Part shown: one piece after another, positions 1-64,000 of the stretch | Layout: every line of letters begins with the position of its first letter | Position numbering within the stretch: position 1 is the stretch's first letter | Assembly: GCA_013214575.1 (NCBI GenBank) | Contig: JABSSD010000035.1 | Coordinates: forward strand, 1-64,000 | Length of the DNA stretch: 64,000 bases | DNA from: Paracoccaceae bacterium | GTDB lineage: Bacteria; Pseudomonadota; Alphaproteobacteria; Rhodobacterales; Rhodobacteraceae | Direction of reading: 5' to 3' | Made by a program: the position numbers and the translations under genes | The notes under the pieces: model-generated | Seen by the model: the letters and a program-made list of their open reading frames with translations, nothing else | Database searches by the model: none | Told to the model about the DNA's origin: nothing

Positions 1-50
1 CCAGCCAGAGTGGGGCCAGCCAGAGTGGGGCCAGCCAGAGTGGGGCCAGC
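1..50. repeat. 15-bp tandem repeat at left window edge
   Basis: The unit CCAGCCAGAGTGGGG occurs three times in perfect tandem from the first base, followed by a partial fourth copy. Since 15 is a multiple of 3, the repeat could encode a pentapeptide repeat. On the plus strand the frame starting at base 2 reads Gln-Pro-Glu-Trp-Gly units and meets TGA at 56-58, so this could be the 3' end of a plus-strand gene converging on the minus-strand gene that stops at 95. The window edge prevents a decision; an intergenic minisatellite is equally possible. Confidence 0.6.
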
Positions 51-94
51 CTGAGTGAGCCGGTGCCGTTGGCCCGGATCGCAGGGGCCTCGTG

Positions 95-1273
95 CTATTG
101 CTGTTGGGCCGCCAGATATCCTATGCCACCGGCGAGGATCAGCCCCAGCGCAACAGCCGCCGCAATTTTCCAGGCGGAATAGGGACGTTCGCCCTGAACC
201 CGGCCGGACTGGCCGTTGACCACAAACCGATAGGTTTTGCCGCGGTACTTATAGGCGGCCAGCCAGACCGGCAGCAGCACATGTTTAAAGGTCACATCCG
301 ATATGGCGGTGTTGATGTCATGGATGCGCTGGCGGTCGCCGCCGATGTCAAAGCGTACATCGCGTTCGATCACCCGGTCCATCTTGGCGCGGGCCTGGCC
401 ATAGGCCTGCTGCAGCTCCACCGCATAGGCCTCGGCCCGGAACCCGGCCAGATACTGCGGCTGGTAGGGCTCCATTGCCGACAGATCCCAGGGCTCCAGC
501 GCCTCGGTATAGGATATGGGCAGGCTTTTGGAGGCCAGCACCAGCACATCGTCAAACCAGCGCCGAACCCGGCCCGAGGTGGGCCGCCAGCGCACTTTGG
601 CGACCTGGCGGCGCTGGCGCTTGCCATTCACCATTATCGACTCGGTGACATAATAGACGGTGCCGCGCTGGCCCGAATAGCTGGATTTGGTCTCCGCATC
701 AAAGGTCCAGTAAGGCACATAGATGCCCTGCATCTTGCGGCCCTTGCGGGCGTAGTCCTGCAGCCCGTTAGGGGCAAACCACAGCCGCCCCAACCAGGCG
801 CTCATCGCCCTGTGGGCCTTGGTTTCCTCAATGGCAAAGGGCAGCACGCCCTTGGGTTTGATGTGGCGGCTCTTGCCGGTGCCCAGCACCACAGGGGTGG
901 CACAGAACGGGCATTCGCTGGCATGGCTGCTGGGGTCGAATTCGATCTGCGCGGCGCAGTTGGGGCAGGCCGAGACCCGGGTGATCTCGATCTCGGCCTC
1001 GGGCAGATGCTGGGCCAGGGCAGTGTCGAAATCCAACTCGCGCAGGCTGGAGGCCTGCCAGGGCCCGGCGCCGATCTGCTCGGCATGTCCACAATGAGCG
1101 CAGCTCAGGCTGCGGTTGCCGGGGTCATAGCGATAGTCGCCACCACATTGCTCACAGGGAAAGCGGTGGCTTTCGCCGGCTGTGTCAGATGGCGTTTGCG
1201 CGCCCTGTGCGGCCTGTGCGGCTGGCGGAGGCGGCGGTGGGGGCAGTGGGGATGAAGACACGGCAGGGCTCAA
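95..1273 (-). CDS. zinc-ribbon protein with C-terminal membrane anchor
   Basis: The 392-residue protein starts with a proline-rich stretch and then has two CxxC...CxxC clusters (Cys40/43/58/61 and Cys103/106/121/124), the pattern of TFIIB-type zinc ribbons. A conserved-looking soluble middle part follows, and a single hydrophobic segment lies near residues 366-388. Such proteins are often misannotated as primosomal PriA-like helicases, but no helicase motif is present. It is the last gene of the minus-strand operon, 62 bp after the SPFH gene. Bacillus YdjG, a zinc-ribbon protein next to an SPFH protein, is the closest arrangement I know of. A role in membrane maintenance is inferred from that context only. 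Confidence 0.8.
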   Translation of the reverse strand: MSPAVSSSPLPPPPPPPAAQAAQGAQTPSDTAGESHRFPCEQCGGDYRYDPGNRSLSCAHCGHAEQIGAGPWQASSLRELDFDTALAQHLPEAEIEITRVSACPNCAAQIEFDPSSHASECPFCATPVVLGTGKSRHIKPKGVLPFAIEETKAHRAMSAWLGRLWFAPNGLQDYARKGRKMQGIYVPYWTFDAETKSSYSGQRGTVYYVTESIMVNGKRQRRQVAKVRWRPTSGRVRRWFDDVLVLASKSLPISYTEALEPWDLSAMEPYQPQYLAGFRAEAYAVELQQAYGQARAKMDRVIERDVRFDIGGDRQRIHDINTAISDVTFKHVLLPVWLAAYKYRGKTYRFVVNGQSGRVQGERPYSAWKIAAAVALGLILAGGIGYLAAQQQ

Positions 1274-1335
1274 ATCTGGAACAGGTGAAAATATGGGTCT
1301 GCCCGCGGCTGAAGATTACTGGCGGGCAAGCGGGT

Positions 1336-2499
1336 TCAGCCTGCGGCAGCAGGCGGTGGTGGTGGCGGCAGAATGGTGAACAGCTGCGCCAGTTCGATGA
1401 CCTCTTCGGCATGTTTCCAGCCATCCTGTCCGGGGGTCCAGACATGGGTTGTGCGGCTGAGACCGCCCTCGGCGGCCATCCGTCCCAGCCTGGCCTTGGA
1501 GAACGGCCCGCTGGTCTGGCCATCTTCGGCCAGATGCCAGACGTGCTCGACGGGGGGTGGCGGTGGCGCCAGGGCGGCGGCAACCGGCGCCGCCTGCGCT
1601 GTGGCTGCGGCAGCAGCGGGGGCGGGGCGGGCGCCCCAGGGACCAGTGGCCTGACCCGCTGCCATCGCCTGCGCCATGCCGATACCCATGCCCATTCCCA
1701 AACCGGCGCCCATGCCGCCACCGGGGTTTTGTGCTGCGGCGGTCATTGCCTCGGCGGCGGAAAACTGGGTGTAGCGGCCCAGATCGCCGATAATGCCCAT
1801 CTGGGTGCGCCTGTCCATCGCCGCCTCAACCGCCGCGGGCAGCGAGATGTTTTCGATATAGAGCTCGGGGATCGACAGGCCATAGTCGGCGATGGTGGCG
1901 GAAATCTCAGCCGCCACCAGCTTGCCCAGATCGGCGGTGTTGGCCGCCATATCCAGCACCGGCAGGCCCGAGCTGGCCAGCACGCGGGAAAACTCCTGCA
2001 CGATGATATTGCGCACCTGAAACGAGATCTCGTCCATGGTGAACTCGCCATCGGTGCCGACAATCTCGGTCAGAAAGCGGGCGGCATCGGCGACCTTGAC
2101 CGCATAGGTGCCAAAGGCGCGCAGCCGGATCGGGCCGAATTCGGGATCGCGGCAGATGATCGGGTTCTTGGTGCCCCATTTCAGGTCGTTGAAGCGCGTG
2201 GTATTGACGAAATAGATCTCTGATTTGAACGGTGACTGAAAGCCGTGGTCCCAGTGTTGCAGCGTTGTCATCACCGGCATGTTGTTGGTCTCAAGCATAT
2301 AAAGACCGGGGGTAAAGACATCCGCCAGTTGGCCCTCGTGGATGAACACCGCCGCCTGTCCGCTCCGCACCGTCAGTTTGGCACCATATTTGATCTCGTG
2401 GTCTTCGCGCTCAAACCGCCAGACCATAGTGTCGCGGCTGTCATCGACCCATTGAATGACATCGATGAATTCACCGGTCAGAAAATCAAAAATTCCCAT
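1336..2499 (-). CDS. SPFH/Band-7 domain protein with GYF-like C-terminal domain
   Basis: This 387-residue protein has an N-terminal SPFH core (about residues 30-240) of the type once called virion-core-protein-like, as in Bacillus YdjI. A Gly/Met/Ala-rich linker follows, then a GYF_2-like domain at about 325-375 (WHLAEDGQTSGPFS, then a tryptophan-containing end), and a polyproline tail. No transmembrane segment is obvious, so it is probably a peripheral membrane scaffold. An AAGGAC ribosome binding site precedes the ATG. It lies 17 bp after the DUF2927 gene and upstream of the zinc-ribbon gene. SPFH proteins organise membrane microdomains; the specific role here is not known. Confidence 0.85.
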   Translation of the reverse strand: MGIFDFLTGEFIDVIQWVDDSRDTMVWRFEREDHEIKYGAKLTVRSGQAAVFIHEGQLADVFTPGLYMLETNNMPVMTTLQHWDHGFQSPFKSEIYFVNTTRFNDLKWGTKNPIICRDPEFGPIRLRAFGTYAVKVADAARFLTEIVGTDGEFTMDEISFQVRNIIVQEFSRVLASSGLPVLDMAANTADLGKLVAAEISATIADYGLSIPELYIENISLPAAVEAAMDRRTQMGIIGDLGRYTQFSAAEAMTAAAQNPGGGMGAGLGMGMGIGMAQAMAAGQATGPWGARPAPAAAAATAQAAPVAAALAPPPPPVEHVWHLAEDGQTSGPFSKARLGRMAAEGGLSRTTHVWTPGQDGWKHAEEVIELAQLFTILPPPPPPAAAG

Positions 2500-2516
2500 C
2501 GTTCTGGTCCTTGTAA

Positions 2517-3485
2517 TTAGTAGGCGCGGGGCAGCGTCTCAGCAGGCAGCCCCATCAATTCATCGGCGATGACGCGGGTGATCGGGCGGGCCTGTGCGGC
2601 GCTCATCCCGGGGTGCAGTCGCGCATCGTATAACAGAGTCAGTAGTTTCTCGTCATGGCTGGTCAGCAGCGCAAATTCATCGTCATCGTTAAAGATCGAG
2701 GGCCGCGCCCGAGGGCTGTCATTGCGCAGTCCCAGCCCCTGTGCGACCTCTTCGTGGACGCAGCTTTGCCGCACCAGGTCCGGGTGCTCGGCGCGGATTA
2801 GCGCCACACCCCGGGTATAAGACAGCGGGTCCTGTTGCGGCCCGCCAGCCAGCACCAGACAGTAGAAACTGCGCGGTGGGTTGGCGAAGATCTCCAGATT
2901 TTCGGCGCTGATATTGGGCAGGATCTGTTGCAGCCGCGCCCGGATGAAATCGCTGTCATCCTTGCCGGCATAGATCACATGAAAATTGCCGCGCCCAGTG
3001 GTGGCGGTGATGGGATGACCGGTGATGCGGGCCAGTCGATCCGCATAACTGGCCAGAAAGCGAGTGTCCTGCTGGCGCTGCAACACCGGCACCGAGGGGC
3101 CAAATTCGGCCTTGATACGCACCGGGCCGGGCCAGCGGCTCAGCCCACCGGCACCGCGGCTGCCACTGCCGGCATATTCGTCGAAAAAGGCGATGGCCTC
3201 AAAATTGCGGACCAGTTTATCTGCGTTGTATGGGGTGTCCGGCCCGCCGCCATCTATGCGCAGCAAGCCGCGGGTCAGCAGATCCTGCTGCAGTACCGCA
3301 TAATAATGGGCCAGTTGTTCGCTGGCAGCCGAACGTGGCGGCGGCGCCTGATCTTGCGGCGGCGGCGGTGCCACCACCTGGGTGGTCTGTGGCGGCGGGG
3401 TGCAGGCCAGCAGCGCCGCCAGTCCAATCAGACCGGCGACTATGCCCCGTGACTTGCGCCGATTATCTTGCCCGCCCCAGCGCAT
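2517..3485 (-). CDS. DUF2927 lipoprotein with metalloprotease-like HEExxQ motif
   Basis: The 322-residue protein has a basic N-terminus, a hydrophobic stretch and a lipobox LLAC with Cys28, so it should be a lipoprotein. A proline-rich linker precedes the DUF2927 body. Residues 244-249 read HEEVAQ followed by GLGLRND, and then a DDDEF segment. A His-Glu-Glu helix of this kind suggests a zinc-peptidase-like fold, but I see no proven third ligand. The ATG lies 2 bp after the telA stop, indicating translational coupling. Its presence between telA and the SPFH gene makes it part of the same operon; its function is unassigned. Confidence 0.8.
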   Translation of the reverse strand: MRWGGQDNRRKSRGIVAGLIGLAALLACTPPPQTTQVVAPPPPQDQAPPPRSAASEQLAHYYAVLQQDLLTRGLLRIDGGGPDTPYNADKLVRNFEAIAFFDEYAGSGSRGAGGLSRWPGPVRIKAEFGPSVPVLQRQQDTRFLASYADRLARITGHPITATTGRGNFHVIYAGKDDSDFIRARLQQILPNISAENLEIFANPPRSFYCLVLAGGPQQDPLSYTRGVALIRAEHPDLVRQSCVHEEVAQGLGLRNDSPRARPSIFNDDDEFALLTSHDEKLLTLLYDARLHPGMSAAQARPITRVIADELMGLPAETLPRAY

Positions 3486-3487
3486 CT

Positions 3488-4678
3488 TCAGCCCGGCACC
3501 GAGGTGGCGGCGGTGTCGCCAACCGCATCCTGGCGCGCCCTGGCCGAGGCCAGGGTATCGCGCAGCTCACCCTCCATCTTGGTCAGCTCGCGGGCGGCGG
3601 CGGCGCGTTGGGTCTTGCCCTGATCAGCAATCGCCAGACTGTCCTGAATGGTGCCGATCAGATCGGCATTGGCCTGCTTTACCGCTTCGATGTCGAACAC
3701 CCCGCGCTCCATCTCCTGGCGTATTATCTTGTTGCTGGCGCGCAGGTTGGCGGCATTGGCGGTGAGCAGCTCATTGGTCAGGTCATTGGCGTCGCGCACC
3801 GCCGCGGCGGCCTCGGCGCTGCGCTGGATGGTCACCGCCTGCGCCAGCTGGGTCTCCCACAGCGGCACCGTGTTGACCAGGGTCGAGTTGATCTTGGTGA
3901 CCAGCGATTTGTCGTTTTCCTGCACCAGCCGGATTGAGGGCAGCGACTGCATGGTGACCTGACGGGTCAGTTTCAGATCATGCACCCGGCGCTCCAGATC
4001 ATCGCGGGCAGAGCGCAGGTCGCGCAGCTCCTGCGCCTGCATCACCTGTTGGCCCTCAGGTGCCACCGCCAGCTCAGCCTGCTGGGCGGGAATGGTGCTG
4101 CCGTCCAGCTGGCTCAGCTTTTCCTGACCGGCGGATATATACAGCCCCAGCTCGTCATAGAACTCCAGCGTCTTGCCATAGAGCATGTCCAGCGCTTTGA
4201 TGTCCTTCAGCAGGCTGTGCTCGTGGCTCAGCAGATTGTCGGTGATCTTGTCGATCTGCCCCATCACGGTTTCATAGCGGGCGGTGAACTGGGCAAAGGG
4301 CGCCGCCTTGCCGATCAGGCGCTCCCAAAAGCTGGGTTTGCGGCGCACGTCCAGTTCCGACACCGAGAAGCCGCGAATGGCGGTGACCATGTCGCGCAGA
4401 CTGTCGCCGGCCGGGCCCACATCCTTGTTGCGCACATCCGCCAGCATCGCCTGGCTGATCACCTGCAATTCCGCCTGTGCCGCCGAGCCAAACGAGATGA
4501 TCGAGTTACTGTCGCCCATGTCGATCTGATCCATGCGGGTGCGGATGGAGTCGCTTTTGGCGGCGTCGGCCTGCTCCAATGTCTGAATTTCGGCAACCGG
4601 CTCTGGCAGGACAATGGCTGTGGTTTCCCGGACCAGGCTTTCGGCCTCTGTCGCTTTCTGCGTCACTCTCTCGGACAT
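3488..4678 (-). CDS. telA: toxic anion resistance protein TelA family
   Basis: The sequence is a long, mostly helical soluble protein (396 residues from the chosen start) with the TelA/YceH/YaaN family pattern, including the GDSNSIISFGSAAQ segment near the N-terminus and the conserved VPLWETQLAQAV segment near residue 290. The start was set at the ATG at 4678 because GAGGGAAG lies just upstream; an in-frame ATG at 4699 overlaps the preceding stop. TelA proteins were named for tellurite resistance and are common partners of XpaC-like proteins, as here. The biochemical role in the family is not settled; protection of the envelope or response to toxic compounds is inferred. Confidence 0.88.
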   Translation of the reverse strand: MSERVTQKATEAESLVRETTAIVLPEPVAEIQTLEQADAAKSDSIRTRMDQIDMGDSNSIISFGSAAQAELQVISQAMLADVRNKDVGPAGDSLRDMVTAIRGFSVSELDVRRKPSFWERLIGKAAPFAQFTARYETVMGQIDKITDNLLSHEHSLLKDIKALDMLYGKTLEFYDELGLYISAGQEKLSQLDGSTIPAQQAELAVAPEGQQVMQAQELRDLRSARDDLERRVHDLKLTRQVTMQSLPSIRLVQENDKSLVTKINSTLVNTVPLWETQLAQAVTIQRSAEAAAAVRDANDLTNELLTANAANLRASNKIIRQEMERGVFDIEAVKQANADLIGTIQDSLAIADQGKTQRAAAARELTKMEGELRDTLASARARQDAVGDTAATSVPG

Positions 4679-4698
4679 ATTGGCTTCCCTCATTAACA

Positions 4699-5610
4699 TC
4701 AGGTCAGATCCAGATGGACCCCTTCGCGCTGCAACCGATCCCGCAGCACGTCTATTTCAATGGTCAGATCGCTGCGATCTTCCAGCAGCATTTTGCGGTT
4801 CCGGGCGGCGAAACCCTGCTCCAGATCATCCAGCAGCGCCAGATAGTCGGCGCGGGCCTGGGCATCCTGGCTGCGGCTATAGATATCGGCGAATTTCACC
4901 GTCGCATCACGGGCGCCCTGCAAATAGACCGTCAGATACTTGCGTGCGGCGGTTAGGTCGCGCGGGTCTTCCTCGACGGTGCGGAACAGCTCGCGGGCGA
5001 TGGATTGGAACTGCGCCACGCGGGCGTCGATCTGGCGATCCTGCGCCCGCCGGGCCGCCTCCCGCATCGTGGCCAGATAGGCCTCGGCATCCCCGAGAAC
5101 CCGGGCCACCCGGGAGTGCTGAAATTCGTCAATGCCTTCGACGCCCTTGTCTTTCATCGGGTCCAGGCCAAAGGCCGCCATATGCAGCGCCAGCGCCGCC
5201 GAGCCATAGATAGCCGCGATCAGCAGCCCCGGTTCGGCCTTCCAGGCGGCCAGCGCGGCACCAATCCCGGTTAGGATCGAGGCGACAAGCTTGCGGGGCA
5301 GGGCGGGGCGACGGGCCACCCGGCGGGCGTCATAGGCGCTTTGTGCCCGCAGGCCTTGGCGCAACATCCAGGCGGCAGCGGTCCAGATCCCAGCCGCCAG
5401 CAGTCCCAGCGCCAGCCCCATAGCACCGTCCAGCAGTGAAAACAGAACCATCACCGCAGGCGGTACGAACATCAGGTTCGAGCCCGCGCCGATCGGGTCC
5501 GGCTGGGCATTTGTGTAAGGATTTGAAGGTGCTGCGGGGCGGGGCGGGGCACCCTCAGGGCGGTCCGGGTCGCCTTTGGGGCTGTAGTGTCCGCCGAATT
5601 TCCTGGCCAT
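4699..5610 (-). CDS. XpaC-like protein (5-bromo-4-chloroindolyl phosphate hydrolysis family)
   Basis: The 303-residue protein has a Pro/Gly-rich N-terminus, two hydrophobic segments at roughly residues 45-80, a further hydrophobic pair around 105-145, and a cytosolic helical C-terminal half containing GVEGIDEFQHSRVARVLG. That layout and the immediate coupling to telA fit the XpaC family, whose members pair with TelA-type proteins (XpaC-YaaN in Bacillus). The stop overlaps the first possible telA start (TGATG), so the two are translationally coupled. The family name reflects an old phenotype and does not prove a hydrolase activity. Confidence 0.75.
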   Translation of the reverse strand: MARKFGGHYSPKGDPDRPEGAPPRPAAPSNPYTNAQPDPIGAGSNLMFVPPAVMVLFSLLDGAMGLALGLLAAGIWTAAAWMLRQGLRAQSAYDARRVARRPALPRKLVASILTGIGAALAAWKAEPGLLIAAIYGSAALALHMAAFGLDPMKDKGVEGIDEFQHSRVARVLGDAEAYLATMREAARRAQDRQIDARVAQFQSIARELFRTVEEDPRDLTAARKYLTVYLQGARDATVKFADIYSRSQDAQARADYLALLDDLEQGFAARNRKMLLEDRSDLTIEIDVLRDRLQREGVHLDLT

Positions 5611-5615
5611 GTGCT

Positions 5616-5690
5616 TTAGGCCCCCACAATCCAGCCGGTGCTGAGACCGAGCATCAGGATCAATAGGGCCACAAAGGCAAGTTTCTGCAC
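5616..5690 (-). CDS. possible 24-residue membrane peptide
   Basis: A short frame with a GTG start (5688-5690, minus strand) encodes 24 residues: MQKLAF, then a run of Val, Leu, Ile, Met and Gly, ending in GWIVGA and TAA. It is a single hydrophobic helix with one lysine. GGGAGA lies about 7 bp upstream of the GTG. The stop is 5 bp before the XpaC-like ATG, so it could be the first gene of the operon or a leader peptide. The alternative is chance, as an open frame of this length carries little statistical weight. Confidence 0.35.
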   Translation of the reverse strand: MQKLAFVALLILMLGLSTGWIVGA

Positions 5691-5775
5691 GCGGGGTCTC
5701 CCGAAGACGCTGTTCCGCCTTAGAATTTAGGCGATAGCGGGGCGTCTTACTAGGGGGAACTCGCGCGCAGTCGGA

Positions 5776-6996
5776 TCAGCGACGGGGATTCTTGCCGCCC
5801 GGCTTGCCGCCCGAGCGCCCGTCAGGGCGCTGCGAAGGTCTGCCTGTGCTGGGTTTGCCACCGCTGCGGCCAGTCGGGGGGCCGCCGGGTCGGCCCGTTG
5901 GGTTGCCACCGGGGCGGCCAGTGGGCTTACCGCCACTGGAGCGGTCGGGGCCCTTGCTGGAATAGCCGCCGGGTCGGCCATCGGGTTTGCCGCCTGTACG
6001 ACCATCGGGTTTGCCGCCTGTACGACCATCGGGTTTGCCGCCTGTACGACCATCGGGTTTGCCGCCTGTGCGGCCAGTGGGTCGACCACCACCGGAGCGG
6101 TCGGGGCCCTTGCTGGAATAGCCGCGAGTGGCTGAGCGTCTGTCCTCTTCCGGCTCCCGCGGGAGCCCGGGTTTGCCTGCCATCGTGCTGCGGCGTTTGC
6201 GCTGCGGACGTCCGGGTTTTGCGGTGACCTCGGGCTCTGGCTCGGCCTCCAGTCCCAGCTGATCGCGCATCACCTTGCGGCGGATTTCCTCAACCGCGCC
6301 CAGTTTCAGCTGACCCAGTTGGAACGGCCCATATGACACCCGCAGCAACCGGTTCACAGTAAAGCCGATATCCTCGATGGCGCGGCGGACTTCACGGTTC
6401 TTGCCTTCGCGGATGCCGATCGTCAGCCAGGCATTGGCGCCCTGCTGGCGGTCCAGCGTCACCTGCATCGACTGGAACCGCTCACCGTCGATCACCATGC
6501 CTTTGCGCAGCGGCTCAAAATCGCTGTCCTGCGGCCGGCCATTGATCCGCACCCGGTATTTGCGCAGCCATCCGGTCGAGGGCAGCTCAAGCTGGCGCTT
6601 GATGCCGCCATCATTGGTCAGCAGCAGCAGGCCTTCGGAGTTGATATCCAGCCGGCCCACCGTCATCACCCGTGGCAGATCCTCGGGTAGGCGGTCAAAG
6701 ATCGTGGTGCGACCTTTTTCATCACTGTTGGTGGTCACCAGCCCGCTGGGCTTGTGATAGAGCCACAGCCGCGCCGGTTCCGGGTCTCCCACCGGTTTGC
6801 CATCGACAGTGATTCTGTCCTGTGGCGTGACGTTCAGCGCCGGGCTGTCGATCACGGTGCCATTGACGGCCACCAGCCCGGCTTCGATCATGCGCTCGGC
6901 CTCGCGACGCGAGGCAATGCCGGCACGGGCGAGAACTTTGGCGATGCGATCGCCGGCCGGGGGTGAGCCGGGAGGAGGGGTCTGAGATTGGGTCAT
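5776..6996 (-). CDS. rluB: 23S rRNA pseudouridine synthase, RsuA/RluB/E/F family
   Basis: An S4 RNA-binding domain (about residues 17-60, [19 protein letters not shown]) is followed by a pseudouridine synthase domain. Its catalytic motif [13 protein letters not shown] puts the active Asp at 117. The catalytic core ends near residue 245; the remaining 160 residues are a basic Gly/Arg/Lys/Pro tail with KPDGRTGG repeats, probably an RNA-binding extension. Total length is 406, longer than E. coli RluB because of the tail. The substrate is probably 23S rRNA, U2605-type, but family members with other specificities cannot be excluded. It is divergent from tadA, with 61 bp between the starts. Confidence 0.87.
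5978..6073 (-). repeat. 24-bp tandem repeats coding KPDGRTGG in the rluB tail
   Basis: Four consecutive 24-bp units begin with CCATCGGGTTTGCCGCCTGT on the plus strand. The first three are identical and the fourth ends differently. Read on the minus strand they encode the octapeptide KPDGRTGG inside the synthase tail. Near-perfect nucleotide identity points to recent slippage, so copy number may vary between strains without breaking the frame. Confidence 0.9.
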
Positions 6997-7057
6997 AACC
7001 CGCCCTTAGACCATTCTGCGCGGTTGCGAAAGCACGCAATCCAAGGCATTTTGCAGC

Positions 7058-7507
7058 ATGGTTTTCAAATCTCATATGGAACAGGCGCTTAGCGAGGCGC
7101 GCGCCGCAGCTGATCGGGGCGAAGTGCCGGTGGGGGCGGTGCTGATCGACCCGCAGGGGCAAGTGGTACAAATTGCGGGCAATCGCACCCGCGAGCTGCA
7201 TGACCCCACCGCCCACGCCGAGATTCTCACCCTGCGCGCCGCCTGTGCCGAAGCTGGCTCCGAGCGGCTTCTGGGCTATGATCTCTATGTGACGCTGGAG
7301 CCCTGCGCCATGTGCGCCGCCGCCATTGCCGCAGCGCGGATCGGCCGACTGTATTATGGCGCCTCGGACCCCAAGTCGGGCGGGGTGGCGCATGGTGCCC
7401 GGGTGTTCTCGCATCCTCAGGCGCATCATGTGCCTGAGGTCTATGACGGCATTGCCGAGGATGAGGCCGAACAGATGCTAAAGGCGTTCTTTGCCGCCCG
7501 CCGTTGA
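7058..7507 (+). CDS. tadA: tRNA-specific adenosine deaminase TadA
   Basis: The 149-residue protein converts A34 to inosine in the tRNA anticodon. The zinc and catalytic motif HAE is at 53-55 and PCAMC at 82-86 (Cys83, Cys86), with the family hallmark GASDPKSGGVAHG downstream. Length is normal for bacterial TadA. It starts at an ATG after ATTTTGCAGC and lacks a strong ribosome binding site. It is transcribed divergently from the pseudouridine synthase gene, so two RNA-modification genes share one promoter region. A strong terminator follows. Confidence 0.93.
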   Translation: MVFKSHMEQALSEARAAADRGEVPVGAVLIDPQGQVVQIAGNRTRELHDPTAHAEILTLRAACAEAGSERLLGYDLYVTLEPCAMCAAAIAAARIGRLYYGASDPKSGGVAHGARVFSHPQAHHVPEVYDGIAEDEAEQMLKAFFAARR

Positions 7508-7552
7508 TCCGGTTGCGTTGAACCTTGCTTTGCCTGGCCGATAGGCCGGGCA

Positions 7553-7583
7553 GCACCCGCCCGCCCCCACGGCGGGTGCTTTT
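7553..7583 (+). terminator. Rho-independent terminator after tadA
   Basis: A perfect 9-bp stem GCACCCGCC / GGCGGGTGC with a 9-nt loop is followed by TTTT. It lies 46 bp after the tadA stop. Confidence 0.75.
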
Positions 7584-7594
7584 GCACCCCCCTC

Positions 7595-7609
7595 GGTCGG
7601 GCGCTGCCC
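7595..7609. repeat. intergenic repeat core GGTCGGGCGCTGCCC, copy 1
   Basis: The 15-bp sequence GGTCGGGCGCTGCCC recurs exactly at 27675-27689, again between genes and near a GGTGCAAA/TTTTGCACC-type segment. It appears to be part of a short dispersed intergenic repeat family. No ORF covers it. Confidence 0.5.
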
Positions 7610-7736
7610 TTCGACTTAAAAGGGGATGGGTAAGGCTTGGCGGCGGAAACGGGTTACAGTTGGTATTGAAAATGGCACCTGTTCCTGCAATGTTCCAGGT
7701 GAAGGCGTCGTAAGTTTATTAGGAAAAGGAACAGCC

Positions 7737-8342
7737 GTGAGCAATATCACCACAGGCCCGGATGGTCAGGCCCGCTGCAGCTGGAGCGGCTCGGTCCCGG
7801 AGTTCCTGCCCTATCACGACAATGAGTGGGGCTATCCGGTCGGCGACAATATCCGCCTGTTCGAGAAGGTCTGTCTGGAGAGTTTCCAGTCGGGCCTCAG
7901 TTGGCGCACCATCCTCAACAAACGCGACAATTTTCGCGCGGCGTTTGACGGGTTCGACTATGCCAAAGTGGCAAAATACACCGAGGCGGATGTGGAACGG
8001 CTGTTGCAGAACGCCGGTATCATCCGCCATCGCGGCAAGATAAACGCGGTGATCAACAATGCCGCCCGGGCGCTGGAACTGGAGGCTGAGGCCGGATCTC
8101 TGGCGGCGTTTTTCTGGAGCTTTGAGCCGGACCCCGACAGCCTGCCAGAGCCGCAGAGCCAGACCACCAGCCCCGAATCCATTGCGCTGTCCAAGGCGCT
8201 GAAGAAACGCGGCTGGAAATTTGTCGGCCCCACCACCGCCTTTGCCTTTATGCAGGCGATGGGGCTGATCAATGATCACGCCAGAGGTTGTTATTGTCGC
8301 CAGAAGGCGGTGCAGGCCCGATTGGCGTTTGAGCGGCCTTAG
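7737..8342 (+). CDS. tag: DNA-3-methyladenine glycosylase I
   Basis: The enzyme removes 3-methyladenine from alkylated DNA in base excision repair. From a GTG start (AAGGA six bases upstream) the protein is 201 residues, the normal Tag length; longer upstream starts would add an unconserved extension. Zinc ligands expected for Tag are present: Cys14 in RCSW, His27 in YHDNEWG, and His181 and Cys185 in NDHARGCYC. FQSGLSWRTILNKRDNFRAA is the conserved helix-hairpin region. It stands alone between tadA and gatC. Confidence 0.92.
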   Translation: MSNITTGPDGQARCSWSGSVPEFLPYHDNEWGYPVGDNIRLFEKVCLESFQSGLSWRTILNKRDNFRAAFDGFDYAKVAKYTEADVERLLQNAGIIRHRGKINAVINNAARALELEAEAGSLAAFFWSFEPDPDSLPEPQSQTTSPESIALSKALKKRGWKFVGPTTAFAFMQAMGLINDHARGCYCRQKAVQARLAFERP

Positions 8343-8481
8343 CGGATGCCCGGCCTGATCTCCGAATGCAGCGGATCAGCGGCGACACCGGGCCAGGCGC
8401 GGCGCGATATCACGGCGGACGCTTGCGCCCTCGGGCAAGCGGGGCTAAACGCTTGGACCAAGTTGCAACTGGAGATTAGCC

Positions 8482-8769
8482 ATGTCGATCGACAAGGACA
8501 CCGCCGCGCGCGTGGCCAAACTGGCCCGGATCAAGGTCGAAGCAGAGGCCCTGCCGGCACTTGCCGCGGAATTCAACACCATTCTCGGCTTTATTGAACA
8601 GCTCAATGAGGTGGACGTAGAGGGCATCGAGCCGATGACCTCGGTCACGCCGCAGCGGTTGAAGCGCCGTCAGGACGTGGTCAATGATGGCAACCAACAG
8701 CCCAAAGTGCTGGCCAATGCCCCTGATGCCCGCGAGGGTTTCTTTGCTGTGCCTAAGGTAATGGAATAA
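8482..8769 (+). CDS. gatC: Asp/Glu-tRNA(Asn/Gln) amidotransferase subunit C
   Basis: This 95-residue subunit is needed for assembly and stability of the GatCAB transamidosome, which converts Glu-tRNA(Gln) and Asp-tRNA(Asn) to their amide forms. The N-terminal [18 protein letters not shown] and the VEPM-like GIEPMTSV segment are typical. GGAGATTAGCC precedes the ATG. gatA follows after 4 bp, so the two form an operon. gatB is not in this window. Confidence 0.93.
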
Positions 8770-8773
8770 GAGC

Positions 8774-10261
8774 ATGAGTGATCTGAACAAACTGGGCCTG
8801 GCCGAGGCCCGTGACCTGCTGCGCAAGGGCGAGACCTCCTCGGTTGAGCTGACCCAGGCCTGCCTCACCGCCATCGATGCGGCCGGTGCGCTGAACGCCT
8901 TTGCCCATAAAACCCCCGAGATTGCGCTGCAACGTGCCAGTGCCGCCGACCTGCGGCTCAAGGCTGGCGATGCGCCCGCCATGTGTGGTCTGCCGATTGG
9001 TATCAAAGATCTGTTCTGCACCAAGGGCGTCGACACTCAGGCCGGCAGCCGCATTCTGCAGGGCTTTAAGCCCGAGTATGAATCGACGGTGTCGCAGAAC
9101 CTGATCGACAGTGGCTCGGTGATGCTGGGCAAGCTGAACATGGATGAATTTGCCATGGGCTCGTCCAATGAAACCTCGGTTTACGGCGATGTGGTCAGCC
9201 CCTGGCGGCGCGGCGATGATACCGCGGCTCTGACCCCGGGTGGCTCCTCTGGTGGCTCGGCGGCGGCAGTGGCTGCGGATCTGTGTCTGGCGGCAACCGG
9301 CACTGATACCGGTGGATCAATCCGCCAGCCGGCTGCCTTTACCGGCACTGTCGGCATCAAACCCACCTACGGGCGCTGCTCGCGCTGGGGTGTAGTGGCC
9401 TTTGCCTCCTCCCTGGATCAGGCTGGCCCGATGACCAAATCGGTGCGCGACGCGGCGATCATGCTCGAAGTCATGGCTGGCCATGACGCCAAGGACAGCA
9501 CCAGCGCTGATCTGGCGGTGCCGAATTTCGAGGCCATGCTGAGTGGCGATACTCGCGGCAAGAAAATCGGTATCCCCAAGGAATACCGCATGGACGGCAT
9601 GCCGGCGGCGATCGAAACCCTCTGGGCGGATGGTGCAGCGATGCTAAAAGACGCCGGTGCCGAGATCGTCGATATCTCGCTGCCGCATACCAAATACGCG
9701 CTGCCTGCCTATTACGTGATTGCCCCCGCCGAGGCCTCCAGCAATCTGGCCCGCTATGACGGTGTGCGCTACGGCCACCGCGCCAAGCTTGAGGCCGGCG
9801 ACGGCATCACCGAGATGTACGAGAAGACCCGCGCCGAAGGCTTTGGTCCCGAAGTGCAGCGCCGGGTGATGGTCGGCACTTATGTGTTGTCGGCTGGTTT
9901 CTATGACGCCTATTACAACCGCGCCCGCCGCGTCCGCACTCTGATCAAGAAAGATTTTGAGGATGTCTTTGCCGCCGGTATCGATGCGATCCTGACTCCG
10001 GCCACCCCTTCGGCAGCCTTTGGTCTGGGTGAAATGATCGATGCCGACCCGGTGCAGATGTACCTGAACGATGTCTTCACCGTGACCGTCAATCTGGCCG
10101 GATTGCCGGGGATCTCGGTGCCCACGGGTCTGGATGCCCAGGGTCTGCCGCTGGGTCTGCAATTGATCGGTAAGCCCTGGGAAGAGGGTGATTTGCTGAA
10201 CACCGCCTATGCTCTGGAAACGGCGGCCGGCTTTGTGGCCAAGCCGGGCAAATGGTGGTAA
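8774..10261 (+). CDS. gatA: Asp/Glu-tRNA(Asn/Gln) amidotransferase subunit A
   Basis: The 495-residue amidase subunit liberates ammonia from glutamine for GatB. The Ser-cisSer-Lys triad is visible: Lys78 in PIGIKDLF, Ser158 in TPGGSSGGS and the nucleophile Ser182 in [10 protein letters not shown]. The length is normal. It is translationally close to gatC, and its stop is followed after 40 bp by a lipoprotein gene on the same strand. Confidence 0.95.
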
Positions 10262-10301
10262 GTACCGTCGCAACCATGAGAAGAAACAGCAGGTAGAAGT
10301 G

Positions 10302-11069
10302 ATGCGCGTATTTGTCTCCCTCATCTCTGTGGGCAGTGTACTGGCCTTGACCGCCTGTACGCCACCCATCCCGGACAGCGGCGCCGAGGCGGGCTTTGAC
10401 AGCAGCCCGTTTGATCGCGCACCGCTGGCCGGAACCACGATATACGGCGATCCGCTGGTGCCGCCGGTGCAGATCGAGACGAGCTCGCTGGACGCGCCCC
10501 GGGCGGCACCGCGCAGCCCGGGCAGCTCAACCGGCGCAGGCAGCCTCAGTGCGACGTCGGGCAATGCCGATATCGCCAGCGAGGCAGCCGCAGCCCTGTC
10601 GGCAGCGCAGGGCAACTCGGGTCAGGTGCCGCTGGAGGCCAGCCCGTCGAACCCTGCGCCACTGGCGATCGCCAATGGCGGAATTTCGGACGAGAACGAT
10701 TTTGGCGCGGTGTCGTCGCGTCAGAGTATCGAAAGTGACGCCGATCGGCTGGCCCAGAACCGCTCCCAGTATCAGGTCATAGAAGCCACTGCAGTGCCGG
10801 TGCGGCAGGGTCAGGCCGGACCTAATGTGGTCGCCTATGCGCTGGGCACCAGCAATCCGCTGGGCAATCGCATCTACAGCCGCACAGGCATCAATCTGCG
10901 CGCCAAATCAGCGCGCAACTGTGCCGGATACCGGGCGCCGGACCTGGCCCAGCAGGCGTTTCTTGACGCCGGTGGGCCAAAACGCGACCGGCTGTCTCTG
11001 GATGCCGATGGCGATGGCTACGCCTGTGACTGGGATCCGATTATATATCAGCATGCGGTGAGAAACTGA
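10302..11069 (+). CDS. excalibur calcium-binding domain lipoprotein
   Basis: The 255-residue protein begins with a signal peptide whose lipobox is ALTAC, so it is likely anchored in the envelope. A long low-complexity Ser/Ala/Pro/Gly region follows. The last 45 residues form an excalibur domain: NCAGYRAPDLAQQAF, then DADGDGYACDWDP, with the DxDxDG calcium loop and two cysteines. The ATG was chosen because upstream codons run into the gatA end and give no signal peptide. The 3' end (AAACTGAGC) overlaps the probable start of the next gene. Confidence 0.8.
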   Translation: MRVFVSLISVGSVLALTACTPPIPDSGAEAGFDSSPFDRAPLAGTTIYGDPLVPPVQIETSSLDAPRAAPRSPGSSTGAGSLSATSGNADIASEAAAALSAAQGNSGQVPLEASPSNPAPLAIANGGISDENDFGAVSSRQSIESDADRLAQNRSQYQVIEATAVPVRQGQAGPNVVAYALGTSNPLGNRIYSRTGINLRAKSARNCAGYRAPDLAQQAFLDAGGPKRDRLSLDADGDGYACDWDPIIYQHAVRN

Positions 11070-11584
11070 GCGGCGCGGCAGATAGCACCGCCGCCTGCTG
11101 GCATCCCAGCCCGAACTTCGGGCCGCGCCGCGATGGGCTGACGCCGACGCTGATCGTGATCCACTACACTGCTATGGACAGCGCCAGCGCGGCGCTGCAG
11201 CGGCTCTGCGACCCTTTGGTTGAGGTCTCGGCCCATTACCTGATCGGTGGCGATGGAGGCTGCTGGCAGCTGGTGGCCGAGAAACATCGCGCCTGGCATG
11301 CCGGGGCAGGGCAATGGTGCGGGCTCGACGATATCAACTCTCGCTCCATTGGCATCGAGCTGGACAATCGCGGTGACCACCCCTTTGCCGAACCCCAGAT
11401 GGTGGTGCTGGAAGGCTTGCTGGCTGAGATCATGGCGCGCTGGTCTATTCCCGCCCTGGGTGTGATTGGCCACTCGGATATGGCACCCGGTCGCAAATTT
11501 GACCCTGGCCTCCGGTTCGACTGGAGCCGTCTGGGGTTGCAGGGGCTTGCGGCCCGACCTGTGCAGGATAGCGGCGCCGGATAG
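11066..11584 (+). CDS. N-acetylmuramoyl-L-alanine amidase, AmpD/Amidase_2 family
   Basis: This cytosolic-type amidase has no signal peptide. Zinc-ligand motifs are IHYTAM and GHSDMAPGRKFDPG, and HPSPNFGPRRDG is the conserved family N-terminus. That N-terminus lies upstream of the first standard start in frame (GTG at 11156). The frame is open back to 11030 but contains no ATG, GTG or TTG before 11156. The best explanation is a CTG start at 11066, overlapping the preceding stop as CTGA and preceded by GGTGAG. A start at 11156 would delete the conserved segment. It probably recycles anhydro-muropeptides. Confidence 0.8.
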   Translation: MSGAADSTAACWHPSPNFGPRRDGLTPTLIVIHYTAMDSASAALQRLCDPLVEVSAHYLIGGDGGCWQLVAEKHRAWHAGAGQWCGLDDINSRSIGIELDNRGDHPFAEPQMVVLEGLLAEIMARWSIPALGVIGHSDMAPGRKFDPGLRFDWSRLGLQGLAARPVQDSGAG

Positions 11585-11680
11585 TGGGGCGGATGGCCTG
11601 ACCTCAGGGCCGCTCCGTGCGGCGCGCGGGTGGCGGTTTCTTTATTTCTGGGCGAGGCTCTGCCTCGCGCTCCGGGATAT

Positions 11681-11701
11681 TTGGCCGCAGGCCAAGAGGG
11701 G
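11681..11701. repeat. 21-bp intergenic repeat, copy 1
   Basis: TTGGCCGCAGGCCAAGAGGGG occurs here and again in reverse orientation at 54243-54263, both times in a gap after a plus-strand gene. The first 14 bases form an imperfect palindrome. Flanking text (GGGATATTT here, GAGGATATTT there) is also similar, which suggests a dispersed intergenic element with terminator-like folding. Confidence 0.6.
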
Positions 11702-11771
11702 CAACGCCCCAGGATCGTTCAAGGATCGCCCCAGGATCGTTCCAGTGACGTTCCAGTGCCATAACTGATAC

Positions 11772-11800
11772 TTGACGGCAGATATGCGGCGGCGTAGGGC
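11772..11800 (+). promoter_or_regulatory. predicted sigma-70-type promoter of rnpB
   Basis: TTGACG (11772-11777) and TAGGGC (11795-11800) are separated by 17 bp. The expected transcription start falls at about 11806-11807, exactly where the P1 helix of the RNase P RNA begins. The -10 hexamer is weak, as is common in this family. Confidence 0.5.
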
Positions 11801-11805
11801 GGGGG

Positions 11806-12232
11806 CGCGCAGAGGGCTGGATGGCCGCGGGGGGCGCAAGCCCCGCGAGGAAAGTCCGGACTCCATAAGGCAGTGGTGCCGGGTAACGCCCGGGCGGAGA
11901 GATCCGACGGAGAGCGCCACAGAAAATAGACCGCCCGTCGGACCAGAGGTTCGCCAAAGGAGCATCCGTACGGGTAAGGGTGAAACGGTGGGGTAAGAGC
12001 CCACCGCGCCGCTGGCAACAGGGGCGGCATGGCAAGCCCCACCAGGAGCAATGCCAAATAGGACCCCCGCGCGGGCTGGTCCCGGGCAACCGGGATACCG
12101 CCGCTAGGCTGGCTTTAGCCAAGAGGGGTCGGGTTGGCAGCTTGAGGTTCGCAGCAATGCGCGCCCTAGAGGAATGGTCATCGAAGGGGGCAACCCCGGA
12201 ACAAAATCCGGCTTATAGGCCCTCTGCGCAGT
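11806..12232 (+). ncRNA. rnpB: RNase P RNA, class A
   Basis: Conserved elements of bacterial RNase P RNA are present in order: GAGGAAAGTCCGGACTCC (P4 5' strand region), ACAGAAAATAGACCGCC, GGTAAGGGTGAAACGGTG, GGTAAGAGCCCACCG, and near the 3' end ACAAAATCCGGCTTATAG. The ends were set by P1: GCGCAGAGGG (11807-11816) pairs with CCCTCTGCGC (12220-12229). The transcript is about 425 nt. It is the catalytic RNA that matures tRNA 5' ends. Confidence 0.96.
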
Positions 12233-12250
12233 AATCCCTCCCGATTGCTA

Positions 12251-12278
12251 TTGACTCAGACACTGAGGCAGGTACAAG
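12251..12278 (+). promoter_or_regulatory. predicted promoter of rpmG
   Basis: TTGACT and TACAAG are spaced by 16 bp, about 60 bp upstream of the rpmG ATG and just downstream of rnpB. A separate promoter fits the abundance of L33. The spacing is one base short of optimal. Confidence 0.4.
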
Positions 12279-12338
12279 CCGGGCTCAAATAGGAATTTAC
12301 CGGAAGGCCCCCTGCCTTTTCGGACGCAGGAGAATACC

Positions 12339-12506
12339 ATGGCGAAGCCTACCACCATCAAAATCCGCCTGAACTCGAGCGCGGGCACCGGCCACTTTTA
12401 CGTGACCAAGAAAAACGCACGCACCATGACCGAAAAGATGGTCATGCGTAAGTACGACCCGGTTGTGCGTAAGCACGTCGAGTACAAAGAAGGCAAAATC
12501 AAGTAA
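12339..12506 (+). CDS. rpmG: 50S ribosomal protein L33
   Basis: The 55-residue basic protein has the L33 pattern: [14 protein letters not shown], then [10 protein letters not shown], then [20 protein letters not shown]. The CxxC zinc ribbons are absent, so it is the zinc-independent form. AGGAG lies 7 bp before the ATG. A strong terminator follows, so it is a single-gene transcript. Confidence 0.95.
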
Positions 12507-12529
12507 GCCTTTTTGTCAGGACTAACAAG

Positions 12530-12567
12530 CAACGGGGTCTCGCATATGCGGGGCCCCGTTGTGTTTT
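12530..12567 (+). terminator. terminator after rpmG
   Basis: CAACGGGG pairs with CCCCGTTG, extended inward by G-U and C-G pairs around the self-complementary GCATATGC, and is followed by TGTTTT. It starts 24 bp after the rpmG stop. Confidence 0.8.
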
Positions 12568-12835
12568 GGCGAGGCGGTTTTGAGTTTGCCCGTTGAGCCT
12601 GCCTCCGGCAGAGCCGTCACCGCCGCATTTGCCCGCCTGTCCGTGTGCCGCCCGATCGGATCACCATGCCAGCCGTCTTTGCTGTGACGCCGTTGGCGGC
12701 CCTGGCAGTTGCCGTTGGTGGGCGCATATCGTCAACTTCAAGCAAATTGTCGCCAAATACCCCTGAGTCCGCGCCGGAAAATTCATCTTGTTGCCATCTT
12801 TGCAATGCAACCTACCATTGTATTGGAGGTGCGTC

Positions 12836-12997
12836 ATGCAGGGGTCTAATCGCCTATTGAATATTCTGGCTCTGGCGGTGCTGGTTTTGCTGGCTGGTGC
12901 GATCCAGGCAGGGCCGGTGGCGGATCCCGAGGCGGATCCAGTGGTGGTCAGCGCGCCCCCTGCGATTGAAACGCAGCGGTTGCAGCAACTGGGTTAG
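12836..12997 (+). CDS. small secreted or membrane protein, unknown
   Basis: The 53-residue product starts at an ATG preceded by a strong GGAGGT. It has an N-terminal hydrophobic segment (NILALAVLVLLAGAIQAG) followed by a short Pro/Val/Glu-rich tail, so it is either a signal peptide with a 27-residue mature peptide or a single-pass membrane protein. A longer in-frame start at 12788 lacks a ribosome binding site. No family is recognised. It converges on the GNAT gene. Confidence 0.6.
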   Translation: MQGSNRLLNILALAVLVLLAGAIQAGPVADPEADPVVVSAPPAIETQRLQQLG

Positions 12998-13086
12998 AGC
13001 GTTTTGGTGCTGGTCACTGGCTGGGCGCCGCTGGCTTGGACGTCGTGCCGCAGCTTGGCTGCTGCCCGTGACCGGAATGGCGCGGC

Positions 13087-13560
13087 TCAGGCCCGCCATT
13101 CCGCCACTGTCAGAACCGGTTGCAATCCCATGCAGCCCATCAGGGCCGCCGAGGCCGCGTTGAACGGTGCATAACTGGTGGCAATAACCGTGATGTTCTT
13201 GGCGGTGACCTCGGCCTTCATTTTGGCCATCAGTGCCTTGCCCACCCCCATCCGCTGCCAGGGTTTTTGCACCGCGATGTGATGCAGCATGGCGCGGGTC
13301 TCAGCGGCGCGGACCGGCAGCGCCTCACGATGCTCTATCTGATAGATCAAATAGCCCAGCAGAGCCCCCTGTGGGCTCTCAGCGCCTAGCGCATAGAGGC
13401 CCTCACTTGCCAGCCACTGCTGCAGCCAGACCTCCAGCTCTTTCTGCTGCGGCTCTGGGCTGTGTCGCGCGGGCTGATGGGTCACATGCAGCGCATGCAG
13501 CTCCTGCAGCAGCGGCACCAATCGCCGGGCGTCGGCGGCGGGGATGTCAATAATCTTCAT
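13087..13560 (-). CDS. GNAT family N-acetyltransferase
   Basis: The 157-residue protein carries the GNAT fold: the acetyl-CoA-binding motif A appears as HHIAVQKPWQRMGVGKALMAKM (Q/RxxGxG/A as QRMGVG), followed by the AASALMGCMGLQP helix. The ATG at 13560 was preferred to a TTG two codons upstream. The substrate cannot be read from the sequence. It lies downstream of a terminator and converges with the small protein gene at 12836. Confidence 0.82.
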   Translation of the reverse strand: MKIIDIPAADARRLVPLLQELHALHVTHQPARHSPEPQQKELEVWLQQWLASEGLYALGAESPQGALLGYLIYQIEHREALPVRAAETRAMLHHIAVQKPWQRMGVGKALMAKMKAEVTAKNITVIATSYAPFNAASAALMGCMGLQPVLTVAEWRA

Positions 13561-13580
13561 AAACAATACTCACTTGTTGA

Positions 13581-13614
13581 AAACGCAAAGGGGCGGATCG
13601 CTGTGATCCGCCCC
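13581..13614 (-). terminator. terminator after the Bax inhibitor-1 family gene
   Basis: A perfect 10-bp stem GGGGCGGATC / GATCCGCCCC with a 5-nt loop is followed on the minus strand by TTTGCGTTTT. It sits 30 bp after the stop of the YccA-type gene and ahead of the GNAT gene. Confidence 0.75.
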
Positions 13615-13643
13615 CCTGTTGAATTTGGTATGTGGTGGCGCGG

Positions 13644-14420
13644 TTATTCGCGGTTACCAAACAGGTGGAGCAGCATCATGAACATGTTGATGAAGTCCAG
13701 ATAGAGGCTCAGCGCGCCCATGATGGCGGCCTTGCCCAGCCATTCGCTGTCGCCCGAGTGGGCCATCTGCAAATAGGTGTTCTTGATTTTCTGGGTGTCA
13801 TAGGCGGTCAGGCCGGCAAAGATCAGCACGCCGATCGACGAGATCGCAAACTGCATCGCCGATGACTGCATGAAAATATTGACCACCGAGGCCACGATCA
13901 GGCCGATCAGCCCCATCATCAGGAAGGTGCCCATGGCGGACAGGTCCTTCTTGGTGGTGTAGCCCACCAGCGACAGGCCGGCAAAGGCGATCGAGGTGAT
14001 CAGGAACACCTGAATGATCGAGGCGCCGGTATACATCAGGAAGATCGAACTGATCGACAGGCCCATGGTGGCGGCAAAGGCGTAGAATACCAGCTGCGCG
14101 GTGGCGGCCGACATTTTGTTGATCATGGCTGACAGGCCAAAGACAAAGGCCAATGGGGCCAGCATGATGACATATTTCAGCGCCGACCCGTAGATCGTAT
14201 AGCCAAAGGATGTCAGGTATTTGTCAGCCCCAATTTGCGCCGCTGCACCCGCCGGATCCGAGGTTACCGCCAGGCCCGCAATCGCCCAGGCCGCCAAAAA
14301 GGTGATCAGCATGCCGACGGACATGGTGCCGTAGACTTGGTTCATATGGGCGCGCAGGCCCGCGTCGATCTCGGCAGTGCGGGCGCCCGCAGCGGATCGA
14401 GTGGTGTCAAATTGTGCCAT
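13644..14420 (-). CDS. Bax inhibitor-1/YccA family membrane protein
   Basis: The 258-residue integral membrane protein has about seven hydrophobic helices and the family C-terminal pattern: GLTAYDTQKIKNTYLQ, then MGALSLYLDFINMFMMLLHLFG. The N-terminal 35 residues are polar and cytosolic (ARTAEIDAGLRAHMNQVYGTM). Related bacterial proteins are pH-sensitive calcium leak channels or FtsH-associated YccA. Its physiological role here is not known. It is a single gene with its own terminator. Confidence 0.9.
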   Translation of the reverse strand: MAQFDTTRSAAGARTAEIDAGLRAHMNQVYGTMSVGMLITFLAAWAIAGLAVTSDPAGAAAQIGADKYLTSFGYTIYGSALKYVIMLAPLAFVFGLSAMINKMSAATAQLVFYAFAATMGLSISSIFLMYTGASIIQVFLITSIAFAGLSLVGYTTKKDLSAMGTFLMMGLIGLIVASVVNIFMQSSAMQFAISSIGVLIFAGLTAYDTQKIKNTYLQMAHSGDSEWLGKAAIMGALSLYLDFINMFMMLLHLFGNRE

Positions 14421-14530
14421 GTGTCATGGTCTCCGTCTAAAATCTCTTGCATCGCCAGCTGTGGCTGCGCTCCCGCTAAATATCGGGTGAACGGAGTTTG
14501 TTTTCAAGTATTTCATTGCGGATATTGCAT

Positions 14531-14569
14531 AAAAACGCGAAAGGACGGGGCCATTTTGGCCTCCCGTCC
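14531..14569 (-). terminator. terminator after the DUF1127 gene
   Basis: On the minus strand GGACGG-GA-GGCC folds on GGCC-CCGTCC with a 5-nt AAAAT loop and a 2-nt bulge. It is followed by TTTCGCGTTTTT. Confidence 0.65.
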
Positions 14570-14613
14570 ATTTCACGCCGTTTTCACGCCCTTGTTGGGC
14601 AGTGGTTGCGCGC

Positions 14614-14823
14614 TCAGCAGCGCCAGCTATTCGGCGCATCCCAGAAGCTGCGGCGGGCTTCGGTGTTGGCTTGGCGCCGGGACAGGCCGATGTCGTCGAG
14701 GGCACTGTCGTCCAGCGCCTTCAGGGTCCGGCGTTGTTTCCAGACAGCGAGACGTTCGGTCAGCCCGGCGATCAGCGAGGGGCGGCTCGGGGCGGTGGCG
14801 CAGGTTTGGCTGATATAGGTCAT
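14614..14823 (-). CDS. DUF1127 domain protein
   Basis: The 69-residue protein has the DUF1127 core: WKQRRTLKALDDSALDDIGLSRRQANTEA. It is basic and arginine-rich. Small DUF1127 proteins in alphaproteobacteria are linked to stress, phosphate and RNA metabolism, with no single accepted activity. AAGGAC precedes the ATG. It is divergent from the LysR gene, and the shared gap holds a LysR-type dyad, so regulation by that LysR protein is a reasonable inference. Confidence 0.85.
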   Translation of the reverse strand: MTYISQTCATAPSRPSLIAGLTERLAVWKQRRTLKALDDSALDDIGLSRRQANTEARRSFWDAPNSWRC

Positions 14824-14867
14824 TGGACTTGTCCTTTCCGGAGTTCGTGATGTGTTGTCGGTCGTCG

Positions 14868-14882
14868 ATCAATTCTGTTGAT
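14868..14882. promoter_or_regulatory. candidate LysR operator (T-N11-A dyad)
   Basis: ATCAATTCTGTTGAT is a 15-bp dyad with ATCAA/TTGAT arms. It matches the ATC-N9-GAT form of LysR-family boxes and lies between the DUF1127 and LysR starts. Confidence 0.4.
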
Positions 14883-14947
14883 GTGTATGACGAAGTATGA
14901 TTGATATTGAAAACGAATGTTTTTGAAGTCTTCCATCAAGGATTGTG

Positions 14948-15838
14948 ATGATGCGAAATTTGGATATCACCACCCTGCGGTCATTCATGGCCGTCGCAGA
15001 CAATGGCGGCGTGACCCGCGCCGCCGGTTTTTTGCATTTGACGCAGTCAGCGGTGTCGATGCAGCTCAAACGACTGGAACAGTTGCTGGGCCAGCAACTG
15101 CTGGATCGCTCTGGGCGCACCATTGCGCTGACCGGATCGGGAGAGCAGCTTTTGGCCTATGCCCGCCGCATTGTTAAGCTCAACGACGAGGCGATCGGGC
15201 GGCTGACCGATCAGGTCTATGAGGGGGAAATTGTGCTGGGGGTGCCGCATGACATTGTCTACCCGGCGATCCCGCAGGTGTTGCAACGGTTTCACGCCGC
15301 CTATCCACGGGTGCGGGTGCAATTGATTTCCAGCTATACCCGCAATCTGAAAGAGCAGTTTTCAAAAGGCAAGATTGATCTGATTCTCACCACTGAAAGC
15401 ACCAGCACCGAAGACAGCGAGATCCTGGCCGAGCGCCCATTGTGCTGGATCGGCGCGCCAAACGGCTCGGCCTGGCGGCAGCGGCCGCTGCCGCTGGCCT
15501 ATTGTCTTCACTGTGCGTTCCGCCCCAAAGTGGTCGCCGAGTTAGACAAAATGGACATCGCCTGGGATCTGGTAGTGGAAACCGAAAGTGACCGCACGGT
15601 CGAAGCCACGGTGGCGGCGGATCTGGCGATCCAAACGATGATTGAAGGCACCGAACCGCCGCATCTGGTGCAGATCGACCATGGCGGCAGCCTGCCGGAG
15701 CTGCCGGTGCAGATGGTCAACCTATATGGGGCCGAGGTCAGCGGATCCCATATCGTCGCCGAGATGTCGGGGTTCCTGCGGCAGGCGTTCAGCACGGTCT
15801 CCACGCCGCTGGCGACGCCGCACTGGCATGCCGCCTAA
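14948..15838 (+). CDS. LysR family transcriptional regulator
   Basis: The 296-residue regulator has an N-terminal winged helix (residues 5-62, with AAGFLHLTQSAVSMQLKRLEQLLGQQLLDRSGR) and a periplasmic-binding-like effector domain. The GEIVLGVPHDIVYPAIPQVL segment resembles the LrhA/HexA-like branch. The start among GTG 14945, ATG 14948 and ATG 14951 is uncertain; AAGG six bases before 14948 favours that one. It probably autoregulates and may control the divergent DUF1127 gene. The last 18 bases are tandemly duplicated. Confidence 0.85.
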   Translation: MMRNLDITTLRSFMAVADNGGVTRAAGFLHLTQSAVSMQLKRLEQLLGQQLLDRSGRTIALTGSGEQLLAYARRIVKLNDEAIGRLTDQVYEGEIVLGVPHDIVYPAIPQVLQRFHAAYPRVRVQLISSYTRNLKEQFSKGKIDLILTTESTSTEDSEILAERPLCWIGAPNGSAWRQRPLPLAYCLHCAFRPKVVAELDKMDIAWDLVVETESDRTVEATVAADLAIQTMIEGTEPPHLVQIDHGGSLPELPVQMVNLYGAEVSGSHIVAEMSGFLRQAFSTVSTPLATPHWHAA

Positions 15839-15858
15839 GGACTGGCATGCCGCCTAAG
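15822..15858 (+). repeat. tandem duplication of the lysR 3' end including its stop
   Basis: ACTGGCATGCCGCCTAAG is present at 15822-15839 and again at 15841-15858 (period 19). The first copy encodes the last residues and the TAA of the LysR gene; the second is outside the reading frame. It is a simple slippage-type duplication with no effect on the protein. Confidence 0.85.
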
Positions 15859-15873
15859 AGTTGGGTCAACTTA

Positions 15874-15905
15874 GCCGATAGGTCAGGCGCTGCTGACCTA
15901 TCGGC
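15874..15905. terminator. 13-bp perfect hairpin between convergent genes
   Basis: GCCGATAGGTCAG and CTGACCTATCGGC form a perfect 13-bp stem with a 6-nt loop. It lies between the LysR gene and the convergent quinone oxidoreductase gene. No U tract is present on either strand, so termination efficiency is uncertain, but the position fits a shared terminator. Confidence 0.6.
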
Positions 15906-15925
15906 CGTGCAAATTGGTTACGGCT

Positions 15926-16897
15926 CTAGATGGGCTGCCCCGGCATGGTAATCACCACCTTGCCGGTTGACTTGCGGTGCCGCAGCAGCGCCAGGCCCTC
16001 GGCCACCTGCTCTAGCGGCAGGCAATGGCTGATATGCGGCGTCAACCGCCCCTCGACAAACCAGCCCAGCAGCCTGTCCAGAGAGCCGCGCACCACCTCG
16101 GGGTGGGATTTGAGATAGCCTCCGATGTAAAAGCCAATGACGGTCAGGTTTTTGACCAGCAGATGATTGGCCGGGATCTGCGGGATGTCACCGCTGGCGA
16201 AGCCAATGGGCAGCAGGCGGCCGCCGGGGTTGGTGGCGCGGAATGCGGCTTTCCACAGCGCACCGCCGACAACATCATAAACCACATCCGCCCCCCCCAG
16301 CGCCTTCACCACCTCTGTTAGATCGTCACCGGCATCAATCAGGTGGTCTGCGCCGGCGGCGCGCGCCACCGCCAATTTGTCGGCCCCGCGGGCCTGGGCA
16401 ATCACCCGGGCGCCCATCTGCTTGCCGATCTCGACGGCAGTCAGCCCGGCGCCGCCGGCCGCACCGGTCACCAGCAGCGTTTCGCCGGGGCGCAACCGGG
16501 CACAGTGATCCAGCGCCACATGGCTGGTGCCATAAGCGATCTGAAACGCGGCAGCCTGCTCAAAGCTCATCTGGTCGGGGATCTTCACCGCACGACGGGC
16601 CTCAAATACGCCACTTTCCGCCAGCCCGCCGTGGCCGCAGAACACCGCAACCCGATCACCCAAGGCAAACCCGGAAACCTGCGCCCCAAGCGCGGTGATG
16701 ACGCCGGAAATCTCCATGCCCAGGGTGAAGGGCAGATCCGGGGTGTCCTGATAGGTCGCATTCAGCATTAGTAGATCTGCGAAGTTCAACCCACAGGCGA
16801 ATATCCTGACCTGTATCTGCTCCGGCCCCGGTTGAGGCGCGTCAATTTGCAGCAGCCGGGGAGGGCCGCCGGAGGCAGGCATATGATACGCACGCAT
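15926..16897 (-). CDS. NADPH:quinone oxidoreductase, zinc-free MDR family
   Basis: The 323-residue protein has a GroES-like N-terminal part (VFACGLNFADLLMLNATYQ) and a Rossmann domain with VTGAAGGAGLTAVEIGKQMGARVIAQARG. The zinc-ligand cysteines of alcohol dehydrogenases are missing, which fits the quinone oxidoreductase/crotonyl-CoA reductase-like branch. Reduction of quinones or enones with NADPH is expected; the substrate is unknown. It converges on the LysR gene and is divergent from the XRE regulator gene across a 344-bp gap. Confidence 0.85.
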   Translation of the reverse strand: MRAYHMPASGGPPRLLQIDAPQPGPEQIQVRIFACGLNFADLLMLNATYQDTPDLPFTLGMEISGVITALGAQVSGFALGDRVAVFCGHGGLAESGVFEARRAVKIPDQMSFEQAAAFQIAYGTSHVALDHCARLRPGETLLVTGAAGGAGLTAVEIGKQMGARVIAQARGADKLAVARAAGADHLIDAGDDLTEVVKALGGADVVYDVVGGALWKAAFRATNPGGRLLPIGFASGDIPQIPANHLLVKNLTVIGFYIGGYLKSHPEVVRGSLDRLLGWFVEGRLTPHISHCLPLEQVAEGLALLRHRKSTGKVVITMPGQPI

Positions 16898-17241
16898 ACT
16901 AAAAACCCCTGTTTTTCTGTCACTAAACCGATTCTGATGGAATCTGTAAAATTAGAATCATTAATATTCACCCTCACTATTATTGGGGATGAGTCGCAGG
17001 ACTTCACTACACCAGATACGAGAAAAAAAGGTCGGTAAAATCAGCTATTTGGAATAAAGCCACCGGCAGCCGGGTGAGGGTGGGGTTGAATTCAACCAAG
17101 AAGAGCGTAATGTTAACACAGTGGTTGAGTTTGGCATGTTGGATGGGGATAGATTGAGGACGGGCTAGGTAATTGGCACAGTCTTTCAGTCGGTATTTGG
17201 CAGCCAGGCATTTGACCTAAAATTTAGATGAGGAGAGAAGC
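16898..17241. other. AT-rich 344-bp intergenic region with two palindromes
   Basis: This gap between divergent genes is visibly more AT-rich than its surroundings and holds no convincing ORF. GATTCTGATGGAATC (16930-16944) is a 5-5-5 dyad close to the quinone oxidoreductase start, and an isolated AGAATC half-site follows at about 16957. GGTTGAATTCAACC (17084-17097) is a perfect 14-bp palindrome upstream of the XRE gene. Both are candidate operators. ATGAGGAGAGAAGC before 17242 supplies the ribosome binding site. Confidence 0.5.
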
Positions 17242-17613
17242 ATGGCTCATCCCGTAGATGTGCATGTGGGCAAGCGGATCCGGCACCGCCGCTGGTTGAC
17301 TGGCATGACCCAACAGCAGCTGGCCGAACAGGTTGGCATCAAGTTTCAGCAAATCCAGAAATACGAGACCGGCGCCAATCGCGTCAGCGCCTCGCGGCTG
17401 TGGGATATTTCGGATTCGCTGACTGTTCCGGTGAGTTTCTTTTTCGAAGGTCTGGAAGGGGCGGCCGATTCAGGATCTGATAAATCCTCGGTGCCCGCCG
17501 ACCTGATGGGCGACAAGGAAGCGCTGGATCTTGTGCGCTCCTACTATGCGATTCCTGAAAACCAGCGTCGCCGTCTGTTTGAACTGGCTCGGGTGCTCAG
17601 CGACGTCGCCTGA
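17242..17613 (+). CDS. XRE family helix-turn-helix regulator
   Basis: The 123-residue protein has a Cro/CI-type HTH at about residues 10-65 (MTQQQLAEQVGIKFQQIQKYE with ANRVSASRLWDIS) and a C-terminal helix ending in YYAIPENQRRRLFELARVLS. The same size and layout are common in Rhodobacteraceae, but no target is known to me. GAGGAGAG precedes the ATG. The palindrome GGTTGAATTCAACC about 150 bp upstream could be its own operator. Confidence 0.85.
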   Translation: MAHPVDVHVGKRIRHRRWLTGMTQQQLAEQVGIKFQQIQKYETGANRVSASRLWDISDSLTVPVSFFFEGLEGAADSGSDKSSVPADLMGDKEALDLVRSYYAIPENQRRRLFELARVLSDVA

Positions 17614-17703
17614 TCACGACTGGCCATTGGGCTTGAATGCCCGACCTTTAGGCTTGTGAACCTGGCCTTTAGGCTTGCAATAGACGCGGTTGAGTGGCAA
17701 CCG

Positions 17704-18501
17704 ATGGGGATGACCTCAACCGCGTTTACCGATCTCGAGATTGCCCATCTGCTGGCGGATGCCGCCGGCACAGCAATCCTGCCCTATTTCCGCCGTTCCG
17801 ACCTCTGTGCCGAGAACAAGCTGAAAGAGGGGTTTGACCCCGTCACCATCGCCGATCGTGCGGCCGAACTCGCCATGCGAGCGATCTTGGCGCAACACCG
17901 GCCTGAGGATGGCATTTGGGGCGAAGAATTCGGGCAGAGCCCGGGGACCTCCGGGCGCAGTTGGGTCCTGGACCCGATCGACGGCACCCGTGGCTTTATC
18001 AGCGGCACCCCGACCTGGGGCGTCTTGATCGCCCTGAGCGACGACAAAGGCCCGTTTTTGGGCATTGTCGATCAGCCCTATACGGGCGAGCGTTTTGTCG
18101 GATCTGCTGATGGCGCAATGATGACCGGGCCGCTGGGACCACAGAGCTTGCAAACCCGCGCCACCACCACGCTGGATCAGGCCATTCTGTTCACCACTTT
18201 CCCCGAGGTCGGCAGCCCGGCCGAGCGCGCCGGGTTTGACAGTGTCTCGGCGCAGGTCAAGCTGACCCGCTATGGCATGGATTGTTACGCCTATGCGCTG
18301 CTGGCGGCGGGGCAGGTGGATCTGGTGATCGAGGCCGGGCTGAACGCCTATGACATCCAGGGCCCCATCGCGGTGATCCAGGCGGCTGGCGGCATTGTCA
18401 CCAACTGGCAGGGCGGCCCGGCCCATGATGGCGGCCGGGTCCTGGCGGCGGCCAATCCGCAGCTGCATGCCGTCGCCCTGGAGCTGCTGAAAAAAGCTTG
18501 A
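17704..18501 (+). CDS. hisN: histidinol-phosphatase, inositol monophosphatase family
   Basis: The 265-residue enzyme belongs to the lithium-sensitive IMPase fold. Metal-binding motifs are GEE (residues 76-78 region), WVLDPIDGTRGFISGTPTWG and, near the end, NAYDIQGPIAVIQAAGG. The DGTRGFISG variant is typical of HisN-type histidinol-phosphate phosphatases rather than inositol phosphatases. The start is either ATG 17704 or ATG 17710. It would supply the penultimate histidine step; no other his gene is adjacent. Confidence 0.82.
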   Translation: MGMTSTAFTDLEIAHLLADAAGTAILPYFRRSDLCAENKLKEGFDPVTIADRAAELAMRAILAQHRPEDGIWGEEFGQSPGTSGRSWVLDPIDGTRGFISGTPTWGVLIALSDDKGPFLGIVDQPYTGERFVGSADGAMMTGPLGPQSLQTRATTTLDQAILFTTFPEVGSPAERAGFDSVSAQVKLTRYGMDCYAYALLAAGQVDLVIEAGLNAYDIQGPIAVIQAAGGIVTNWQGGPAHDGGRVLAAANPQLHAVALELLKKA

Positions 18502-18566
18502 GCCGGATCGGAGCTTCGGCTATTTTGCAAATGCCGAGTCCTTTGCCCCTTCTGTCGGCCCAAATA

Positions 18567-18604
18567 CACACTTCGTACCGAAGCGGGCCAACATACGAAG
18601 TGTG
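18567..18604. promoter_or_regulatory. 11-bp inverted repeat upstream of the 8-oxoguanine deaminase gene
   Basis: CACACTTCGTA and TACGAAGTGTG form perfect 11-bp arms separated by 16 bp and end 8 bp before the ATG. The right arm adjoins the AGGGG ribosome binding site. It could be an operator for a dimeric repressor or an RNA hairpin that affects translation; no T run supports a terminator. Confidence 0.5.
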
Positions 18605-18612
18605 AGGGGCCT

Positions 18613-19950
18613 ATGTCCGAAATCCTGATTCAAAACGCCGATACCATCATCACCATGGACGATGGCGGCCGGGTCTATCATGGCGCCGATCTGCTGATCC
18701 GTGATGGTGTGGTGGCGGCCGTGGGGCCAAATTTGCACCACGCAGGCGAGACCCTCTCGGGGCGCGGCTGCGTGGTGACGCCGGGACTGGTGAACACCCA
18801 CCACCACCTGTACCAGAACCTGACCCGCGCGGTGCCCGGCGCCCAGGACGCTCTGCTGTTTGGCTGGCTGCAACGGCTCTACCCGATCTGGGGCCGCTTT
18901 GGCCCGGACGAGATGTTCACCTCGGCGCAACTGGGGCTGGTTGAGCTGGCGCTGTCCGGCTGCACCCTTAGCTCCGATCACCTCTATCTCTATCCCAATG
19001 GCGCCCGGCTGGAGGATACCATTGACGCCGCCGCCACGGTTGGCTTGCGCTTTCACCCCACCCGCGGCGCCATGAGCATCGGAGAAAGTGATGGCGGCCT
19101 GCCGCCCGATGCCCTGGTGGAACGCGAAGAGGCCATTCTCAACGATATGATCCGGGTGGTGGATGCCTTTCATGATCCGGCTGAGGGTTCGATGTGCCGG
19201 GTAGGGCTGGCGCCCTGCTCGCCGTTCTCGGTCAGCCGCGGGCTGATGCGGGACACCGCGCTGCTGGCCCGCGACAAAGGCGTGATGCTGCACACCCACC
19301 TGGCCGAAAATGACGAAGATGTTGCCTATTCCCTGGCCCAGTTCGGCTGCCGCCCCGGCCAATACGCCGAGGACCTGGGCTGGACCGGCGCCGATGTCTG
19401 GCACGCCCATTGCGTCAAGCTGGATGTGGTCGAAATCGACCTGTTCGCCCGCTCGCGCACCGGTGTTGCCCATTGCCCCTGTTCCAACTGCCGCCTCGGC
19501 AGCGGCATCGCCCCGGTGCGCCAGATGCGCGATGCCGGTGTTCCGGTTGGCCTCGGCGTTGACGGCTCAGCCAGCAATGACGCGGCCAATCTGATCGGCG
19601 AGGCGCGCCAGTCGATGCTGCTGCAACGGGTGCAAAACGGCGCCGACGCCATGAGCGCCTATGAGGCGCTGGAAATTGCCACCCGCGGCGGTGCCGATGT
19701 TCTGGGCCGTCCCGACTGTGGCCGGCTGGCGCCCGGCAAACGCGCCGACATCGCCATCTGGGACACCACTGGCGTCAGTTCCAGCGGCAGCTGGGACCCC
19801 GCCGCGCTGCTGCTGGCGGGCCCCAGCCAGGTGAAACACCTGTTTGTCGAAGGCCGCCAGATTGTGCGAGGCGGAGAAATCACCACTGTTGAGCTGCCGC
19901 AGCTGCTACAGCGACACAAGGCGCTGGCGCAGCGGTTGATGGGGGCCTGA
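18613..19950 (+). CDS. 8-oxoguanine deaminase / amidohydrolase
   Basis: The 445-residue metal-dependent amidohydrolase has the subtype-III motifs: TPGLVNTHHHLYQNLTRA (first metal site), HTHLAEN, WHAHCVKLD and a later GLGVDGSASND. This pattern matches the 8-oxoguanine deaminase branch (PA0142-like), which hydrolyses 8-oxoguanine to uric acid; older annotations call it atrazine-related hydroxydechloroatrazine hydrolase. The nearby guanine deaminase supports a purine salvage or degradation role. The CAP-domain gene follows after 4 bp. Confidence 0.85.
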   Translation: MSEILIQNADTIITMDDGGRVYHGADLLIRDGVVAAVGPNLHHAGETLSGRGCVVTPGLVNTHHHLYQNLTRAVPGAQDALLFGWLQRLYPIWGRFGPDEMFTSAQLGLVELALSGCTLSSDHLYLYPNGARLEDTIDAAATVGLRFHPTRGAMSIGESDGGLPPDALVEREEAILNDMIRVVDAFHDPAEGSMCRVGLAPCSPFSVSRGLMRDTALLARDKGVMLHTHLAENDEDVAYSLAQFGCRPGQYAEDLGWTGADVWHAHCVKLDVVEIDLFARSRTGVAHCPCSNCRLGSGIAPVRQMRDAGVPVGLGVDGSASNDAANLIGEARQSMLLQRVQNGADAMSAYEALEIATRGGADVLGRPDCGRLAPGKRADIAIWDTTGVSSSGSWDPAALLLAGPSQVKHLFVEGRQIVRGGEITTVELPQLLQRHKALAQRLMGA

Positions 19951-19954
19951 CCAC

Positions 19955-20395
19955 ATGAAACTGCGGGCCATGCTGGTGATCAGCCTCCTGCTATCGGCGC
20001 TGCCGGTCTCGGCCGCTGAGGTGGACCGCAACGCCGCCACCCAGCACCTCAACGCCTTGCGGGCCGACAGCCAGCTTGCAGGGGTGTTGTATTCCATGAA
20101 ACTCGAAAAAGCCGCCCGTCGCCACGCCGAGGACATGGTCCGCAGGGGGGTCTTTTCCCACAGCGGCAGCGATGGATCAGGCATCGGCGACCGCTTGACC
20201 CGCAGCGGCTATGGCTGGTGCACCGCCGCCGAAAATATCGCCTCGGGCCAGCCGACACTGGCGGCGGTGATGCGCGCCTGGACCCTGTCGCGCGGTCACC
20301 GAAAGAATATGCTGAACAGATCCGTCAGCGAGTTTGCGCTGGTGCGCGCATCGGGCGATATCTGGGTCATGGTGCTGGCGCGCCCGGGCTGCTGA
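19955..20395 (+). CDS. CAP (SCP/PR-1) domain secreted protein
   Basis: The 146-residue protein has a cleavable signal peptide (LVISLLLSALPVSAAE) and a CAP domain: LNALRADSQLAGV, HAEDMVRRGVFSHSG, AENIASGQP and SRGHRKNMLN. It is exported to the periplasm or outside. Bacterial CAP proteins have no agreed activity. It lies 4 bp after the deaminase gene, but a functional link is not apparent. A terminator follows. Confidence 0.88.
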   Translation: MKLRAMLVISLLLSALPVSAAEVDRNAATQHLNALRADSQLAGVLYSMKLEKAARRHAEDMVRRGVFSHSGSDGSGIGDRLTRSGYGWCTAAENIASGQPTLAAVMRAWTLSRGHRKNMLNRSVSEFALVRASGDIWVMVLARPGC

Positions 20396-20444
20396 CAGGG
20401 GCGCGCCGCTTGTTTTCTTCTTGTCTGAAATACCTCCGCCGGAG

Positions 20445-20472
20445 GCCCGCCCGCGCCAGCGGGCATCTTTTT
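20445..20472 (+). terminator. terminator after the CAP-domain gene
   Basis: GCCCGC and GCGGGC form a 6-bp stem with an 8-nt loop followed by ATCTTTTT. CTCCGCCGGAG just upstream could add a second small hairpin. Confidence 0.65.
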
Positions 20473-20485
20473 CAGATCGCCGATC

Positions 20486-21772
20486 TTAAACCGCCCGACC
20501 GCCAATCCAGACCTCGGCCACGGCGCGGTCGTCGCCCATCATGATGGTGGCAAACACCGCCTCCCACAGATCCGCCGCGCGCTCTGTGCGCTGGGCAATC
20601 GCCGGGGTCGAGGCCAGATCCAGCACCACCAGATCAGCCTCCATGCCGGCGGCGATATTGCCGATCTTATGCTCCAGCCGCAGCGCTGCGGCCGAGCCTT
20701 GGGTGGCCAGCCACAACAGCTGCGCCGCATGCAGCGGGGTGCCGCGCAGCTGGCCAACCTCATAGGCCGCCGCCATGGTGCGCAGCATCGAAAAGCTGGA
20801 ACCGCCGCCAGTGTCACTGGCCAGGCCAATGCGATGTCCCTCAGCCATCAGACCAGCCATGTCGAACAACCCGGAACCGATAAAGGTGTTTGAGGTCGGG
20901 CAATGCACCAGTGCGGCGCCAAACTCCCGCAGCCGGTGGCGCTCGCGCTCCTCCAGATGAATGGCATGGCCATATAATCCGCGGGCGCCCAAAAGGCCAA
21001 ACTCCTCATAGGTGTCCAGATAGTCCCGCGCCTGCGGGAACAGCGTCTTAACCCAGGCGATCTCATCCAACTGCTCGCTCAGATGGGTCTGCATCAGGCA
21101 GTCCGGATGCTTGGCCCAGAGCGCCCCTATCGCCTGCAACTGCTCGGGGGTTGAGGTCGGCGAGAACCGCGGGGTGATGGCATAGCCCAGCCGGTCCACC
21201 CCGTGCCAGCGGGTGATCAGCGCCTCACTGTCATCATAGGCCGATTGCGGCGTGTCGCGCAGAGCTTCCGGCGCATTGCGGTCCATGCAGGTCTTGCCGG
21301 CCACAATTCGTTGGCCCCGCGCCTGGGCAGCGGCAAAGATGGCATCGACGCTTTCGGGGTGGATGGTACAGAAAGAACAGACCGTGGTGGTGCCATTGGC
21401 CGTGGTCAGATCCAGATAGCGATTGGCCAGCTCATCGGCATAGGCGCGATCGCCAAAGCGCATCTCTTCGGGGAATGTATAGGCATTCAGCCAGTCGATC
21501 AGCCGCTTCCCCCAGCTGGCGATGATGGCGGTCTGCGGGTAATGCACATGGGCATCTACGAATCCGGCCAGGATCAGCTTGTCGCTGTGATCCACCAGAG
21601 GCGCCCTCGGCAGGAGCGCCCGCATGTCGTCCAGCGACCCGGTGCCGGCCACCAGCCCATCCCGAATGGCAACAGCCTCAGACAGTTGCGCGGCATCCTG
21701 CGGTGCGCCCTCGTCAAAGGGCGAGCGCGAGAAGGACAGGACCTGCCCCTTCAGAATAGTCTCGGTGCTCAT
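20486..21772 (-). CDS. guaD: guanine deaminase
   Basis: The 428-residue amidohydrolase converts guanine to xanthine. Motifs include GFVDAHVHYPQT (metal site), the guanine-deaminase segment VCSFCTIHPESVDAIF, QTHLSEQ, GHAIHLEERE, and HCPTSNTFIGSG followed by GLASDTGGGSS. The length fits bacterial GuaD. It is convergent with the 8-oxoguanine deaminase/CAP genes and divergent from mgtE. Xanthine dehydrogenase genes, often neighbours, are not in this window. Confidence 0.92.
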   Translation of the reverse strand: MSTETILKGQVLSFSRSPFDEGAPQDAAQLSEAVAIRDGLVAGTGSLDDMRALLPRAPLVDHSDKLILAGFVDAHVHYPQTAIIASWGKRLIDWLNAYTFPEEMRFGDRAYADELANRYLDLTTANGTTTVCSFCTIHPESVDAIFAAAQARGQRIVAGKTCMDRNAPEALRDTPQSAYDDSEALITRWHGVDRLGYAITPRFSPTSTPEQLQAIGALWAKHPDCLMQTHLSEQLDEIAWVKTLFPQARDYLDTYEEFGLLGARGLYGHAIHLEERERHRLREFGAALVHCPTSNTFIGSGLFDMAGLMAEGHRIGLASDTGGGSSFSMLRTMAAAYEVGQLRGTPLHAAQLLWLATQGSAAALRLEHKIGNIAAGMEADLVVLDLASTPAIAQRTERAADLWEAVFATIMMGDDRAVAEVWIGGRAV

Positions 21773-21906
21773 GATGCGCGTCCTTTTCTTGCCAAACTGT
21801 GCCCCACAGGGTACCCGCCGCAGCAGTTGCGGTAAATTATGCCATTGTCATTGTTTTTCGGTAGCAGCTTCTTCTAGTTTGCAATCAATCAGGCGGAGGT
21901 CAGCCC

Positions 21907-23307
21907 ATGCGCACAGGCAGCGATCACGACAGCAGCACCCGTAGCGGCGATCACCCGCGCGAGGATGCCTATGAGCTGGACCGCAAGGCGGTTGCCGCCA
22001 TTCTCTATGCGGTGGATGTGCAGGACAAGGACCAGCTGGCCCAGTTGATGGCGCCACTGCACGCGGCTGATATTGCCGATCTTCTGGAACAGATTAACAG
22101 CCATGACCGGGCCCGGCTGATTGAATTATTCGGCTATCAGTTCGACGGTGAAATCCTGTCGGAGCTGGACGAATCGGTGCGCGAAGAGGTGCTCGCCATC
22201 CTCCACCCGCAGGTTCTGGCCGAGGCGGTGCGCGATCTTGAAACCGATGATGTGGTTGATCTGGTCGAAGATCTGCAAGAGCCGCAGCAAGAGGCGATCC
22301 TTGAGGTGCTGGCGCAGGCCGACCGGGTCGCGGTGGAGCAGGCGCTGGCCTATCCGGAAAATTCAGCCGGCCGATTGATGCAGCGCGCGGTGGTGATGGC
22401 GCCCGAGCATTGGTCTGTCGGTCAGGTGATTGATTTCATCCGCGACGCCGAGGACCTGCCCGAGCAATTCTACCACGTGGTGCTGGTCGATCCGCGGCTG
22501 AAACCAGTGGGCAATGTGTCGCTTGGCAGGCTGTTGAGCGCCCACCGCAAGGTCAAGCTGACCTCGCTGAAAGAAGAGATCTTTCAGGTGATCCCGGCGG
22601 ATCAGGATGAGGAAGATGTGGCCTATGCCTTCAACCAGTACCACCTGATCTCGGCGCCGGTGGTGGACGGTGAGGGCCGGTTGGTGGGGGCGATCACCAT
22701 TGATGATGCCATGGTGGTGCTGGACGAAGAACACGAAGAAGACATTCTGCGGCTGGCCGGGGTCGGTGAAAGTGCGCTGTCGGACCGGGTGAAGGACACC
22801 ATTAAGCGGCGGCTGCCCTGGTTGGCGGTGAACCTGGTGACGGCGATTTTGGCCTCGATGGTGATTTCTCAGTTTGAGGCGACCATTTCCGAGATGGTGG
22901 CGCTGGCCATCCTGATGCCGATTGTCGCCTCGATGGGCGGCAATGCCGGCACCCAGTCGCTGACCGTTGCGGTGCGGGCAATTGCCACCAAGGATCTGAC
23001 CCGTTCAAACGTCTGGCGGGTGATCCGGCGCGAAGTTCTGGTCGGACTGGCCAACGGCATTATCTTTGCGGTGGTGATGGGGCTGGTGGGGCTGGTCTGG
23101 TTTGGATCGGGTGCGCTGGGGCTGGTGATCGCGGTCGCAATGGTGATCAATCTGGTCGTGGCCGGGCTGGCCGGTACGGTGATCCCGGTGTTATTGGATA
23201 AGGCCGGGATCGACCCGGCGCTGGCCTCTGGTGCCTTTGTGACCACGGTGACGGATGTGGTTGGGTTCCTTGCCTTTTTGGGGTTGGCGGCCTCGGTTCT
23301 GTTCTAG
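21907..23307 (+). CDS. mgtE: magnesium transporter MgtE
   Basis: The 466-residue protein has the MgtE architecture: an N-terminal helical MgtE_N domain (repeats around LMAPLHAADIADLLEQ), two CBS domains (about residues 145-270, ending VVDGEGRLVGAITIDDA) and a five-helix membrane domain starting at PWLAVNLVTAILASMV. The pore signature PIVASMGGNAGTQSLT is intact. It imports Mg2+ and is gated by cytosolic Mg2+ through the CBS part. GGCGGAGG precedes the ATG. Confidence 0.93.
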   Translation: MRTGSDHDSSTRSGDHPREDAYELDRKAVAAILYAVDVQDKDQLAQLMAPLHAADIADLLEQINSHDRARLIELFGYQFDGEILSELDESVREEVLAILHPQVLAEAVRDLETDDVVDLVEDLQEPQQEAILEVLAQADRVAVEQALAYPENSAGRLMQRAVVMAPEHWSVGQVIDFIRDAEDLPEQFYHVVLVDPRLKPVGNVSLGRLLSAHRKVKLTSLKEEIFQVIPADQDEEDVAYAFNQYHLISAPVVDGEGRLVGAITIDDAMVVLDEEHEEDILRLAGVGESALSDRVKDTIKRRLPWLAVNLVTAILASMVISQFEATISEMVALAILMPIVASMGGNAGTQSLTVAVRAIATKDLTRSNVWRVIRREVLVGLANGIIFAVVMGLVGLVWFGSGALGLVIAVAMVINLVVAGLAGTVIPVLLDKAGIDPALASGAFVTTVTDVVGFLAFLGLAASVLF

Positions 23308-23317
23308 GAGACAGGGT

Positions 23318-23881
23318 ATGACAGATCTGACTGCGACCAAAACCCAGGCCCGCAAGGCGGCCTTTGCCCGGCGCAAGGACGCATATGCGATGCATAAACC
23401 CGGTGTTGCCGGCCATCTGTCCGAAGTGCTGGCCGGCTATCGCGGGGTGCCGCTGTCGGGCTATATGCCAATTCGCACCGAGATTGATCCGCTGGCCGCC
23501 ATGGCTGAGGCAGCGGCGCATGGTCCGGTTGCGGTGCCGGTGATCCTGGCGGCGGGGCAGCCGTTGAAATTCAGCCGCTGGCAACCCGAAGCGCCGCTGC
23601 GCGACGGGCCCTTTGGCGCAAAGGTCCCCGAGGTGGACGACTTTTTCGAGCCCGAGATCCTGATCGTGCCGCTGGTTGCCTTTGATGTCCGCGGTGGGCG
23701 GCTGGGCTATGGCGGCGGTTTCTATGATCGCACCCTGGAGAGGCTGCGCGCCAAGCGGCCAACCCTGGCCATCGGCTTTGCCTTTGACGCGCAAGAAGCC
23801 CAGGATCTGCCGCTGGAGCCCACCGACCAGCCGCTGGACATGCTGATCACCGAAAGCCGGGTGCTGCAGTTCCTCCGCTGA
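23318..23881 (+). CDS. 5-formyltetrahydrofolate cyclo-ligase
   Basis: The 187-residue enzyme converts 5-formyl-THF to 5,10-methenyl-THF with ATP. The N-terminus RKAAFARRKDAYAM and the ATP/folate motif VPLVAFDVRGGRLGYGGGFYDRTL are typical. The ATG follows TAGGAGACAGGG, where the mgtE stop lies within the ribosome binding region, so it is probably cotranscribed with mgtE. It is followed by a 169-bp structured gap and the YmdB-type gene. Confidence 0.9.
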   Translation: MTDLTATKTQARKAAFARRKDAYAMHKPGVAGHLSEVLAGYRGVPLSGYMPIRTEIDPLAAMAEAAAHGPVAVPVILAAGQPLKFSRWQPEAPLRDGPFGAKVPEVDDFFEPEILIVPLVAFDVRGGRLGYGGGFYDRTLERLRAKRPTLAIGFAFDAQEAQDLPLEPTDQPLDMLITESRVLQFLR

Positions 23882-23896
23882 CGCGCGCGGCTCCCG

Positions 23897-24049
23897 CCCG
23901 TTGTTGACCTGGCTTCGCAGGTCTGCCGCCCGTTGGGCGTGGCACCGCGCTGGCGCGCAGTGCAACAGGTGCAACAAAAGGCTGCTGAGAGGCTCTGAGA
24001 GGCGCCAAAGGGGGTTGTCCTTGCCCCCTGCGACGGCCTAAGCACGGGC
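23897..24049 (+). ncRNA. candidate structured RNA, possibly 6S RNA
   Basis: The gap after the cyclo-ligase gene folds extensively. A closing helix can form from GCTT/AAGC (23912-23915 with 24040-24043) and GGTC/GGCC (23920-23923 with 24035-24038). A local hairpin spans 23924-23944 (TGCCGCCC with GGGC-GT-GGCA), a long arm starts with TGGCGC/GCGCCA (23951-23956 with 24002-24007), and AGGGGG/CCCCCT (24009-24014 with 24024-24029) gives a 3' hairpin. Size and proximity to a 5-formyl-THF cyclo-ligase gene recall 6S RNA, which in other proteobacteria lies next to this gene. The usual position is upstream, so the call is tentative and the strand unproven. Confidence 0.35.
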
Positions 24050-24050
24050 C

Positions 24051-24863
24051 ATGAGAATTCTGTTTTTAGGCGATGTGATGGGCCGCGCCGGGCGCAAGGC
24101 TATCACCGAGAATCTGCCGCGTTTGCGCGACGAATGGCGGCTGGATTTTGTTGTGGTCAATGGCGAGAACGCCAGCAACGGCATGGGGCTGAGCGGCGAT
24201 CACGCCAAGGCCATGCTGGACGCCGGGGTCGATTGCCTGACCCTGGGCGATCATGCCTTTGACCAAAAGGACATGCTGCAGTTCATCGAGAAGGAACCGC
24301 GTATCCTGCGGCCTCTGAACTATGCCAAGGGCGCGCCGGGCAAGGGCTACCGGCTGTTCAATGCGCCTGGCGGGCGCAAGGTTCTGGTGCTGCAGGCGCT
24401 GGGGCAGGTGTTCATGAAACGCGCCTTTGATGATCCGTTTTCTGCCGTCGAAACCGTGCTGAGATCACATCCGCGCGGCGGGCTGGCGCAGGCGATTATC
24501 GTCGATATGCACTGCGAGGCGACCTCGGAGAAGATGGCGATGGGGCATTTCTGCAACGGCAAGGCTTCGCTGGTGGTGGGCACCCACACCCATGTGCCAA
24601 CCGGCGATGCGCAGATCCTCGACGGCGGCACCGGCTATCTGACGGATGCGGGCATGTGCGGCGATTACAACTCGGTGATTGGCATGGACAAAGCCGAGCC
24701 GATGCGCCGTTTCATCACCGGCATGCCCAAAGGCCGCTTTACCCCGGCAACCGGGGAGGCAACCCTGTCGGGGGTGTTTATCTCGACGGATGATCGCACC
24801 GGCGCCACCAAAGAGATCCGCATGATCCGGTCCGGTGGATTGTTGCAGGACTCAGTGCCGTAA
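24051..24863 (+). CDS. YmdB-type metallophosphoesterase (TIGR00282 family)
   Basis: The 270-residue protein begins MRILFLGDVMGRAGRKAI with the metallophosphoesterase GDxxGRxG motif. It continues with NGENASNGMGL, TLGDHAFDQKD and VGTHTHVPTGDAQIL, the remaining metal-binding blocks. Bacillus YmdB hydrolyses cyclic nucleotides and affects biofilm formation and RNA turnover; whether that holds here is unknown. The length is typical. It lies downstream of the cyclo-ligase gene and the structured gap. Confidence 0.88.
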   Translation: MRILFLGDVMGRAGRKAITENLPRLRDEWRLDFVVVNGENASNGMGLSGDHAKAMLDAGVDCLTLGDHAFDQKDMLQFIEKEPRILRPLNYAKGAPGKGYRLFNAPGGRKVLVLQALGQVFMKRAFDDPFSAVETVLRSHPRGGLAQAIIVDMHCEATSEKMAMGHFCNGKASLVVGTHTHVPTGDAQILDGGTGYLTDAGMCGDYNSVIGMDKAEPMRRFITGMPKGRFTPATGEATLSGVFISTDDRTGATKEIRMIRSGGLLQDSVP

Positions 24864-24933
24864 CCCATCGGTCCATCCCTGCGGCTTTGCTTGCACCATG
24901 TGGCAAAGCGGGTCAGGATGTAGTGCATAGAAG

Positions 24934-26727
24934 ATGACGGGCGGTGGCATGAATTTAGTGGCTTTTTCGGACACCGGCGGCGCGATTGCCACCCTTGTCG
25001 TTGTGGTTGTGATGTTCATCCTGTTCATGCGCGAATCCTACCCGGCCGAGGTGGTGGCAATTGGCGGCGCCGCAACCATGCTGGCGCTGGGGGTGTTGCC
25101 CTATGACGCCGCGCTGCATGTCCTGTCCAACCCGGCACCCTGGACCATCGTGGCGATGTTCATCGTCATGGGGGCGCTGGTGCGCACCGGTGCCTTGCAA
25201 TGGTTCACCGATCTGGCCGAGGCGCAGGCCGATTCACGGCCCGCGGTGGCGATCGGCGCGCTGATGCTGTTTGTGGTGGTGGCCTCGGCCTTTGTGAACA
25301 ATACACCGGTTGTTGTGGTGATGATCCCGGTGTTTGTGCAACTGTCCAGAAAGCTGGGGATCGCTGCCAGCAAGATGCTGATCCCGCTGAGCTATGCGGC
25401 TATTCTTGGCGGCACCCTGACCCTGATCGGCACCTCGACCAACCTGCTGGTGGACGGGGTGGCGCGGGCCAATGGGCTGGAACCGTTCACCATTTTTGAG
25501 ATCACCCCGCTGGCCATTTTCCTGGTGGCCTGGGGCGCGATCTACCTGCGCTATATTGCGCCGCACCTGCTGCCGGATCGCTCCAGCATGGCGACGCTGC
25601 TGTCGGGCAAGCACACGATGAAGTTCTTTACCGAAGCGGTGATCCCCCCCGAGAGCAATCTGGTGGGGCGCGAGGTGTCGGGGGTGCAATTGTTCAAACG
25701 GGCCGGGGTGCGGCTGATCGATGTGATCCGCGGCGATGTCTCGCTGCGCCGCGATCTTAAGGGTGTCGAACTACAGGCTGGTGACCGGGTTGTGCTGCGC
25801 ACCCAGATGGCCGAGCTGCTCAGCCTGCAACGCAACAAGGAGTTGCGGCGGGTCGATCAGGTGTCAGCGGTGGAAACATCAACCGTCGAGGTGCTGATCA
25901 CGCCGGGGTGTCGGCTGATTGGCCGCGCGCTGGGGGCGATGCGGCTGCGCCGTCGCTACGGGGTCTATGTGCTGGCAGTGCACCGGCGCAACCAGAATAT
26001 CGGTCAACAGCTGGACGATCTGGTGGTGCGGGTCGGCGATACGCTGCTGCTCGAGGGCGGCTCGGATGATATCCAGCGACTGGCCGCCGATATGGATATG
26101 GTCGATGTGACCAAGCCCTCGGCGCGTGCCTTTCGCCGCAGCCACGCGCCCATCGCGCTTGCTTCCATTGCGGGCATTGTGGTGTTGGCGGCAATGGGAG
26201 TGGCGCCGATCCTGCTGCTGGCAGTGCTGGCCATGGCCACTGTGTTCCTGACCCGCTGCATCGACAGCGATGAGGCCTTTTCCTTTATTGACGGGCGGCT
26301 TCTGGCGCTGATTTTTGCCATGCTGGCGGTGGCGACGGCGCTGGAGACCTCGGGCGCGATCAAACTGATCGTCGATGCGCTGGCGCCGCTGATCGGTGGC
26401 CTGCCGCCGTTCTTCATCGTCTGGGCGGTCTACCTGCTGACCTCGGTGCTGTCCGAGCTGATCAACCACGCGGTGGCGGTGGTGCTGACCCCGGTTGCGA
26501 TTGGTCTGGCGCTGTCTCTGGGGGTAGAGCCGCGGCCGCTGGTGATTGCAGTGATGGTGGCCGCCAGTGCCACCTTTGCCACCCCGATCAGCTATCAGAC
26601 CAATATGATGGTCTATGGTCCCGGCGGCTATCGCTTTACCGACTTCCTGAAGGTGGGCATTCCGCTGAATCTCAGCATCGGATTGCTGGCGTCGGCGCTG
26701 ATCCCGGTGTTTTGGCCCCTGAACTAG
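24934..26727 (+). CDS. SLC13/DASS-type permease with TrkA-C domains, copy 1
   Basis: The 597-residue membrane protein has an N-terminal transport half (helices up to residue about 215 with the conserved FVNNTPVVVVMIPVF and LTLIGTSTNLLVDG), two cytosolic RCK_C/TrkA-C domains (about 225-385) and a second transport half ending in ATFATPISYQTNMMVYGPGGY. This architecture belongs to the divalent-anion/Na+ symporter superfamily. Sulfate, carboxylates or other anions are possible substrates. The start could also be ATG 24949. A paralogue lies at 29582. Confidence 0.85.
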   Translation: MTGGGMNLVAFSDTGGAIATLVVVVVMFILFMRESYPAEVVAIGGAATMLALGVLPYDAALHVLSNPAPWTIVAMFIVMGALVRTGALQWFTDLAEAQADSRPAVAIGALMLFVVVASAFVNNTPVVVVMIPVFVQLSRKLGIAASKMLIPLSYAAILGGTLTLIGTSTNLLVDGVARANGLEPFTIFEITPLAIFLVAWGAIYLRYIAPHLLPDRSSMATLLSGKHTMKFFTEAVIPPESNLVGREVSGVQLFKRAGVRLIDVIRGDVSLRRDLKGVELQAGDRVVLRTQMAELLSLQRNKELRRVDQVSAVETSTVEVLITPGCRLIGRALGAMRLRRRYGVYVLAVHRRNQNIGQQLDDLVVRVGDTLLLEGGSDDIQRLAADMDMVDVTKPSARAFRRSHAPIALASIAGIVVLAAMGVAPILLLAVLAMATVFLTRCIDSDEAFSFIDGRLLALIFAMLAVATALETSGAIKLIVDALAPLIGGLPPFFIVWAVYLLTSVLSELINHAVAVVLTPVAIGLALSLGVEPRPLVIAVMVAASATFATPISYQTNMMVYGPGGYRFTDFLKVGIPLNLSIGLLASALIPVFWPLN

Positions 26728-26782
26728 GGCCAATTCGGCGCGTTATTGCCAATTGCAGCGATGCGAGGGTGTAATCTGTGAT

Positions 26783-26808
26783 TCAATCCCCAGATGACTT
26801 GGGATTGA
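26783..26808. promoter_or_regulatory. 8-bp inverted repeat upstream of the YbaY-META gene
   Basis: TCAATCCC and GGGATTGA are perfect arms with a 10-nt loop, ending 21 bp before the next ATG. It may be the end of the permease transcript or an operator for the following gene; the trailing GTTTCTTA is a poor U tract. Confidence 0.4.
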
Positions 26809-26829
26809 GTTTCTTACGGGGCACTGAAG

Positions 26830-27588
26830 ATGGATATCAAAACAGGTTTCATGGCTCTGGTCCTTGCGGCATCAACTGCAATTGCAGGTGCTTCGATGGT
26901 CAGGGCAGGCACGGTAGACGGCAGCGTCACCTATCTGCAGCGTATCGCAGTGCCTCCAGGGGCCAGGCTTCTGGTGGAATTGCGCGATGTATCGCTGATG
27001 GATGCGCCGTCCAAGCTGTTGACAGCGCAGGACTATGATCTGTCGGCTGTGCCGTTCGACTATGCTCTCAGCTTTGCGGACAGCGACATTGTCGACAGCC
27101 TCAGCTATGCGGTGTCGGCGCGGATCACACTGGACGGCAAAGTGCTGTTTATCACCGATACGGCCTATCCGGTGCTGACTCGTGGGGCAGGGCACAGGGT
27201 CGATATGATCGTGAAACCGGTGCCAACTGCCGCATCGGGACCCGCGGATATGCAACTGGACAACACCAGCTGGAGCCTGATTGAACTGAACGGCGCTGCG
27301 GTGGACAGGGGCCGCGACCCGGGGTTTGTTTTCACCACGGAGGGGCAGTTTTCAGCCTCGGGTGGGTGTAATCGCTTTATGGGGCAGGCGCAGTTGAACG
27401 GCAATGAGATCAGTTTCCCCGATAGGCTGGCCGGCACAATGATGGCCTGTGCGCCGGGGTTGGATGTTCAGGAAAATAATTTTCTGGCAGCCTTGGCCGC
27501 GGTCAAGTCAATTGAACGCCAAGGGCCGCTGATGCAAATGCGTGCGGCGGATGGCACCGTGTTGATGCGTTTAACACTAGAGAAGTGA
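26830..27588 (+). CDS. secreted YbaY-like plus META (HslJ-like) domain protein
   Basis: The 252-residue protein has a signal peptide (ALVLAASTAIAGASMVRAG). Residues about 28-135 match the YbaY-type beta domain (GSVTYLQRIAVPPGARLLVELRDVS). Residues about 140-250 form a META domain as in HslJ (LDNTSWSLIELNG, then SGGCNRFMGQ and AGTMMACAPG). In enterobacteria these are separate envelope or heat-shock-related proteins; here they are fused. No lipobox is apparent. A role in envelope stress tolerance is inferred from the family names. Confidence 0.8.
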   Translation: MDIKTGFMALVLAASTAIAGASMVRAGTVDGSVTYLQRIAVPPGARLLVELRDVSLMDAPSKLLTAQDYDLSAVPFDYALSFADSDIVDSLSYAVSARITLDGKVLFITDTAYPVLTRGAGHRVDMIVKPVPTAASGPADMQLDNTSWSLIELNGAAVDRGRDPGFVFTTEGQFSASGGCNRFMGQAQLNGNEISFPDRLAGTMMACAPGLDVQENNFLAALAAVKSIERQGPLMQMRAADGTVLMRLTLEK

Positions 27589-27674
27589 ATGCAACAAAGG
27601 GCAGCGCCTGACCCTGGGTGGGTGCAAAGCGCCCTCCCGTTTTGCCGAAGGCAAACCTCCGGTTTGACGGGGAG

Positions 27675-27705
27675 GGTCGGGCGCTGCCCGGCGGTGCCGC
27701 CGGGC
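27675..27705. repeat. intergenic repeat core, copy 2, with 9-bp hairpin
   Basis: GGTCGGGCGCTGCCC (27675-27689) repeats the sequence at 7595-7609. It runs into GCCCGGCGG-TG-CCGCCGGGC (27686-27705), a perfect 9-bp stem with a 2-nt loop, followed by AAAAA. The hairpin lies between convergent genes (YbaY-META gene and the flavoprotein dehydrogenase). Neither strand has a standard U tract after it. Confidence 0.55.
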
Positions 27706-27738
27706 AAAAAGAGTATGTAACAGTCGGCCCTGCAGAAC

Positions 27739-29400
27739 TTAGGCAATATCTCTGGACCGCCCGGCGTTGCGTCCGGAAAAGATACAGCCACCCAGAAAGG
27801 ATCCCTCTAGCGCATTATAGCCGTGATAACCGCCACCACCGAAGCCGGCGGCTTCTCCCACCGCGTATAACCCTGCAACCACCGCGCCATCCTGTCCAAT
27901 CATCTGACTGTCCAGGTTGGTTTGCAACCCGCCCAGCGTCTTGCGGGACAGGATGTTCAGCCGCACCGCAATCAGCGGTCCGTTCTTTGGGTCCAGAATG
28001 CGGTGCGGTTTGGCGCAGCGGACCCACCGGTCGCCGCGATAGTTGCGGGCAGCATGGATGGCGATGATCTGCGCGTCCTTGGCAAAGGGGTTGTCGACCT
28101 GACTGTCGCGCGCCTCTATCTGGCGGCGCAGATGCGGCTCATTCAGCGGCACCTCGGCGATCTTATTCATCCCCGCGACCAAGGTGGCCAGATCATTGGC
28201 CACCACAAAATCCGCGCCGTGTGTCTTGAAGGCCTCGACCGGTGCCGGAGCCCGCCCCCGTGACAGCAACCGCGCCCGGATCACCTCAAGCCATTTGCCC
28301 GAGGTCATATCGGGGTTCTGCTCGGACCCGGACAGGGCAAATTCCTTTTCGATGATCTTCTGGCTCAACACAAACCAGCTGTAGCTTTGCCCGGTCTTGA
28401 GGATCTCCTTCAGGGTGGCAAGGGTGTCAAACCCCGGCAGGCAGGGGGCGGCCAGGCGGTCGCCATTGGCATCAAACCACATTGACGAGGGACCGGGCAG
28501 GATGCGGATACCGTGGTTGGGCCAGATCGGATCCCAGTTGCGCAGCCCCTCGCAGTAATGCCACATGCGGTCGCCATTGATCACCTGGCCCCCCGCGGCC
28601 TCGGCAATGGGGATCATCCGGCCATCCACATGGAACGGCACCCCGGAGACCATGTCTTTGGGTGGCTCACCCAGCCGATCCCGCGGCCAGTTTTTGCGCA
28701 CCAGTTCAAGGTTGCCGCCAATGCCGCCTGAGGCGACGATCACCGCAGGCGCATGTATCTCAAAGCTGCCGATTTGCTGGCGGTTGGTTCTGGCGCCCCG
28801 AGCGGCGCTGTCATCGGCCAGGATCTCGCCCGCAACCCCAGTGGCGGCGCCGTTTTGGGTCAGGATATGGCTGACCTGATGACGGCTGCGCAGCGCGATC
28901 AGGCCGGTCTCAATATGGGCGCGCAACCGGTTGGCGAAGGGCGAAACCACGCCGGGGCCGGTGCCCCAGGTGACGTGGAACCGCGGCACCGAGTTGCCGT
29001 GACCCTGGGCCATGCCGCCACCGCGTTCGGCCCAGCCCACCACCGGAAACCAGCGCAGCCCCATGTCATGCAGCCACTGGCGCATGTCGCCTGCGGCAAA
29101 CTCCAGATAGGCCTCGGCCCATTGGCGCGGCCAGTGATCCTCAACCCGGTCAAACTGGGCACTGCCCATCCAGTCGTTCAGCGCCAGATCCAGACTGTCG
29201 CGGATGCCCATGCGCCGTTGCTCAGGGGTATCCACCATGAACAGACCGCCGAGGCTCCAATGGGCCTGCCCGCCGAGAAAATGCGCCGGTTCTTGATCCA
29301 GCAGGATCACCCGCTTGCCGCGATCTCCCAGTTCGGCCGCTGCCGCCAGCCCGGCCAGCCCGGTGCCGACAATGATGACATCTGCGATGTTGCTGCCCAT
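27739..29400 (-). CDS. FAD-binding dehydrogenase (fumarate reductase/KSTD-like)
   Basis: The 553-residue flavoprotein starts with an ADP-binding fold (DVIIVGTGLAGLAAAAELGDRGKRVILLDQE) and has GGQAHWSLGGLFMVDT just after it. The C-terminus carries a second FAD contact, GLYAVGEAAGFGGGGYHGYNALEGSFLGGC. This corresponds to the family of predicted FAD dehydrogenases related to fumarate reductase flavoproteins and 3-ketosteroid dehydrogenases. The substrate is unknown. It is a single minus-strand gene downstream of the second SLC13-type permease gene; a functional link to it is possible but not shown. Confidence 0.82.
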   Translation of the reverse strand: MGSNIADVIIVGTGLAGLAAAAELGDRGKRVILLDQEPAHFLGGQAHWSLGGLFMVDTPEQRRMGIRDSLDLALNDWMGSAQFDRVEDHWPRQWAEAYLEFAAGDMRQWLHDMGLRWFPVVGWAERGGGMAQGHGNSVPRFHVTWGTGPGVVSPFANRLRAHIETGLIALRSRHQVSHILTQNGAATGVAGEILADDSAARGARTNRQQIGSFEIHAPAVIVASGGIGGNLELVRKNWPRDRLGEPPKDMVSGVPFHVDGRMIPIAEAAGGQVINGDRMWHYCEGLRNWDPIWPNHGIRILPGPSSMWFDANGDRLAAPCLPGFDTLATLKEILKTGQSYSWFVLSQKIIEKEFALSGSEQNPDMTSGKWLEVIRARLLSRGRAPAPVEAFKTHGADFVVANDLATLVAGMNKIAEVPLNEPHLRRQIEARDSQVDNPFAKDAQIIAIHAARNYRGDRWVRCAKPHRILDPKNGPLIAVRLNILSRKTLGGLQTNLDSQMIGQDGAVVAGLYAVGEAAGFGGGGYHGYNALEGSFLGGCIFSGRNAGRSRDIA

Positions 29401-29525
29401 GTTTGGCCTCTCCGTGATCCGATCCTGGCCAGCCTAAAAGACCGGAAGGTGAGTGGGTAATTGTTTTGCCAACTGTCGTAGGGGAAACTGTTTGGCGGTT
29501 TTCTTGAGGGGAGCGATCAATACCC

Positions 29526-29568
29526 CATTTTCTTGCAAGAAAATGCCCCGGAAAATTCGAATTTTCCG
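29526..29568. repeat. paired palindromes, copy 1 (probable terminator element)
   Basis: Two perfect 20-bp palindromes sit side by side: CATTTTCTTGCAAGAAAATG (29526-29545) and CGGAAAATTCGAATTTTCCG (29549-29568). The second is identical at 40479-40498, and a near copy of the first lies at 40456-40475. In both cases the element directly follows the stop of a minus-strand gene. As RNA each folds into a hairpin with AT-rich flanks, which suggests bidirectional termination. Confidence 0.75.
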
Positions 29569-29581
29569 GCTGTCGTCGCGG

Positions 29582-31354
29582 TCACATCGGCCAGAACACC
29601 AATATCGCCGGAATGCTGACCGCCACGATCAACACTTCCAGTGGCAGGCCAATGCGCCAGTAATCGCCAAACTGATAGCTGCCCGGACCTAGGATCAGAG
29701 TGTTGTTCTTATGACCAATCGGGGTGAGAAACGCAGCCGAGGCGGCCACCGCCACCGCCATCAGAAATGGATCCGCCGAGACCTGCAGCGTAGTGGCCAT
29801 CTGGATCCCCACCGGTGCGGCGACAATGGTGGTGGCGGTGTTGTTCAGCACATCCGACAGGGTCATGGTGACCACCATCAGTACCGTCAGAATGGCCCAG
29901 GCCGGCAGGCCCTGGGTCAGCCCGATCAGCGCATCGGCAATCAGCGCGGTGCCGCCCGAACCTTCCAGCGCCGAGCCCAGCGGGATCATTGATCCCAGCA
30001 GTACCACCACCGGCCATTCAATATGGTCATAGATCTCGGCCACCGGCAGGATCTTGGTCAGCACATAGCCCACCACCACCAGCCCCAGCGCCACCGGCAG
30101 ATACAGCAGTCCGGCCGAGGCGGCCAGCACCGCAGCGCCAAACATCGCAATCGCCAGCCAGGTCTTGTCATTGGCGGTCACCGCCAGCCCGCGTGTGGCC
30201 AGCGGCAGGCAGCCCAGCCATTCGGTCACATCGCCCGCCCGGTCGCGCGGGCACAGCAGCAGCAGGATATCACCCGGTTCGATCGGGGTCTGGCGAATGT
30301 GGCGGGTCAGCTGACGACCCTGCCTCGACAATCCCATCAACACGGTGCTTTGGCGCCATGCCAGGCCGATGGATTGCGCTGATCGTCCGGCAATGCGGGC
30401 GCTCTCGGGCACCACCAGCTCAACCACTTCCAGACCGTCGCCCTCGGCGGTCAGCTTGTCCTGTCGCGCCTGATCCGAGAAATCCAGCGACATTGTGGTG
30501 CGGAACTCGTCCAGTGCCTCGGGGGTGGCCTCAAGCAGCAGCGCATCGCCGACCCGCAATATTGATCCGGCGGCGCGGCCATAGCGCCGCTGGCCGTCGC
30601 GGATCAGACCCAGAATGGCCACATCCGCCTTTTCGGCCTCATCGTCCAGTTCCCCCAGCCGCGTGCCGATCAGGCCTGAGTCCTGCGGCACCGTCAGCTC
30701 GGCAATATACTGTGCCAGCTGCGCCTCGGAGGGTCCGGCGTCGTCGCGCGTGGGGATCAGCCGCCAGCCCACCAGTGCAACAAAAATAAGCCCGGTTATC
30801 GCCGCAATGCCACCCACCGGGGCAAAGTCGAACATGCCAAAGGGCTCGCCAAATGTTTCGGCGCGGATCGAGGCGATGATGATATTGGGCGGGGTGCCAA
30901 TCAGCGTCACCATGCCGCCCAGAATGGTGGCAAAGGACAGCGGCATCAGGCTCAGCCCCGGGGCGCGCCCGGCCTTGCGGGCGGTCTGGATATCCACCGG
31001 CATCAGCAGTGCCAGCGCCGCCACATTGTTCATGAACGCCGACAGCACCGCGCCGATGCCGCCCATCAGTGCGATATGGCTGCCCAATCCGCGCGAGGCA
31101 TCCACCAGAGTGCGGGTGATCAGGAACACCGCCCCCGACCGCACCAAGCCGGCCGAGACAATCAGCACCAGCGCCACCACCAGCGTTGCCGGGTGGCCGA
31201 ATCCGGCAAAGGCATCTTTGGTGGGGACCACCCCCAGCACCACTCCGACCATCAGCGCGGTAAAGGCGACCAGATCATAGCGGTACCGGCCCCAGACCAG
31301 CAGCGCAAAGACGGCGGCAAACAGTGAAAACAATGTGATCTGGTCAAATGTCAT
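29582..31354 (-). CDS. SLC13/DASS-type permease with TrkA-C domains, copy 2
   Basis: The 590-residue protein has the same architecture as the gene at 24934: a transport half with GGIGAVLSAFMNNVAALALLMPV and MVTLIGTPPNIIIAS, two TrkA-C domains (about 205-385) and a second half ending in AASAAFLTPIGHKNNTLILGPGSYQF. The two copies are clearly diverged, so they are probably not functionally redundant. The substrate is unknown. It is divergent from yebC. The palindromic repeat at 29526 follows its stop. Confidence 0.85.
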   Translation of the reverse strand: MTFDQITLFSLFAAVFALLVWGRYRYDLVAFTALMVGVVLGVVPTKDAFAGFGHPATLVVALVLIVSAGLVRSGAVFLITRTLVDASRGLGSHIALMGGIGAVLSAFMNNVAALALLMPVDIQTARKAGRAPGLSLMPLSFATILGGMVTLIGTPPNIIIASIRAETFGEPFGMFDFAPVGGIAAITGLIFVALVGWRLIPTRDDAGPSEAQLAQYIAELTVPQDSGLIGTRLGELDDEAEKADVAILGLIRDGQRRYGRAAGSILRVGDALLLEATPEALDEFRTTMSLDFSDQARQDKLTAEGDGLEVVELVVPESARIAGRSAQSIGLAWRQSTVLMGLSRQGRQLTRHIRQTPIEPGDILLLLCPRDRAGDVTEWLGCLPLATRGLAVTANDKTWLAIAMFGAAVLAASAGLLYLPVALGLVVVGYVLTKILPVAEIYDHIEWPVVVLLGSMIPLGSALEGSGGTALIADALIGLTQGLPAWAILTVLMVVTMTLSDVLNNTATTIVAAPVGIQMATTLQVSADPFLMAVAVAASAAFLTPIGHKNNTLILGPGSYQFGDYWRIGLPLEVLIVAVSIPAILVFWPM

Positions 31355-31410
31355 AAGGCTACTTTAGGTGCTGCGGGGACCGGAACAAGCATTGATCGCG
31401 GGGCCAGCGC

Positions 31411-31440
31411 TTGAAAGCTGCCACCAGACGGGGCTATATG
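31411..31440 (+). promoter_or_regulatory. predicted promoter of yebC
   Basis: TTGAAA (31411-31416) and TATATG (31435-31440) have an 18-bp spacer and lie about 40 bp before the yebC ATG. A TATAAT at 31452-31457 has no good -35 partner. Confidence 0.4.
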
Positions 31441-31474
31441 TGCGCCAAAGGTATAATCAGCATAGGGATGGACC

Positions 31475-32215
31475 ATGGCAGGCCACTCAAAATGGGCAAA
31501 CATCCAGCACCGTAAAGGTCGCCAGGATGCGGTTCGCTCAAAACTGTTCTCAAAGCTCTCCAAGGAAATCACCGTTGCCGCCAAAATGGGCGACCCGGAT
31601 CCTGAGAAAAACCCACGTCTGCGGATGGCGGTCAAAGAGGCCAAGTCGCAATCGGTACCCAAGGATGTGATTGATCGCGCGATCAAGAAATCGGCTGCCG
31701 GTGAGGGCGACGACTACGAAGAAGTGCGCTATGAGGGCTATGGCCCCAACGGGGTGGCGGTGATCGTCGAGGCGATGACCGACAACCGCAATCGGACCGC
31801 CTCGGTGGTGCGCTCCACCTTCTCCAAAAATGGCGGCAATCTGGGCGAAACCGGCTCGGTTGGCTTTATGTTCGACCGCAAGGGCGAAGTCACCTACGGC
31901 ATCTCTGTTGGCGATGCCGATGCGGTGCTTGAGGCCGCCATCGAGGCCGGTGCCGAAGACGTTGAGAGCTCGGAAGATGGCCATACCATCTATTGCGAAG
32001 TCTCTGATCTGAATGAGGTGTCAAATGCGCTGGAGGCCGCTTTGGGCGAATCCGACAGCACCAAGCTGGTGTGGAAACCCACCATCACCACTGAAATGGA
32101 TCTGATTGCCATGCAAAAGCTGATGAAGCTGGTGGATGCGCTGGAAGATGACGACGATATTCAGCGCGTCACCACCAATTTCGAGGCCTCGGACGAGGTG
32201 ATGGAGCAGCTGTAA
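31475..32215 (+). CDS. yebC: YebC/PmpR family transcriptional or translational regulator
   Basis: The 246-residue protein begins [19 protein letters not shown] and contains the family block [28 protein letters not shown] with a C-terminal [22 protein letters not shown]. It is full length. Some YebC-family proteins have been described as DNA-binding regulators and others as acting on ribosomes stalled at proline motifs; the activity of this one is unknown. It is a single gene with its own promoter and terminator. Confidence 0.94.
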
Positions 32216-32238
32216 AAAACCTGCTTATTGGTTGCAAA

Positions 32239-32265
32239 GGCCTGCCGGATCGGCGGGCCTTTTTT
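32239..32265 (+). terminator. terminator after yebC
   Basis: GGCCTGCCG-GAT-CGGCGGGCC gives a 9-bp stem with one G-U pair and is followed by six T residues. It starts 23 bp after the yebC stop. Confidence 0.88.
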
Positions 32266-32313
32266 ATGTGTGCGGACACTGCCGTCATTTATGTATGATC
32301 GGTTGGTCGTGAT

Positions 32314-33159
32314 CTACTGGACCAGTAAACCGGCCTGCAGCGCCTGTTGGCGGCTGGGATACCACAGCGCGCTGCTGGGCTGCTTGAACATTTGCATCAA
32401 AAACGCCTCGCTAATCCCCTGAGCCCGGAAAAAGGCAAGATCCTTATTCTGTTCCTTTGCCAGATCCAGATTGGGGAGCAGCGGGCCGGGTTCGAGCGCA
32501 TAGCGGTGAAACCCCAGCCGCGCGTCAGGGGCCAGACGGCGGCGGGCTCCGGCGACAAAGAGCAATGTGCAGGCCGAACTGCAATCGCCTTCGACCACTG
32601 TGTTCAAGCCCCGGGCGCGGATCAGATTGGCAAAGCCGCGCGCCTCGTAGATATGGCCGCCGATGCTGGTCAGAGTAACACTGACAAGCTGCGGATTCGC
32701 GGCCAGCAGTTCGGTGGCGCGTTTGGTCAAACCGTATGTGATAGTGCCGTTGAAGGTCAGGGCGGTGTCATCGTCGGACAGGCTCAACTGATACTGGGCG
32801 GCATGCAGACGGTCCATCCGGTCGGTGAACAGCTCGGTGGTTTCAGGCTGTGCGGCAAACAGAAAGCTCCCCCACCACAGCGAGATCGAGGCAAAGCCCG
32901 AGATCAGCAGCACCAGATAGCCGCCCCAGATCAGCGTCATGCCGCCCATGCCCCGCAGGTGACTGTCAGCGCTGGCCTGAAACCGCAGCACCTGCCAGAT
33001 GAAAAACACCGCATCAGCCGCAAGCAGCGCGTAGAGCAGCCGCATATCCAGCCGCAGCAGGCCATCCGTTGCCGTCAGTGCCAGCAGGATCACGGCGCGG
33101 GGCAGCACAAGGTGCAGCCAGAAACTATGAGGCAAAGCCAGGGGGGCGCGAATAGTCAT
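32314..33159 (-). CDS. membrane protein with periplasmic ClpP-like domain (COG3904 type)
   Basis: From the ATG at 33159 the protein is 281 residues. It has three or four hydrophobic helices in the first 115 residues, then a ClpP/crotonase-like domain: SVTLTSIGGHIYEARGFANL (oxyanion-type GG), VVEGDCSSACTLLFVAGA (candidate serine) and ARLGFHRY (candidate histidine). The pattern matches predicted periplasmic ClpP-like proteases. Active-site roles are inferred, not shown. A TTG at 33189 could add ten residues. It is downstream of the ArgP gene on the same strand, 62 bp away. Confidence 0.72.
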   Translation of the reverse strand: MTIRAPLALPHSFWLHLVLPRAVILLALTATDGLLRLDMRLLYALLAADAVFFIWQVLRFQASADSHLRGMGGMTLIWGGYLVLLISGFASISLWWGSFLFAAQPETTELFTDRMDRLHAAQYQLSLSDDDTALTFNGTITYGLTKRATELLAANPQLVSVTLTSIGGHIYEARGFANLIRARGLNTVVEGDCSSACTLLFVAGARRRLAPDARLGFHRYALEPGPLLPNLDLAKEQNKDLAFFRAQGISEAFLMQMFKQPSSALWYPSRQQALQAGLLVQ

Positions 33160-33221
33160 AGCGGCAGCCTGAGCGAATGGTGTCGCCAAATCAAGCCAGA
33201 GTAGCGGCTGTCACGCGAGTG

Positions 33222-34118
33222 TCATGCCTGTGTCAGATCCTGTGTCAGATGACGCCGGCCGGTGCTGATCACGGCGCGGGTGACCTCGGCCAAGGCCGGG
33301 GCCATCACCCGGCTGACCTGCCAGGTCAAAGGTATTTTCAGCTCGGTCTGTGGCCGCAGGGGTACCAGCTTGCCCTGTTGAATAAGCGGGCGCACAAAGC
33401 TGGCGGGGTTCATGCCCCAGCCGATGCCGGCAACCGCAGCATCGACAAACCCCTGTGTCGAGGGCAGGAAATGCGCCGGGGGGGCCAGATTCGGCGCCAC
33501 ATTCAGCTCCAGCCACCGCCGCTGCAGGGCATCCTTGGCATTGAAGACCAGACAGGGGGCCTGCGCCGCCGCCGCGGCTGTCACCCCGTAGGGGAACCAG
33601 CGCTGCATATAGGCCGGGCTGGCGCAGGCCACATATTGAAACGCCCCCAGCGCATGGGCATCGCAGCCGGTCACCGGTTTGTCATGGGCGGTAATGGCGG
33701 CCGAAACCTCGCCCCGTTTCAGCCAGTCGGCGCTGTGGTCCTGATCGTCGATCACCAGATCAAACAGCACCCCGCCGACCGAGGCCATCGCCTCGATAAA
33801 CCAGGTTGCCAGACTGTCGGCATTGATCGCCACTTTTAGGCGGGCGTTTATGGGATCCCGGTCCAGCGCCAGCTCGCGGCTCAGCTGCGCCTCCAGCAGG
33901 CCGATGTCCTCGGCATGTTTGGCAATCCGCAGCCCCGCTTCGGTGCCGCTGCAGGGCGGGCCGCGCCGCACCAGCGCGCTGCCCACCTGATCCTCCAGCG
34001 CCTTGATGCGCTGTGACACCGCCGAGGGTGTCACCAAAAGCGCCGCCGCCGCCGCGTCAAAACTGCCAAGCCGCAGGACCTGCGACAGGGCCGCCAGATG
34101 ATGAGGGGGAAATTGCAT
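33222..34118 (-). CDS. argP: LysR family regulator ArgP/LysG type
   Basis: The 298-residue protein has the ArgP pattern: HTH with FDAAAAALLVTPSAVSQRIKALEDQVG, then LVRRGPPCSGTEAG, and an effector domain with NADSLATWF and LPSTQGFVDAAVAGIGWGM. ArgP/LysG proteins sense lysine or arginine and activate the exporter gene. Here it is divergent from an ArgO/LysE exporter gene, the classic arrangement. AAGGAA precedes the ATG. Confidence 0.9.
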   Translation of the reverse strand: MQFPPHHLAALSQVLRLGSFDAAAAALLVTPSAVSQRIKALEDQVGSALVRRGPPCSGTEAGLRIAKHAEDIGLLEAQLSRELALDRDPINARLKVAINADSLATWFIEAMASVGGVLFDLVIDDQDHSADWLKRGEVSAAITAHDKPVTGCDAHALGAFQYVACASPAYMQRWFPYGVTAAAAAQAPCLVFNAKDALQRRWLELNVAPNLAPPAHFLPSTQGFVDAAVAGIGWGMNPASFVRPLIQQGKLVPLRPQTELKIPLTWQVSRVMAPALAEVTRAVISTGRRHLTQDLTQA

Positions 34119-34155
34119 TGCGGTTCCTTGCTGCGGGGACTGTTTGGCGCCCTGG

Positions 34156-34167
34156 TGGTCCGGACCA
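34156..34167. promoter_or_regulatory. 12-bp palindrome in the argP-exporter gap
   Basis: TGGTCCGGACCA is a perfect palindrome between the two divergent starts. An AGCATC segment and an AT-rich stretch follow at 34193-34212. It is a candidate ArgP contact or promoter-proximal element. Confidence 0.3.
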
Positions 34168-34259
34168 TCATTAGCAGAGCTTAAGTGGGGTGAGCATCTT
34201 TAATTTGATTGCGCGCCGGGGCTGGCTTAGTCAGGCCGAAACAGACAACAGGACGCCCC

Positions 34260-34871
34260 ATGCCCGCTATTCCCCCCAGCCTCTATGCCGGATTTATCCT
34301 TGGATTCAGCCTGATCATGGCGATCGGATCGCAGAATGCCTTTGTGCTGCGTCAGGGTTTACGGCGCCAGCATGTGTTCTGGATCTGCCTGCCCTGCGCC
34401 ACCTCGGATGCGCTGCTGATCACTGGCGGCGTCATGGGGTTTGGCTCGCTGACCCTGCTCTGGCCGTGGTTTGAGCAGGCGATGCGCTGGGGCGGGGCGG
34501 GGTTTTTGATCTGGTACGGCGGCCGCAGCCTGCTGGCGGCCTGGCGGGGCGGGGAGAGTCTGGAGGCCGAGGCGACTGGGGCAGGGGCGGCATTGCTGCC
34601 AGTGCTGGCAACGGTGCTGGCGCTGACCTGGCTGAACCCGCATGTCTATCTGGATACGGTGGTGCTGCTGGGGGCGATCTCGGCGCAATACCCGCAGCCG
34701 CTGTGGTTTGGCATTGGCGCGGCACTGGCCAGTTTCACGTTTTTCTTTTCGCTGGGCTATGGGGCGGCGGCGCTGGCACCGCTGTTTGCCCGCCCAAGGG
34801 CCTGGCAGATTCTGGATCTGCTGGTGGGGCTGACCATGTGGGCGATTGCGGTGAGATTGCTGCTGATGTGA
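34260..34871 (+). CDS. LysE/ArgO family amino acid exporter
   Basis: The 203-residue membrane protein has six hydrophobic helices and the LysE signature GFSLIMAIGSQNAFVLRQGL near the N-terminus plus TWLNPHVYLDTVVLLGAIS in the middle. It exports basic amino acids (arginine or lysine). The ATG at 34260 was chosen over an upstream start because AGGA precedes it and the family N-terminus begins here. It is divergent from argP, which probably activates it when the amino acid accumulates. Confidence 0.9.
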   Translation: MPAIPPSLYAGFILGFSLIMAIGSQNAFVLRQGLRRQHVFWICLPCATSDALLITGGVMGFGSLTLLWPWFEQAMRWGGAGFLIWYGGRSLLAAWRGGESLEAEATGAGAALLPVLATVLALTWLNPHVYLDTVVLLGAISAQYPQPLWFGIGAALASFTFFFSLGYGAAALAPLFARPRAWQILDLLVGLTMWAIAVRLLLM

Positions 34872-35047
34872 CCCGGCCGCGGTGGTCGCTTGTGGGGAAA
34901 GGCTTTGCAGCCCAGCCCAGCCCACCCGCCCACCCCTGTGCCGCCCTGCAAAGCGGTTGAACACTGGGATCTGCAAATGCCGGGCATGGTAATTGATTGT
35001 CATGTGTAGGGTTGTGCCTGCCATTGATTAGGTGTTGGGTCCAGATC

Positions 35048-35971
35048 ATGAAAAAGAACACACAGAACCAGCCCCTGATGGGGGCCATATGGATGTTGGT
35101 CACCGGTCTTTGCTTTGTGGCGGTGACGGCGCTGGTCAAATATATGGGCGGTCGCCTGCCACCCGCCGAGATGGCCTTTTTGCGCTATATGCTGGGGCTG
35201 GTGTTTCTGCTGCCGATGCTTGGCACCCTGCGCCGGACCCATATCAGCGCCCGCATGTGGGGGCTGTTTGCCAGCCGGGGCGTGGTGCATACCGGCGGCG
35301 TGATCCTGTGGTTCTATGCCATGACCCAGATCCCGCTGGCCGAGGTCACCGCGATGAATTACCTGGCGCCGGTCTATGTGACGCTGGGGGCGGCGCTGTT
35401 TCTCGGCGAGCGTCTGGCGCTGCGCCGGGTTGGCGCCATCCTGGCCGCTTTGGTCGGCGCGATGATCATCCTGCGCCCCGGTTTCCGCGAGATCTCACCC
35501 GGGCATATCGCCATGCTGTTCACCGCCATTGCCTTTGGCGCCTCGTATCTGCTGGCCAAATTCACCGTCGATGGCACCAATCCGGTGGTTGTTGTGGCGA
35601 TGCTATCGATCTGGGTGACGCTGGGGCTGACGCCTTTTGCGCTGGCGGTCTGGGTGACGCCAACGCTCACCGAACTGGCGCTGTTGTTCGGGGTCGCCTG
35701 TTTTGCCACCGCGGGCCATTATGCGATGACGCTGGCCTTTGCCTCGGCACCGTTGACGGTGACCCAGCCGGTGACCTTTCTGCAGCTGATCTGGGCCACG
35801 GCGCTGGGGGCGCTGGTGTTTGCCGAGCCGGTGGATATTTGGGTGGTCTGTGGTGGCGGGCTGATTCTGGCTGCGGTCAGTTTCATCACCTGGCGCGAAG
35901 CCGTTCTGAAGCGCCGCGCCATCACCCCGCCGGATACCGCCATCAAGCCGGATACCGCCATCAAAGTGTGA
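35048..35971 (+). CDS. DMT (EamA) family transporter
   Basis: The 307-residue protein has ten predicted helices in two EamA repeats, with AEMAFLRYMLGLVFLLPML in the first and VTQPVTFLQLIWATALGALVF in the second. Such proteins export small metabolites; the substrate is unknown. The ATG follows the helix start and lacks a strong ribosome binding site. The C-terminus ends in a short DTAIKPDTAIK duplication. It is convergent with betI, 10 bp away. Confidence 0.85.
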   Translation: MKKNTQNQPLMGAIWMLVTGLCFVAVTALVKYMGGRLPPAEMAFLRYMLGLVFLLPMLGTLRRTHISARMWGLFASRGVVHTGGVILWFYAMTQIPLAEVTAMNYLAPVYVTLGAALFLGERLALRRVGAILAALVGAMIILRPGFREISPGHIAMLFTAIAFGASYLLAKFTVDGTNPVVVVAMLSIWVTLGLTPFALAVWVTPTLTELALLFGVACFATAGHYAMTLAFASAPLTVTQPVTFLQLIWATALGALVFAEPVDIWVVCGGGLILAAVSFITWREAVLKRRAITPPDTAIKPDTAIKV

Positions 35972-35981
35972 GGGCTGGACG

Positions 35982-36557
35982 CTAGGACAGCACCAGATCC
36001 ACCACCCGACGCGCCGCCGAGCGGGCCTGCTGCGCATCCAGCGGCTGGTCCGACAGCGCCGCTTGCAGCCAGGCGCCATCCATGTAGTTCTGCAAGGCCT
36101 GCCGGGCGGTCTCGACGCCCTCGACAGGCAGCAGCTGGCGCAGCTCGGCGCGAAAGTGACTGCGCACCCGCGACCGGTTGACCCGGTGCAGACGCGCCAG
36201 ATGTGGAGAATATGGGGCGCTGGCCCAGAATTGCATCCAGATGCTGCACTGCTCGACGGTGAACAGCTGATCCGAGAAATTGGCATCCATCACCACATGC
36301 AGCCGATCCGTCGGTGTTGATGCGGCGCTGTATCCCGCAATCATCGCGGTGCGAAGCTTGCGCAGCAGGTGGCGCATTGTCGCCTCCATCAGACCTTCTT
36401 TGGAGCCGAAATAATAGTTGATAGAGGCCGCCGAAGCCCCGGCCTCGCGGGCAATGTCTGACATGGTTACAACGCCATAGCCATGCCGGTGCACCGACAC
36501 GATGGTGGCCTCGATCAGTTCTTCGTTGCGAATGTCTCGAATGCGTTTCCTGCTCAT
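35982..36557 (-). CDS. betI: TetR-family repressor BetI
   Basis: The 191-residue protein has a TetR HTH (residues about 8-55, GYGVVTMSDIAREAGASAASINYYFGSKEGLM) and the BetI ligand domain with DANFSDQLFTVEQCSIWMQFWA and PYSPHLARLHRVNRSRVRSHF. BetI represses the bet genes and is released by choline. It is divergent from betB with a 257-bp gap that contains a 28-bp dyad. Confidence 0.93.
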   Translation of the reverse strand: MSRKRIRDIRNEELIEATIVSVHRHGYGVVTMSDIAREAGASAASINYYFGSKEGLMEATMRHLLRKLRTAMIAGYSAASTPTDRLHVVMDANFSDQLFTVEQCSIWMQFWASAPYSPHLARLHRVNRSRVRSHFRAELRQLLPVEGVETARQALQNYMDGAWLQAALSDQPLDAQQARSAARRVVDLVLS

Positions 36558-36625
36558 GCTGCATAATTGCGTCAGCTGCCTAGCGGTTGCAACTGCTGAT
36601 GTGGATCGATGAGAAACCTGATCCC

Positions 36626-36653
36626 CGGTACCAGAAATTGTTTGAACGTACCG
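36626..36653. promoter_or_regulatory. candidate BetI operator
   Basis: CGGTAC and GTACCG are perfect arms separated by 16 bp, giving a 28-bp dyad between betI and betB. The centre contains ATTGTTTGAAC, and TTGAAC also occurs in BetI operators of other bacteria as I recall them. A second palindrome, GCGGTTGCAACTGC, lies at 36583-36596. Confidence 0.35.
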
Positions 36654-36814
36654 AAAGGGGTGATATGACAGGACTCAACGCCAGAAACGCGCAGGCCCCC
36701 AGGTCCCCCAGTCCCGCGGGCCTGTTGTCGGCAGCGATTGCGCCGGCTTTGCTGATGCGACCTTTTAAACCGGCCACTGCCCTTGGCCATGCTATCCCGT
36801 CGGAGAAATAGAAA

Positions 36815-38272
36815 ATGACTGTTACCGTTCAACCCAAGGCCAGCCATTTCATCAATGGCGCCTATGTCGAAGATACCGCCGGCGCCGAAATCCCGGTGAT
36901 TTATGCGGCCACTGGTCAGCAGATTGCATCGGTGCATGCCGCCACCCCCGAGATTGTTGAAATGGCGCTGGCCTCGGCCAAGGCCGGGCAAAAAGCCTGG
37001 GCGGCGATGACCGGCACCGAGCGGGGAAGGGTGCTGCGCCGGGCCGCCGATATCATGCGCGAGCGCAACCATGATCTGTCGGTGCTGGAGACCTATGACA
37101 CCGGCAAACCGATGTCGGAAACGCTCTATGTGGATGCCACCTCGGGGGCTGATGCGCTGGAATATTTTGGCGGCCTGGCCGGGTCTTTGACCGGCGAGCA
37201 TATCCCGATGGGGCAGGACTGGGTCTATACCGTGCGCGAACCGCTGGGGCTCTGCGTTGGCATCGGCGCCTGGAACTACCCGACCCAGATCGCCTGCTGG
37301 AAGGCCGCACCGGCGCTGGCCTGTGGCAATTCGATGGTGTTTAAACCCTCTGAGACGACGCCGCTCTGTGCGCTGAAAGTGGCTGAGATCCTGTTTGAGG
37401 CCGGCCTGCCAGCGGGGGTGTTCAACGTCATTCAGGGCAGGGGCGAGGTGGGCGGTGCGCTGGTCACTGATCCGCGCGTTGACAAAGTCTCGCTGACCGG
37501 ATCGGCGCCAACCGGCAAAAAAGTCTATGCGGCAGCCGCCGCCGGCATGAAGCATGTCACCATGGAGCTGGGTGGCAAATCGCCGCTGATCATCTTTGAC
37601 GATGCGGATCTGGAGAACGCAGTTGGCGGCGCCATCCTGGCCAATTTCTATTCCTCGGGGCAGATCTGCTCTAATGGCACCCGGGTGTTTGTGCAAAAGG
37701 GCATCAAAGAGGCGTTTCTGGCCCGTCTGGCCGAACGGCTGGAGATGGCGGTGATTGGCGATCCGATGGATGAGGCCACCACCTTTGGTCCTATGGTCAG
37801 CGAAAATCAGCGCGACATCGCGCTGGGCTATATTGCCAAGGGGGAGGCCGAAGGGGCGCGTCTGGTTTACGGCGGCAAACAGCTGGACCGCGACGGCTGG
37901 TATATCCAGCCGACGGTGTTTGCCGACGTCAATGATGGTATGGTGATCGCCCGCGAAGAGATCTTTGGCCCGGTGATGGCGGTGCTGGACTTTGACGATG
38001 AGGAGGAGGTGATTGCCCGTGCCAATGACACCGAATTTGGTCTGGCGGCTGGGGTGTTCACCCGCGATATAAGCCGCGCCCACCGGGTGATTGGCGCCAT
38101 GGAGGCAGGCAGCTGCTTTATCAACTCGTACAATGACGCACCGGTCGAGGCGCCCTTTGGCGGCGTAAAGGCCTCGGGCGTTGGGCGCGAGAATTCAAAA
38201 GAGGCGATCAATCACTATAGCCAGGTGAAGTCCGTTTACGTGCGCATGGGCGACGTGGACGCGCCGTTCTGA
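36815..38272 (+). CDS. betB: betaine-aldehyde dehydrogenase
   Basis: The 485-residue NAD(P)-dependent aldehyde dehydrogenase oxidises betaine aldehyde to glycine betaine. Motifs: [20 protein letters not shown] (cofactor fold), [12 protein letters not shown] with the catalytic Glu near 251, and [14 protein letters not shown] with the catalytic Cys near 286. The CSNGTRVF form is characteristic of BetB. GGAGAAATAGAAA precedes the ATG. betA follows after a hairpin-containing gap. Confidence 0.95.
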
Positions 38273-38273
38273 C

Positions 38274-38353
38274 CGCCCCTTTGGGCCACGCCCACCCACC
38301 CGCCCCGTCGCCCAAAGGGGCGATCAGAACGGGAGGGGACGCTGTCCTCTCCC
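38274..38353 (+). promoter_or_regulatory. two strong hairpins between betB and betA
   Basis: CGCCCCTTTGGGC (38274-38286) and GCCCAAAGGGGCG (38310-38322) form a perfect 13-bp stem with a 23-nt loop. GGGAGGGGAC-GCT-GTCCTCTCCC (38331-38353) gives a second 10-bp stem. There is no U tract, so these could set the relative level of betA mRNA, protect the betB 3' end, or be a relic repeat element. Confidence 0.6.
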
Positions 38354-38387
38354 TTGGTTGACCAGTGAAAGATCGAGGCAAGTCGAG

Positions 38388-40043
38388 ATGAATGCAGATT
38401 ATGTAATCGTAGGGGCCGGCTCGGCGGGTTGTGCGCTGGCCTATCGTCTCAGTGAGGCGGGCCATCAGGTACAGGTGATCGAGCACGGTGGCAGTGATGC
38501 CGGGCCGCTGATCCAGATGCCGGCCGCGCTGAGCTATCCGATGAACATGAGCCTTTATGACTGGGGCTATAAATCCCAGCCCGAGCCACATCTGGGCGGG
38601 CGTCAGCTGGTCACTCCGCGGGGCAAGGTGATCGGCGGTTCGTCCTCGATCAACGGCATGGTCTATGTGCGCGGTCACGCTGGTGATTATGACCATTGGG
38701 CCGAAAGCGGCGCCCAAGGCTGGAGCTATGCCGATGTGCTGCCCTATTTCAAGCGGATGGAGACCTGGCACCACGGTGGTCAGGGCGGCGATGCCGACTG
38801 GCGCGGCACGGACGGTCCGCTGCATATCTCGCGCGGGCCGCGCAACAACCCGCTGCACAGCGCCTTTGTCGAGGCCGGGCGCCAGGCGGGCTATCCGGTC
38901 ACCGACGATTACAACGGCCACCAGCAAGAGGGCTTTGGCCCGATGGAGCAGACGGTCTACAAGGGTCGCCGCTGGTCGGCGGCCAATGCCTATCTGCGTC
39001 CCGCTTTGCAGCGGCCCAATTGTACGCTGACGCGGGCTTTTGTGCGCCGGGTAGTGATCGAGCAGGGCAGGGCTGTTGGGGTCGAAGTTGAGCGCGGTGG
39101 CAAGATTGAGGTGATCCGGGCCAATCGCGAGGTCATTCTGTCAGCCAGCTCGCTGAACTCTCCCAAGTTACTGATGTTGTCGGGTATCGGCCCGGCACAG
39201 CATCTGGCCGAGCATGGTATTGAGCTGGTGGCGGATCGCCCCGGTGTCGGGCAGAACCTGCAGGACCACCTGGAGCTCTATCTGCAGATGGCCTGTTCGC
39301 AGCCGATCACCCTGTTCAAACACTGGAACCTGTTCAGCAAGGCACTGATCGGGGCGCAATGGCTGTTCACCAAAACCGGCCTTGGGGCCTCGAACCAGTT
39401 TGAATCCGCCGCCTTCATCCGCTCGCGTCAGGGTATTGATTACCCGGATATCCAGTACCATTTCCTGCCCATGGCGGTGCGGTATGACGGGCAGGCCGCC
39501 GCCGAGGGGCACGGGTTCCAGGCCCATGTCGGCCCGATGCGCTCATCGTCCCGCGGTGCGGTGACCCTGGCCAGCAGTGACCCCAAAGACGCCCCCAACA
39601 TCCTGTTCAACTATATGTCCTGCGAACAGGACTGGGTGGATTTCCGCAAATGCATACGTCTCACCCGCGAGATCTTTGGCCAGGAGGCGTTCAAGCCCTA
39701 TGTCAAACACGAGATCCAGCCGGGTATCGAGCTGCAAAGTGACGATGAGCTGGACAGCTTTATCCGCGAGCACGTTGAGAGCGCCTTTCATCCCTGTGGC
39801 ACCTGCCGCATGGGGGCGGCGGATGATATGACCTCGGTTGTGGACCCCGAATGCCGGGTGATCGGTGTTGATGGGTTGCGGGTGGCCGACAGTTCCATCT
39901 TCCCGCGCATCACCAATGGCAACCTGAATGGGCCCTCGATCATGACCGGCGAAAAAGCCGCCGATCACATCTTGGACCGCCCGTTGTCGGCCTCCAACGC
40001 CGAGCCCTGGTACCATCCGGACTGGCTGCAGTCACAGCGCTAG
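38388..40043 (+). CDS. betA: choline dehydrogenase
   Basis: The 551-residue GMC-family flavoprotein oxidises choline to betaine aldehyde at the inner membrane. The N-terminus [21 protein letters not shown] binds [20 protein letters not shown] is the GMC signature, and the C-terminal HPCGTCRMG and [19 protein letters not shown] blocks include the catalytic His region. The start was set at ATG 38388, where the FAD fold begins and GTCGAG precedes. A terminator follows. No choline importer gene is in this window. Confidence 0.95.
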
Positions 40044-40069
40044 GCCCGCCATCAAAAACCAGCAAACAG

Positions 40070-40093
40070 CCCCTGCATATGTGGGGGTTTTTT
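40070..40093 (+). terminator. terminator after betA
   Basis: CCCCTGCA pairs with TGTGGGGG through G-U pairs and a very tight loop. Six T residues follow directly. Confidence 0.75.
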
Positions 40094-40122
40094 GTTTGAT
40101 TTTTAACCAACGTCATAATTGT

Positions 40123-40164
40123 TTGATCCCGGTCAAAGTGCGCAGCCTCTGGGTGAGCTAGCCT
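40123..40164 (+). promoter_or_regulatory. FNR-type box and -10 element upstream of the DUF465 gene
   Basis: TTGATCCCGGTCAA (40123-40136) matches the FNR/CRP-family dyad TTGAT-N4-ATCAA at nine of ten positions. If it is centred at -41.5, transcription would start near 40171, and TAGCCT at 40159-40164 is then in the -10 position. This suggests oxygen- or nitric-oxide-responsive control by an FnrL- or Dnr-like protein. Confidence 0.5.
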
Positions 40165-40195
40165 GAGATCGACCCTAAAACTAAGGAGCGAACAG

Positions 40196-40435
40196 ATGGC
40201 AAATACCCCCCATGAACTGGCCGAGGAATTCCCCGAAAAGGCAGCGATGATCAGTGCGTTAAAGCAGTCTGATGCGCATTTTGCCAAGCTGGCGGATGAG
40301 TACCACACCGTCAACCGGGCGGTGCACCGGGCGGAAACAAATGTGGAGCCGATCAGCGATCAGGCCGAGGCAGATCTGCGCAGGACGCGCGGCGCTCTGA
40401 AGGATGAGATCTGGGGGATGCTGTCCAAGGCCTGA
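40196..40435 (+). CDS. DUF465 (YdcH-like) small protein
   Basis: The 79-residue, highly charged helical protein has the DUF465 layout: LKQSDAHFAKLADEYHTVNRAVHRAE followed by DLRRTRGALKDEIWGML. AAGGAGCG precedes the ATG. The family function is unknown. The FNR-type site upstream suggests induction under low oxygen. It ends near a palindromic repeat shared with the next, convergent gene. Confidence 0.85.
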   Translation: MANTPHELAEEFPEKAAMISALKQSDAHFAKLADEYHTVNRAVHRAETNVEPISDQAEADLRRTRGALKDEIWGMLSKA

Positions 40436-40455
40436 CCTCACGGCTGCGACGGTAT

Positions 40456-40498
40456 CATTTTCTGCATAGAAAATGGGTCGGAAAATTCGAATTTTCCG
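40456..40498. repeat. paired palindromes, copy 2 (probable bidirectional terminator)
   Basis: CATTTTCT-GCAT-AGAAAATG (40456-40475) and CGGAAAATTCGAATTTTCCG (40479-40498) reproduce the element at 29526-29568. It lies between the convergent DUF465 and pccR genes, 16 bp from the pccR stop. Downstream text (GGC, then TGTCGCGG) is also shared with the first copy. Confidence 0.75.
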
Positions 40499-40514
40499 GC
40501 GGCTGTCGCGGCCC

Positions 40515-41903
40515 TCAACTCACCTCATATGGCAATACACCGCGGCTGTCGGTGTTAATGGTCAGCCGCCGCTCCAGTGGTGGCACCGAGCGCTGGTGAC
40601 ATTGCTGGCGCTCGCAGATCCGGCAGGAAATGCCGATCGGCTCATAGGCGCTGTCATTGTCGACGCCCATATTATCCGCATAGACGATCATATCGGCGTG
40701 GCGCACCTCGCAACCCAGCGCGATGGCATAGCGCTGCACCGGTGAGCCAAACGAGCCGCCGGATTTCGACACATCCCGCGCCAGCGAGATATAACGCACC
40801 CCGTCCGGGGTCTCGGCCAGCTGGCGCAGAAACCGCCCCGGCGTCTCAAAGGCGCGATGCACATTCCACAGCGGGCAGGCGCCGCCAAAACGGGCAAACT
40901 GCAACCGCGTGGCCGAGTGGCGCTTGGTGATGGTGCCGGCCTGATCGACCCGGACAAAGAAGAACGGAATGCCCTTGGCGCCGGGGCGTTGCAGCGTCGA
41001 CAACCGATGTGCCACCTGCTCGATCGAAGCGCCAAAATGGGTTGCCAGCAGCTCCAGATCATGGCGATATTCCTGCGCCGCGGCGAGAAACCGGCCATAG
41101 GGCATCAGCGCTGCCCCGGCAAAATAATTGGCCAGACCGATCTTGGCAATTGCGCGGGCTTCGTCACTGTTGAATCGGGCCGCATCCAGCGTTGCCTCCA
41201 GCAGCTCGTTCTGACGCAGCAGCGCCACCTGCAGCAACATCTGGAACACCTGTGTTTGCGGCGCCGCCCGGTTCGACAGATGCAGAATGCTCCGGCCGCT
41301 GTCAAAGTGGCGCAGGTTGTCCATATTGCTCACCTGCACCGAGATACCAAGGGTTTTCAACAGCGCGATGGCGGCCTCGCGTGCGTCGCCATCGCGGGTG
41401 AAATGCTCGGCTGCCCGGTCCACCGCGTCGATATAATTGTCGCAGTAGTGAAAGAAATCGCGCACCTCTTCCCAGGGGCTGGCCTGAATTGGCGAATCTT
41501 CACGCCCCAGCGCCTCGTCCAGCGAGGCCAGCCGCTCGTGGGTCTGTCGATAGGCGCGGTGCAGCTCCAGAAAGGCCCGGGCAAGGGCCGGCGCATTGGA
41601 GGCGGCCAGCCGCAGATCCGCCAGCGGCGGGGCGCCTTCGCCAAACACCGGATCCGCCAGCGCCTCGCGCATGTCGCTGACCAACCGCTCGCTATCGCCC
41701 GAGCTGAGCTCGGTCACATCCAGACCAAACTCCTGCGCCAGCGCCAGAACCACGGTGGTGCTGACGGGGCGGTTGTTGTTCTCCATCTGGTTCAGATAAG
41801 GCAGCGACACCCCCAGCTTGGCGGCGAAACCCTTTTGGGTCAGGCTTAGCCGGGTCCGCATCTCGCGCAGTTTTGCGCCAGCATAGAGTTTCTGAGGGGC
41901 CAT
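40515..41903 (-). CDS. pccR: short-chain fatty acyl-CoA regulator, PccR type
   Basis: From ATG 41903 the protein is 462 residues. It has an N-terminal XRE HTH (KLREMRTRLSLTQKGFAAKLGVSLPYLNQMEN), a central IrrE/DUF955-like region with RAIAKIGLANYFAGAALMPYGRF, and a C-terminal cysteine-containing DUF2083 domain (FGGACPLWNVHRAF, ISCRICERQQCHQR). This is the ScfR family; Rhodobacter PccR activates pccB in response to propionyl-CoA. Its neighbourhood of pccB and the TTTGCAAA boxes at both promoters support that identity over related RamB or MccR proteins. Confidence 0.88.
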   Translation of the reverse strand: MAPQKLYAGAKLREMRTRLSLTQKGFAAKLGVSLPYLNQMENNNRPVSTTVVLALAQEFGLDVTELSSGDSERLVSDMREALADPVFGEGAPPLADLRLAASNAPALARAFLELHRAYRQTHERLASLDEALGREDSPIQASPWEEVRDFFHYCDNYIDAVDRAAEHFTRDGDAREAAIALLKTLGISVQVSNMDNLRHFDSGRSILHLSNRAAPQTQVFQMLLQVALLRQNELLEATLDAARFNSDEARAIAKIGLANYFAGAALMPYGRFLAAAQEYRHDLELLATHFGASIEQVAHRLSTLQRPGAKGIPFFFVRVDQAGTITKRHSATRLQFARFGGACPLWNVHRAFETPGRFLRQLAETPDGVRYISLARDVSKSGGSFGSPVQRYAIALGCEVRHADMIVYADNMGVDNDSAYEPIGISCRICERQQCHQRSVPPLERRLTINTDSRGVLPYEVS

Positions 41904-41914
41904 GATGTCACGCC

Positions 41915-41953
41915 TTTGCAAATCCGAACTCATTGAGTTGTAGAATTGCAAAG
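41915..41953. promoter_or_regulatory. candidate PccR boxes upstream of pccR
   Basis: A perfect TTTGCAAA (41915-41922) and an imperfect AATTGCAAAG (41944-41953) lie just upstream of the pccR ATG at 41903. ScfR/RamB regulators bind TTTGCAAA-type sites, so autoregulation is likely. Confidence 0.55.
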
Positions 41954-41996
41954 TCCTGGCCGCAAGGGCTAGGGTGTCGTAGTGCCCGGCCTGGGG

Positions 41997-43211
41997 TTAT
42001 AGTCCCAGCCGTCGCTCCCGCCGGATGACCATCAGGATCGAGACCAGGCCCAAAACAGCTGTCGCCAACATGATCAGCAGGAGAGGCACTGCGGTTGATC
42101 CCGGCCCCAGCAACCAGCCCGCCAGCGCGCTGAGCGCGGCGCCGAGCCCCAGCATCAGGGCGCCGCTCAAGCCGGCGGCGGTGCCGGCCAGATGGGGGCG
42201 GACCGACAGCGCACCGGCGGTCGAATTGGGAATGGCCATGCCATTGCCAAGGCCAACAAAGGTCATGAAGCCAAAGAAGCTATAGACCGTATCCAGCCCG
42301 GCCAGCGCCACGATAAGTGACAATGCGATGCCAAATCCGTTGACCCAGCAGCCCCACAGGACCATCCGGTTGATGCCGATCCGGGTGGAATAGCGCCCGG
42401 TCAGGAAGTTGCCAGCGAAATACCCCACCGCCGGGGCCGAGAAATAGACCCCCAATTGCGCGGTGGACAGGCTGTAGATCTCGGTGCCGACAAACGGGGC
42501 GCCACCGAGATAGGCAAAGAACGCCCCCGAGGCGAGGCCGGAGGCCAATGAGTAGCCCCAGAACCGCGGCGATCTGAGCAGCTCCGGGTATTCCCGGAAT
42601 TGCGCAATCAGGGTCTTGCCGCTCTTGTGGGCGGTCTCGCCGAAATCAAAATAGGTGACGGCCAGAATCACGGCGCCCAGCCCAAACAGCAGCCAGAAAT
42701 TTGCAGTCCAGCCAAAGGCCTGGTCCAGCGCGCCGCCAATGGCCGGCCCGATCATCGGCACCACCGCCATGCCCATGGTGACATAGCCGATCATGCTGGC
42801 GGCCTGGTCCTGGTCATACAGATCGCGCACCGCGGCACGGCTCAGCACCATGGCCACTGCAATCGCCGCCTGCGCCATGCGGAAGGTCAAAAAGATCTCG
42901 GCGGTGGGGGACCAGATGCAGCCCAGTGTCGCCAGCAGGAACAGCACGATCCCAGTCAGAATCACCGGCCGCCGCCCCATCTTGTCAGAAATCGGCCCCA
43001 CCAGAATTTGGATCACCGCATTCATCGCCAGATACAGCGCCACCGACAATTGCATCAGGCGATAGTCGGCCTCAAAGTATACCGCCATGCCCGGCAGCGA
43101 CGGCAGGAAGACGTTCATCGCCAGAGCCGCCAGGCCTGCCAGCAGGATCAGGGTGGAAATATGCGGCGGTGAGTTGCGGTTTAGATAGCGTTTGGGGGTG
43201 TTCTGCATCAT
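41997..43211 (-). CDS. MFS transporter, Bcr/CflA drug-resistance type
   Basis: The 404-residue protein has 12 predicted helices with the MFS loop GPISDKMGRRPVILTG between helices 2 and 3 and the exporter segment FRMAQAAIAVAMVLSRAAVRDLY. It resembles Bcr/CflA multidrug exporters. ATG 43211 is preferred to a TTG at 43244. It lies between pccR and pccB and is divergent from pccB, so it shares a region that contains PccR-like boxes. A role in propionate metabolism is possible but not shown. Confidence 0.85.
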   Translation of the reverse strand: MMQNTPKRYLNRNSPPHISTLILLAGLAALAMNVFLPSLPGMAVYFEADYRLMQLSVALYLAMNAVIQILVGPISDKMGRRPVILTGIVLFLLATLGCIWSPTAEIFLTFRMAQAAIAVAMVLSRAAVRDLYDQDQAASMIGYVTMGMAVVPMIGPAIGGALDQAFGWTANFWLLFGLGAVILAVTYFDFGETAHKSGKTLIAQFREYPELLRSPRFWGYSLASGLASGAFFAYLGGAPFVGTEIYSLSTAQLGVYFSAPAVGYFAGNFLTGRYSTRIGINRMVLWGCWVNGFGIALSLIVALAGLDTVYSFFGFMTFVGLGNGMAIPNSTAGALSVRPHLAGTAAGLSGALMLGLGAALSALAGWLLGPGSTAVPLLLIMLATAVLGLVSILMVIRRERRLGL

Positions 43212-43283
43212 TTCCGAATAGGCCAGCAGCGGCCTCTTGTCCAATCAAACGGCGCGTTACATCTTATGTGTACCTATTAGCAG

Positions 43284-43331
43284 ATTTGCAGTTTGCTAAC
43301 ATGCCCCTGTAGGGACTTTGCAAATTTGCGA
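43284..43331. promoter_or_regulatory. candidate PccR boxes upstream of pccB
   Basis: CTTTGCAAATTTGCGA (43316-43331) contains a perfect TTTGCAAA, and ATTTGCAGTTTGCTAA (43284-43299) repeats TTTGC in direct orientation. Centres are about 76 and 105 bp before the pccB ATG, in the pccB-MFS gap. The position is right for activation of pccB. Confidence 0.6.
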
Positions 43332-43396
43332 CAATTGCCTTGGGTCTGGCTGGGGTGCAAGATAGGGTTGCGTCAAATCATTAGGGGACATGGGCC

Positions 43397-44929
43397 ATGA
43401 AAGACATTCTTTCCGAGCTGGAAAGCCGCCGCCAGGATGCGCGGCTGGGTGGCGGTCAGCGCCGCATCGACGTACAGCACGCGCGTGGCAAACTGACCGC
43501 CCGCGAACGCATCGAACTGCTGCTGGACGAAGACAGCTTTGAAGAGTTCGACATGTTTGTCGCCCACCGCTGCACCGATTTTGGCATGCAGGCGCAGCGA
43601 CCGGCAGGCGATGGTGTGGTCACCGGATGGGGCACCATCAATGGTCGCATGGTCTATCTCTATTCCCAGGATTTCACCGTCTTTGGCGGCTCGCTGTCTG
43701 AAACCCATGCCCAGAAAATCTGCAAGATCATGGATATGGCCATGCAAAACGGTGCCCCGGTGATCGGCCTCAACGATTCCGGCGGCGCCCGCATCCAGGA
43801 AGGCGTCGCCTCGCTGGCGGGCTATGCCGAGGTGTTCCAGCGCAATGTGCTGGCCTCGGGGGTGGTGCCGCAGATCTCGGTCATCATGGGCCCCTGTGCC
43901 GGCGGCGCGGTCTATTCCCCGGCGATGACCGACTTTATCTTCATGGTCAAAGACACCTCCTATATGTTTGTCACCGGCCCCGATGTGGTGAAAACCGTGA
44001 CCAATGAAACGGTCACCGCCGAGGAGCTGGGCGGCGCCTCCACCCACACCAAAAAATCCAGCGTTGCCGACGGCGCCTTTGAAAACGACGTCGAGGCGCT
44101 GGCCGAGGTGCGCCGCCTGTTTGATTTCCTGCCGCTGAACAACCGCGAAAAGCCACCGGTGCGGCCGTTCTTTGACGAACCGGGCCGCATCGAGGCCAGC
44201 CTGGACACCTTGATCCCGGACAATCCCAACACCCCCTACGACATGAAAGAGCTGATCCACAAACTGGCCGACGAGAGCGATTTCTATGAAATCCAGGAGG
44301 AATTTGCTAAGAATATCCTGACCGGTTTCATTCGCCTTGAGGGTCAGACCGTGGGGGTTGTCGCCAACCAGCCGATGGTGCTGGCGGGCTGTCTCGACAT
44401 CGATAGCTCGCGCAAGGCGGCCCGCTTTGTGCGGTTCTGCGACTGTTTTGAAATCCCGATCCTGACGCTGGTTGATGTGCCCGGCTTCCTGCCCGGCACC
44501 AGCCAGGAATACGGCGGCGTCATCAAGCACGGCGCCAAGCTGCTGTTTGCCTACGGCGAGGCCACCGTGCCCAAGGTCACTGTGATCACCCGCAAGGCCT
44601 ACGGCGGTGCCTATGATGTGATGTCCTCCAAGCACCTGCGCGGCGATTTCAACTATGCCTGGCCCACTGCCGAGATCGCAGTGATGGGCGCCAAAGGCGC
44701 CACCGAGATCATCCACCGCGCCGACCTGGGCGACGCCGACAAGATCGCCGAGCACGTCGCCGACTATGAGGATCGCTTTGCCAATCCCTTTGTCGCCGCC
44801 GAGCGGGGCTTCATCGACGAGGTGATCCAGCCTCGGTCCACCCGCCGCCGGATCTCCCGCGCCTTTGCCTCGCTGCGCGGCAAGTCGCTAACGAACCCGT
44901 GGAAAAAACACGATAATATTCCGCTGTAA
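43397..44929 (+). CDS. pccB: propionyl-CoA carboxylase beta subunit
   Basis: The 510-residue carboxyltransferase subunit transfers CO2 from biotin to propionyl-CoA. Typical blocks are [58 protein letters not shown] and [25 protein letters not shown]. The length fits PccB. It is separated from pccA by about 2.6 kb of small genes, whereas the two are often closer. The upstream region carries PccR-like boxes. Confidence 0.95.
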
Positions 44930-44978
44930 TGTCGTATAGGTGGATTCGTTACGAATTCATTTCAAGGATAAATTGTAA

Positions 44979-45404
44979 ATGCGTGCACTAATTTTTGTTT
45001 CTTGCGTGATGCTTGCGCTGCCAGTGGCGGCGCAAGCGAAGGGCTGTAAAGGCGAGCTAGCGTTTGATCTCGGGGGAGGAACCCGGGGGTGTGTCGTCAA
45101 GATCGGCGAGGGGGAAATCACCTCAACCTATACGCGAGACGATGCCGCCAGCAGCCGTTCGTCTCGCAAAGCAACGCCGCTTGTTGCAGCGGTTATGACC
45201 GGTCCGGTTCCAGCCCGTCGCGGCACCGTGAAAAAGCAGATGCTGGCCATGTGCAAAGTCACACAAGCCAAGGTCAGCGAACAGTTTGCAGGTATGAAAT
45301 ACCACCGGATCATACTGTTCATGGATTGGCGCAAATCCGGTGGTGAGCTGCAAGCCGGTTTTTCGTCCAACAAATGCAGAGGCTTTCAGTTCTTTGACAG
45401 CTAA
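44979..45404 (+). CDS. small secreted cysteine-containing protein, unknown
   Basis: The 141-residue product has a clean signal peptide (ALIFVSCVMLALPVAAQA) and four cysteines in the mature part (GCKG, RGCVV, AMCKV, NKCRG), which could form two disulfides in the periplasm. I do not recognise a family. It lies 49 bp after pccB. The surrounding DNA (44930-45705) looks more AT-rich than pccB, which may mean a later insertion. Confidence 0.65.
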   Translation: MRALIFVSCVMLALPVAAQAKGCKGELAFDLGGGTRGCVVKIGEGEITSTYTRDDAASSRSSRKATPLVAAVMTGPVPARRGTVKKQMLAMCKVTQAKVSEQFAGMKYHRIILFMDWRKSGGELQAGFSSNKCRGFQFFDS

Positions 45405-45705
45405 GTGTGTATATCACGTTTTTTTTCAGCCCGTCGCGTCAGCGGCGGGCGTGGCCCACCGGATTGAGAGGGAAGAGCATAAATGACCCAACTCTGGAGA
45501 AATCAGGCCATTCCGATGATATGGAGCTGATTGAGATAACCAGTCCTGCTGAATTTGCATCCCATGACGAGGGTGCACCTGCATGACCCTTCAAGCTGAA
45601 CAGATGACAGGCATGGGTGACAATCCAATCCAATACCTCTCGCAGCGTCACATTAACTTCACAAAACTACACATCACCATTTGACATGAGCAGCAAACCT
45701 ACACC
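45405..45705. other. 301-bp gap without a convincing gene
   Basis: T8 at 45419-45426 precedes a 9-bp hairpin (GCCCGTCGC / GCGGCGGGC, 45429-45450), the reverse of terminator order on the plus strand. A minus-strand frame of 70 codons (45439-45651, GTG start) has no recognisable domain and no clear ribosome binding site. A few TTGAC hexamers lie just upstream of 45706. I see no RNA gene. Confidence 0.4.
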
Positions 45706-46185
45706 ATGATCCGCTTCAGCCAAGATAGAACAGCGCGCGCCAGTGGCGTAGCGCCAGCAGCCCCGGCCGGAGGAGCTCAAGTCATTGGGGGTCGGGGCTG
45801 CGGATATCTGTTGGGCTTGCTGCTTTGCGCGTCACCTCTGTTGGCCGAGTCCCCCTTTCCGGTACCGTCTGGACAGAATGTCACCCTGAGCGAGGTGCTG
45901 CTGGACGAGACCCCGGGCGAGCTTTGGGTGCGGTTCCGCTTTGTGGCCCCGGCGATCACCCGTGACAGTGGCAGTGTTGATTATGATCAGGCCGCCCCGG
46001 ATATGGATCACCTCTGTGATGCGCTGGCGCTGCCCTATCTGGAAATCCATGCCATCACCCCGGCGCGGGTGGTGATCTCGTTGATGGATCGCCCCGTGGC
46101 CTTTGGCGCCCAAGATCCCGCCGCCACCCAGTTTTTTGAAAGCTACCGTCCCGCAGGGCTCCGCTGCATCTGGGAGGAGTTCTGA
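45706..46185 (+). CDS. DUF6497-like periplasmic protein
   Basis: The 159-residue product has a hydrophobic N-terminal export signal (GYLLGLLLCASPLLAES, residues about 33-49) after an unusually long polar leader, so the real start may be further downstream. The mature part has SGQNVTLSEVLLDETPGELWVRFRFVAPAI and ends FESYRPAGLRCIWEEF. I associate this pattern with DUF6497, a Rhodobacteraceae family of unknown function; that assignment is from memory. It sits in the small-gene block between pccB and pccA. Confidence 0.6.
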   Translation: MIRFSQDRTARASGVAPAAPAGGAQVIGGRGCGYLLGLLLCASPLLAESPFPVPSGQNVTLSEVLLDETPGELWVRFRFVAPAITRDSGSVDYDQAAPDMDHLCDALALPYLEIHAITPARVVISLMDRPVAFGAQDPAATQFFESYRPAGLRCIWEEF

Positions 46186-46399
46186 TGCGGCATCAGTATC
46201 TTGCAAATCAAGGCTCATCTCGGCGGATTGTTGCGGCTTTGCGGTCACAGGCCTCAGTGCTGCCGCCTTTGGCATGTAATCTGGCTGGAGTTCCGGCTAC
46301 TATGCGCTTGGGGCGCAATTATGCGGCCCGTCATATGAGGTCGGAACCGGCAGCGACACAACGTCGTGCGGGTTTCAATTGTTCACACAGGAGACAGCA

Positions 46400-46540
46400 A
46401 TGTCCAAGAGCATCAAACTGTTTGCCATGGTCGGCCTGCTGGCCGTGGTCGCCGCATGCGGCAGCAAAGAAGAAGAATTTGTCATCGTCGATCCTGAGCC
46501 GATCTCGGTCGAGCCAGCCTACACCGGCAAATATAAATAA
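46400..46540 (+). CDS. 46-residue lipoprotein
   Basis: The start ATG follows AGGAGACAGCA. The protein begins MSKSIKLFAMVGLLAVVAAC, a signal peptide with a clear lipobox (VAAC, Cys20), and has a 26-residue acidic tail ending TGKYK. Short lipoproteins with such tails are common in roseobacters and have no assigned role. It is probably cotranscribed with the following gene, which starts 69 bp later. Confidence 0.75.
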   Translation: MSKSIKLFAMVGLLAVVAACGSKEEEFVIVDPEPISVEPAYTGKYK

Positions 46541-46609
46541 TACCAATTGGGGCCCGGCCCTGCGGTCGGTCCCCAGTCATCCGCGCAGCGCCGGTCGAAA
46601 GGCGCATCC

Positions 46610-46957
46610 ATGCTGAAACACCGCGGATTTCCTGGCCGTCTGCCAGGTACAGATTTTCAATTCACCATTCGTCGCCCCAACCCCAAAGGGGTGACTGCGT
46701 TATCGCGTCGCGAACGCTATCACGATCGCCGGCCGGCTGACCGGCGCGCCGATTCTGGGTTTATCAAGGCCCTGTGGATACAGTTCGGCGATCAGCCCTT
46801 TGAGCGCGGCAACCTCGATGCTGGCCGGATAAGCTGGCTGTTCGAGCGCGAAGTGATCGCCGGCGAAGACCCCTTTGACCCGGCAAGCTATGATGCGCTG
46901 CTGGTGCTTGACCTGCGTCAGGCGCAGCGGTCGTTTCCGGACGTGTTTGGGGAGTGA
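46610..46957 (+). CDS. conserved hypothetical, 115 residues
   Basis: The ATG at 46610 is preceded by AAAGG. The protein is soluble and charged: a basic N-terminal half (TALSRRERYHDRRPADRRAD) and an acidic C-terminal half with FGDQPFERGNLDAGRISWLFEREVIAGEDPFDPASYDALLVLDLR. No motif or family is recognised. It lies between two lipoprotein genes upstream of pccA. Confidence 0.65.
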   Translation: MLKHRGFPGRLPGTDFQFTIRRPNPKGVTALSRRERYHDRRPADRRADSGFIKALWIQFGDQPFERGNLDAGRISWLFEREVIAGEDPFDPASYDALLVLDLRQAQRSFPDVFGE

Positions 46958-47213
46958 TCGGCTAGATGTTGCAGAGGCGGAGCCACAACCTACAGGACGA
47001 AACTACGAAAGTAGCGGCTTTGCCTGTGCATAGGCTTCAAACTGCGTTTTGCAACAGTCGACGGCCAGGCGTGGCGGAACCCCGCCGGTCCAGGCGGCTG
47101 TTTGGGCGTCATTCTGCGCAGAATGCCACCGCCCATCACTGGCTCTTGAAAACCCTGTGTCGCGAGGTTTTGTCCGCTGGTAAGGCGATGTCTCACCAGA
47201 AGGGAAAACAACA

Positions 47214-47417
47214 ATGCTGGTCTCTAAAATCACCCTTGCGTTTGGGCTCTGCGCGGGCTTGGCAGCCTGTGGCAACACAACCGGCGAACAGGTGGTCATT
47301 GGTGCTGGCGCCGGGCTGGTGGGGTCTGCGCTCATTGGCGGCAGTCTGGTCGCCGGTGCCGCCGTTGGCACCGCTGCAAACCTCATCTATTGCAAGGAAA
47401 ACCCTGGCAGGTGCTGA
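47214..47417 (+). CDS. 67-residue glycine-rich lipoprotein
   Basis: The product has a lipobox (LAAC, Cys19) and a glycine-zipper-like stretch (VIGAGAGLVGSALIGGSLVAGAAVG), ending with two further cysteines (YCKENPGRC). AAGGGA lies upstream of the ATG. The glycine zipper suggests membrane insertion or oligomerisation. It is separated from pccA by 134 bp, and the 256-bp gap before it (46958-47213) holds no convincing gene. Confidence 0.7.
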   Translation: MLVSKITLAFGLCAGLAACGNTTGEQVVIGAGAGLVGSALIGGSLVAGAAVGTAANLIYCKENPGRC

Positions 47418-47551
47418 TCGGCTGACGCCAGAGAACCACCTGACATACCGGCCCGCACAGGGCCGCTTAGACAACACTGCATCGCCGTGTCGGCCCCTTG
47501 GGGCTGGCGCGGCGTTTTGCGTTTCGACATCCAGAAGACAAAGGACTGCCC

Positions 47552-49552
47552 ATGTTTAACAAGATCCTGATCGCCAACCGGGGCGAGATCGCCTGCCGCG
47601 TTATCAAATCTGCGCGCAAAATGGGTATTCAGACCGTTGCCATCTATTCCGATGCCGACCGCAACGCGCTGCATGTAGAAATGGCCGACGAGGCGATCCA
47701 CATCGGCCCGCCGCCGGCCAACCAGTCTTATATCGTCATTGATCGGGTGATGGAGGCGGTCCGCCAAAGCGGCGCCCAGGCGGTGCATCCGGGTTATGGT
47801 TTCCTGTCGGAAAACGCCAAATTCGCCAGGGCACTGGCGGCTGAAGGTGTGGCTTTTGTCGGCCCGCCGGTGGGCGCGATTGAAAAGATGGGCGACAAGA
47901 TCACCTCAAAGAAAATCGCCCAGGAGGCCGGGGTCTCCACCGTTCCGGGCCATATGGAGCTGATCGCCGACGCCGATGAGGCGGTGAAGATCTCCAACCA
48001 GATCGGCTATCCGGTGATGCTCAAGGCCAGTGCCGGCGGTGGCGGCAAGGGCATGCGGATTGCCTGGAATGACGCCGAGGCCCGCGAAGGCTTTCAGTCC
48101 TCCAAGAACGAGGCCGCCAATGCCTTTGGCGATGACCGTATCTTCATCGAGAAATTCATCACCCAGCCGCGCCACATCGAAATTCAGGTGCTCAGCGACA
48201 GCCACGGCAACGGCATATATCTGGGCGAGCGCGAATGCTCGATCCAGCGCCGCCAGCAGAAAGTGGTCGAAGAGGCGCCCAGCCCGTTCCTGGACGAGGC
48301 CACCCGCAAGGCGATGGGTGAACAGGCGGTGATGCTGGCCCATGCGGTGGATTATGCCTCGGCTGGCACCGTGGAGTTCATCGTTGACAGCGACAGGAAC
48401 TTTTACTTTCTGGAAATGAACACCCGCCTGCAGGTGGAGCATCCGGTGACCGAGCTGATCACTGGTGTTGACTTGGTGGAACAGATGATCCGCATCGCCA
48501 ATGGCGAGCCGCTGAGCATCACGCAAGATGACGTGAAGCTGACCGGCTGGGCGATTGAAAACCGGCTGTACGCCGAAGATCCTTACCGCGACTTCCTGCC
48601 CTCCATCGGCCGTCTGAGCCGCTATCGTCCGCCCGCCGAGGTGGTCGAGGACACCCATATCGTGCGCAATGATACCGGGGTTTTTGAGGGCGGCGAGATC
48701 TCGATGTATTATGACCCGATGATCGCCAAACTCTGTACTTGGGCACCCACCCGCGCTGCCGCGATCGAGGCCATGCGCAACGCGCTGGACGGGTTTGAGG
48801 TCGAAGGCATCGGCCACAATCTGCCGTTCCTGTCGGCGGTGATGGACCACCCGATCTTTATTGCCGGCGAGATGACCACCGCCTTTATCGAGGAGCAATA
48901 TCCCGATGGGTTTCAGGGGGTTGAGCTAGCCACCGAGGCGCTGCGCCGCATTGCTGCCGCCTGTGCTGCGATGCACCGGGTTGCCGAAATACGCCGCACC
49001 CGGGTGTCGGGCCGGATGGACAACCACGAACGCCGGGTTGGCGTTGATTGGGTGGCCAGCCTGCAGGGGCAGGACTTTGCCATGACCATCGCCGCCGACC
49101 GCGACGGATCAACCATCACTTTTGCCGATGGCAGCCAAAAGCGGGTCACCAGTGACTGGACCCCCGGTGATCAGCTGGCCACATTGCAGGTGGACGGTGA
49201 TCCGCTGGTGCTCAAGGTTGGCAAGATCTCGGGTGGCTTCCGCATTCGCTCTCGCGGGGCCGACATGAAGGTACATGTACGCACCCCGCGGCAGGCTGAA
49301 CTGGCCAAATTGATGCCCGAGAAAGTGGCGCCCGATACCTCGAAACTGCTGCTCTGCCCAATGCCCGGCCTGATCGTCAATGTGGCGGTTCAGGTGGGCG
49401 ACGAGGTGCAGGATGGTCAGGCCCTGTGTACCGTCGAGGCGATGAAGATGGAGAACATCCTGCGCGCCGAGAGAAAAGGCATTATCTCCAAGGTTAATGC
49501 TGCGGCCGGTGACAGCCTGGCAGTGGATGCCATAATCATGGAGTTCGAATAA
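47552..49552 (+). CDS. pccA: propionyl-CoA carboxylase alpha subunit (biotin-containing)
   Basis: The 666-residue protein has a biotin carboxylase domain (MFNKILIANRGEIACRVI, then KASAGGGGKGMRI, with an ATP-grasp fold to about 450), a BT domain and a C-terminal biotinyl domain with EAMKMEN and the biotinylated Lys near 632. It carboxylates biotin using ATP and bicarbonate and works with PccB. ATG 47552 is preceded by AAAGGACTGCC. A lipoprotein gene follows after 4 bp. Confidence 0.96.
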   Translation: MFNKILIANRGEIACRVIKSARKMGIQTVAIYSDADRNALHVEMADEAIHIGPPPANQSYIVIDRVMEAVRQSGAQAVHPGYGFLSENAKFARALAAEGVAFVGPPVGAIEKMGDKITSKKIAQEAGVSTVPGHMELIADADEAVKISNQIGYPVMLKASAGGGGKGMRIAWNDAEAREGFQSSKNEAANAFGDDRIFIEKFITQPRHIEIQVLSDSHGNGIYLGERECSIQRRQQKVVEEAPSPFLDEATRKAMGEQAVMLAHAVDYASAGTVEFIVDSDRNFYFLEMNTRLQVEHPVTELITGVDLVEQMIRIANGEPLSITQDDVKLTGWAIENRLYAEDPYRDFLPSIGRLSRYRPPAEVVEDTHIVRNDTGVFEGGEISMYYDPMIAKLCTWAPTRAAAIEAMRNALDGFEVEGIGHNLPFLSAVMDHPIFIAGEMTTAFIEEQYPDGFQGVELATEALRRIAAACAAMHRVAEIRRTRVSGRMDNHERRVGVDWVASLQGQDFAMTIAADRDGSTITFADGSQKRVTSDWTPGDQLATLQVDGDPLVLKVGKISGGFRIRSRGADMKVHVRTPRQAELAKLMPEKVAPDTSKLLLCPMPGLIVNVAVQVGDEVQDGQALCTVEAMKMENILRAERKGIISKVNAAAGDSLAVDAIIMEFE

Positions 49553-49556
49553 TCTG

Positions 49557-50081
49557 ATGCCTGTGGCGCAGTCCTATCGCCGGGTCGCCCATGCGGCACT
49601 GGTGGCGCTGGCCCTGACCGGGCTGGCGGGCTGCGCCATGGACAAAGAGGACGCGGTGCGGGCGCGGGTTGGCACCTGGGTCAATCTGGGCGACACCCGC
49701 TATTTCAAATCATCGATGGACTGCACCGCCGGGGTGTTTGACGTTGAAGGCAGCCGCATCACCTCGCTGATCACCAAGGCCCGCTCGGTGGCCACCGGCA
49801 TGGTGATGCTGAAAGACGGCGAGGCGGTGGCCTTTGATGTCAAAGGCCTGTCGCCCAATGCGGTGTCCGAACAGATCATGTCCAAGGACCTGCCGCAGGG
49901 GATCGGGGTGCTGTCGTCCGGCATTGCCGGCAAGAATTGTATGAGCAAACCGGTCAAGGCTGCCTATCTGCGGGCCTTGCTGGACCCCGACTCGGTGCTG
50001 ATGTTTGACCCGGACGGCAATGTCATGGCGGTGCTGGATCGCCGCAATGAACGGCTGTATTATGCGCGGGGGACAGTGTGA
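49557..50081 (+). CDS. lipoprotein of unknown function
   Basis: The 174-residue product has a signal peptide with lipobox LAGC (Cys26) and a globular part containing VGTWVNLGDTRYFKSSMDCTAGVFDVEGS. It starts 4 bp after pccA, so it is cotranscribed. I do not recognise a domain. The gene converges with the DUF4174 gene, 4 bp away. Confidence 0.7.
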   Translation: MPVAQSYRRVAHAALVALALTGLAGCAMDKEDAVRARVGTWVNLGDTRYFKSSMDCTAGVFDVEGSRITSLITKARSVATGMVMLKDGEAVAFDVKGLSPNAVSEQIMSKDLPQGIGVLSSGIAGKNCMSKPVKAAYLRALLDPDSVLMFDPDGNVMAVLDRRNERLYYARGTV

Positions 50082-50085
50082 TGGC

Positions 50086-50529
50086 TCAGCTGCCGCGCCG
50101 TTCCTCGACCTCGCGCAGGCGAGAGGGGAACTTGTCGATGGTGCGGCTCAGCTCGCGCACCGTCCAGGGCGAGGGTTTGCGCAGCTTGACGCCGCCGTCC
50201 TTGCCCACCAGCACCAGCATAAACCCACGCGGCCGCAGTTTCTGCCGCAGCACCGAATTGGCGGCGGGATCGGTATCGACCAGAACCACCACATCGCGGT
50301 CAAACAGCGCCTCGGCGCCCTGTGACAGCCGCTCAATCTGCTCGTGGAAGCGCGGATCATCGGGGCTGTCGGCAAACACTACCACGGCGCGGTTTTTCCA
50401 GAGAAACTCGCTTAAATCGCTGTCAGTTCCCGGGTGGATCAGCACCGGAGCCGCCGTCTCGGTGGCGTCTTGTGCGATCAAGGGGGCGGCAAGAAATACC
50501 GCCAGAACAAGGGCTAGGAATGGTTTCAT
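50086..50529 (-). CDS. DUF4174 secreted protein
   Basis: The 147-residue protein has a signal peptide (LALVLAVFLAAPLIAQ) and a thioredoxin-fold-like body with LSEFLWKNRAVVVFADSPDDPRFHEQIERL, followed by RGFMLVLVGKDGGVKLRKPSPWTVRELSRTIDKFPSRLREVEE. This matches DUF4174. There is no CxxC, so it is unlikely to be a redox enzyme. ATG 50529 follows AGGAGATCTT. It is divergent from the sulfotransferase-like gene. Confidence 0.8.
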   Translation of the reverse strand: MKPFLALVLAVFLAAPLIAQDATETAAPVLIHPGTDSDLSEFLWKNRAVVVFADSPDDPRFHEQIERLSQGAEALFDRDVVVLVDTDPAANSVLRQKLRPRGFMLVLVGKDGGVKLRKPSPWTVRELSRTIDKFPSRLREVEERRGS

Positions 50530-50709
50530 AAGATCTCCTGTTCCTTTGAATATATGCACCTTTGCGCGGAATGCGATGGGGGAAATGACCTTCGGCCTCA
50601 AAAATCCAATCATCGTTAATCGGTCTGACAGGGGTTGCGGGTTATGATCCTGCAGTTTCCCACCAACCGGCTGCCGCGGGTGGCCGCTGTCCAAAGGACT
50701 GGCAAGGCG

Positions 50710-51645
50710 ATGAAGGTATTTTTGCATATCGGGGCGCATCGCTGCGCCACCACCAGCTTTCAGGATTATCTGCGCCGCAACTCAGAGGCGCTGGACGCCC
50801 GCAATATTGGCTATTGGGGGCCAGGCCGCACCCGCAACGGCGTGTTCAGCGGCATCCTGCCGGGGCCCATCGCCGCAGCCGGGCGCAATCCACAACGCCG
50901 GGCGGTTGGGCGGGTGCAAATGCAGCTGTCGCGCAGTCTGTCGCTGGGGCTGGATCAACTGCTGGTTTCGGATGAAAACATGATGGGCACCATGCGCGAA
51001 AACCTGCGCACCGGCGGGCTCTATGGCGGCGTTGGCGAACGGATGGCCCGGTTTGCTGAGGCTTTTGACGGCTACGTCAGTGATGTGAGTGTTAATCTGC
51101 GCAGCCTCGAAAGCTACTGGGCCTCGGCGTTTGGCTATGGGGTGGCGCGGGGTCATCGCATTCCCAGCGCCGCGATGCTGGACCATCTGGCCTACAACCG
51201 GCGCAGCTGGCGGGATGTGCTGACCGATGTGGCCTGTGCGGTGCCCGGTGCCCGCATCTGGGCGCTGCCGTTTGAAACCTATGGTGGCCGCCCTGAGGCG
51301 CAGCTGACGGCGATCACCGGCCAGCAGATGCCCCGAAACCATGCCCGTATCTGCCTGAATGCGACACCACGGCTGGAGGATCTGCGCCGCCAGCTGCACA
51401 GCGCGGTGGCGGATCGCCTACCCGCAGGGCAGGGCCGCTGGCAACCCTTTGACAGGGCTCAGATTGCCGCCCTGCGTGAGGCTTATGCCGATGACCTGAT
51501 GTGGCTGGCCGCTGGCGGTGATGGTCTGGCGCAGTTGAAACAAGATCCAGAAAAAGCAGGGCAGGGCATGAACCCGGCCCGCACAGACTTGACAAGAGGA
51601 ACACCCCATGACGACCAAACAGAACGAGTGGCGGGCGCTGGCTGA
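50710..51645 (+). CDS. sulfotransferase-like protein
   Basis: From ATG 50710 the protein is 311 residues. The N-terminus [21 protein letters not shown] has the PAPS-binding P-loop pattern of sulfotransferases (HIGxxKTGTT-type, here with Arg and Ala), and [10 protein letters not shown] resembles the second conserved region. Other core motifs are not obvious, so catalytic activity is uncertain. Its 3' end overlaps the methylmalonyl-CoA mutase start by 38 bp, which implies translational coupling despite unrelated function. Confidence 0.65.
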
Positions 51646-53737
51646 AAAAGAGCTGCGCGGACGCGCGGTTGAAGATCTGAACTGGCAGACCCTCGAAGGC
51701 ATCGAGGTCAAGCCGATCTATACCGAAGAGGACATCGCCGATCTGCCGCATATGGGCTCGATGCCGGGCCTTGGTCCCTTTACCCGTGGCGTCAAGGCAA
51801 CCATGTATGCCGGCCGCCCCTGGACCATCCGGCAATATGCCGGCTTCTCCACCGCCGAGGCGAGCAACGCCTTCTACCGCCGCAATCTGGCGGCCGGTCA
51901 ACAGGGTGTATCCGTTGCCTTTGATCTGGCCACCCACCGGGGCTATGATAGCGACCACCCCCGCGTGGTCGGCGATGTGGGCAAGGCTGGCGTGGCGATT
52001 GATTCTGTCGAGGATATGAAAATCCTGTTCGAGGGCATCCCGCTGGACAAGGTCTCGGTGTCGATGACCATGAACGGCGCGGTGATCCCGATCCTGGCCA
52101 GTTTCATCGTCGCAGGCGAGGAACAGGGCCACGATAAAACGCAGCTGGCGGGCACCATTCAGAACGATGTGCTCAAGGAATTCATGGTCCGCAACACCTA
52201 TATCTATCCGCCGGAACCCTCGATGCGGATCGTGTCGGATATCATCGAATACACCGCCAATGAGATGCCGAAATTCAACTCGATCTCGATCTCCGGCTAC
52301 CACATGCAAGAGGCCGGCGCCAATCTGGTGCAGGAACTGGCCTATACCCTGGCCGATGGCCGCGAATATGTGCGGGCGGCGATTGCCGGCGGCATGGATG
52401 TGGACAAATTCGCCGGCCGCCTCAGCTTCTTCTTTGCCATTGGCATGAACTTCTTCATGGAGGCCGCCAAGCTGCGCGCCGCGCGGCTGCTCTGGCATCG
52501 CATCATGACTGAGTTTGGCGCCAAATCCGAACGCTCCAAGATGCTGCGCACCCATTGCCAGACCTCGGGGGTCAGCCTGCAAGAGCAGGATCCTTATAAC
52601 AACGTGGTGCGCACCGCCTATGAGGCAATGGCGGCGGCACTGGGGGGCACCCAGTCGCTGCACACCAATGCATTGGACGAGGCGATGGCGCTGCCGACCG
52701 ATTTCTCGGCCCGGATTGCCCGCAACACCCAGCTGATCCTGCAGGAAGAAACCGGCATCACCAATGTGGTCGACCCGCTGGCCGGCTCTTACTATGTCGA
52801 AAGCCTGACAGCCGAGCTGGCCGACAAGGCCTGGGCGCTGATGGAAGAGGTCGAGGAGATGGGCGGCATGACCAAGGCGGTGGCCTCAGGCATGCCAAAA
52901 CTGCGCATCGAGGAAAGCGCTGCCAAGCGGCAGGCGATGGTGGATCGCGGTGACGAGGTGGTTGTTGGCGTCAACAAGTACCGTCTGGACAAACAGGACC
53001 CGATCGACATTCTCGATGTGGATAACATGGCGGTGCGCGACAGTCAGATCGCTCGCCTGAAACAGATCCGCGACAGCCGGGATGAGCCTGCCTGTCAGGC
53101 CGCACTTGCGGCTGTGACCACCTGTGCCAAAGACGGCGGCAACCTGTTGGCAGTCGCAATCGAGGCCGCTCGCGCGCGGGCAACAGTGGGGGAAATCAGC
53201 ATGGCAATGGAGGTCGAATTTGGCCGCCACCGCGCCGAAGTGAAAGTTCTGGCAGGGGTCTACGGTGCTGCATATGACGGCGACGAAGGCTTTGCCGCCA
53301 TTCAGCAGGACATCGAGGCCTTTGCCGAGGAAGAGGGCCGCCGGCCACGCATGCTGGTGGTCAAGATGGGCCAGGATGGCCATGATCGCGGCGCCAAGGT
53401 GATTGCCACCGCATTTGCCGATATCGGCTTTGACGTCGATGTGGGGCCGCTGTTCCAAACCCCGGAGGAGGCGGCCCAGGACGGGCTCGACAATGATGTG
53501 CATGTCATCGGCATCTCTTCTCAGGCGGCGGGCCATAAAACACTGGCGCCACAATTGGTGCAGGCGCTGAAGGATCAGGGCGGCGGGGATATCCTGGTGA
53601 TCTGTGGCGGGGTGATCCCGCAGCAGGATTATGACTTCCTGTATAAGGCCGGCGTCAAGGCGATCTTTGGTCCCGGCACCAATATCCCCGAGGCGGCGAA
53701 GAATATTCTGCAACTGATCCGCGATGCCCGCAGCTGA
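51608..53737 (+). CDS. scpA: methylmalonyl-CoA mutase
   Basis: The 709-residue enzyme isomerises methylmalonyl-CoA to succinyl-CoA. The TIM-barrel part has [29 protein letters not shown] and [17 protein letters not shown]. The C-terminal B12 domain has DGHDRG (about residue 590), GLFQ-type [10 protein letters not shown], and [26 protein letters not shown]. It is the single-chain form that carries both functions. It completes the pathway started by PccAB. A MAPEG gene overlaps its stop. Confidence 0.96.
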
Positions 53738-54222
53738 TGGGTAAACGCGGCAAGATTGTGCTGGGCATGGCTGGCGGTGGCCTCTGGGGGCTGCTGCTGG
53801 TCGGCGGGCCGATATGGATCGGCCTTGGCTATATCCCGGCACAGCTTGCCCTGCCCGGTGCCTTTGTGGCGCCGGGGTTGTTTCTGATCGCGGTGATCGG
53901 GTTTCTGGCCCAGCGGCGGTTCTTTGATGATGCCATCATAGATGGTGACGATTTTGCGCCGGGGTCCTGCGAGGAGATCGCCCAGCGGGTGTTGACCAAC
54001 ACGGTCGAGCAACTGGCGCTGGCGCTGGTGATCTGGCCGTTTGTTGCGGTCAGTCTGGGCGGCGCGGTGGTGCTGGCGCTGGGGCTGGGCTTTGCCTGCA
54101 TGCGGGTTGTGTTCTGGCTCGGCTATCTGCGCTCGCCGCCACTGCGCGCGCTGGGTTTTGCCGGGACGTTTTACCCGACCCTGGTGGCCGCGTTGTGGTC
54201 GCTGATGGTCTGGGTGTTGTGA
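53737..54222 (+). CDS. MAPEG family membrane protein
   Basis: The 161-residue protein has four hydrophobic helices. VLTNTVEQLALALVIWPFVAVSL carries the MAPEG-type N-T-x-E-Q motif, and LGFACMRVVFWLGYLRSPPLRALGF is the typical third helix and loop. The start overlaps the mutase stop (TGATGG), so it is translationally coupled. MAPEG proteins include glutathione-dependent enzymes, but the bacterial members of this type have no assigned substrate. Confidence 0.82.
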   Translation: MGKRGKIVLGMAGGGLWGLLLVGGPIWIGLGYIPAQLALPGAFVAPGLFLIAVIGFLAQRRFFDDAIIDGDDFAPGSCEEIAQRVLTNTVEQLALALVIWPFVAVSLGGAVVLALGLGFACMRVVFWLGYLRSPPLRALGFAGTFYPTLVAALWSLMVWVL

Positions 54223-54229
54223 TCGCGGT

Positions 54230-54263
54230 GGGGGCTGTCTGCCCCCTCTTGGCCTGCGGCCAA
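54230..54263. terminator. hairpin plus 21-bp intergenic repeat, copy 2
   Basis: GGGGGC-TGTCT-GCCCCC (54230-54246) gives a 6-bp stem followed by TCTT, a plausible terminator for the mutase-MAPEG transcript. Its right arm merges with CCCCTCTTGGCCTGCGGCCAA (54243-54263), the reverse complement of the repeat at 11681-11701. The rest of the 275-bp gap up to 54497 contains no gene I can support. Confidence 0.55.
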
Positions 54264-54497
54264 TTCACCCCCGAGGATATTTCTGGCCAGATGAAGCCGC
54301 CAGAGCTTAACGCCAGATCGATCGGCGTCTGGAGACTGAATGGCCGCAGATCCCTGGCCACCCGTCTGATCCGTGTTGCTTGATGATATATTGGGTCAAA
54401 GCCAATGTTGCGGCGGTTTGAGGCTCTCGGCAGTCGGCCTTTCGGCTTGTACCCGGTGGCACTGCAGCTAAGGTGACGCCATTAACAGGAGTGCGGG

Positions 54498-55100
54498 ATG
54501 GAACTGGATCATCTGGCCGTGGCGGGCGAAAGCCTGGAGGCGGCAAGGGCCCATGTGGAAGAGGCGCTGGGGGTGCCCATGCAGGTGGGCGGTCAGCATG
54601 CGATGTTTGGCACCCATAATTATCTGCTGGGTCTGGGGGATGGGCTGTATCTGGAGGCGATTGCCATTGATCCGCAGGCGACACCGCAGCGCCGCCCGCG
54701 CTGGTTTGATCTGGATCGGTTTTCCGGCGCGCCGCGGATCAGCAATTGGATTTGTCGCTGTTCGCATATGGCGGATGTGCTGGCGCAATTGCCCGCTGGG
54801 ACTGGCGACCCGGTGGCGTTGACCCGCGGCGATCTGCGCTGGGATATGGCGGTGCCCACCGATGGGATCCTGCCCTATGACAATATGTTCCCGGCGCTGA
54901 TTGAGTGGCACAGTGCCCATCCGGCAGCTTTGCTGACCCAGCAGGGGTGCCGGTTGTTGCACTTGACCCTGTCCCATCCAAAAGCCGCCGAATTGCAGGC
55001 GCTTCTGCCTCTTGGCGATGACCGGGTGACCTATGAAACCGGCGAGATTGGCTTTGAAGCCACCTTTGACACAGCCCACGGGCGGCGGGTGCTGTCGTGA
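54498..55100 (+). CDS. VOC superfamily (glyoxalase-like) protein
   Basis: The 200-residue protein begins MELDHLAVAGESLEAARAHVEEALG and contains GGQHAMFGTHNYLLGLGDGLYLEAIAID, the layout of glyoxalase-like domain proteins with a metal site formed by the N-terminal His and a Glu in the YLEAIA strand. The reaction is unknown. CAGGAG precedes the ATG. The next gene overlaps it by 4 bp, so the two form an operon. Confidence 0.78.
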   Translation: MELDHLAVAGESLEAARAHVEEALGVPMQVGGQHAMFGTHNYLLGLGDGLYLEAIAIDPQATPQRRPRWFDLDRFSGAPRISNWICRCSHMADVLAQLPAGTGDPVALTRGDLRWDMAVPTDGILPYDNMFPALIEWHSAHPAALLTQQGCRLLHLTLSHPKAAELQALLPLGDDRVTYETGEIGFEATFDTAHGRRVLS

Positions 55101-55621
55101 TCATTCGGGCGGCCAGCGCGGCGGATGCCGAGGCGCTTTGCGAGATTGCCAACCGGGTGATCCGCGACACGCTGATCACCTTTGCCAGCGCCGAAAAATC
55201 TCCGGCGCAGCTCAGGGCGATGATTGCCGACAAGGGCGAGGATTATCTGGTGGCCGAGCTGGCAGGTCAGGTGGTGGGTCATGCATATTATGGCGATTTT
55301 CGCGCCGGGTCGGGCTATCGGTTTACCGCCGAGCATAGCATTCAGCTGTCGCCTGCGGCGCAGGGGCGTGGGCTTGGCCGGGCGCTGTTGCGGGCGCTGG
55401 AACAGCGGGCGGTGAGGGCGGGACTGCATGTCTTGGTGGCCGGCATCAGCAGCGCCAATCCAGCGGCGATTGGCTTTCACGCGGCGCTGGGATTTACCGA
55501 GGTTGGGCGATTGCCAGAGGTTGGCTATAAACAGGGCCAGTGGCTGGACACCGTGCTGATGCAGAAAATAATGCCGCAGGCGGGAATTCCCCACCCTGAC
55601 AGCACCGACAAACAGGAATAG
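55097..55621 (+). CDS. GNAT acetyltransferase, phosphinothricin acetyltransferase-like
   Basis: The 174-residue protein starts with GTG overlapping the previous TGA. It has the Pat-type pattern: IIRAASAADAEALCEIANRVIRDTLITF, VVGHAYYGDFRAGSGYRFTAEHSIQLSPAAQGRGLGRALLRAL (acetyl-CoA motif A) and NPAAIGFHAALGFTEVGRL. Such enzymes acetylate small amines such as methionine sulfoximine or phosphinothricin. Coupling to the VOC gene suggests a shared detoxification role, but no substrate is known. Confidence 0.82.
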   Translation: MIIRAASAADAEALCEIANRVIRDTLITFASAEKSPAQLRAMIADKGEDYLVAELAGQVVGHAYYGDFRAGSGYRFTAEHSIQLSPAAQGRGLGRALLRALEQRAVRAGLHVLVAGISSANPAAIGFHAALGFTEVGRLPEVGYKQGQWLDTVLMQKIMPQAGIPHPDSTDKQE

Positions 55622-55630
55622 GCTGGCATC

Positions 55631-56329
55631 ATGTCATTGTGGACCCGCATATCAGACGCGCTTGCAGCCCTGGCCAAGGGCGAAGGCCTGACGCAGATCT
55701 TTGAGCATCTGCGTCAGGCGCCGGAAAAATCTGTTGGCTTTGCCATTGCTGTCATTGCGCTGGGCGCCAAGATGGCCAAGGCGGACGGCCAGGTCACCAA
55801 GGATGAGGTGACGGCGTTTCGCGAGGTGTTCCAGATCGCGCGCGCCGATGAGGCGGGGGCGGCCCGGGTGTTCAACATGGCGCGCACCGACACGGCGGGC
55901 TACCGCCAATATGCGCGCCAAATCCAGGCGATGTTTGCCGAGGACCCGTCCACTTTATGCGACCTGATGGAGGGCCTGTTTCACATCGCAATGGCCGATG
56001 GGTTTTACCATCCCAATGAGAACGAGTTTCTGCGCGAGGTGTCGCAGATCTTTGGTCAGGACATCACCCAGTTCCGGGCGCTGCGGGCGCGATTTGTGCC
56101 GGATGCGCCACAGGATCCGTTCACCATACTGGGGGTGCGCCCGGATATGTCGCGCGAAGAGATCCGCAAACACTGGCGTCAGCTGGTGCGCGAAACCCAC
56201 CCGGATGCGATGATGGCCCGCGGGGTGCCGGAAGAGGCGGTGCGATTGGCTGAAAAGCGGATGATCGACATCAACCGGGCCTGGGATCAGATCAACGGAT
56301 GTGCAAAATATGCGTCTCGTCAGCTATAA
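55631..56329 (+). CDS. DjlA-like protein: TerB domain plus J domain
   Basis: The 232-residue protein has an N-terminal TerB-like helical domain (SVGFAIAVIALGAKMAKADGQVTKDEVTAF, then AMADGFYHPNENEFLREVSQIFG) and a C-terminal J domain (DPFTILGVRPDMSREEIRKHWRQLVRETHPDAM) with the HPD motif. Enterobacterial DjlA has an N-terminal membrane helix that is absent here, so this co-chaperone is probably cytosolic. The downstream endonuclease-like gene overlaps its 3' end by 20 bp. Confidence 0.85.
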   Translation: MSLWTRISDALAALAKGEGLTQIFEHLRQAPEKSVGFAIAVIALGAKMAKADGQVTKDEVTAFREVFQIARADEAGAARVFNMARTDTAGYRQYARQIQAMFAEDPSTLCDLMEGLFHIAMADGFYHPNENEFLREVSQIFGQDITQFRALRARFVPDAPQDPFTILGVRPDMSREEIRKHWRQLVRETHPDAMMARGVPEEAVRLAEKRMIDINRAWDQINGCAKYASRQL

Positions 56330-57305
56330 CGTCGAATGGTTTGCTTCGCTGTTTGACGAGGGTGACCAGTTGCTTCTGGATCAGCAGGACTCGGGGCGTT
56401 ACGGGGTCGATCGAGATACCCAGGGGCGGGCGCTGGTGCAGGTGTTTCAGGCGCTTGATGCCGATGCGGTGATGGTGATCGAAGCGCCCAATTCCGGCAA
56501 CAGCCAGAGCACGGTTCGGGCCCTGGAGACTTTTGCTACCCATGCCGGGATCCGGGCGCGGGCTGTTGTGATGGGATTTGCCAATGACACCCAGCAGGAA
56601 ATTGCGCTGATGTATGACCCGGATGTGCTGCAGGCGCGGCATGACCCGCAGCAGAGCGACCAGGCCCCGCGGTTTGACCAGCTGCTGAAGATCGACTTGG
56701 ATATTGATGACAAGATGGATCAGGTGCGGTTCTCCAAACCTCCGCTGGAGCTGGCCGTGACCACCGCCAAGGGCCAGCAGCTGCGTCTGATTGGCGCCCA
56801 TCTGAAATCCAAGGCGCTGCATGGCGCCCGTAACAGGGATGCGGTGATCCGGCGCTCCATTGCCAATCGGCGCAAGCAATTGGCGCAGGCGATCTGGCTG
56901 CGTCGGCGGATTGAACAGCATCTGGCAGAGGGGCAGGATCTGATCGTCATGGGGGATCTGAACGATGGCCCGGGGCTGGATGAATATGAACGTCTGTTTG
57001 GCCGCTCCTCGGTTGAGATCGTGATGGGCAGTGATCTGCAGGACCCCCATGCCAGCCATCTGTTGCAACCGCGCACGGCGGATCAGCCCAGCACTTCGCG
57101 GTTTTACAATGCCAGCACAAAACGCTATTTCCGGGCCTTGCTGGACTATGTCATGCTGTCCCCCGGTTTGGCGGCCCGCGCGCCCAACTGGCGCATCTGG
57201 CACCCGTTTGAGGATGCCAGGTGTTACGCGGATGTGGATCTACGCGAGGCGCTGCTGGCGGCCTCCGACCATTATCCGGTAAGCTTGGATATTGAATTGA
57301 CCTAA
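56310..57305 (+). CDS. endonuclease/exonuclease/phosphatase family protein
   Basis: From ATG 56310 the protein is 331 residues. EEP-fold motifs are RLVSYNVEWFASLF near the N-terminus, VIEAPNSG (metal-binding Glu), IGAHLKSKALHGA, VMGDLNDGPGLDEYE, and near the C-terminus ASDHYPVSLDIEL with the catalytic His. It could act on nucleic acid, lipids or sugar phosphates. A GTG at 56301 is an alternative start. Its overlap with the DjlA-like gene indicates translational coupling. Confidence 0.82.
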   Translation: MRLVSYNVEWFASLFDEGDQLLLDQQDSGRYGVDRDTQGRALVQVFQALDADAVMVIEAPNSGNSQSTVRALETFATHAGIRARAVVMGFANDTQQEIALMYDPDVLQARHDPQQSDQAPRFDQLLKIDLDIDDKMDQVRFSKPPLELAVTTAKGQQLRLIGAHLKSKALHGARNRDAVIRRSIANRRKQLAQAIWLRRRIEQHLAEGQDLIVMGDLNDGPGLDEYERLFGRSSVEIVMGSDLQDPHASHLLQPRTADQPSTSRFYNASTKRYFRALLDYVMLSPGLAARAPNWRIWHPFEDARCYADVDLREALLAASDHYPVSLDIELT

Positions 57306-57337
57306 AAAAGCTCGGGCAGAGGGACTATATTGATCGC

Positions 57338-57730
57338 ATGAAACACATCGTCTTACCGCTGATCATTGCGGCCCTGCTGGCAGGGCCTGGCCAGACTCAG
57401 GAAACAGAACCGGGCCCCAGCCTGATGGAACAGGGCATGGAGCTGTTCTTTGAAGGGCTGCGCGAGGAGATGGCCCCGGCGCTGGATGATCTGCAACAAC
57501 TGGCGGATGATTTTGCGCCGGCCATGCAGGGGTTCCTGCGCCAGATGGGTCCGGCGCTGGCCGAGATATCAGCTGAGGTCGAGGACTGGAGCACCTATGA
57601 GATGCCCGAGATCCTGCCCAATGGCGATATCATCATCCGCAAAAAGCCTAGCGACAGCGAACCGGACGGGCCAGAGGCAGACGGGCCAGAAACAGACGGG
57701 CCAGCGGCCAACGGTCAGACCGACATCTGA
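57338..57730 (+). CDS. secreted acidic protein, unknown
   Basis: The 130-residue product has a signal peptide (HIVLPLIIAALLAGPGQTQ), an amphipathic helical body with LMEQGMELFFEGLREEMAPALDDLQQLADDF, and an acidic tail with repeats of DGPEADGPETDGP. Similar roseobacter proteins are sometimes misnamed AAA+ ATPase; no ATPase motif exists here. It ends with TGA directly abutting the ppx stop on the other strand (TGATCA), so no gap separates the two. Confidence 0.7.
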   Translation: MKHIVLPLIIAALLAGPGQTQETEPGPSLMEQGMELFFEGLREEMAPALDDLQQLADDFAPAMQGFLRQMGPALAEISAEVEDWSTYEMPEILPNGDIIIRKKPSDSEPDGPEADGPETDGPAANGQTDI

Positions 57731-59272
57731 TCAGTCCTTGATCTCCACCGTAACCGCCGCATCCAGCGATTGAGCCAGGGCCTGTAGGCGGGCCTCGGCA
57801 ACTTCGCCATACAGCGGTTCCGCCGATTTTGGCAGTGTCAGACGCAGCTGTTTCTTGCGCGGATGCCATTTGAAACTGCCAATATCGCCGTCTTTCGACA
57901 CCATCAGCATGGCGCCAAATCGCATCGCCTTGCCCAGCACCTCGGCCTGTTTCTGACCGGCTTCATCCAGCAGATCAAACAGCGGCTCATATTGTTTGCC
58001 CTGACGCTTGTTGCGATAGCGGTGCAACAGTGAGAGGCCCAGAAAAATACGTTCTGAATGTTTGAGGCCGCCCAGATTGGCGCGGGTTGCATTGTCAAAG
58101 CAGACCTCGGCCCGGTAGTCGGGATGGGCGCGCCAGCTGACGTCATGCAGCAGGCAGGCCGCCCTGATCAGCCGTTTGGTGGCATCGGGGTTGGACTTGA
58201 ACAGCGGCAGCACAAAGCTATACAGTGTTTTGCCAAATCCCGGCATCCTGGCGTCCTTGGCCTCGGCAAAGCGACAGGATTCGATCAGCGGATCCCGGTT
58301 TCTCAGCCGTTGTGGCATCTGTTCATAGAGCAGGCCCTCGCGGATGCCATAGCTGGACACCGCAATGTCGCGGGGTTTGAAGCTGCGGACAAGACGCGAC
58401 AGAACATCCATCGCGATCGGCACCAGTGACATCCGTGCCAGCGACAACCCACAGGCCTGCCGCAGCGTCTCGATATCATTGGCCTCAATGTATTTCACAG
58501 TGTCGCGGACGCTTTGGCTGGTCATCCTATATTCATGCAGAACCTTCAGCGGATAGCCGCGCCGCTCCATGTCGATGCGGGCAATGGCGCGCCAGCTGCC
58601 GCCGACCAGAAACAGACGGTCCTGCTGCGGGCCCATCTGGTCCTTCAGCTCTTTGATAACCTGTTTGATGTGGTCCTTGCGGCCCCGGCGTCCACCGGGC
58701 AATTCGCGCAGTTTCAGTGGCCCCAGCGACGAGGTGACCCGCTTGCCAACCCTTCCATCCTGCAGCTCGGCCAGCTCCATCGACGAGCCGCCGATATCGC
58801 AGACCAGACCATAAGATCCGGGCCAGCCCAGCAACACCCCCTGCGCCGACAGGCGGGCCTCTTCGCGGCCGTCGATGACCCAGATTTTCAGCCCGGTTTC
58901 GCGCAGCACCTGGGCGCAGAAATCAGGCCCGTCGCTGGCGTCGCGCACCGCCGCCGTCGCCACCACGCTCAGCGGCGGCAGCCCCATCCCGATTGCCAGT
59001 GTCTGAAACCGGCGCAGCGCCGCCAGGGCGCGCAGCCGCCCTGTCGGGTTCAGGATGCCAGAGTCGGACAGGCCGGCGCCAAGGGCACACATGATTTTCT
59101 CGTTGTAGAAATAGGCAGGGCTGCGGGCGGCGCCGTCGAATACCACCAGCCGGACCGAGTTTGATCCCACGTCGACCACGCCAACTCGGGACAGGGCACG
59201 GGCACCCGGGTCTTCAAACAGCGGCCGCTCAAAGGGCCCCCATTCAGCAGCAGGTTCCGGCTTCACGGTCAT
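57731..59272 (-). CDS. ppx: exopolyphosphatase, Ppx/GppA family
   Basis: The 513-residue protein begins its ASKHA phosphatase domain with VGVVDVGSNSVRLVVFDGAARSPAYFYNEK, followed by VATAAVRDASDGPDF and VCDIGGSSMELAEL (phosphate loops). The C-terminal part has the helical HD-like region with AACLLHDVSWRAHPDY. It hydrolyses polyphosphate or pppGpp. It is the last gene of the minus-strand AI-2E-type transporter, hdaA, ppx operon, 54 bp after hdaA. Confidence 0.9.
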   Translation of the reverse strand: MTVKPEPAAEWGPFERPLFEDPGARALSRVGVVDVGSNSVRLVVFDGAARSPAYFYNEKIMCALGAGLSDSGILNPTGRLRALAALRRFQTLAIGMGLPPLSVVATAAVRDASDGPDFCAQVLRETGLKIWVIDGREEARLSAQGVLLGWPGSYGLVCDIGGSSMELAELQDGRVGKRVTSSLGPLKLRELPGGRRGRKDHIKQVIKELKDQMGPQQDRLFLVGGSWRAIARIDMERRGYPLKVLHEYRMTSQSVRDTVKYIEANDIETLRQACGLSLARMSLVPIAMDVLSRLVRSFKPRDIAVSSYGIREGLLYEQMPQRLRNRDPLIESCRFAEAKDARMPGFGKTLYSFVLPLFKSNPDATKRLIRAACLLHDVSWRAHPDYRAEVCFDNATRANLGGLKHSERIFLGLSLLHRYRNKRQGKQYEPLFDLLDEAGQKQAEVLGKAMRFGAMLMVSKDGDIGSFKWHPRKKQLRLTLPKSAEPLYGEVAEARLQALAQSLDAAVTVEIKD

Positions 59273-59326
59273 AATGGTCCCCAGGTCGTCGTCGTCGGCG
59301 CAGGATGCGGGATCACAGGGCGGCGG

Positions 59327-60034
59327 TCAATCGTCCTTTGGCTCAGATTCGAGCGACATTTCATATTGGTTCTGCGCCAATAGTCGCACCGCCAGCGGTC
59401 GCGACAGGGTGCGCCCCTCGGCGAGCGAGATTTCGTCCATCTGCGCCACGATCTGCGCCGCCGCCTCAAACGAGCGGTCCATATGGGCCACCAGATAGGG
59501 GATCACATCCGGCTTGGGGATGATTTGGCGGTCATCGAACAGTTTGGCCAGCACCACCGCCAGCAGCGCATCATCCGGCGCCTCGAGCGCCACATGGGTT
59601 GCCGCCTGCACCCGGCTTTGCAGATCCGGCAGTGACAGCGCCCACAGATTTGGCGGCGCCTGACCGGTCAGCATCAGCGCATGGCCATTGGCCAGCACCA
59701 TGTTGTGCAGGTGAAACAATGCGGTCTGCGCTGCGGGGCTGCGGCCAATCAACGGGACATCTTCGACCGCAACCGGACCATGGGCCAGCTCTGGCACCCT
59801 GGCCTCGCTGAGCTCTGTGGCGGCGATGATTTTGGCGCCGGACTGGCTGGCCCAGACATGCACCAGATGGGTCTTGCCCGCGGCCCGCGGACCACTGAGC
59901 ACCAGCTTGCCACTGGGCCAGGTAAAGGCGCTGTCCAGCATCGCCACCGCCATGGCGTTTGAGGGGGCCACAAAGAAGTCGTCTCGCCCCAGCGCCGGTT
60001 TGGCGGGGAGATTGAAACTCAGCTGTTTTAGCAT
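59327..60034 (-). CDS. hdaA: DnaA-homologue HdaA (regulatory inactivator of DnaA)
   Basis: The 235-residue AAA+ protein has a DnaA-like fold: NLPAKPALGRDDFFVAPSNAMAVAML, the Walker A-like segment SGPRAAGKTHLVHVWA and AVEDVPLI as Walker B. It lacks the DnaA DNA-binding domain. HdaA with the beta clamp promotes ATP hydrolysis by DnaA and limits re-initiation. The start lies 1 bp after the AI-2E-type transporter stop. The tail ends with QNQYEMSLESEPKDD. Confidence 0.88.
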   Translation of the reverse strand: MLKQLSFNLPAKPALGRDDFFVAPSNAMAVAMLDSAFTWPSGKLVLSGPRAAGKTHLVHVWASQSGAKIIAATELSEARVPELAHGPVAVEDVPLIGRSPAAQTALFHLHNMVLANGHALMLTGQAPPNLWALSLPDLQSRVQAATHVALEAPDDALLAVVLAKLFDDRQIIPKPDVIPYLVAHMDRSFEAAAQIVAQMDEISLAEGRTLSRPLAVRLLAQNQYEMSLESEPKDD

Positions 60035-60035
60035 G

Positions 60036-61103
60036 TTACTCGGCGTCCTGGTCGGATTCGCCGCGATATAGTCGGCTGCCGAGATATTGCCCGGTCACGA
60101 ACCGGGCCAGCACCCCCAACGCCGCCGCTATGGGCACCGCCACCAACATGCCGATAAAGCCAAACAGCGAGCCAAACACCGACAGCGCCAGCAGCAGCCA
60201 GACCGGGTGCAGCCCAACCGAGTTGCCCACCAGTTTTGGGGTGAGAAAATTGCCCTCGATCACCTGTCCGATGACAAAGATCACCGCAACGGCGCCAATC
60301 AGGTACCAGTCGCCCCAGAACTGAAACAGCGCCAGACCAATGGCCAGCGCGCCGCCAATCAGGGCGCCGAGATAGGGGATAAAGGTCACCAACCCGGCGA
60401 TGAAGCCCACCGCCAGACCAAAGTTCAACCCCACCAGCATCAGCGATACCGCGTAATAGCTGCCCAGGATCAGGCAAACCGTGCCCATGCCGCGAATGAA
60501 CGAGGCCAGCACCGCGTCGATCTCAGCCGCCAGTTGCTGGATCACCGGGGCATGATCGCGCGGCAGCAGCTCGCTGATCCGTTTGATCATCCGGTCCCAG
60601 TCCAGCAGCAGATAAATCGAGACCACTGGCACAATGACGATCAGCACCACCACATTCAGCAGCGATACCGCCGACCCCAGCACCGATTCCAACACGCTCA
60701 TCCAGTGGGTTTTCAGGGTGGAGGTCAGCGAGGTGAGTGCCTGATGTAATTGACTGTTTTCGTCAAAGATCGATGGAAAATGTTCATTGGCAAAGATGCG
60801 GGCGTCGCCGAACAGCTCGGGCAGGACCTGGACCAATTCGATCATCTGAAAAATCAACGTGGGCAATACGACCAGCATCAGCAGCAGGAAAATCAACACG
60901 GTCGCCACCGTGATCACCGCAGTGGCCCCGGCCCGTGACAGCCCCATTTTCTCAAGCCGATCCGCAACCGGGTCGATCAGATAGGCCACCGCGCCGCCCA
61001 GCACAAAGGGCAGCAACACGTCCCCCAGCGCCCAAAGCACCACCGCAAAAATCAGCGCCACAAGGCCCCAATAGATCAGCTGTTTGTTTGCCGGTAGCGT
61101 CAT
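60036..61103 (-). CDS. AI-2E family transporter / PerM-like permease
   Basis: From ATG 61103 the protein is 355 residues with about eight hydrophobic segments. Family blocks are LGDVLLPFVLGGAVAYLIDPVADRLEKMGLSR and GLVTFIPYLGALIGGALAIGLALFQFWG followed by GNFLTPKLVGNSVGLHPVWLLLALSVFGSLFGF. The start is uncertain; ATG 61133 and GTG 61154 are upstream. Members export AI-2 or act in ion homeostasis; no substrate can be assigned. It is the first gene of the operon with hdaA. Confidence 0.83.
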   Translation of the reverse strand: MTLPANKQLIYWGLVALIFAVVLWALGDVLLPFVLGGAVAYLIDPVADRLEKMGLSRAGATAVITVATVLIFLLLMLVVLPTLIFQMIELVQVLPELFGDARIFANEHFPSIFDENSQLHQALTSLTSTLKTHWMSVLESVLGSAVSLLNVVVLIVIVPVVSIYLLLDWDRMIKRISELLPRDHAPVIQQLAAEIDAVLASFIRGMGTVCLILGSYYAVSLMLVGLNFGLAVGFIAGLVTFIPYLGALIGGALAIGLALFQFWGDWYLIGAVAVIFVIGQVIEGNFLTPKLVGNSVGLHPVWLLLALSVFGSLFGFIGMLVAVPIAAALGVLARFVTGQYLGSRLYRGESDQDAE

Positions 61104-61260
61104 GTTTATCTGCCCACTCTGGTCCGTGTCCATTGTCCTGAGCGCAATCTTCACCCAAGGGCATCAGGCATGCAAGGGGCTGGCAGCAATCGCCGGTGGG
61201 TAAGCCGGGGACGGCTGCCGTTTTGCTGTGGATAACAGGCCTGAGACGACCGGGGCCGCC

Positions 61261-62625
61261 TTAGTCGATGCGAACGCCCTGTCGTTTCAGCTCAGCCTGC
61301 ACTGCCACGATATCGATCTGATCCAGCGCGGTGTTGCTGCGAATCGACTGTGCGGCGGCAATGCCGGCCCCCTGACCGGCCACCGCGCAGCAGGCCATGT
61401 TGCGGGTGGCGGCATGGGCCACCTTGTCACCGCCAATGGCGCGGCCGGTGACCAGCAGGTTCTTCACCCCTTTGGGGAGCATGCAGCGGTACGGGATCTG
61501 CATGTAACGTCCGGTGGTGGGCAGGATCAGGATGCCATAGCCGTCGATGAATTCCGGATAGATGCCGATGGTATCGTCAAACCGTCCCTGATGGCGGGTC
61601 TCAGCTTCGGTGATATTATGCTGTGCGTCGATCTTGCGGCTGTCGCGAATGCCGATGGTCATGCCAAAATTACGCAGCCGGGCCGCCTCGCAACCCGGTG
61701 TGTAGGCCTTCAGCGCCTCGATCGCCAGCATCGCCTGTTTGCGGCCCTCGATTTCACCGTGGGTCATGCTGTCGGGGTCGGTGCCGTCAATGCCACCCAG
61801 ATGCACCAGGTTCATATAGGTCATCTCGCCGCTGTCATGCACCGCGCCCCAGGTGCCGCCGATGGTGTTGAGATGCGCCGGAATAATCCCGTCACGGATC
61901 GCCTGAGCAAAGGGTTTGGCCAGGAAGGGCGAGTACATGTCGTCCTCTTTGCCCGAGGTCTCCACCTGCCACTCACCGGTGGACCAGTTGGCATAGGTCT
62001 GCGGATCGGCCTTGACCCCCTCCAGGAACTTTTGCTTATCAACGCCGGCAATGTGGAACATCACCGAGGCTGCCTGCATCTCCTCAACCGGAGTTTTGAA
62101 ACAGGGGGCGCCCATCATATGGGCAATGTCGGCGTCGCCGGTGGCATCAATCACCCGCTTGGCCAGAATAGCCTCGCGGCCGGCCTTGGATTCGACGATC
62201 ACCCCGGTGACAGTGTCGCCTTCGCGGATCGGGGCGACAAACTGGCGGTGCAGCATCGGGTGAATGCCGGCCTCTTCCACCAGCTTGTCGGCCACCAGTT
62301 TGAAGCCTTCGCTGTCCAGCTCATAAGATAGCGACTGGCTTTCCGGCACCGCCGCCCCCATCATCTTGGCGCGCTCCTCGAACTCCCAGCCGATACCGCC
62401 GGCCTCGACCGTTTGTTCGTGGCGATACCAGGCAAAGCCCTCAACCCCGACGCTGGTGATATTGCCGCCAAAACAGCCAAACCGGTCCAGCAGCGCCACC
62501 TGCACGCCAGCGCGGGCTGCCGCCAGCGCCGCTGCCAGCCCACCGGGGCCGGAGCCGATGACCAGCACTTCGGTTTGGTGAATGACCGGGATCTCGCGGG
62601 CGGGTTCGGTAATGGTTTGGGTCAC
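61261..62625 (-). CDS. FAD-dependent oxidoreductase
   Basis: From GTG 62625 (GGTGGAG nine bases upstream) the protein is 454 residues. The N-terminus has HQTEVLVIGSGPGGLAAALAAARAGVQVALLDRFGCFGGNIT, the FAD fold and GG motif of the FAD_oxidored family. The C-terminus has YRCMLPKGVKNLLVTGRAIGGDKVAHAATRNMACCAVAGQGAGIAAA. The substrate is unknown. It is divergent from proS with a 173-bp gap. An ATG at 62676 lacks a ribosome binding site. Confidence 0.82.
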   Translation of the reverse strand: MTQTITEPAREIPVIHQTEVLVIGSGPGGLAAALAAARAGVQVALLDRFGCFGGNITSVGVEGFAWYRHEQTVEAGGIGWEFEERAKMMGAAVPESQSLSYELDSEGFKLVADKLVEEAGIHPMLHRQFVAPIREGDTVTGVIVESKAGREAILAKRVIDATGDADIAHMMGAPCFKTPVEEMQAASVMFHIAGVDKQKFLEGVKADPQTYANWSTGEWQVETSGKEDDMYSPFLAKPFAQAIRDGIIPAHLNTIGGTWGAVHDSGEMTYMNLVHLGGIDGTDPDSMTHGEIEGRKQAMLAIEALKAYTPGCEAARLRNFGMTIGIRDSRKIDAQHNITEAETRHQGRFDDTIGIYPEFIDGYGILILPTTGRYMQIPYRCMLPKGVKNLLVTGRAIGGDKVAHAATRNMACCAVAGQGAGIAAAQSIRSNTALDQIDIVAVQAELKRQGVRID

Positions 62626-62798
62626 GGGGTTTGCTCCACCTGAATTTTGGCCACCATAGGAAACTGGAATGCCCATTCAAGAAAATTCGCGACATGTTTG
62701 GGCAAAACCGACATTGGGGCAACGGGCAAAGCCCGATTGCTTGCGGCGCGGTGATAGCTTAGACCCCTGTGGAACCCTTTTTTGCGAATGAGACCAAC

Positions 62799-64000
62799 AT
62801 GCGCCTGACCCGCTATTTCCTGCCTGTTCTGAAAGAAAATCCTGCCGAGGCGCAGATTGTCAGCCACCGGCTGATGCTGCGTGCCGGGATGATCAAGCAA
62901 TCCTCAGCCGGGATCTATTCCTGGTTGCCGATGGGGTTCAAGGTTCTGAAGAAGATCGAAACCATCGTGCATGACGAGCAGATGCGTGCCGGTCACATCC
63001 CGATGCTGATGCCGACAATACAATCGGCGGATCTGTGGAAGGAATCCGGTCGCTATGATGACTACGGCAAAGAAATGCTGCGGATCAGTGACCGTCATGG
63101 CCGCGATATGCTCTATGGTCCCACCAACGAAGAGCTGGTCACCGATATCTTCCGCAGCCATGTCAACAGCTACAAAGACCTGCCGCTGACGCTGTACCAT
63201 ATCCAGTGGAAATTCCGCGACGAGGTGCGTCCGCGTTTTGGCGTCATGCGGGGCCGTGAATTCCTGATGAAGGACGGCTATAACTTTGACCTCAGCAAAG
63301 AGGACGCGCTGCACGCCTATAACCGTCATCTGGTGAGCTACCTGCGCAGCTATGAACGCATGGGTCTGCAGGCCATCCCGATGCGCGCTGACGGTGGCCC
63401 GATTGGCGGCGATTATACCCATGAATTCCTGGTGCTGGCTGACACTGGCGAGTCCGAAGTGTTCTATGACAGTGATGTCACCGACCTGAGCTTTGGTGAT
63501 CGTGACATTGACTATGACAATGTCGAGCAGTGTCAGGGGGTGCTAGAAGAGTTCACCACCAAATACGCCCGCACCGACGAGACCCACGACGAGGCGCTGT
63601 TCAACGAAGTGCCGCAAGAGCGCCGCCGCACCGCGCGTGGCATCGAGGTTGGCCAGATCTTCTACTTTGGCACCAAATATTCCGAGGCGCTGAATGCCAA
63701 GGTTCAGGGTCCAGACGGCAAGCCAGTACCGGTTCACATGGGCTCACACGGGATCGGTGTGTCGCGCCTGCTGGGCGCCATCATTGAGGCCAGCCACGAC
63801 GACAAGGGTATCATCTGGCCCGAAGGCGTCACCCCGTTCCACTGTGGTATTGTCAACCTGAAGCAGGGCGACGACGAGGCCGATGCCGCCTGTAACCAGC
63901 TCTATGCGGCGCTGACCGCAGCCGGGCTTGAGCCGCTGTATGACGACCGCAAGGAACGCGCAGGCGGCAAGTTCGCCACCATGGATCTGATCGGTCTGCC
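62799..64000 (+). CDS. proS: prolyl-tRNA synthetase, truncated by the window edge
   Basis: The first 400 codons of a class II synthetase are present and continue past base 64000. Motif 2 and neighbours are visible ([34 protein letters not shown]), as are [32 protein letters not shown] (motif 3) and the start of the anticodon-binding domain. It lacks a YbaK-type insertion and fits the roughly 450-residue alphaproteobacterial ProS, so about 50 residues should lie outside. ATG 62799 gives [20 protein letters not shown], the usual N-terminus. Confidence 0.95.

Follow-up and report, generated by a model that had tools for sequence, protein, structure and literature searches.

In Bacillus subtilis, PspA is reported to be recruited to the membrane by an SPFH protein together with its membrane partners (PMC8581546). 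The pspA-ydjGHI (ydjFGHI) genes have in common with the locus described here an SPFH protein with an accessory C-terminal domain, a zinc-ribbon protein with a transmembrane (TM) segment and membrane partners, all within one operon. In Firmicutes, XpaC and TelA (YaaN) homologues are encoded by adjacent genes, for example Listeria lmo1966-lmo1967, and a Listeria mutant disrupted in the TelA/YaaN homologue, whose gene lies beside that of an XpaC homologue, is described as 4-fold more susceptible to nisin (PMC12791056). Unlike these pairs, the xpaC and telA genes of the Rhodobacteraceae locus are joined in one operon with genes for SPFH and zinc-ribbon proteins and, within this family, for a DUF2927 lipoprotein. 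Literature searches covering mostly the open literature found no published work on this operon and, within the same reach, nothing under the name DUF2927.

Results

The window, a stretch of 64,000 nucleotides, begins at base 1 of its contig, which opens within a 15-bp tandem repeat, and the host DNA downstream of the zinc-ribbon gene is therefore out of view. The original prediction of a five-gene operon with a kept gene order is borne out as far as sequence can tell. All five genes are found where it placed them, on the minus strand, with gaps that range from an overlap up to 62-74 bp (Table 1). The order XpaC-TelA-DUF2927 recurs in most of an even sample of the family and in 80/80 named loci, a count biased toward near kin because these loci are the 80 that score highest among at least 591 relatives.

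Table 1. Features of the operon and its head, with the basis of each assignment
Feature	Positions	Strand	Basis
Zinc-ribbon protein (ZnR)	95-1261 (GTG start) or 95-1273 (TTG start)	minus	ORF, four CxxC, C-terminal TM helix
SPFH (Band_7_1) protein with C-terminal GYF_2	1336-2499	minus	Pfam, 332.5 bits (cut-off 24) and 67.5 bits
DUF2927 lipoprotein	2517-3485	minus	Pfam, 201.9 bits; predicted metzincin fold
TelA	3488-4699 (start possibly 4678)	minus	PF05816, 348 bits (cut-off 30), full length (profile 4-331 of 332)
XpaC-family membrane protein	4699-5610	minus	PF10112, 100.1 bits (cut-off 29.8)
24-aa single-TM small protein, GTG start, operon gene 1	5616-5690	minus	conservation and selection
Promoter-like element CT(A/G)G-N18-CCTAn(A/T)T	5725-5753	minus	pattern recurrence in upstream regions

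ZnR falls below every Pfam cut-off, yet its features are kept among relatives of usable length, with four CxxC in 54/56 and a C-terminal hydrophobic TM segment in 55/56. The GYF domain of the SPFH protein is flanked by polyproline; PPP stands at most 15 residues before the GYF motif in all 75 usable relatives, and PPPP within the last 25 residues in 74 of them. The hydrophobic stretches of XpaC span residues ~46-83 and ~128-146. Many TelA relatives align from residue 8 only, which corresponds to the ATG at the alternative start. NCBIfam profiles gave nothing useful for the five proteins, PADLOC gave no meaningful anti-phage defence match, and PHROGs matched TelA to a family annotated 'tellurite resistance' and gave nothing useful for the other proteins. 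Sequence searches found no solved relative of TelA or of the SPFH protein at E 0.01. The TelA model predicts long helices (pLDDT 74.2, pTM 0.55). Homology of TelA to PspA/ESCRT-III by fold was considered and dropped; the top rows were designed and viral-fusion helical bundles and alpha pore-forming toxins, and because their Z scores, up to 11.9, lie below the comparison tool's caution level of ~13 for long helices, no conclusion is drawn from these matches. PspA did not appear among the listed rows either, an absence that carries no weight.

A 24-codon ORF that the title of the original prediction does not mention starts at the outer coordinate of that prediction, 5690. We find that this ORF is a sixth gene of the operon, overlooked until now. 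A small TM ORF precedes xpaC in 79/79 examined loci (one of the 80 named loci lacks 250 upstream bases), compared with 0/330 control regions before other genes at the same spacing of -5 to +1. Applied at any spacing, the same filter returned 0/53 before TelA, 0/76 before DUF2927, 0/79 before SPFH, 3/58 before ZnR and 2/64 before the pseudouridine-synthase gene, and at the -5 to +1 spacing it was passed by 0.06% of 1580 shuffles preserving base make-up only. With a pN/pS of 0.28, the ORF is by this measure under purifying selection.

Further upstream, the promoter-like pattern occurs with equal spacing in 18/80 upstream regions, the window counted, against a mean of 0.25 and a maximum of 3 in shuffles that likewise keep base make-up only. 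It was derived from 13 aligned sequences, 12 of them matching, so that 6 of the 18 matches are independent of the derivation; the control before XpaC is not independent, as its 130-base region overlaps the right half of the element. The element may resemble a sigma-32 type site. Scans of positions 1-6000 gave no sigma-70 site at the operon head and a terminator count like that of shuffles. The upstream RNA folds better than shuffles (z -3.68); a conserved RNA element was nevertheless dropped and is not claimed, because no kept hairpin arms were seen across 13 aligned relatives.

Family counts refer to Rhodobacteraceae, the family to which the nearest named relatives point, of which 120 genomes were sampled, 105 with telA and 15 without; 'downstream' means on the same strand within the locus, a few loci having an intervening gene or a ~1 kb gap. 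In four genomes from three other alphaproteobacterial families (G165, G231, G219 and G306), none of them among 35 DUF2927-bearing genomes, the genes XpaC-TelA-SPFH-ZnR occur in the same order without DUF2927. All four genes are missing from 12/15 telA-less family genomes, and the remaining three hold ZnR at a locus cut by the contig start on the operon side. XpaC exceeds the cut-off in none of these 15 genomes and SPFH gives a strong match in one; the clean split of presence and absence is weakened by a weak SPFH-family match in telA-less G059 (27.9 bits) and, in G090, by an XpaC match short of the threshold. G062, G085, G083 and G004 showed neither SPFH nor ZnR next to TelA but have ZnR elsewhere in the genome, and such partners were not seen within 1.5 kb in 14/18 other-family TelA genomes. 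The proposed tie of XpaC and TelA to the SPFH-ZnR pair is strongly supported by the common order in other families and by the near all-or-none presence. By these comparisons XpaC-TelA-SPFH-ZnR is an older block and DUF2927 is a separable second layer.

DUF2927 lies downstream of telA in 99/105 family telA genomes, and to this extent the predicted co-conservation holds. It does not extend to five family genomes in which DUF2927 persists without TelA, XpaC, SPFH and ZnR. In the DUF2927 gene tree the five telA-less rows stand in five places, of which at least four are forced, and DUF2927 apparently outlived at least four independent losses of the four-gene block. Because the block occurs without DUF2927, in other families as well as in some family members, and DUF2927 without the block, the case for this lipoprotein as the link from the cytosolic and membrane components to the envelope is weaker.

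DUF2927 may instead be a mere syntenic neighbour with a job of its own, the rest of the operon being the module. The scattered losses favour this explanation, as does the finding that DUF2927 adjoins the pseudouridine-synthase gene, with the block missing, in G014, G061, G089 and G102. Spacing argues against it. Gaps, based on automatic start choice, were measured among the 80 loci for XpaC-TelA in 54, TelA-DUF2927 in 76, DUF2927-SPFH in 79 and SPFH-ZnR in 58, loci that lacked a gene, or for which no start was assigned automatically, being left out; the TelA-DUF2927 gap has a median of 7 bp and is at most 100 bp in 76/76. In G018, moreover, DUF2927 stays with SPFH and ZnR, apart from XpaC-TelA. 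We take the neighbour explanation seriously and lean against it. Two properties of the locus count against the membrane platform proposed below. The pseudouridine-synthase gene and tadA, which have no evident link to the operon, are likewise syntenic in most of 74 longer loci, and within-family order alone therefore proves little; the SPFH-ZnR gap exceeds 300 bp in 26/58 measured loci, and with such loose spacing a single transcript reaching ZnR is not certain in relatives.

A strict lipobox pattern is found in 62 of the 71 usable DUF2927 proteins (of 80). The AlphaFold2 model (pLDDT 88.1) predicts a metzincin fold of the matrix metalloproteinase (MMP) type for residues ~94-289. Compared as a whole, the model matches MMP7 (2y6d) with a Z of 11.5 and an rmsd of 2.8 over 147 aa, and all 50 listed rows are MMP or MMP-like; Foldseek with the same model gave a best E of 3.7e-3 and nothing below 0.001, and a sequence profile run against the PDB found no relative, its five matches (E 1.5-2.3) belonging to an unrelated family. 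The active-site change was read from sequence alignment. The motif E245-E246-x-x-Q249...D256 is invariant in 61 sequences and aligns with HExxHxxGxxxH of relatives elsewhere in the class. DUF2927 thus shares with matrixins and other metzincins the predicted fold and the catalytic Glu after the first ligand position (E246); it differs from them in being a lipoprotein and in lacking the HExxHxxGxxH zinc site, with invariant E, Q and D in place of all three histidines.

Discussion

We propose, at a probability of roughly 45%, that the operon encodes a membrane-surveillance or repair platform, a PspA-less counterpart of Bacillus PspA-YdjGHI with TelA as the cytosolic partner. By the same analogy, an envelope-stress role of the operon is plausible. 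The platform would lie on the inner face of the cytoplasmic membrane, where XpaC, the 24-aa protein and tail-anchored ZnR would form its seat. The SPFH-GYF protein would assemble on this seat, possibly with each GYF domain bound to the polyproline flanks of adjacent subunits, and TelA, with its predicted long helices, would fill the place that PspA has in the YdjGHI system. The working unit would be the four genes XpaC-TelA-SPFH-ZnR. DUF2927 would be a later addition in Rhodobacteraceae, coexpressed but separable, a lipoprotein that faces the periplasm and probably acts in the envelope as a domain for binding or sensing.

The likeness to ydjFGHI noted in the original prediction stands for the SPFH and zinc-ribbon proteins and fails for PspA. 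The host genome (99.99% complete) has no match to PspA (PF04012), which exceeds the cut-off in 11/61 family genomes, and has TelA and XpaC instead. A GYF domain replaces the C-terminal zinc ribbon here, and the 24-aa TM protein and the DUF2927 lipoprotein are additional. ZnR resembles the YdjG type in having two zinc ribbons (four CxxC) and a TM segment, and none of the five proteins has a TPM-domain (YdjH) Pfam match, the downstream end of the operon lying off the contig.

Alternatively, the operon may be a metal module that supplies exported or membrane proteins with metal or shields them from mis-metalation, with TerC as an optional transporter and DUF2927 as a metal-binding envelope protein. 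The E/Q/D set of hard ligands is consistent with this, in B. subtilis TerC proteins are reported to provide secreted enzymes with their metal (PMC10550928), and a TerC subtype occurs in 22/120 family genomes, beside DUF2927 without TelA in 2 and beside TelA, upstream of the operon, in 18 of the 105 with telA. We consider it unlikely, given that TerC is missing from the host genome and from beside TelA in most telA genomes. The operon also differs from Ter-type stress genes in that none of its five proteins belongs to a TerB or TerD family. A tellurite or oxyanion resistance determinant in the classical TelA sense is distinctly unlikely: TelA belongs to that family by sequence, R. sphaeroides telA is counted among chromosomal tellurite determinants (PMC6955997), the Listeria mutant is described as 2-fold more tellurite-susceptible (PMC12791056) and the TerC linkage in 18 genomes would fit, but the host lacks TerC, Pfam and NCBIfam recognised none of the five proteins as a reductase or transporter, the nisin effect reported for the same mutant is the larger one, and according to the review that lists telA it is unclear how most such systems work at the molecular level (PMC6955997).

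Within the platform reading, DUF2927 could be a re-liganded metzincin. At its E/E/Q/D site it would bind a hard metal, for instance Mn or Ca, with TerC as the loader where present, or carry out a new chemistry, and it would report the state of the envelope to an SPFH-TelA repair platform that lacks PspA and has the 24-aa membrane protein as its seat; in this full form the idea is a long shot.

The membrane platform offers a single testable frame for four families that are all poorly understood. For TelA and XpaC there are now genomic partners that come and go with them, the SPFH and zinc-ribbon proteins, and for DUF2927 there is a predicted fold with a defined change of its site. To the operon is added a conserved membrane protein of 24 residues, short enough for gene callers to miss. 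In bacteria without PspA, this frame would put to the test the idea that TelA can serve an SPFH platform as its client in place of PspA/ESCRT-III.

A conserved operon in the window and its family

The telA operon is real and conserved, and richer in structure than the original prediction: it consists of a four-gene block (XpaC, TelA, SPFH-GYF and the zinc-ribbon protein ZnR) whose members are gained and lost as a set, of a small membrane protein, and of a DUF2927 lipoprotein that is separable and has a predicted metzincin fold. The minus-strand array of five reading frames is present as first described, and the names given to its genes hold, four reaching Pfam cut-offs and the fifth, ZnR, being backed by CxxC motifs and a hydrophobic C-terminal segment. 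TelA may start at 4678 instead of 4699, because alignment to many relatives begins only at residue 8. Base 1 of the window is the first base of its contig, within a 15-bp repeat, and therefore the downstream end of the unit lies outside the visible sequence; the repeat may be what broke the assembly here. Among named organisms, the closest relatives are Rhodobacteraceae (top TelA match 88%, Zongyanglinia marina). One locus (L188) that holds this operon, with DUF2927 and family-like order, comes from a record titled Enemella evansiae, a title that looks wrong for the sequence.

Features of the window
Feature	Position	Strand	Remarks
Tandem repeat at start of contig C148	1-57		15-bp unit, 3.8 copies
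Five-gene array	95-5610	-	
ZnR			four CxxC at residues 40, 58, 103, 121; C-terminal hydrophobic segment
Sixth gene, 24-codon ORF	5690-5616	-	GTG start; one hydrophobic segment; between pseudouridine-synthase gene and xpaC
Leader ahead of small ORF	5680-5780		strong hairpin possible (z -3.68); conservation in relatives not evident
3' portion of pseudouridine-synthase gene	5857-6076		24-bp tandem repeats

Gene order was compared across the family in 120 genomes, one per genus, of which 105 carry TelA and 114 DUF2927, and it held in most telA loci. All 105 loci were examined: the window, 30 loci (L002-L031) and 74 longer ones (L032-L105). XpaC lies upstream of telA in 102 (the window, 30/30 and 71/74), and a DUF2927 gene in the same orientation as telA lies downstream in 99 (the window, 27/30 and 71/74). 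Among the six loci lacking a downstream DUF2927, two end with the contig (L054, L085), one has an ORF without Pfam match in its place (L004), one a GSCFA protein (L064), and two have no DUF2927 within the 1.5-kb flank (L015, L017). DUF2927 also adjoins TelA in 16 of 18 additional family loci from a phylum sample, and XpaC-TelA-DUF2927 occurs in all 80 named loci, the best-ranked 80 of at least 591. Further downstream, SPFH is found in 68 of the 74 longer loci and ZnR in 61, the contig ending at 3 of the 6 and 9 of the 13 misses, respectively. The SPFH-ZnR junction is the loosest: its gap exceeds 300 bp in 26 of the 58 loci measured among the best 80 named, and it can hold, for example, a cytochrome b561-like gene. 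A few genomes have a second XpaC-like ORF ahead of xpaC.

Four genes gained and lost together

In the class-wide sample of 241 genomes, TelA exceeds the cut-off in 22 and DUF2927 has matches in 35. Outside the family, 18 genomes have TelA. Four of them (G165, G231, G219 and G306, from three families) carry XpaC-TelA-SPFH-ZnR in that order with no DUF2927; in the remaining 14 none of these partners was seen in the 1.5 kb around TelA, which is itself a more remote relative, with identity not exceeding 39% where it matched. In the phylum sample, where TelA exceeds the cut-off in 60 of 299 genomes, six extra-family loci (L300, L303-L307) likewise showed none of them, and in two family genomes, G512 (L289) and G608 (L301), TelA adjoins SPFH with no DUF2927.

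All four block genes are absent, at the level of real matches, from 12 of the 15 family genomes without telA. XpaC is over cut-off in none of the 15 (G090 has a sub-threshold match), SPFH matches strongly only in G119 (and weakly, at 27.9 bits, in G059), and ZnR occurs in G022, G095 and G119. These three partial blocks look like assembly cuts, because a contig starts 251 (G022) and 476 bases (G095) upstream of ZnR and, in G119, 109 bases upstream, before SPFH. Four of the 15 genomes are unsure, G022, G033 and G119 being less than 90% complete and G095 lying in about 350 contigs. With contig-cut cases excluded, SPFH accompanies TelA in 68 of 71 genomes and is found in 0 of 12 without it (Fisher test, p about 5e-12, ignoring kinship, SPFH being scored locally in telA genomes and genome-wide in the others). 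ZnR lies away from TelA in G062, G085, G083 and G004, the four genomes searched out of five (with G078, L096) that have telA but no ZnR found beside it. Seven viral-collection contigs (L275-L281) carry TelA relatives of 33-37% identity, with a weak XpaC-like neighbour in 4 of 6 examined.

DUF2927 as a separable layer with a predicted metzincin fold

The proposed co-conservation of DUF2927 with TelA and SPFH stands for its place beside telA, but DUF2927 is kept without the block in G014, G061, G089 and G102, where it still adjoins the pseudouridine-synthase gene, with a TerC gene between the two in G061 and G089. In G109, also without telA, DUF2927 is placed elsewhere. The five telA-less rows fall in five places of the DUF2927 gene tree, and well-supported branches enforce at least four of these placements; the simplest reading is that the block was lost independently. 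XpaC-TelA and DUF2927-SPFH-ZnR are separated by some 36 kb in G018.

The lipoprotein has a strict lipobox in 62 of 71 usable relatives among the best 80 named. Its model, built from a 61-sequence alignment, is confident (pLDDT 88.1, pTM 0.82). Sequence profiles found no relative in the PDB, and Foldseek gave a modest best match (E 3.7e-3, probability 1.00) and none with E under 0.001; on a second look with a structure aligner, all 50 listed rows were MMP or MMP-like (Z up to 11.5, rmsd 2.8, 147 residues). Helix 236-250 holds E245-E246-x-x-Q249, followed by G252 and D256, and these five residues are invariant in all 61 sequences. At the aligned site, 6 of 26 extra-family loci (L116-L141) have HExxH, as HExxHxxGxxxH in L133, L134, L135, L136 and L139 and HExxHxxGxxH in L137; EExxQ is the commoner state (15/26), and 5/26 show neither motif. 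The alignment hence pairs the ligand positions as H/E, H/Q and H/D, while the Glu is shared. For the window's protein, zinc protease activity of the usual kind is unlikely, and the invariance of the site argues for a retained function. The five proteins with HExxHxxGxxxH intact, from other alphaproteobacterial families, are possibly active metzincins.

A second DUF2927 paralogue of roughly 450-650 residues is common in the family (L106-L111; G000:C124:38392-38991 in the window's own genome), and a same-strand ORF with AHELGH, M48-like by motif, lies within 3 kb in 5 of 6 loci. Locus L130 (G252:C1) has seven DUF2927 matches in about 20 kb, a tandem expansion.

A small membrane protein ahead of xpaC

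A hydrophobic ORF of 24-45 codons precedes xpaC in all 79 named loci with sufficient upstream sequence (of the best 80 of at least 591), taking the longest start and an end from 5 bases before to 1 base past the xpaC start. The same filter and spacing found none upstream of TelA (0/53), DUF2927 (0/76), SPFH (0/79), ZnR (0/58) or the pseudouridine-synthase gene (0/64). Ahead of the hydrophobic segment stand Q in 67 and K in 65 of 80 sequences, window included, and one Leu is invariant. Among 86 moderately diverged pairs, the ORF's own frame has a pN/pS of 0.28, against 1.03 and 2.36 in the other two frames. In other families, a weaker observation, hydrophobic ORFs lie close to xpaC in 3 of 4 operons.

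A bipartite promoter-like element, in which 18 bases separate CT(A/G)G from CCTAn(A/T)T, occurs with identical spacing in 18 of 80 upstream regions and thus belongs to the window's nearer kin, not to all relatives. Control regions gave 0/53 (TelA), 0/76 (DUF2927), 1/79 (SPFH), 1/58 (ZnR) and 0/79 for XpaC, whose region partly overlaps the element itself.

Proline motifs, TerC and known systems

GYF domains bind proline-rich peptides. In all 75 usable relatives SPFH has PPP directly ahead of the GYF motif, and in 74 of them it has PPPP close to its C-terminus; ZnR has PPPP close to its N-terminus in 16 of 56. That SPFH self-associates through GYF and polyproline is only a guess. Of the 120 family genomes, 22 carry a TerC subtype (119-132 bits, profile end 175), 18 of them beside TelA, two beside DUF2927 without TelA and two elsewhere; it is nearly confined to the operon (20 of 22 carriers; e.g. 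L256, L257, L038, L050). The window's own genome has no TerC match whatsoever. TerC is described as metalating secreted enzymes (PMC10550928).

In B. subtilis, PspA is brought to the membrane by the SPFH protein YdjI with YdjG/H (PMC8581546), and PspA partners include band-7 and zinc-ribbon proteins (Ravi et al. 2024, PMC11237479); the text of that paper does not contain "XpaC", "toxic anion" or "TelA". No PspA was found in the window's own genome, which places the operon outside the PspA-YdjGHI system. A Listeria operon holds XpaC and TelA homologues, and a mutant is 4-fold more susceptible to nisin and 2-fold more to tellurite (cited in PMC12791056); telA of R. sphaeroides is described as a tellurite locus (cited in PMC6955997). 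Only by analogy do we infer the function of the operon, which may work like that system.
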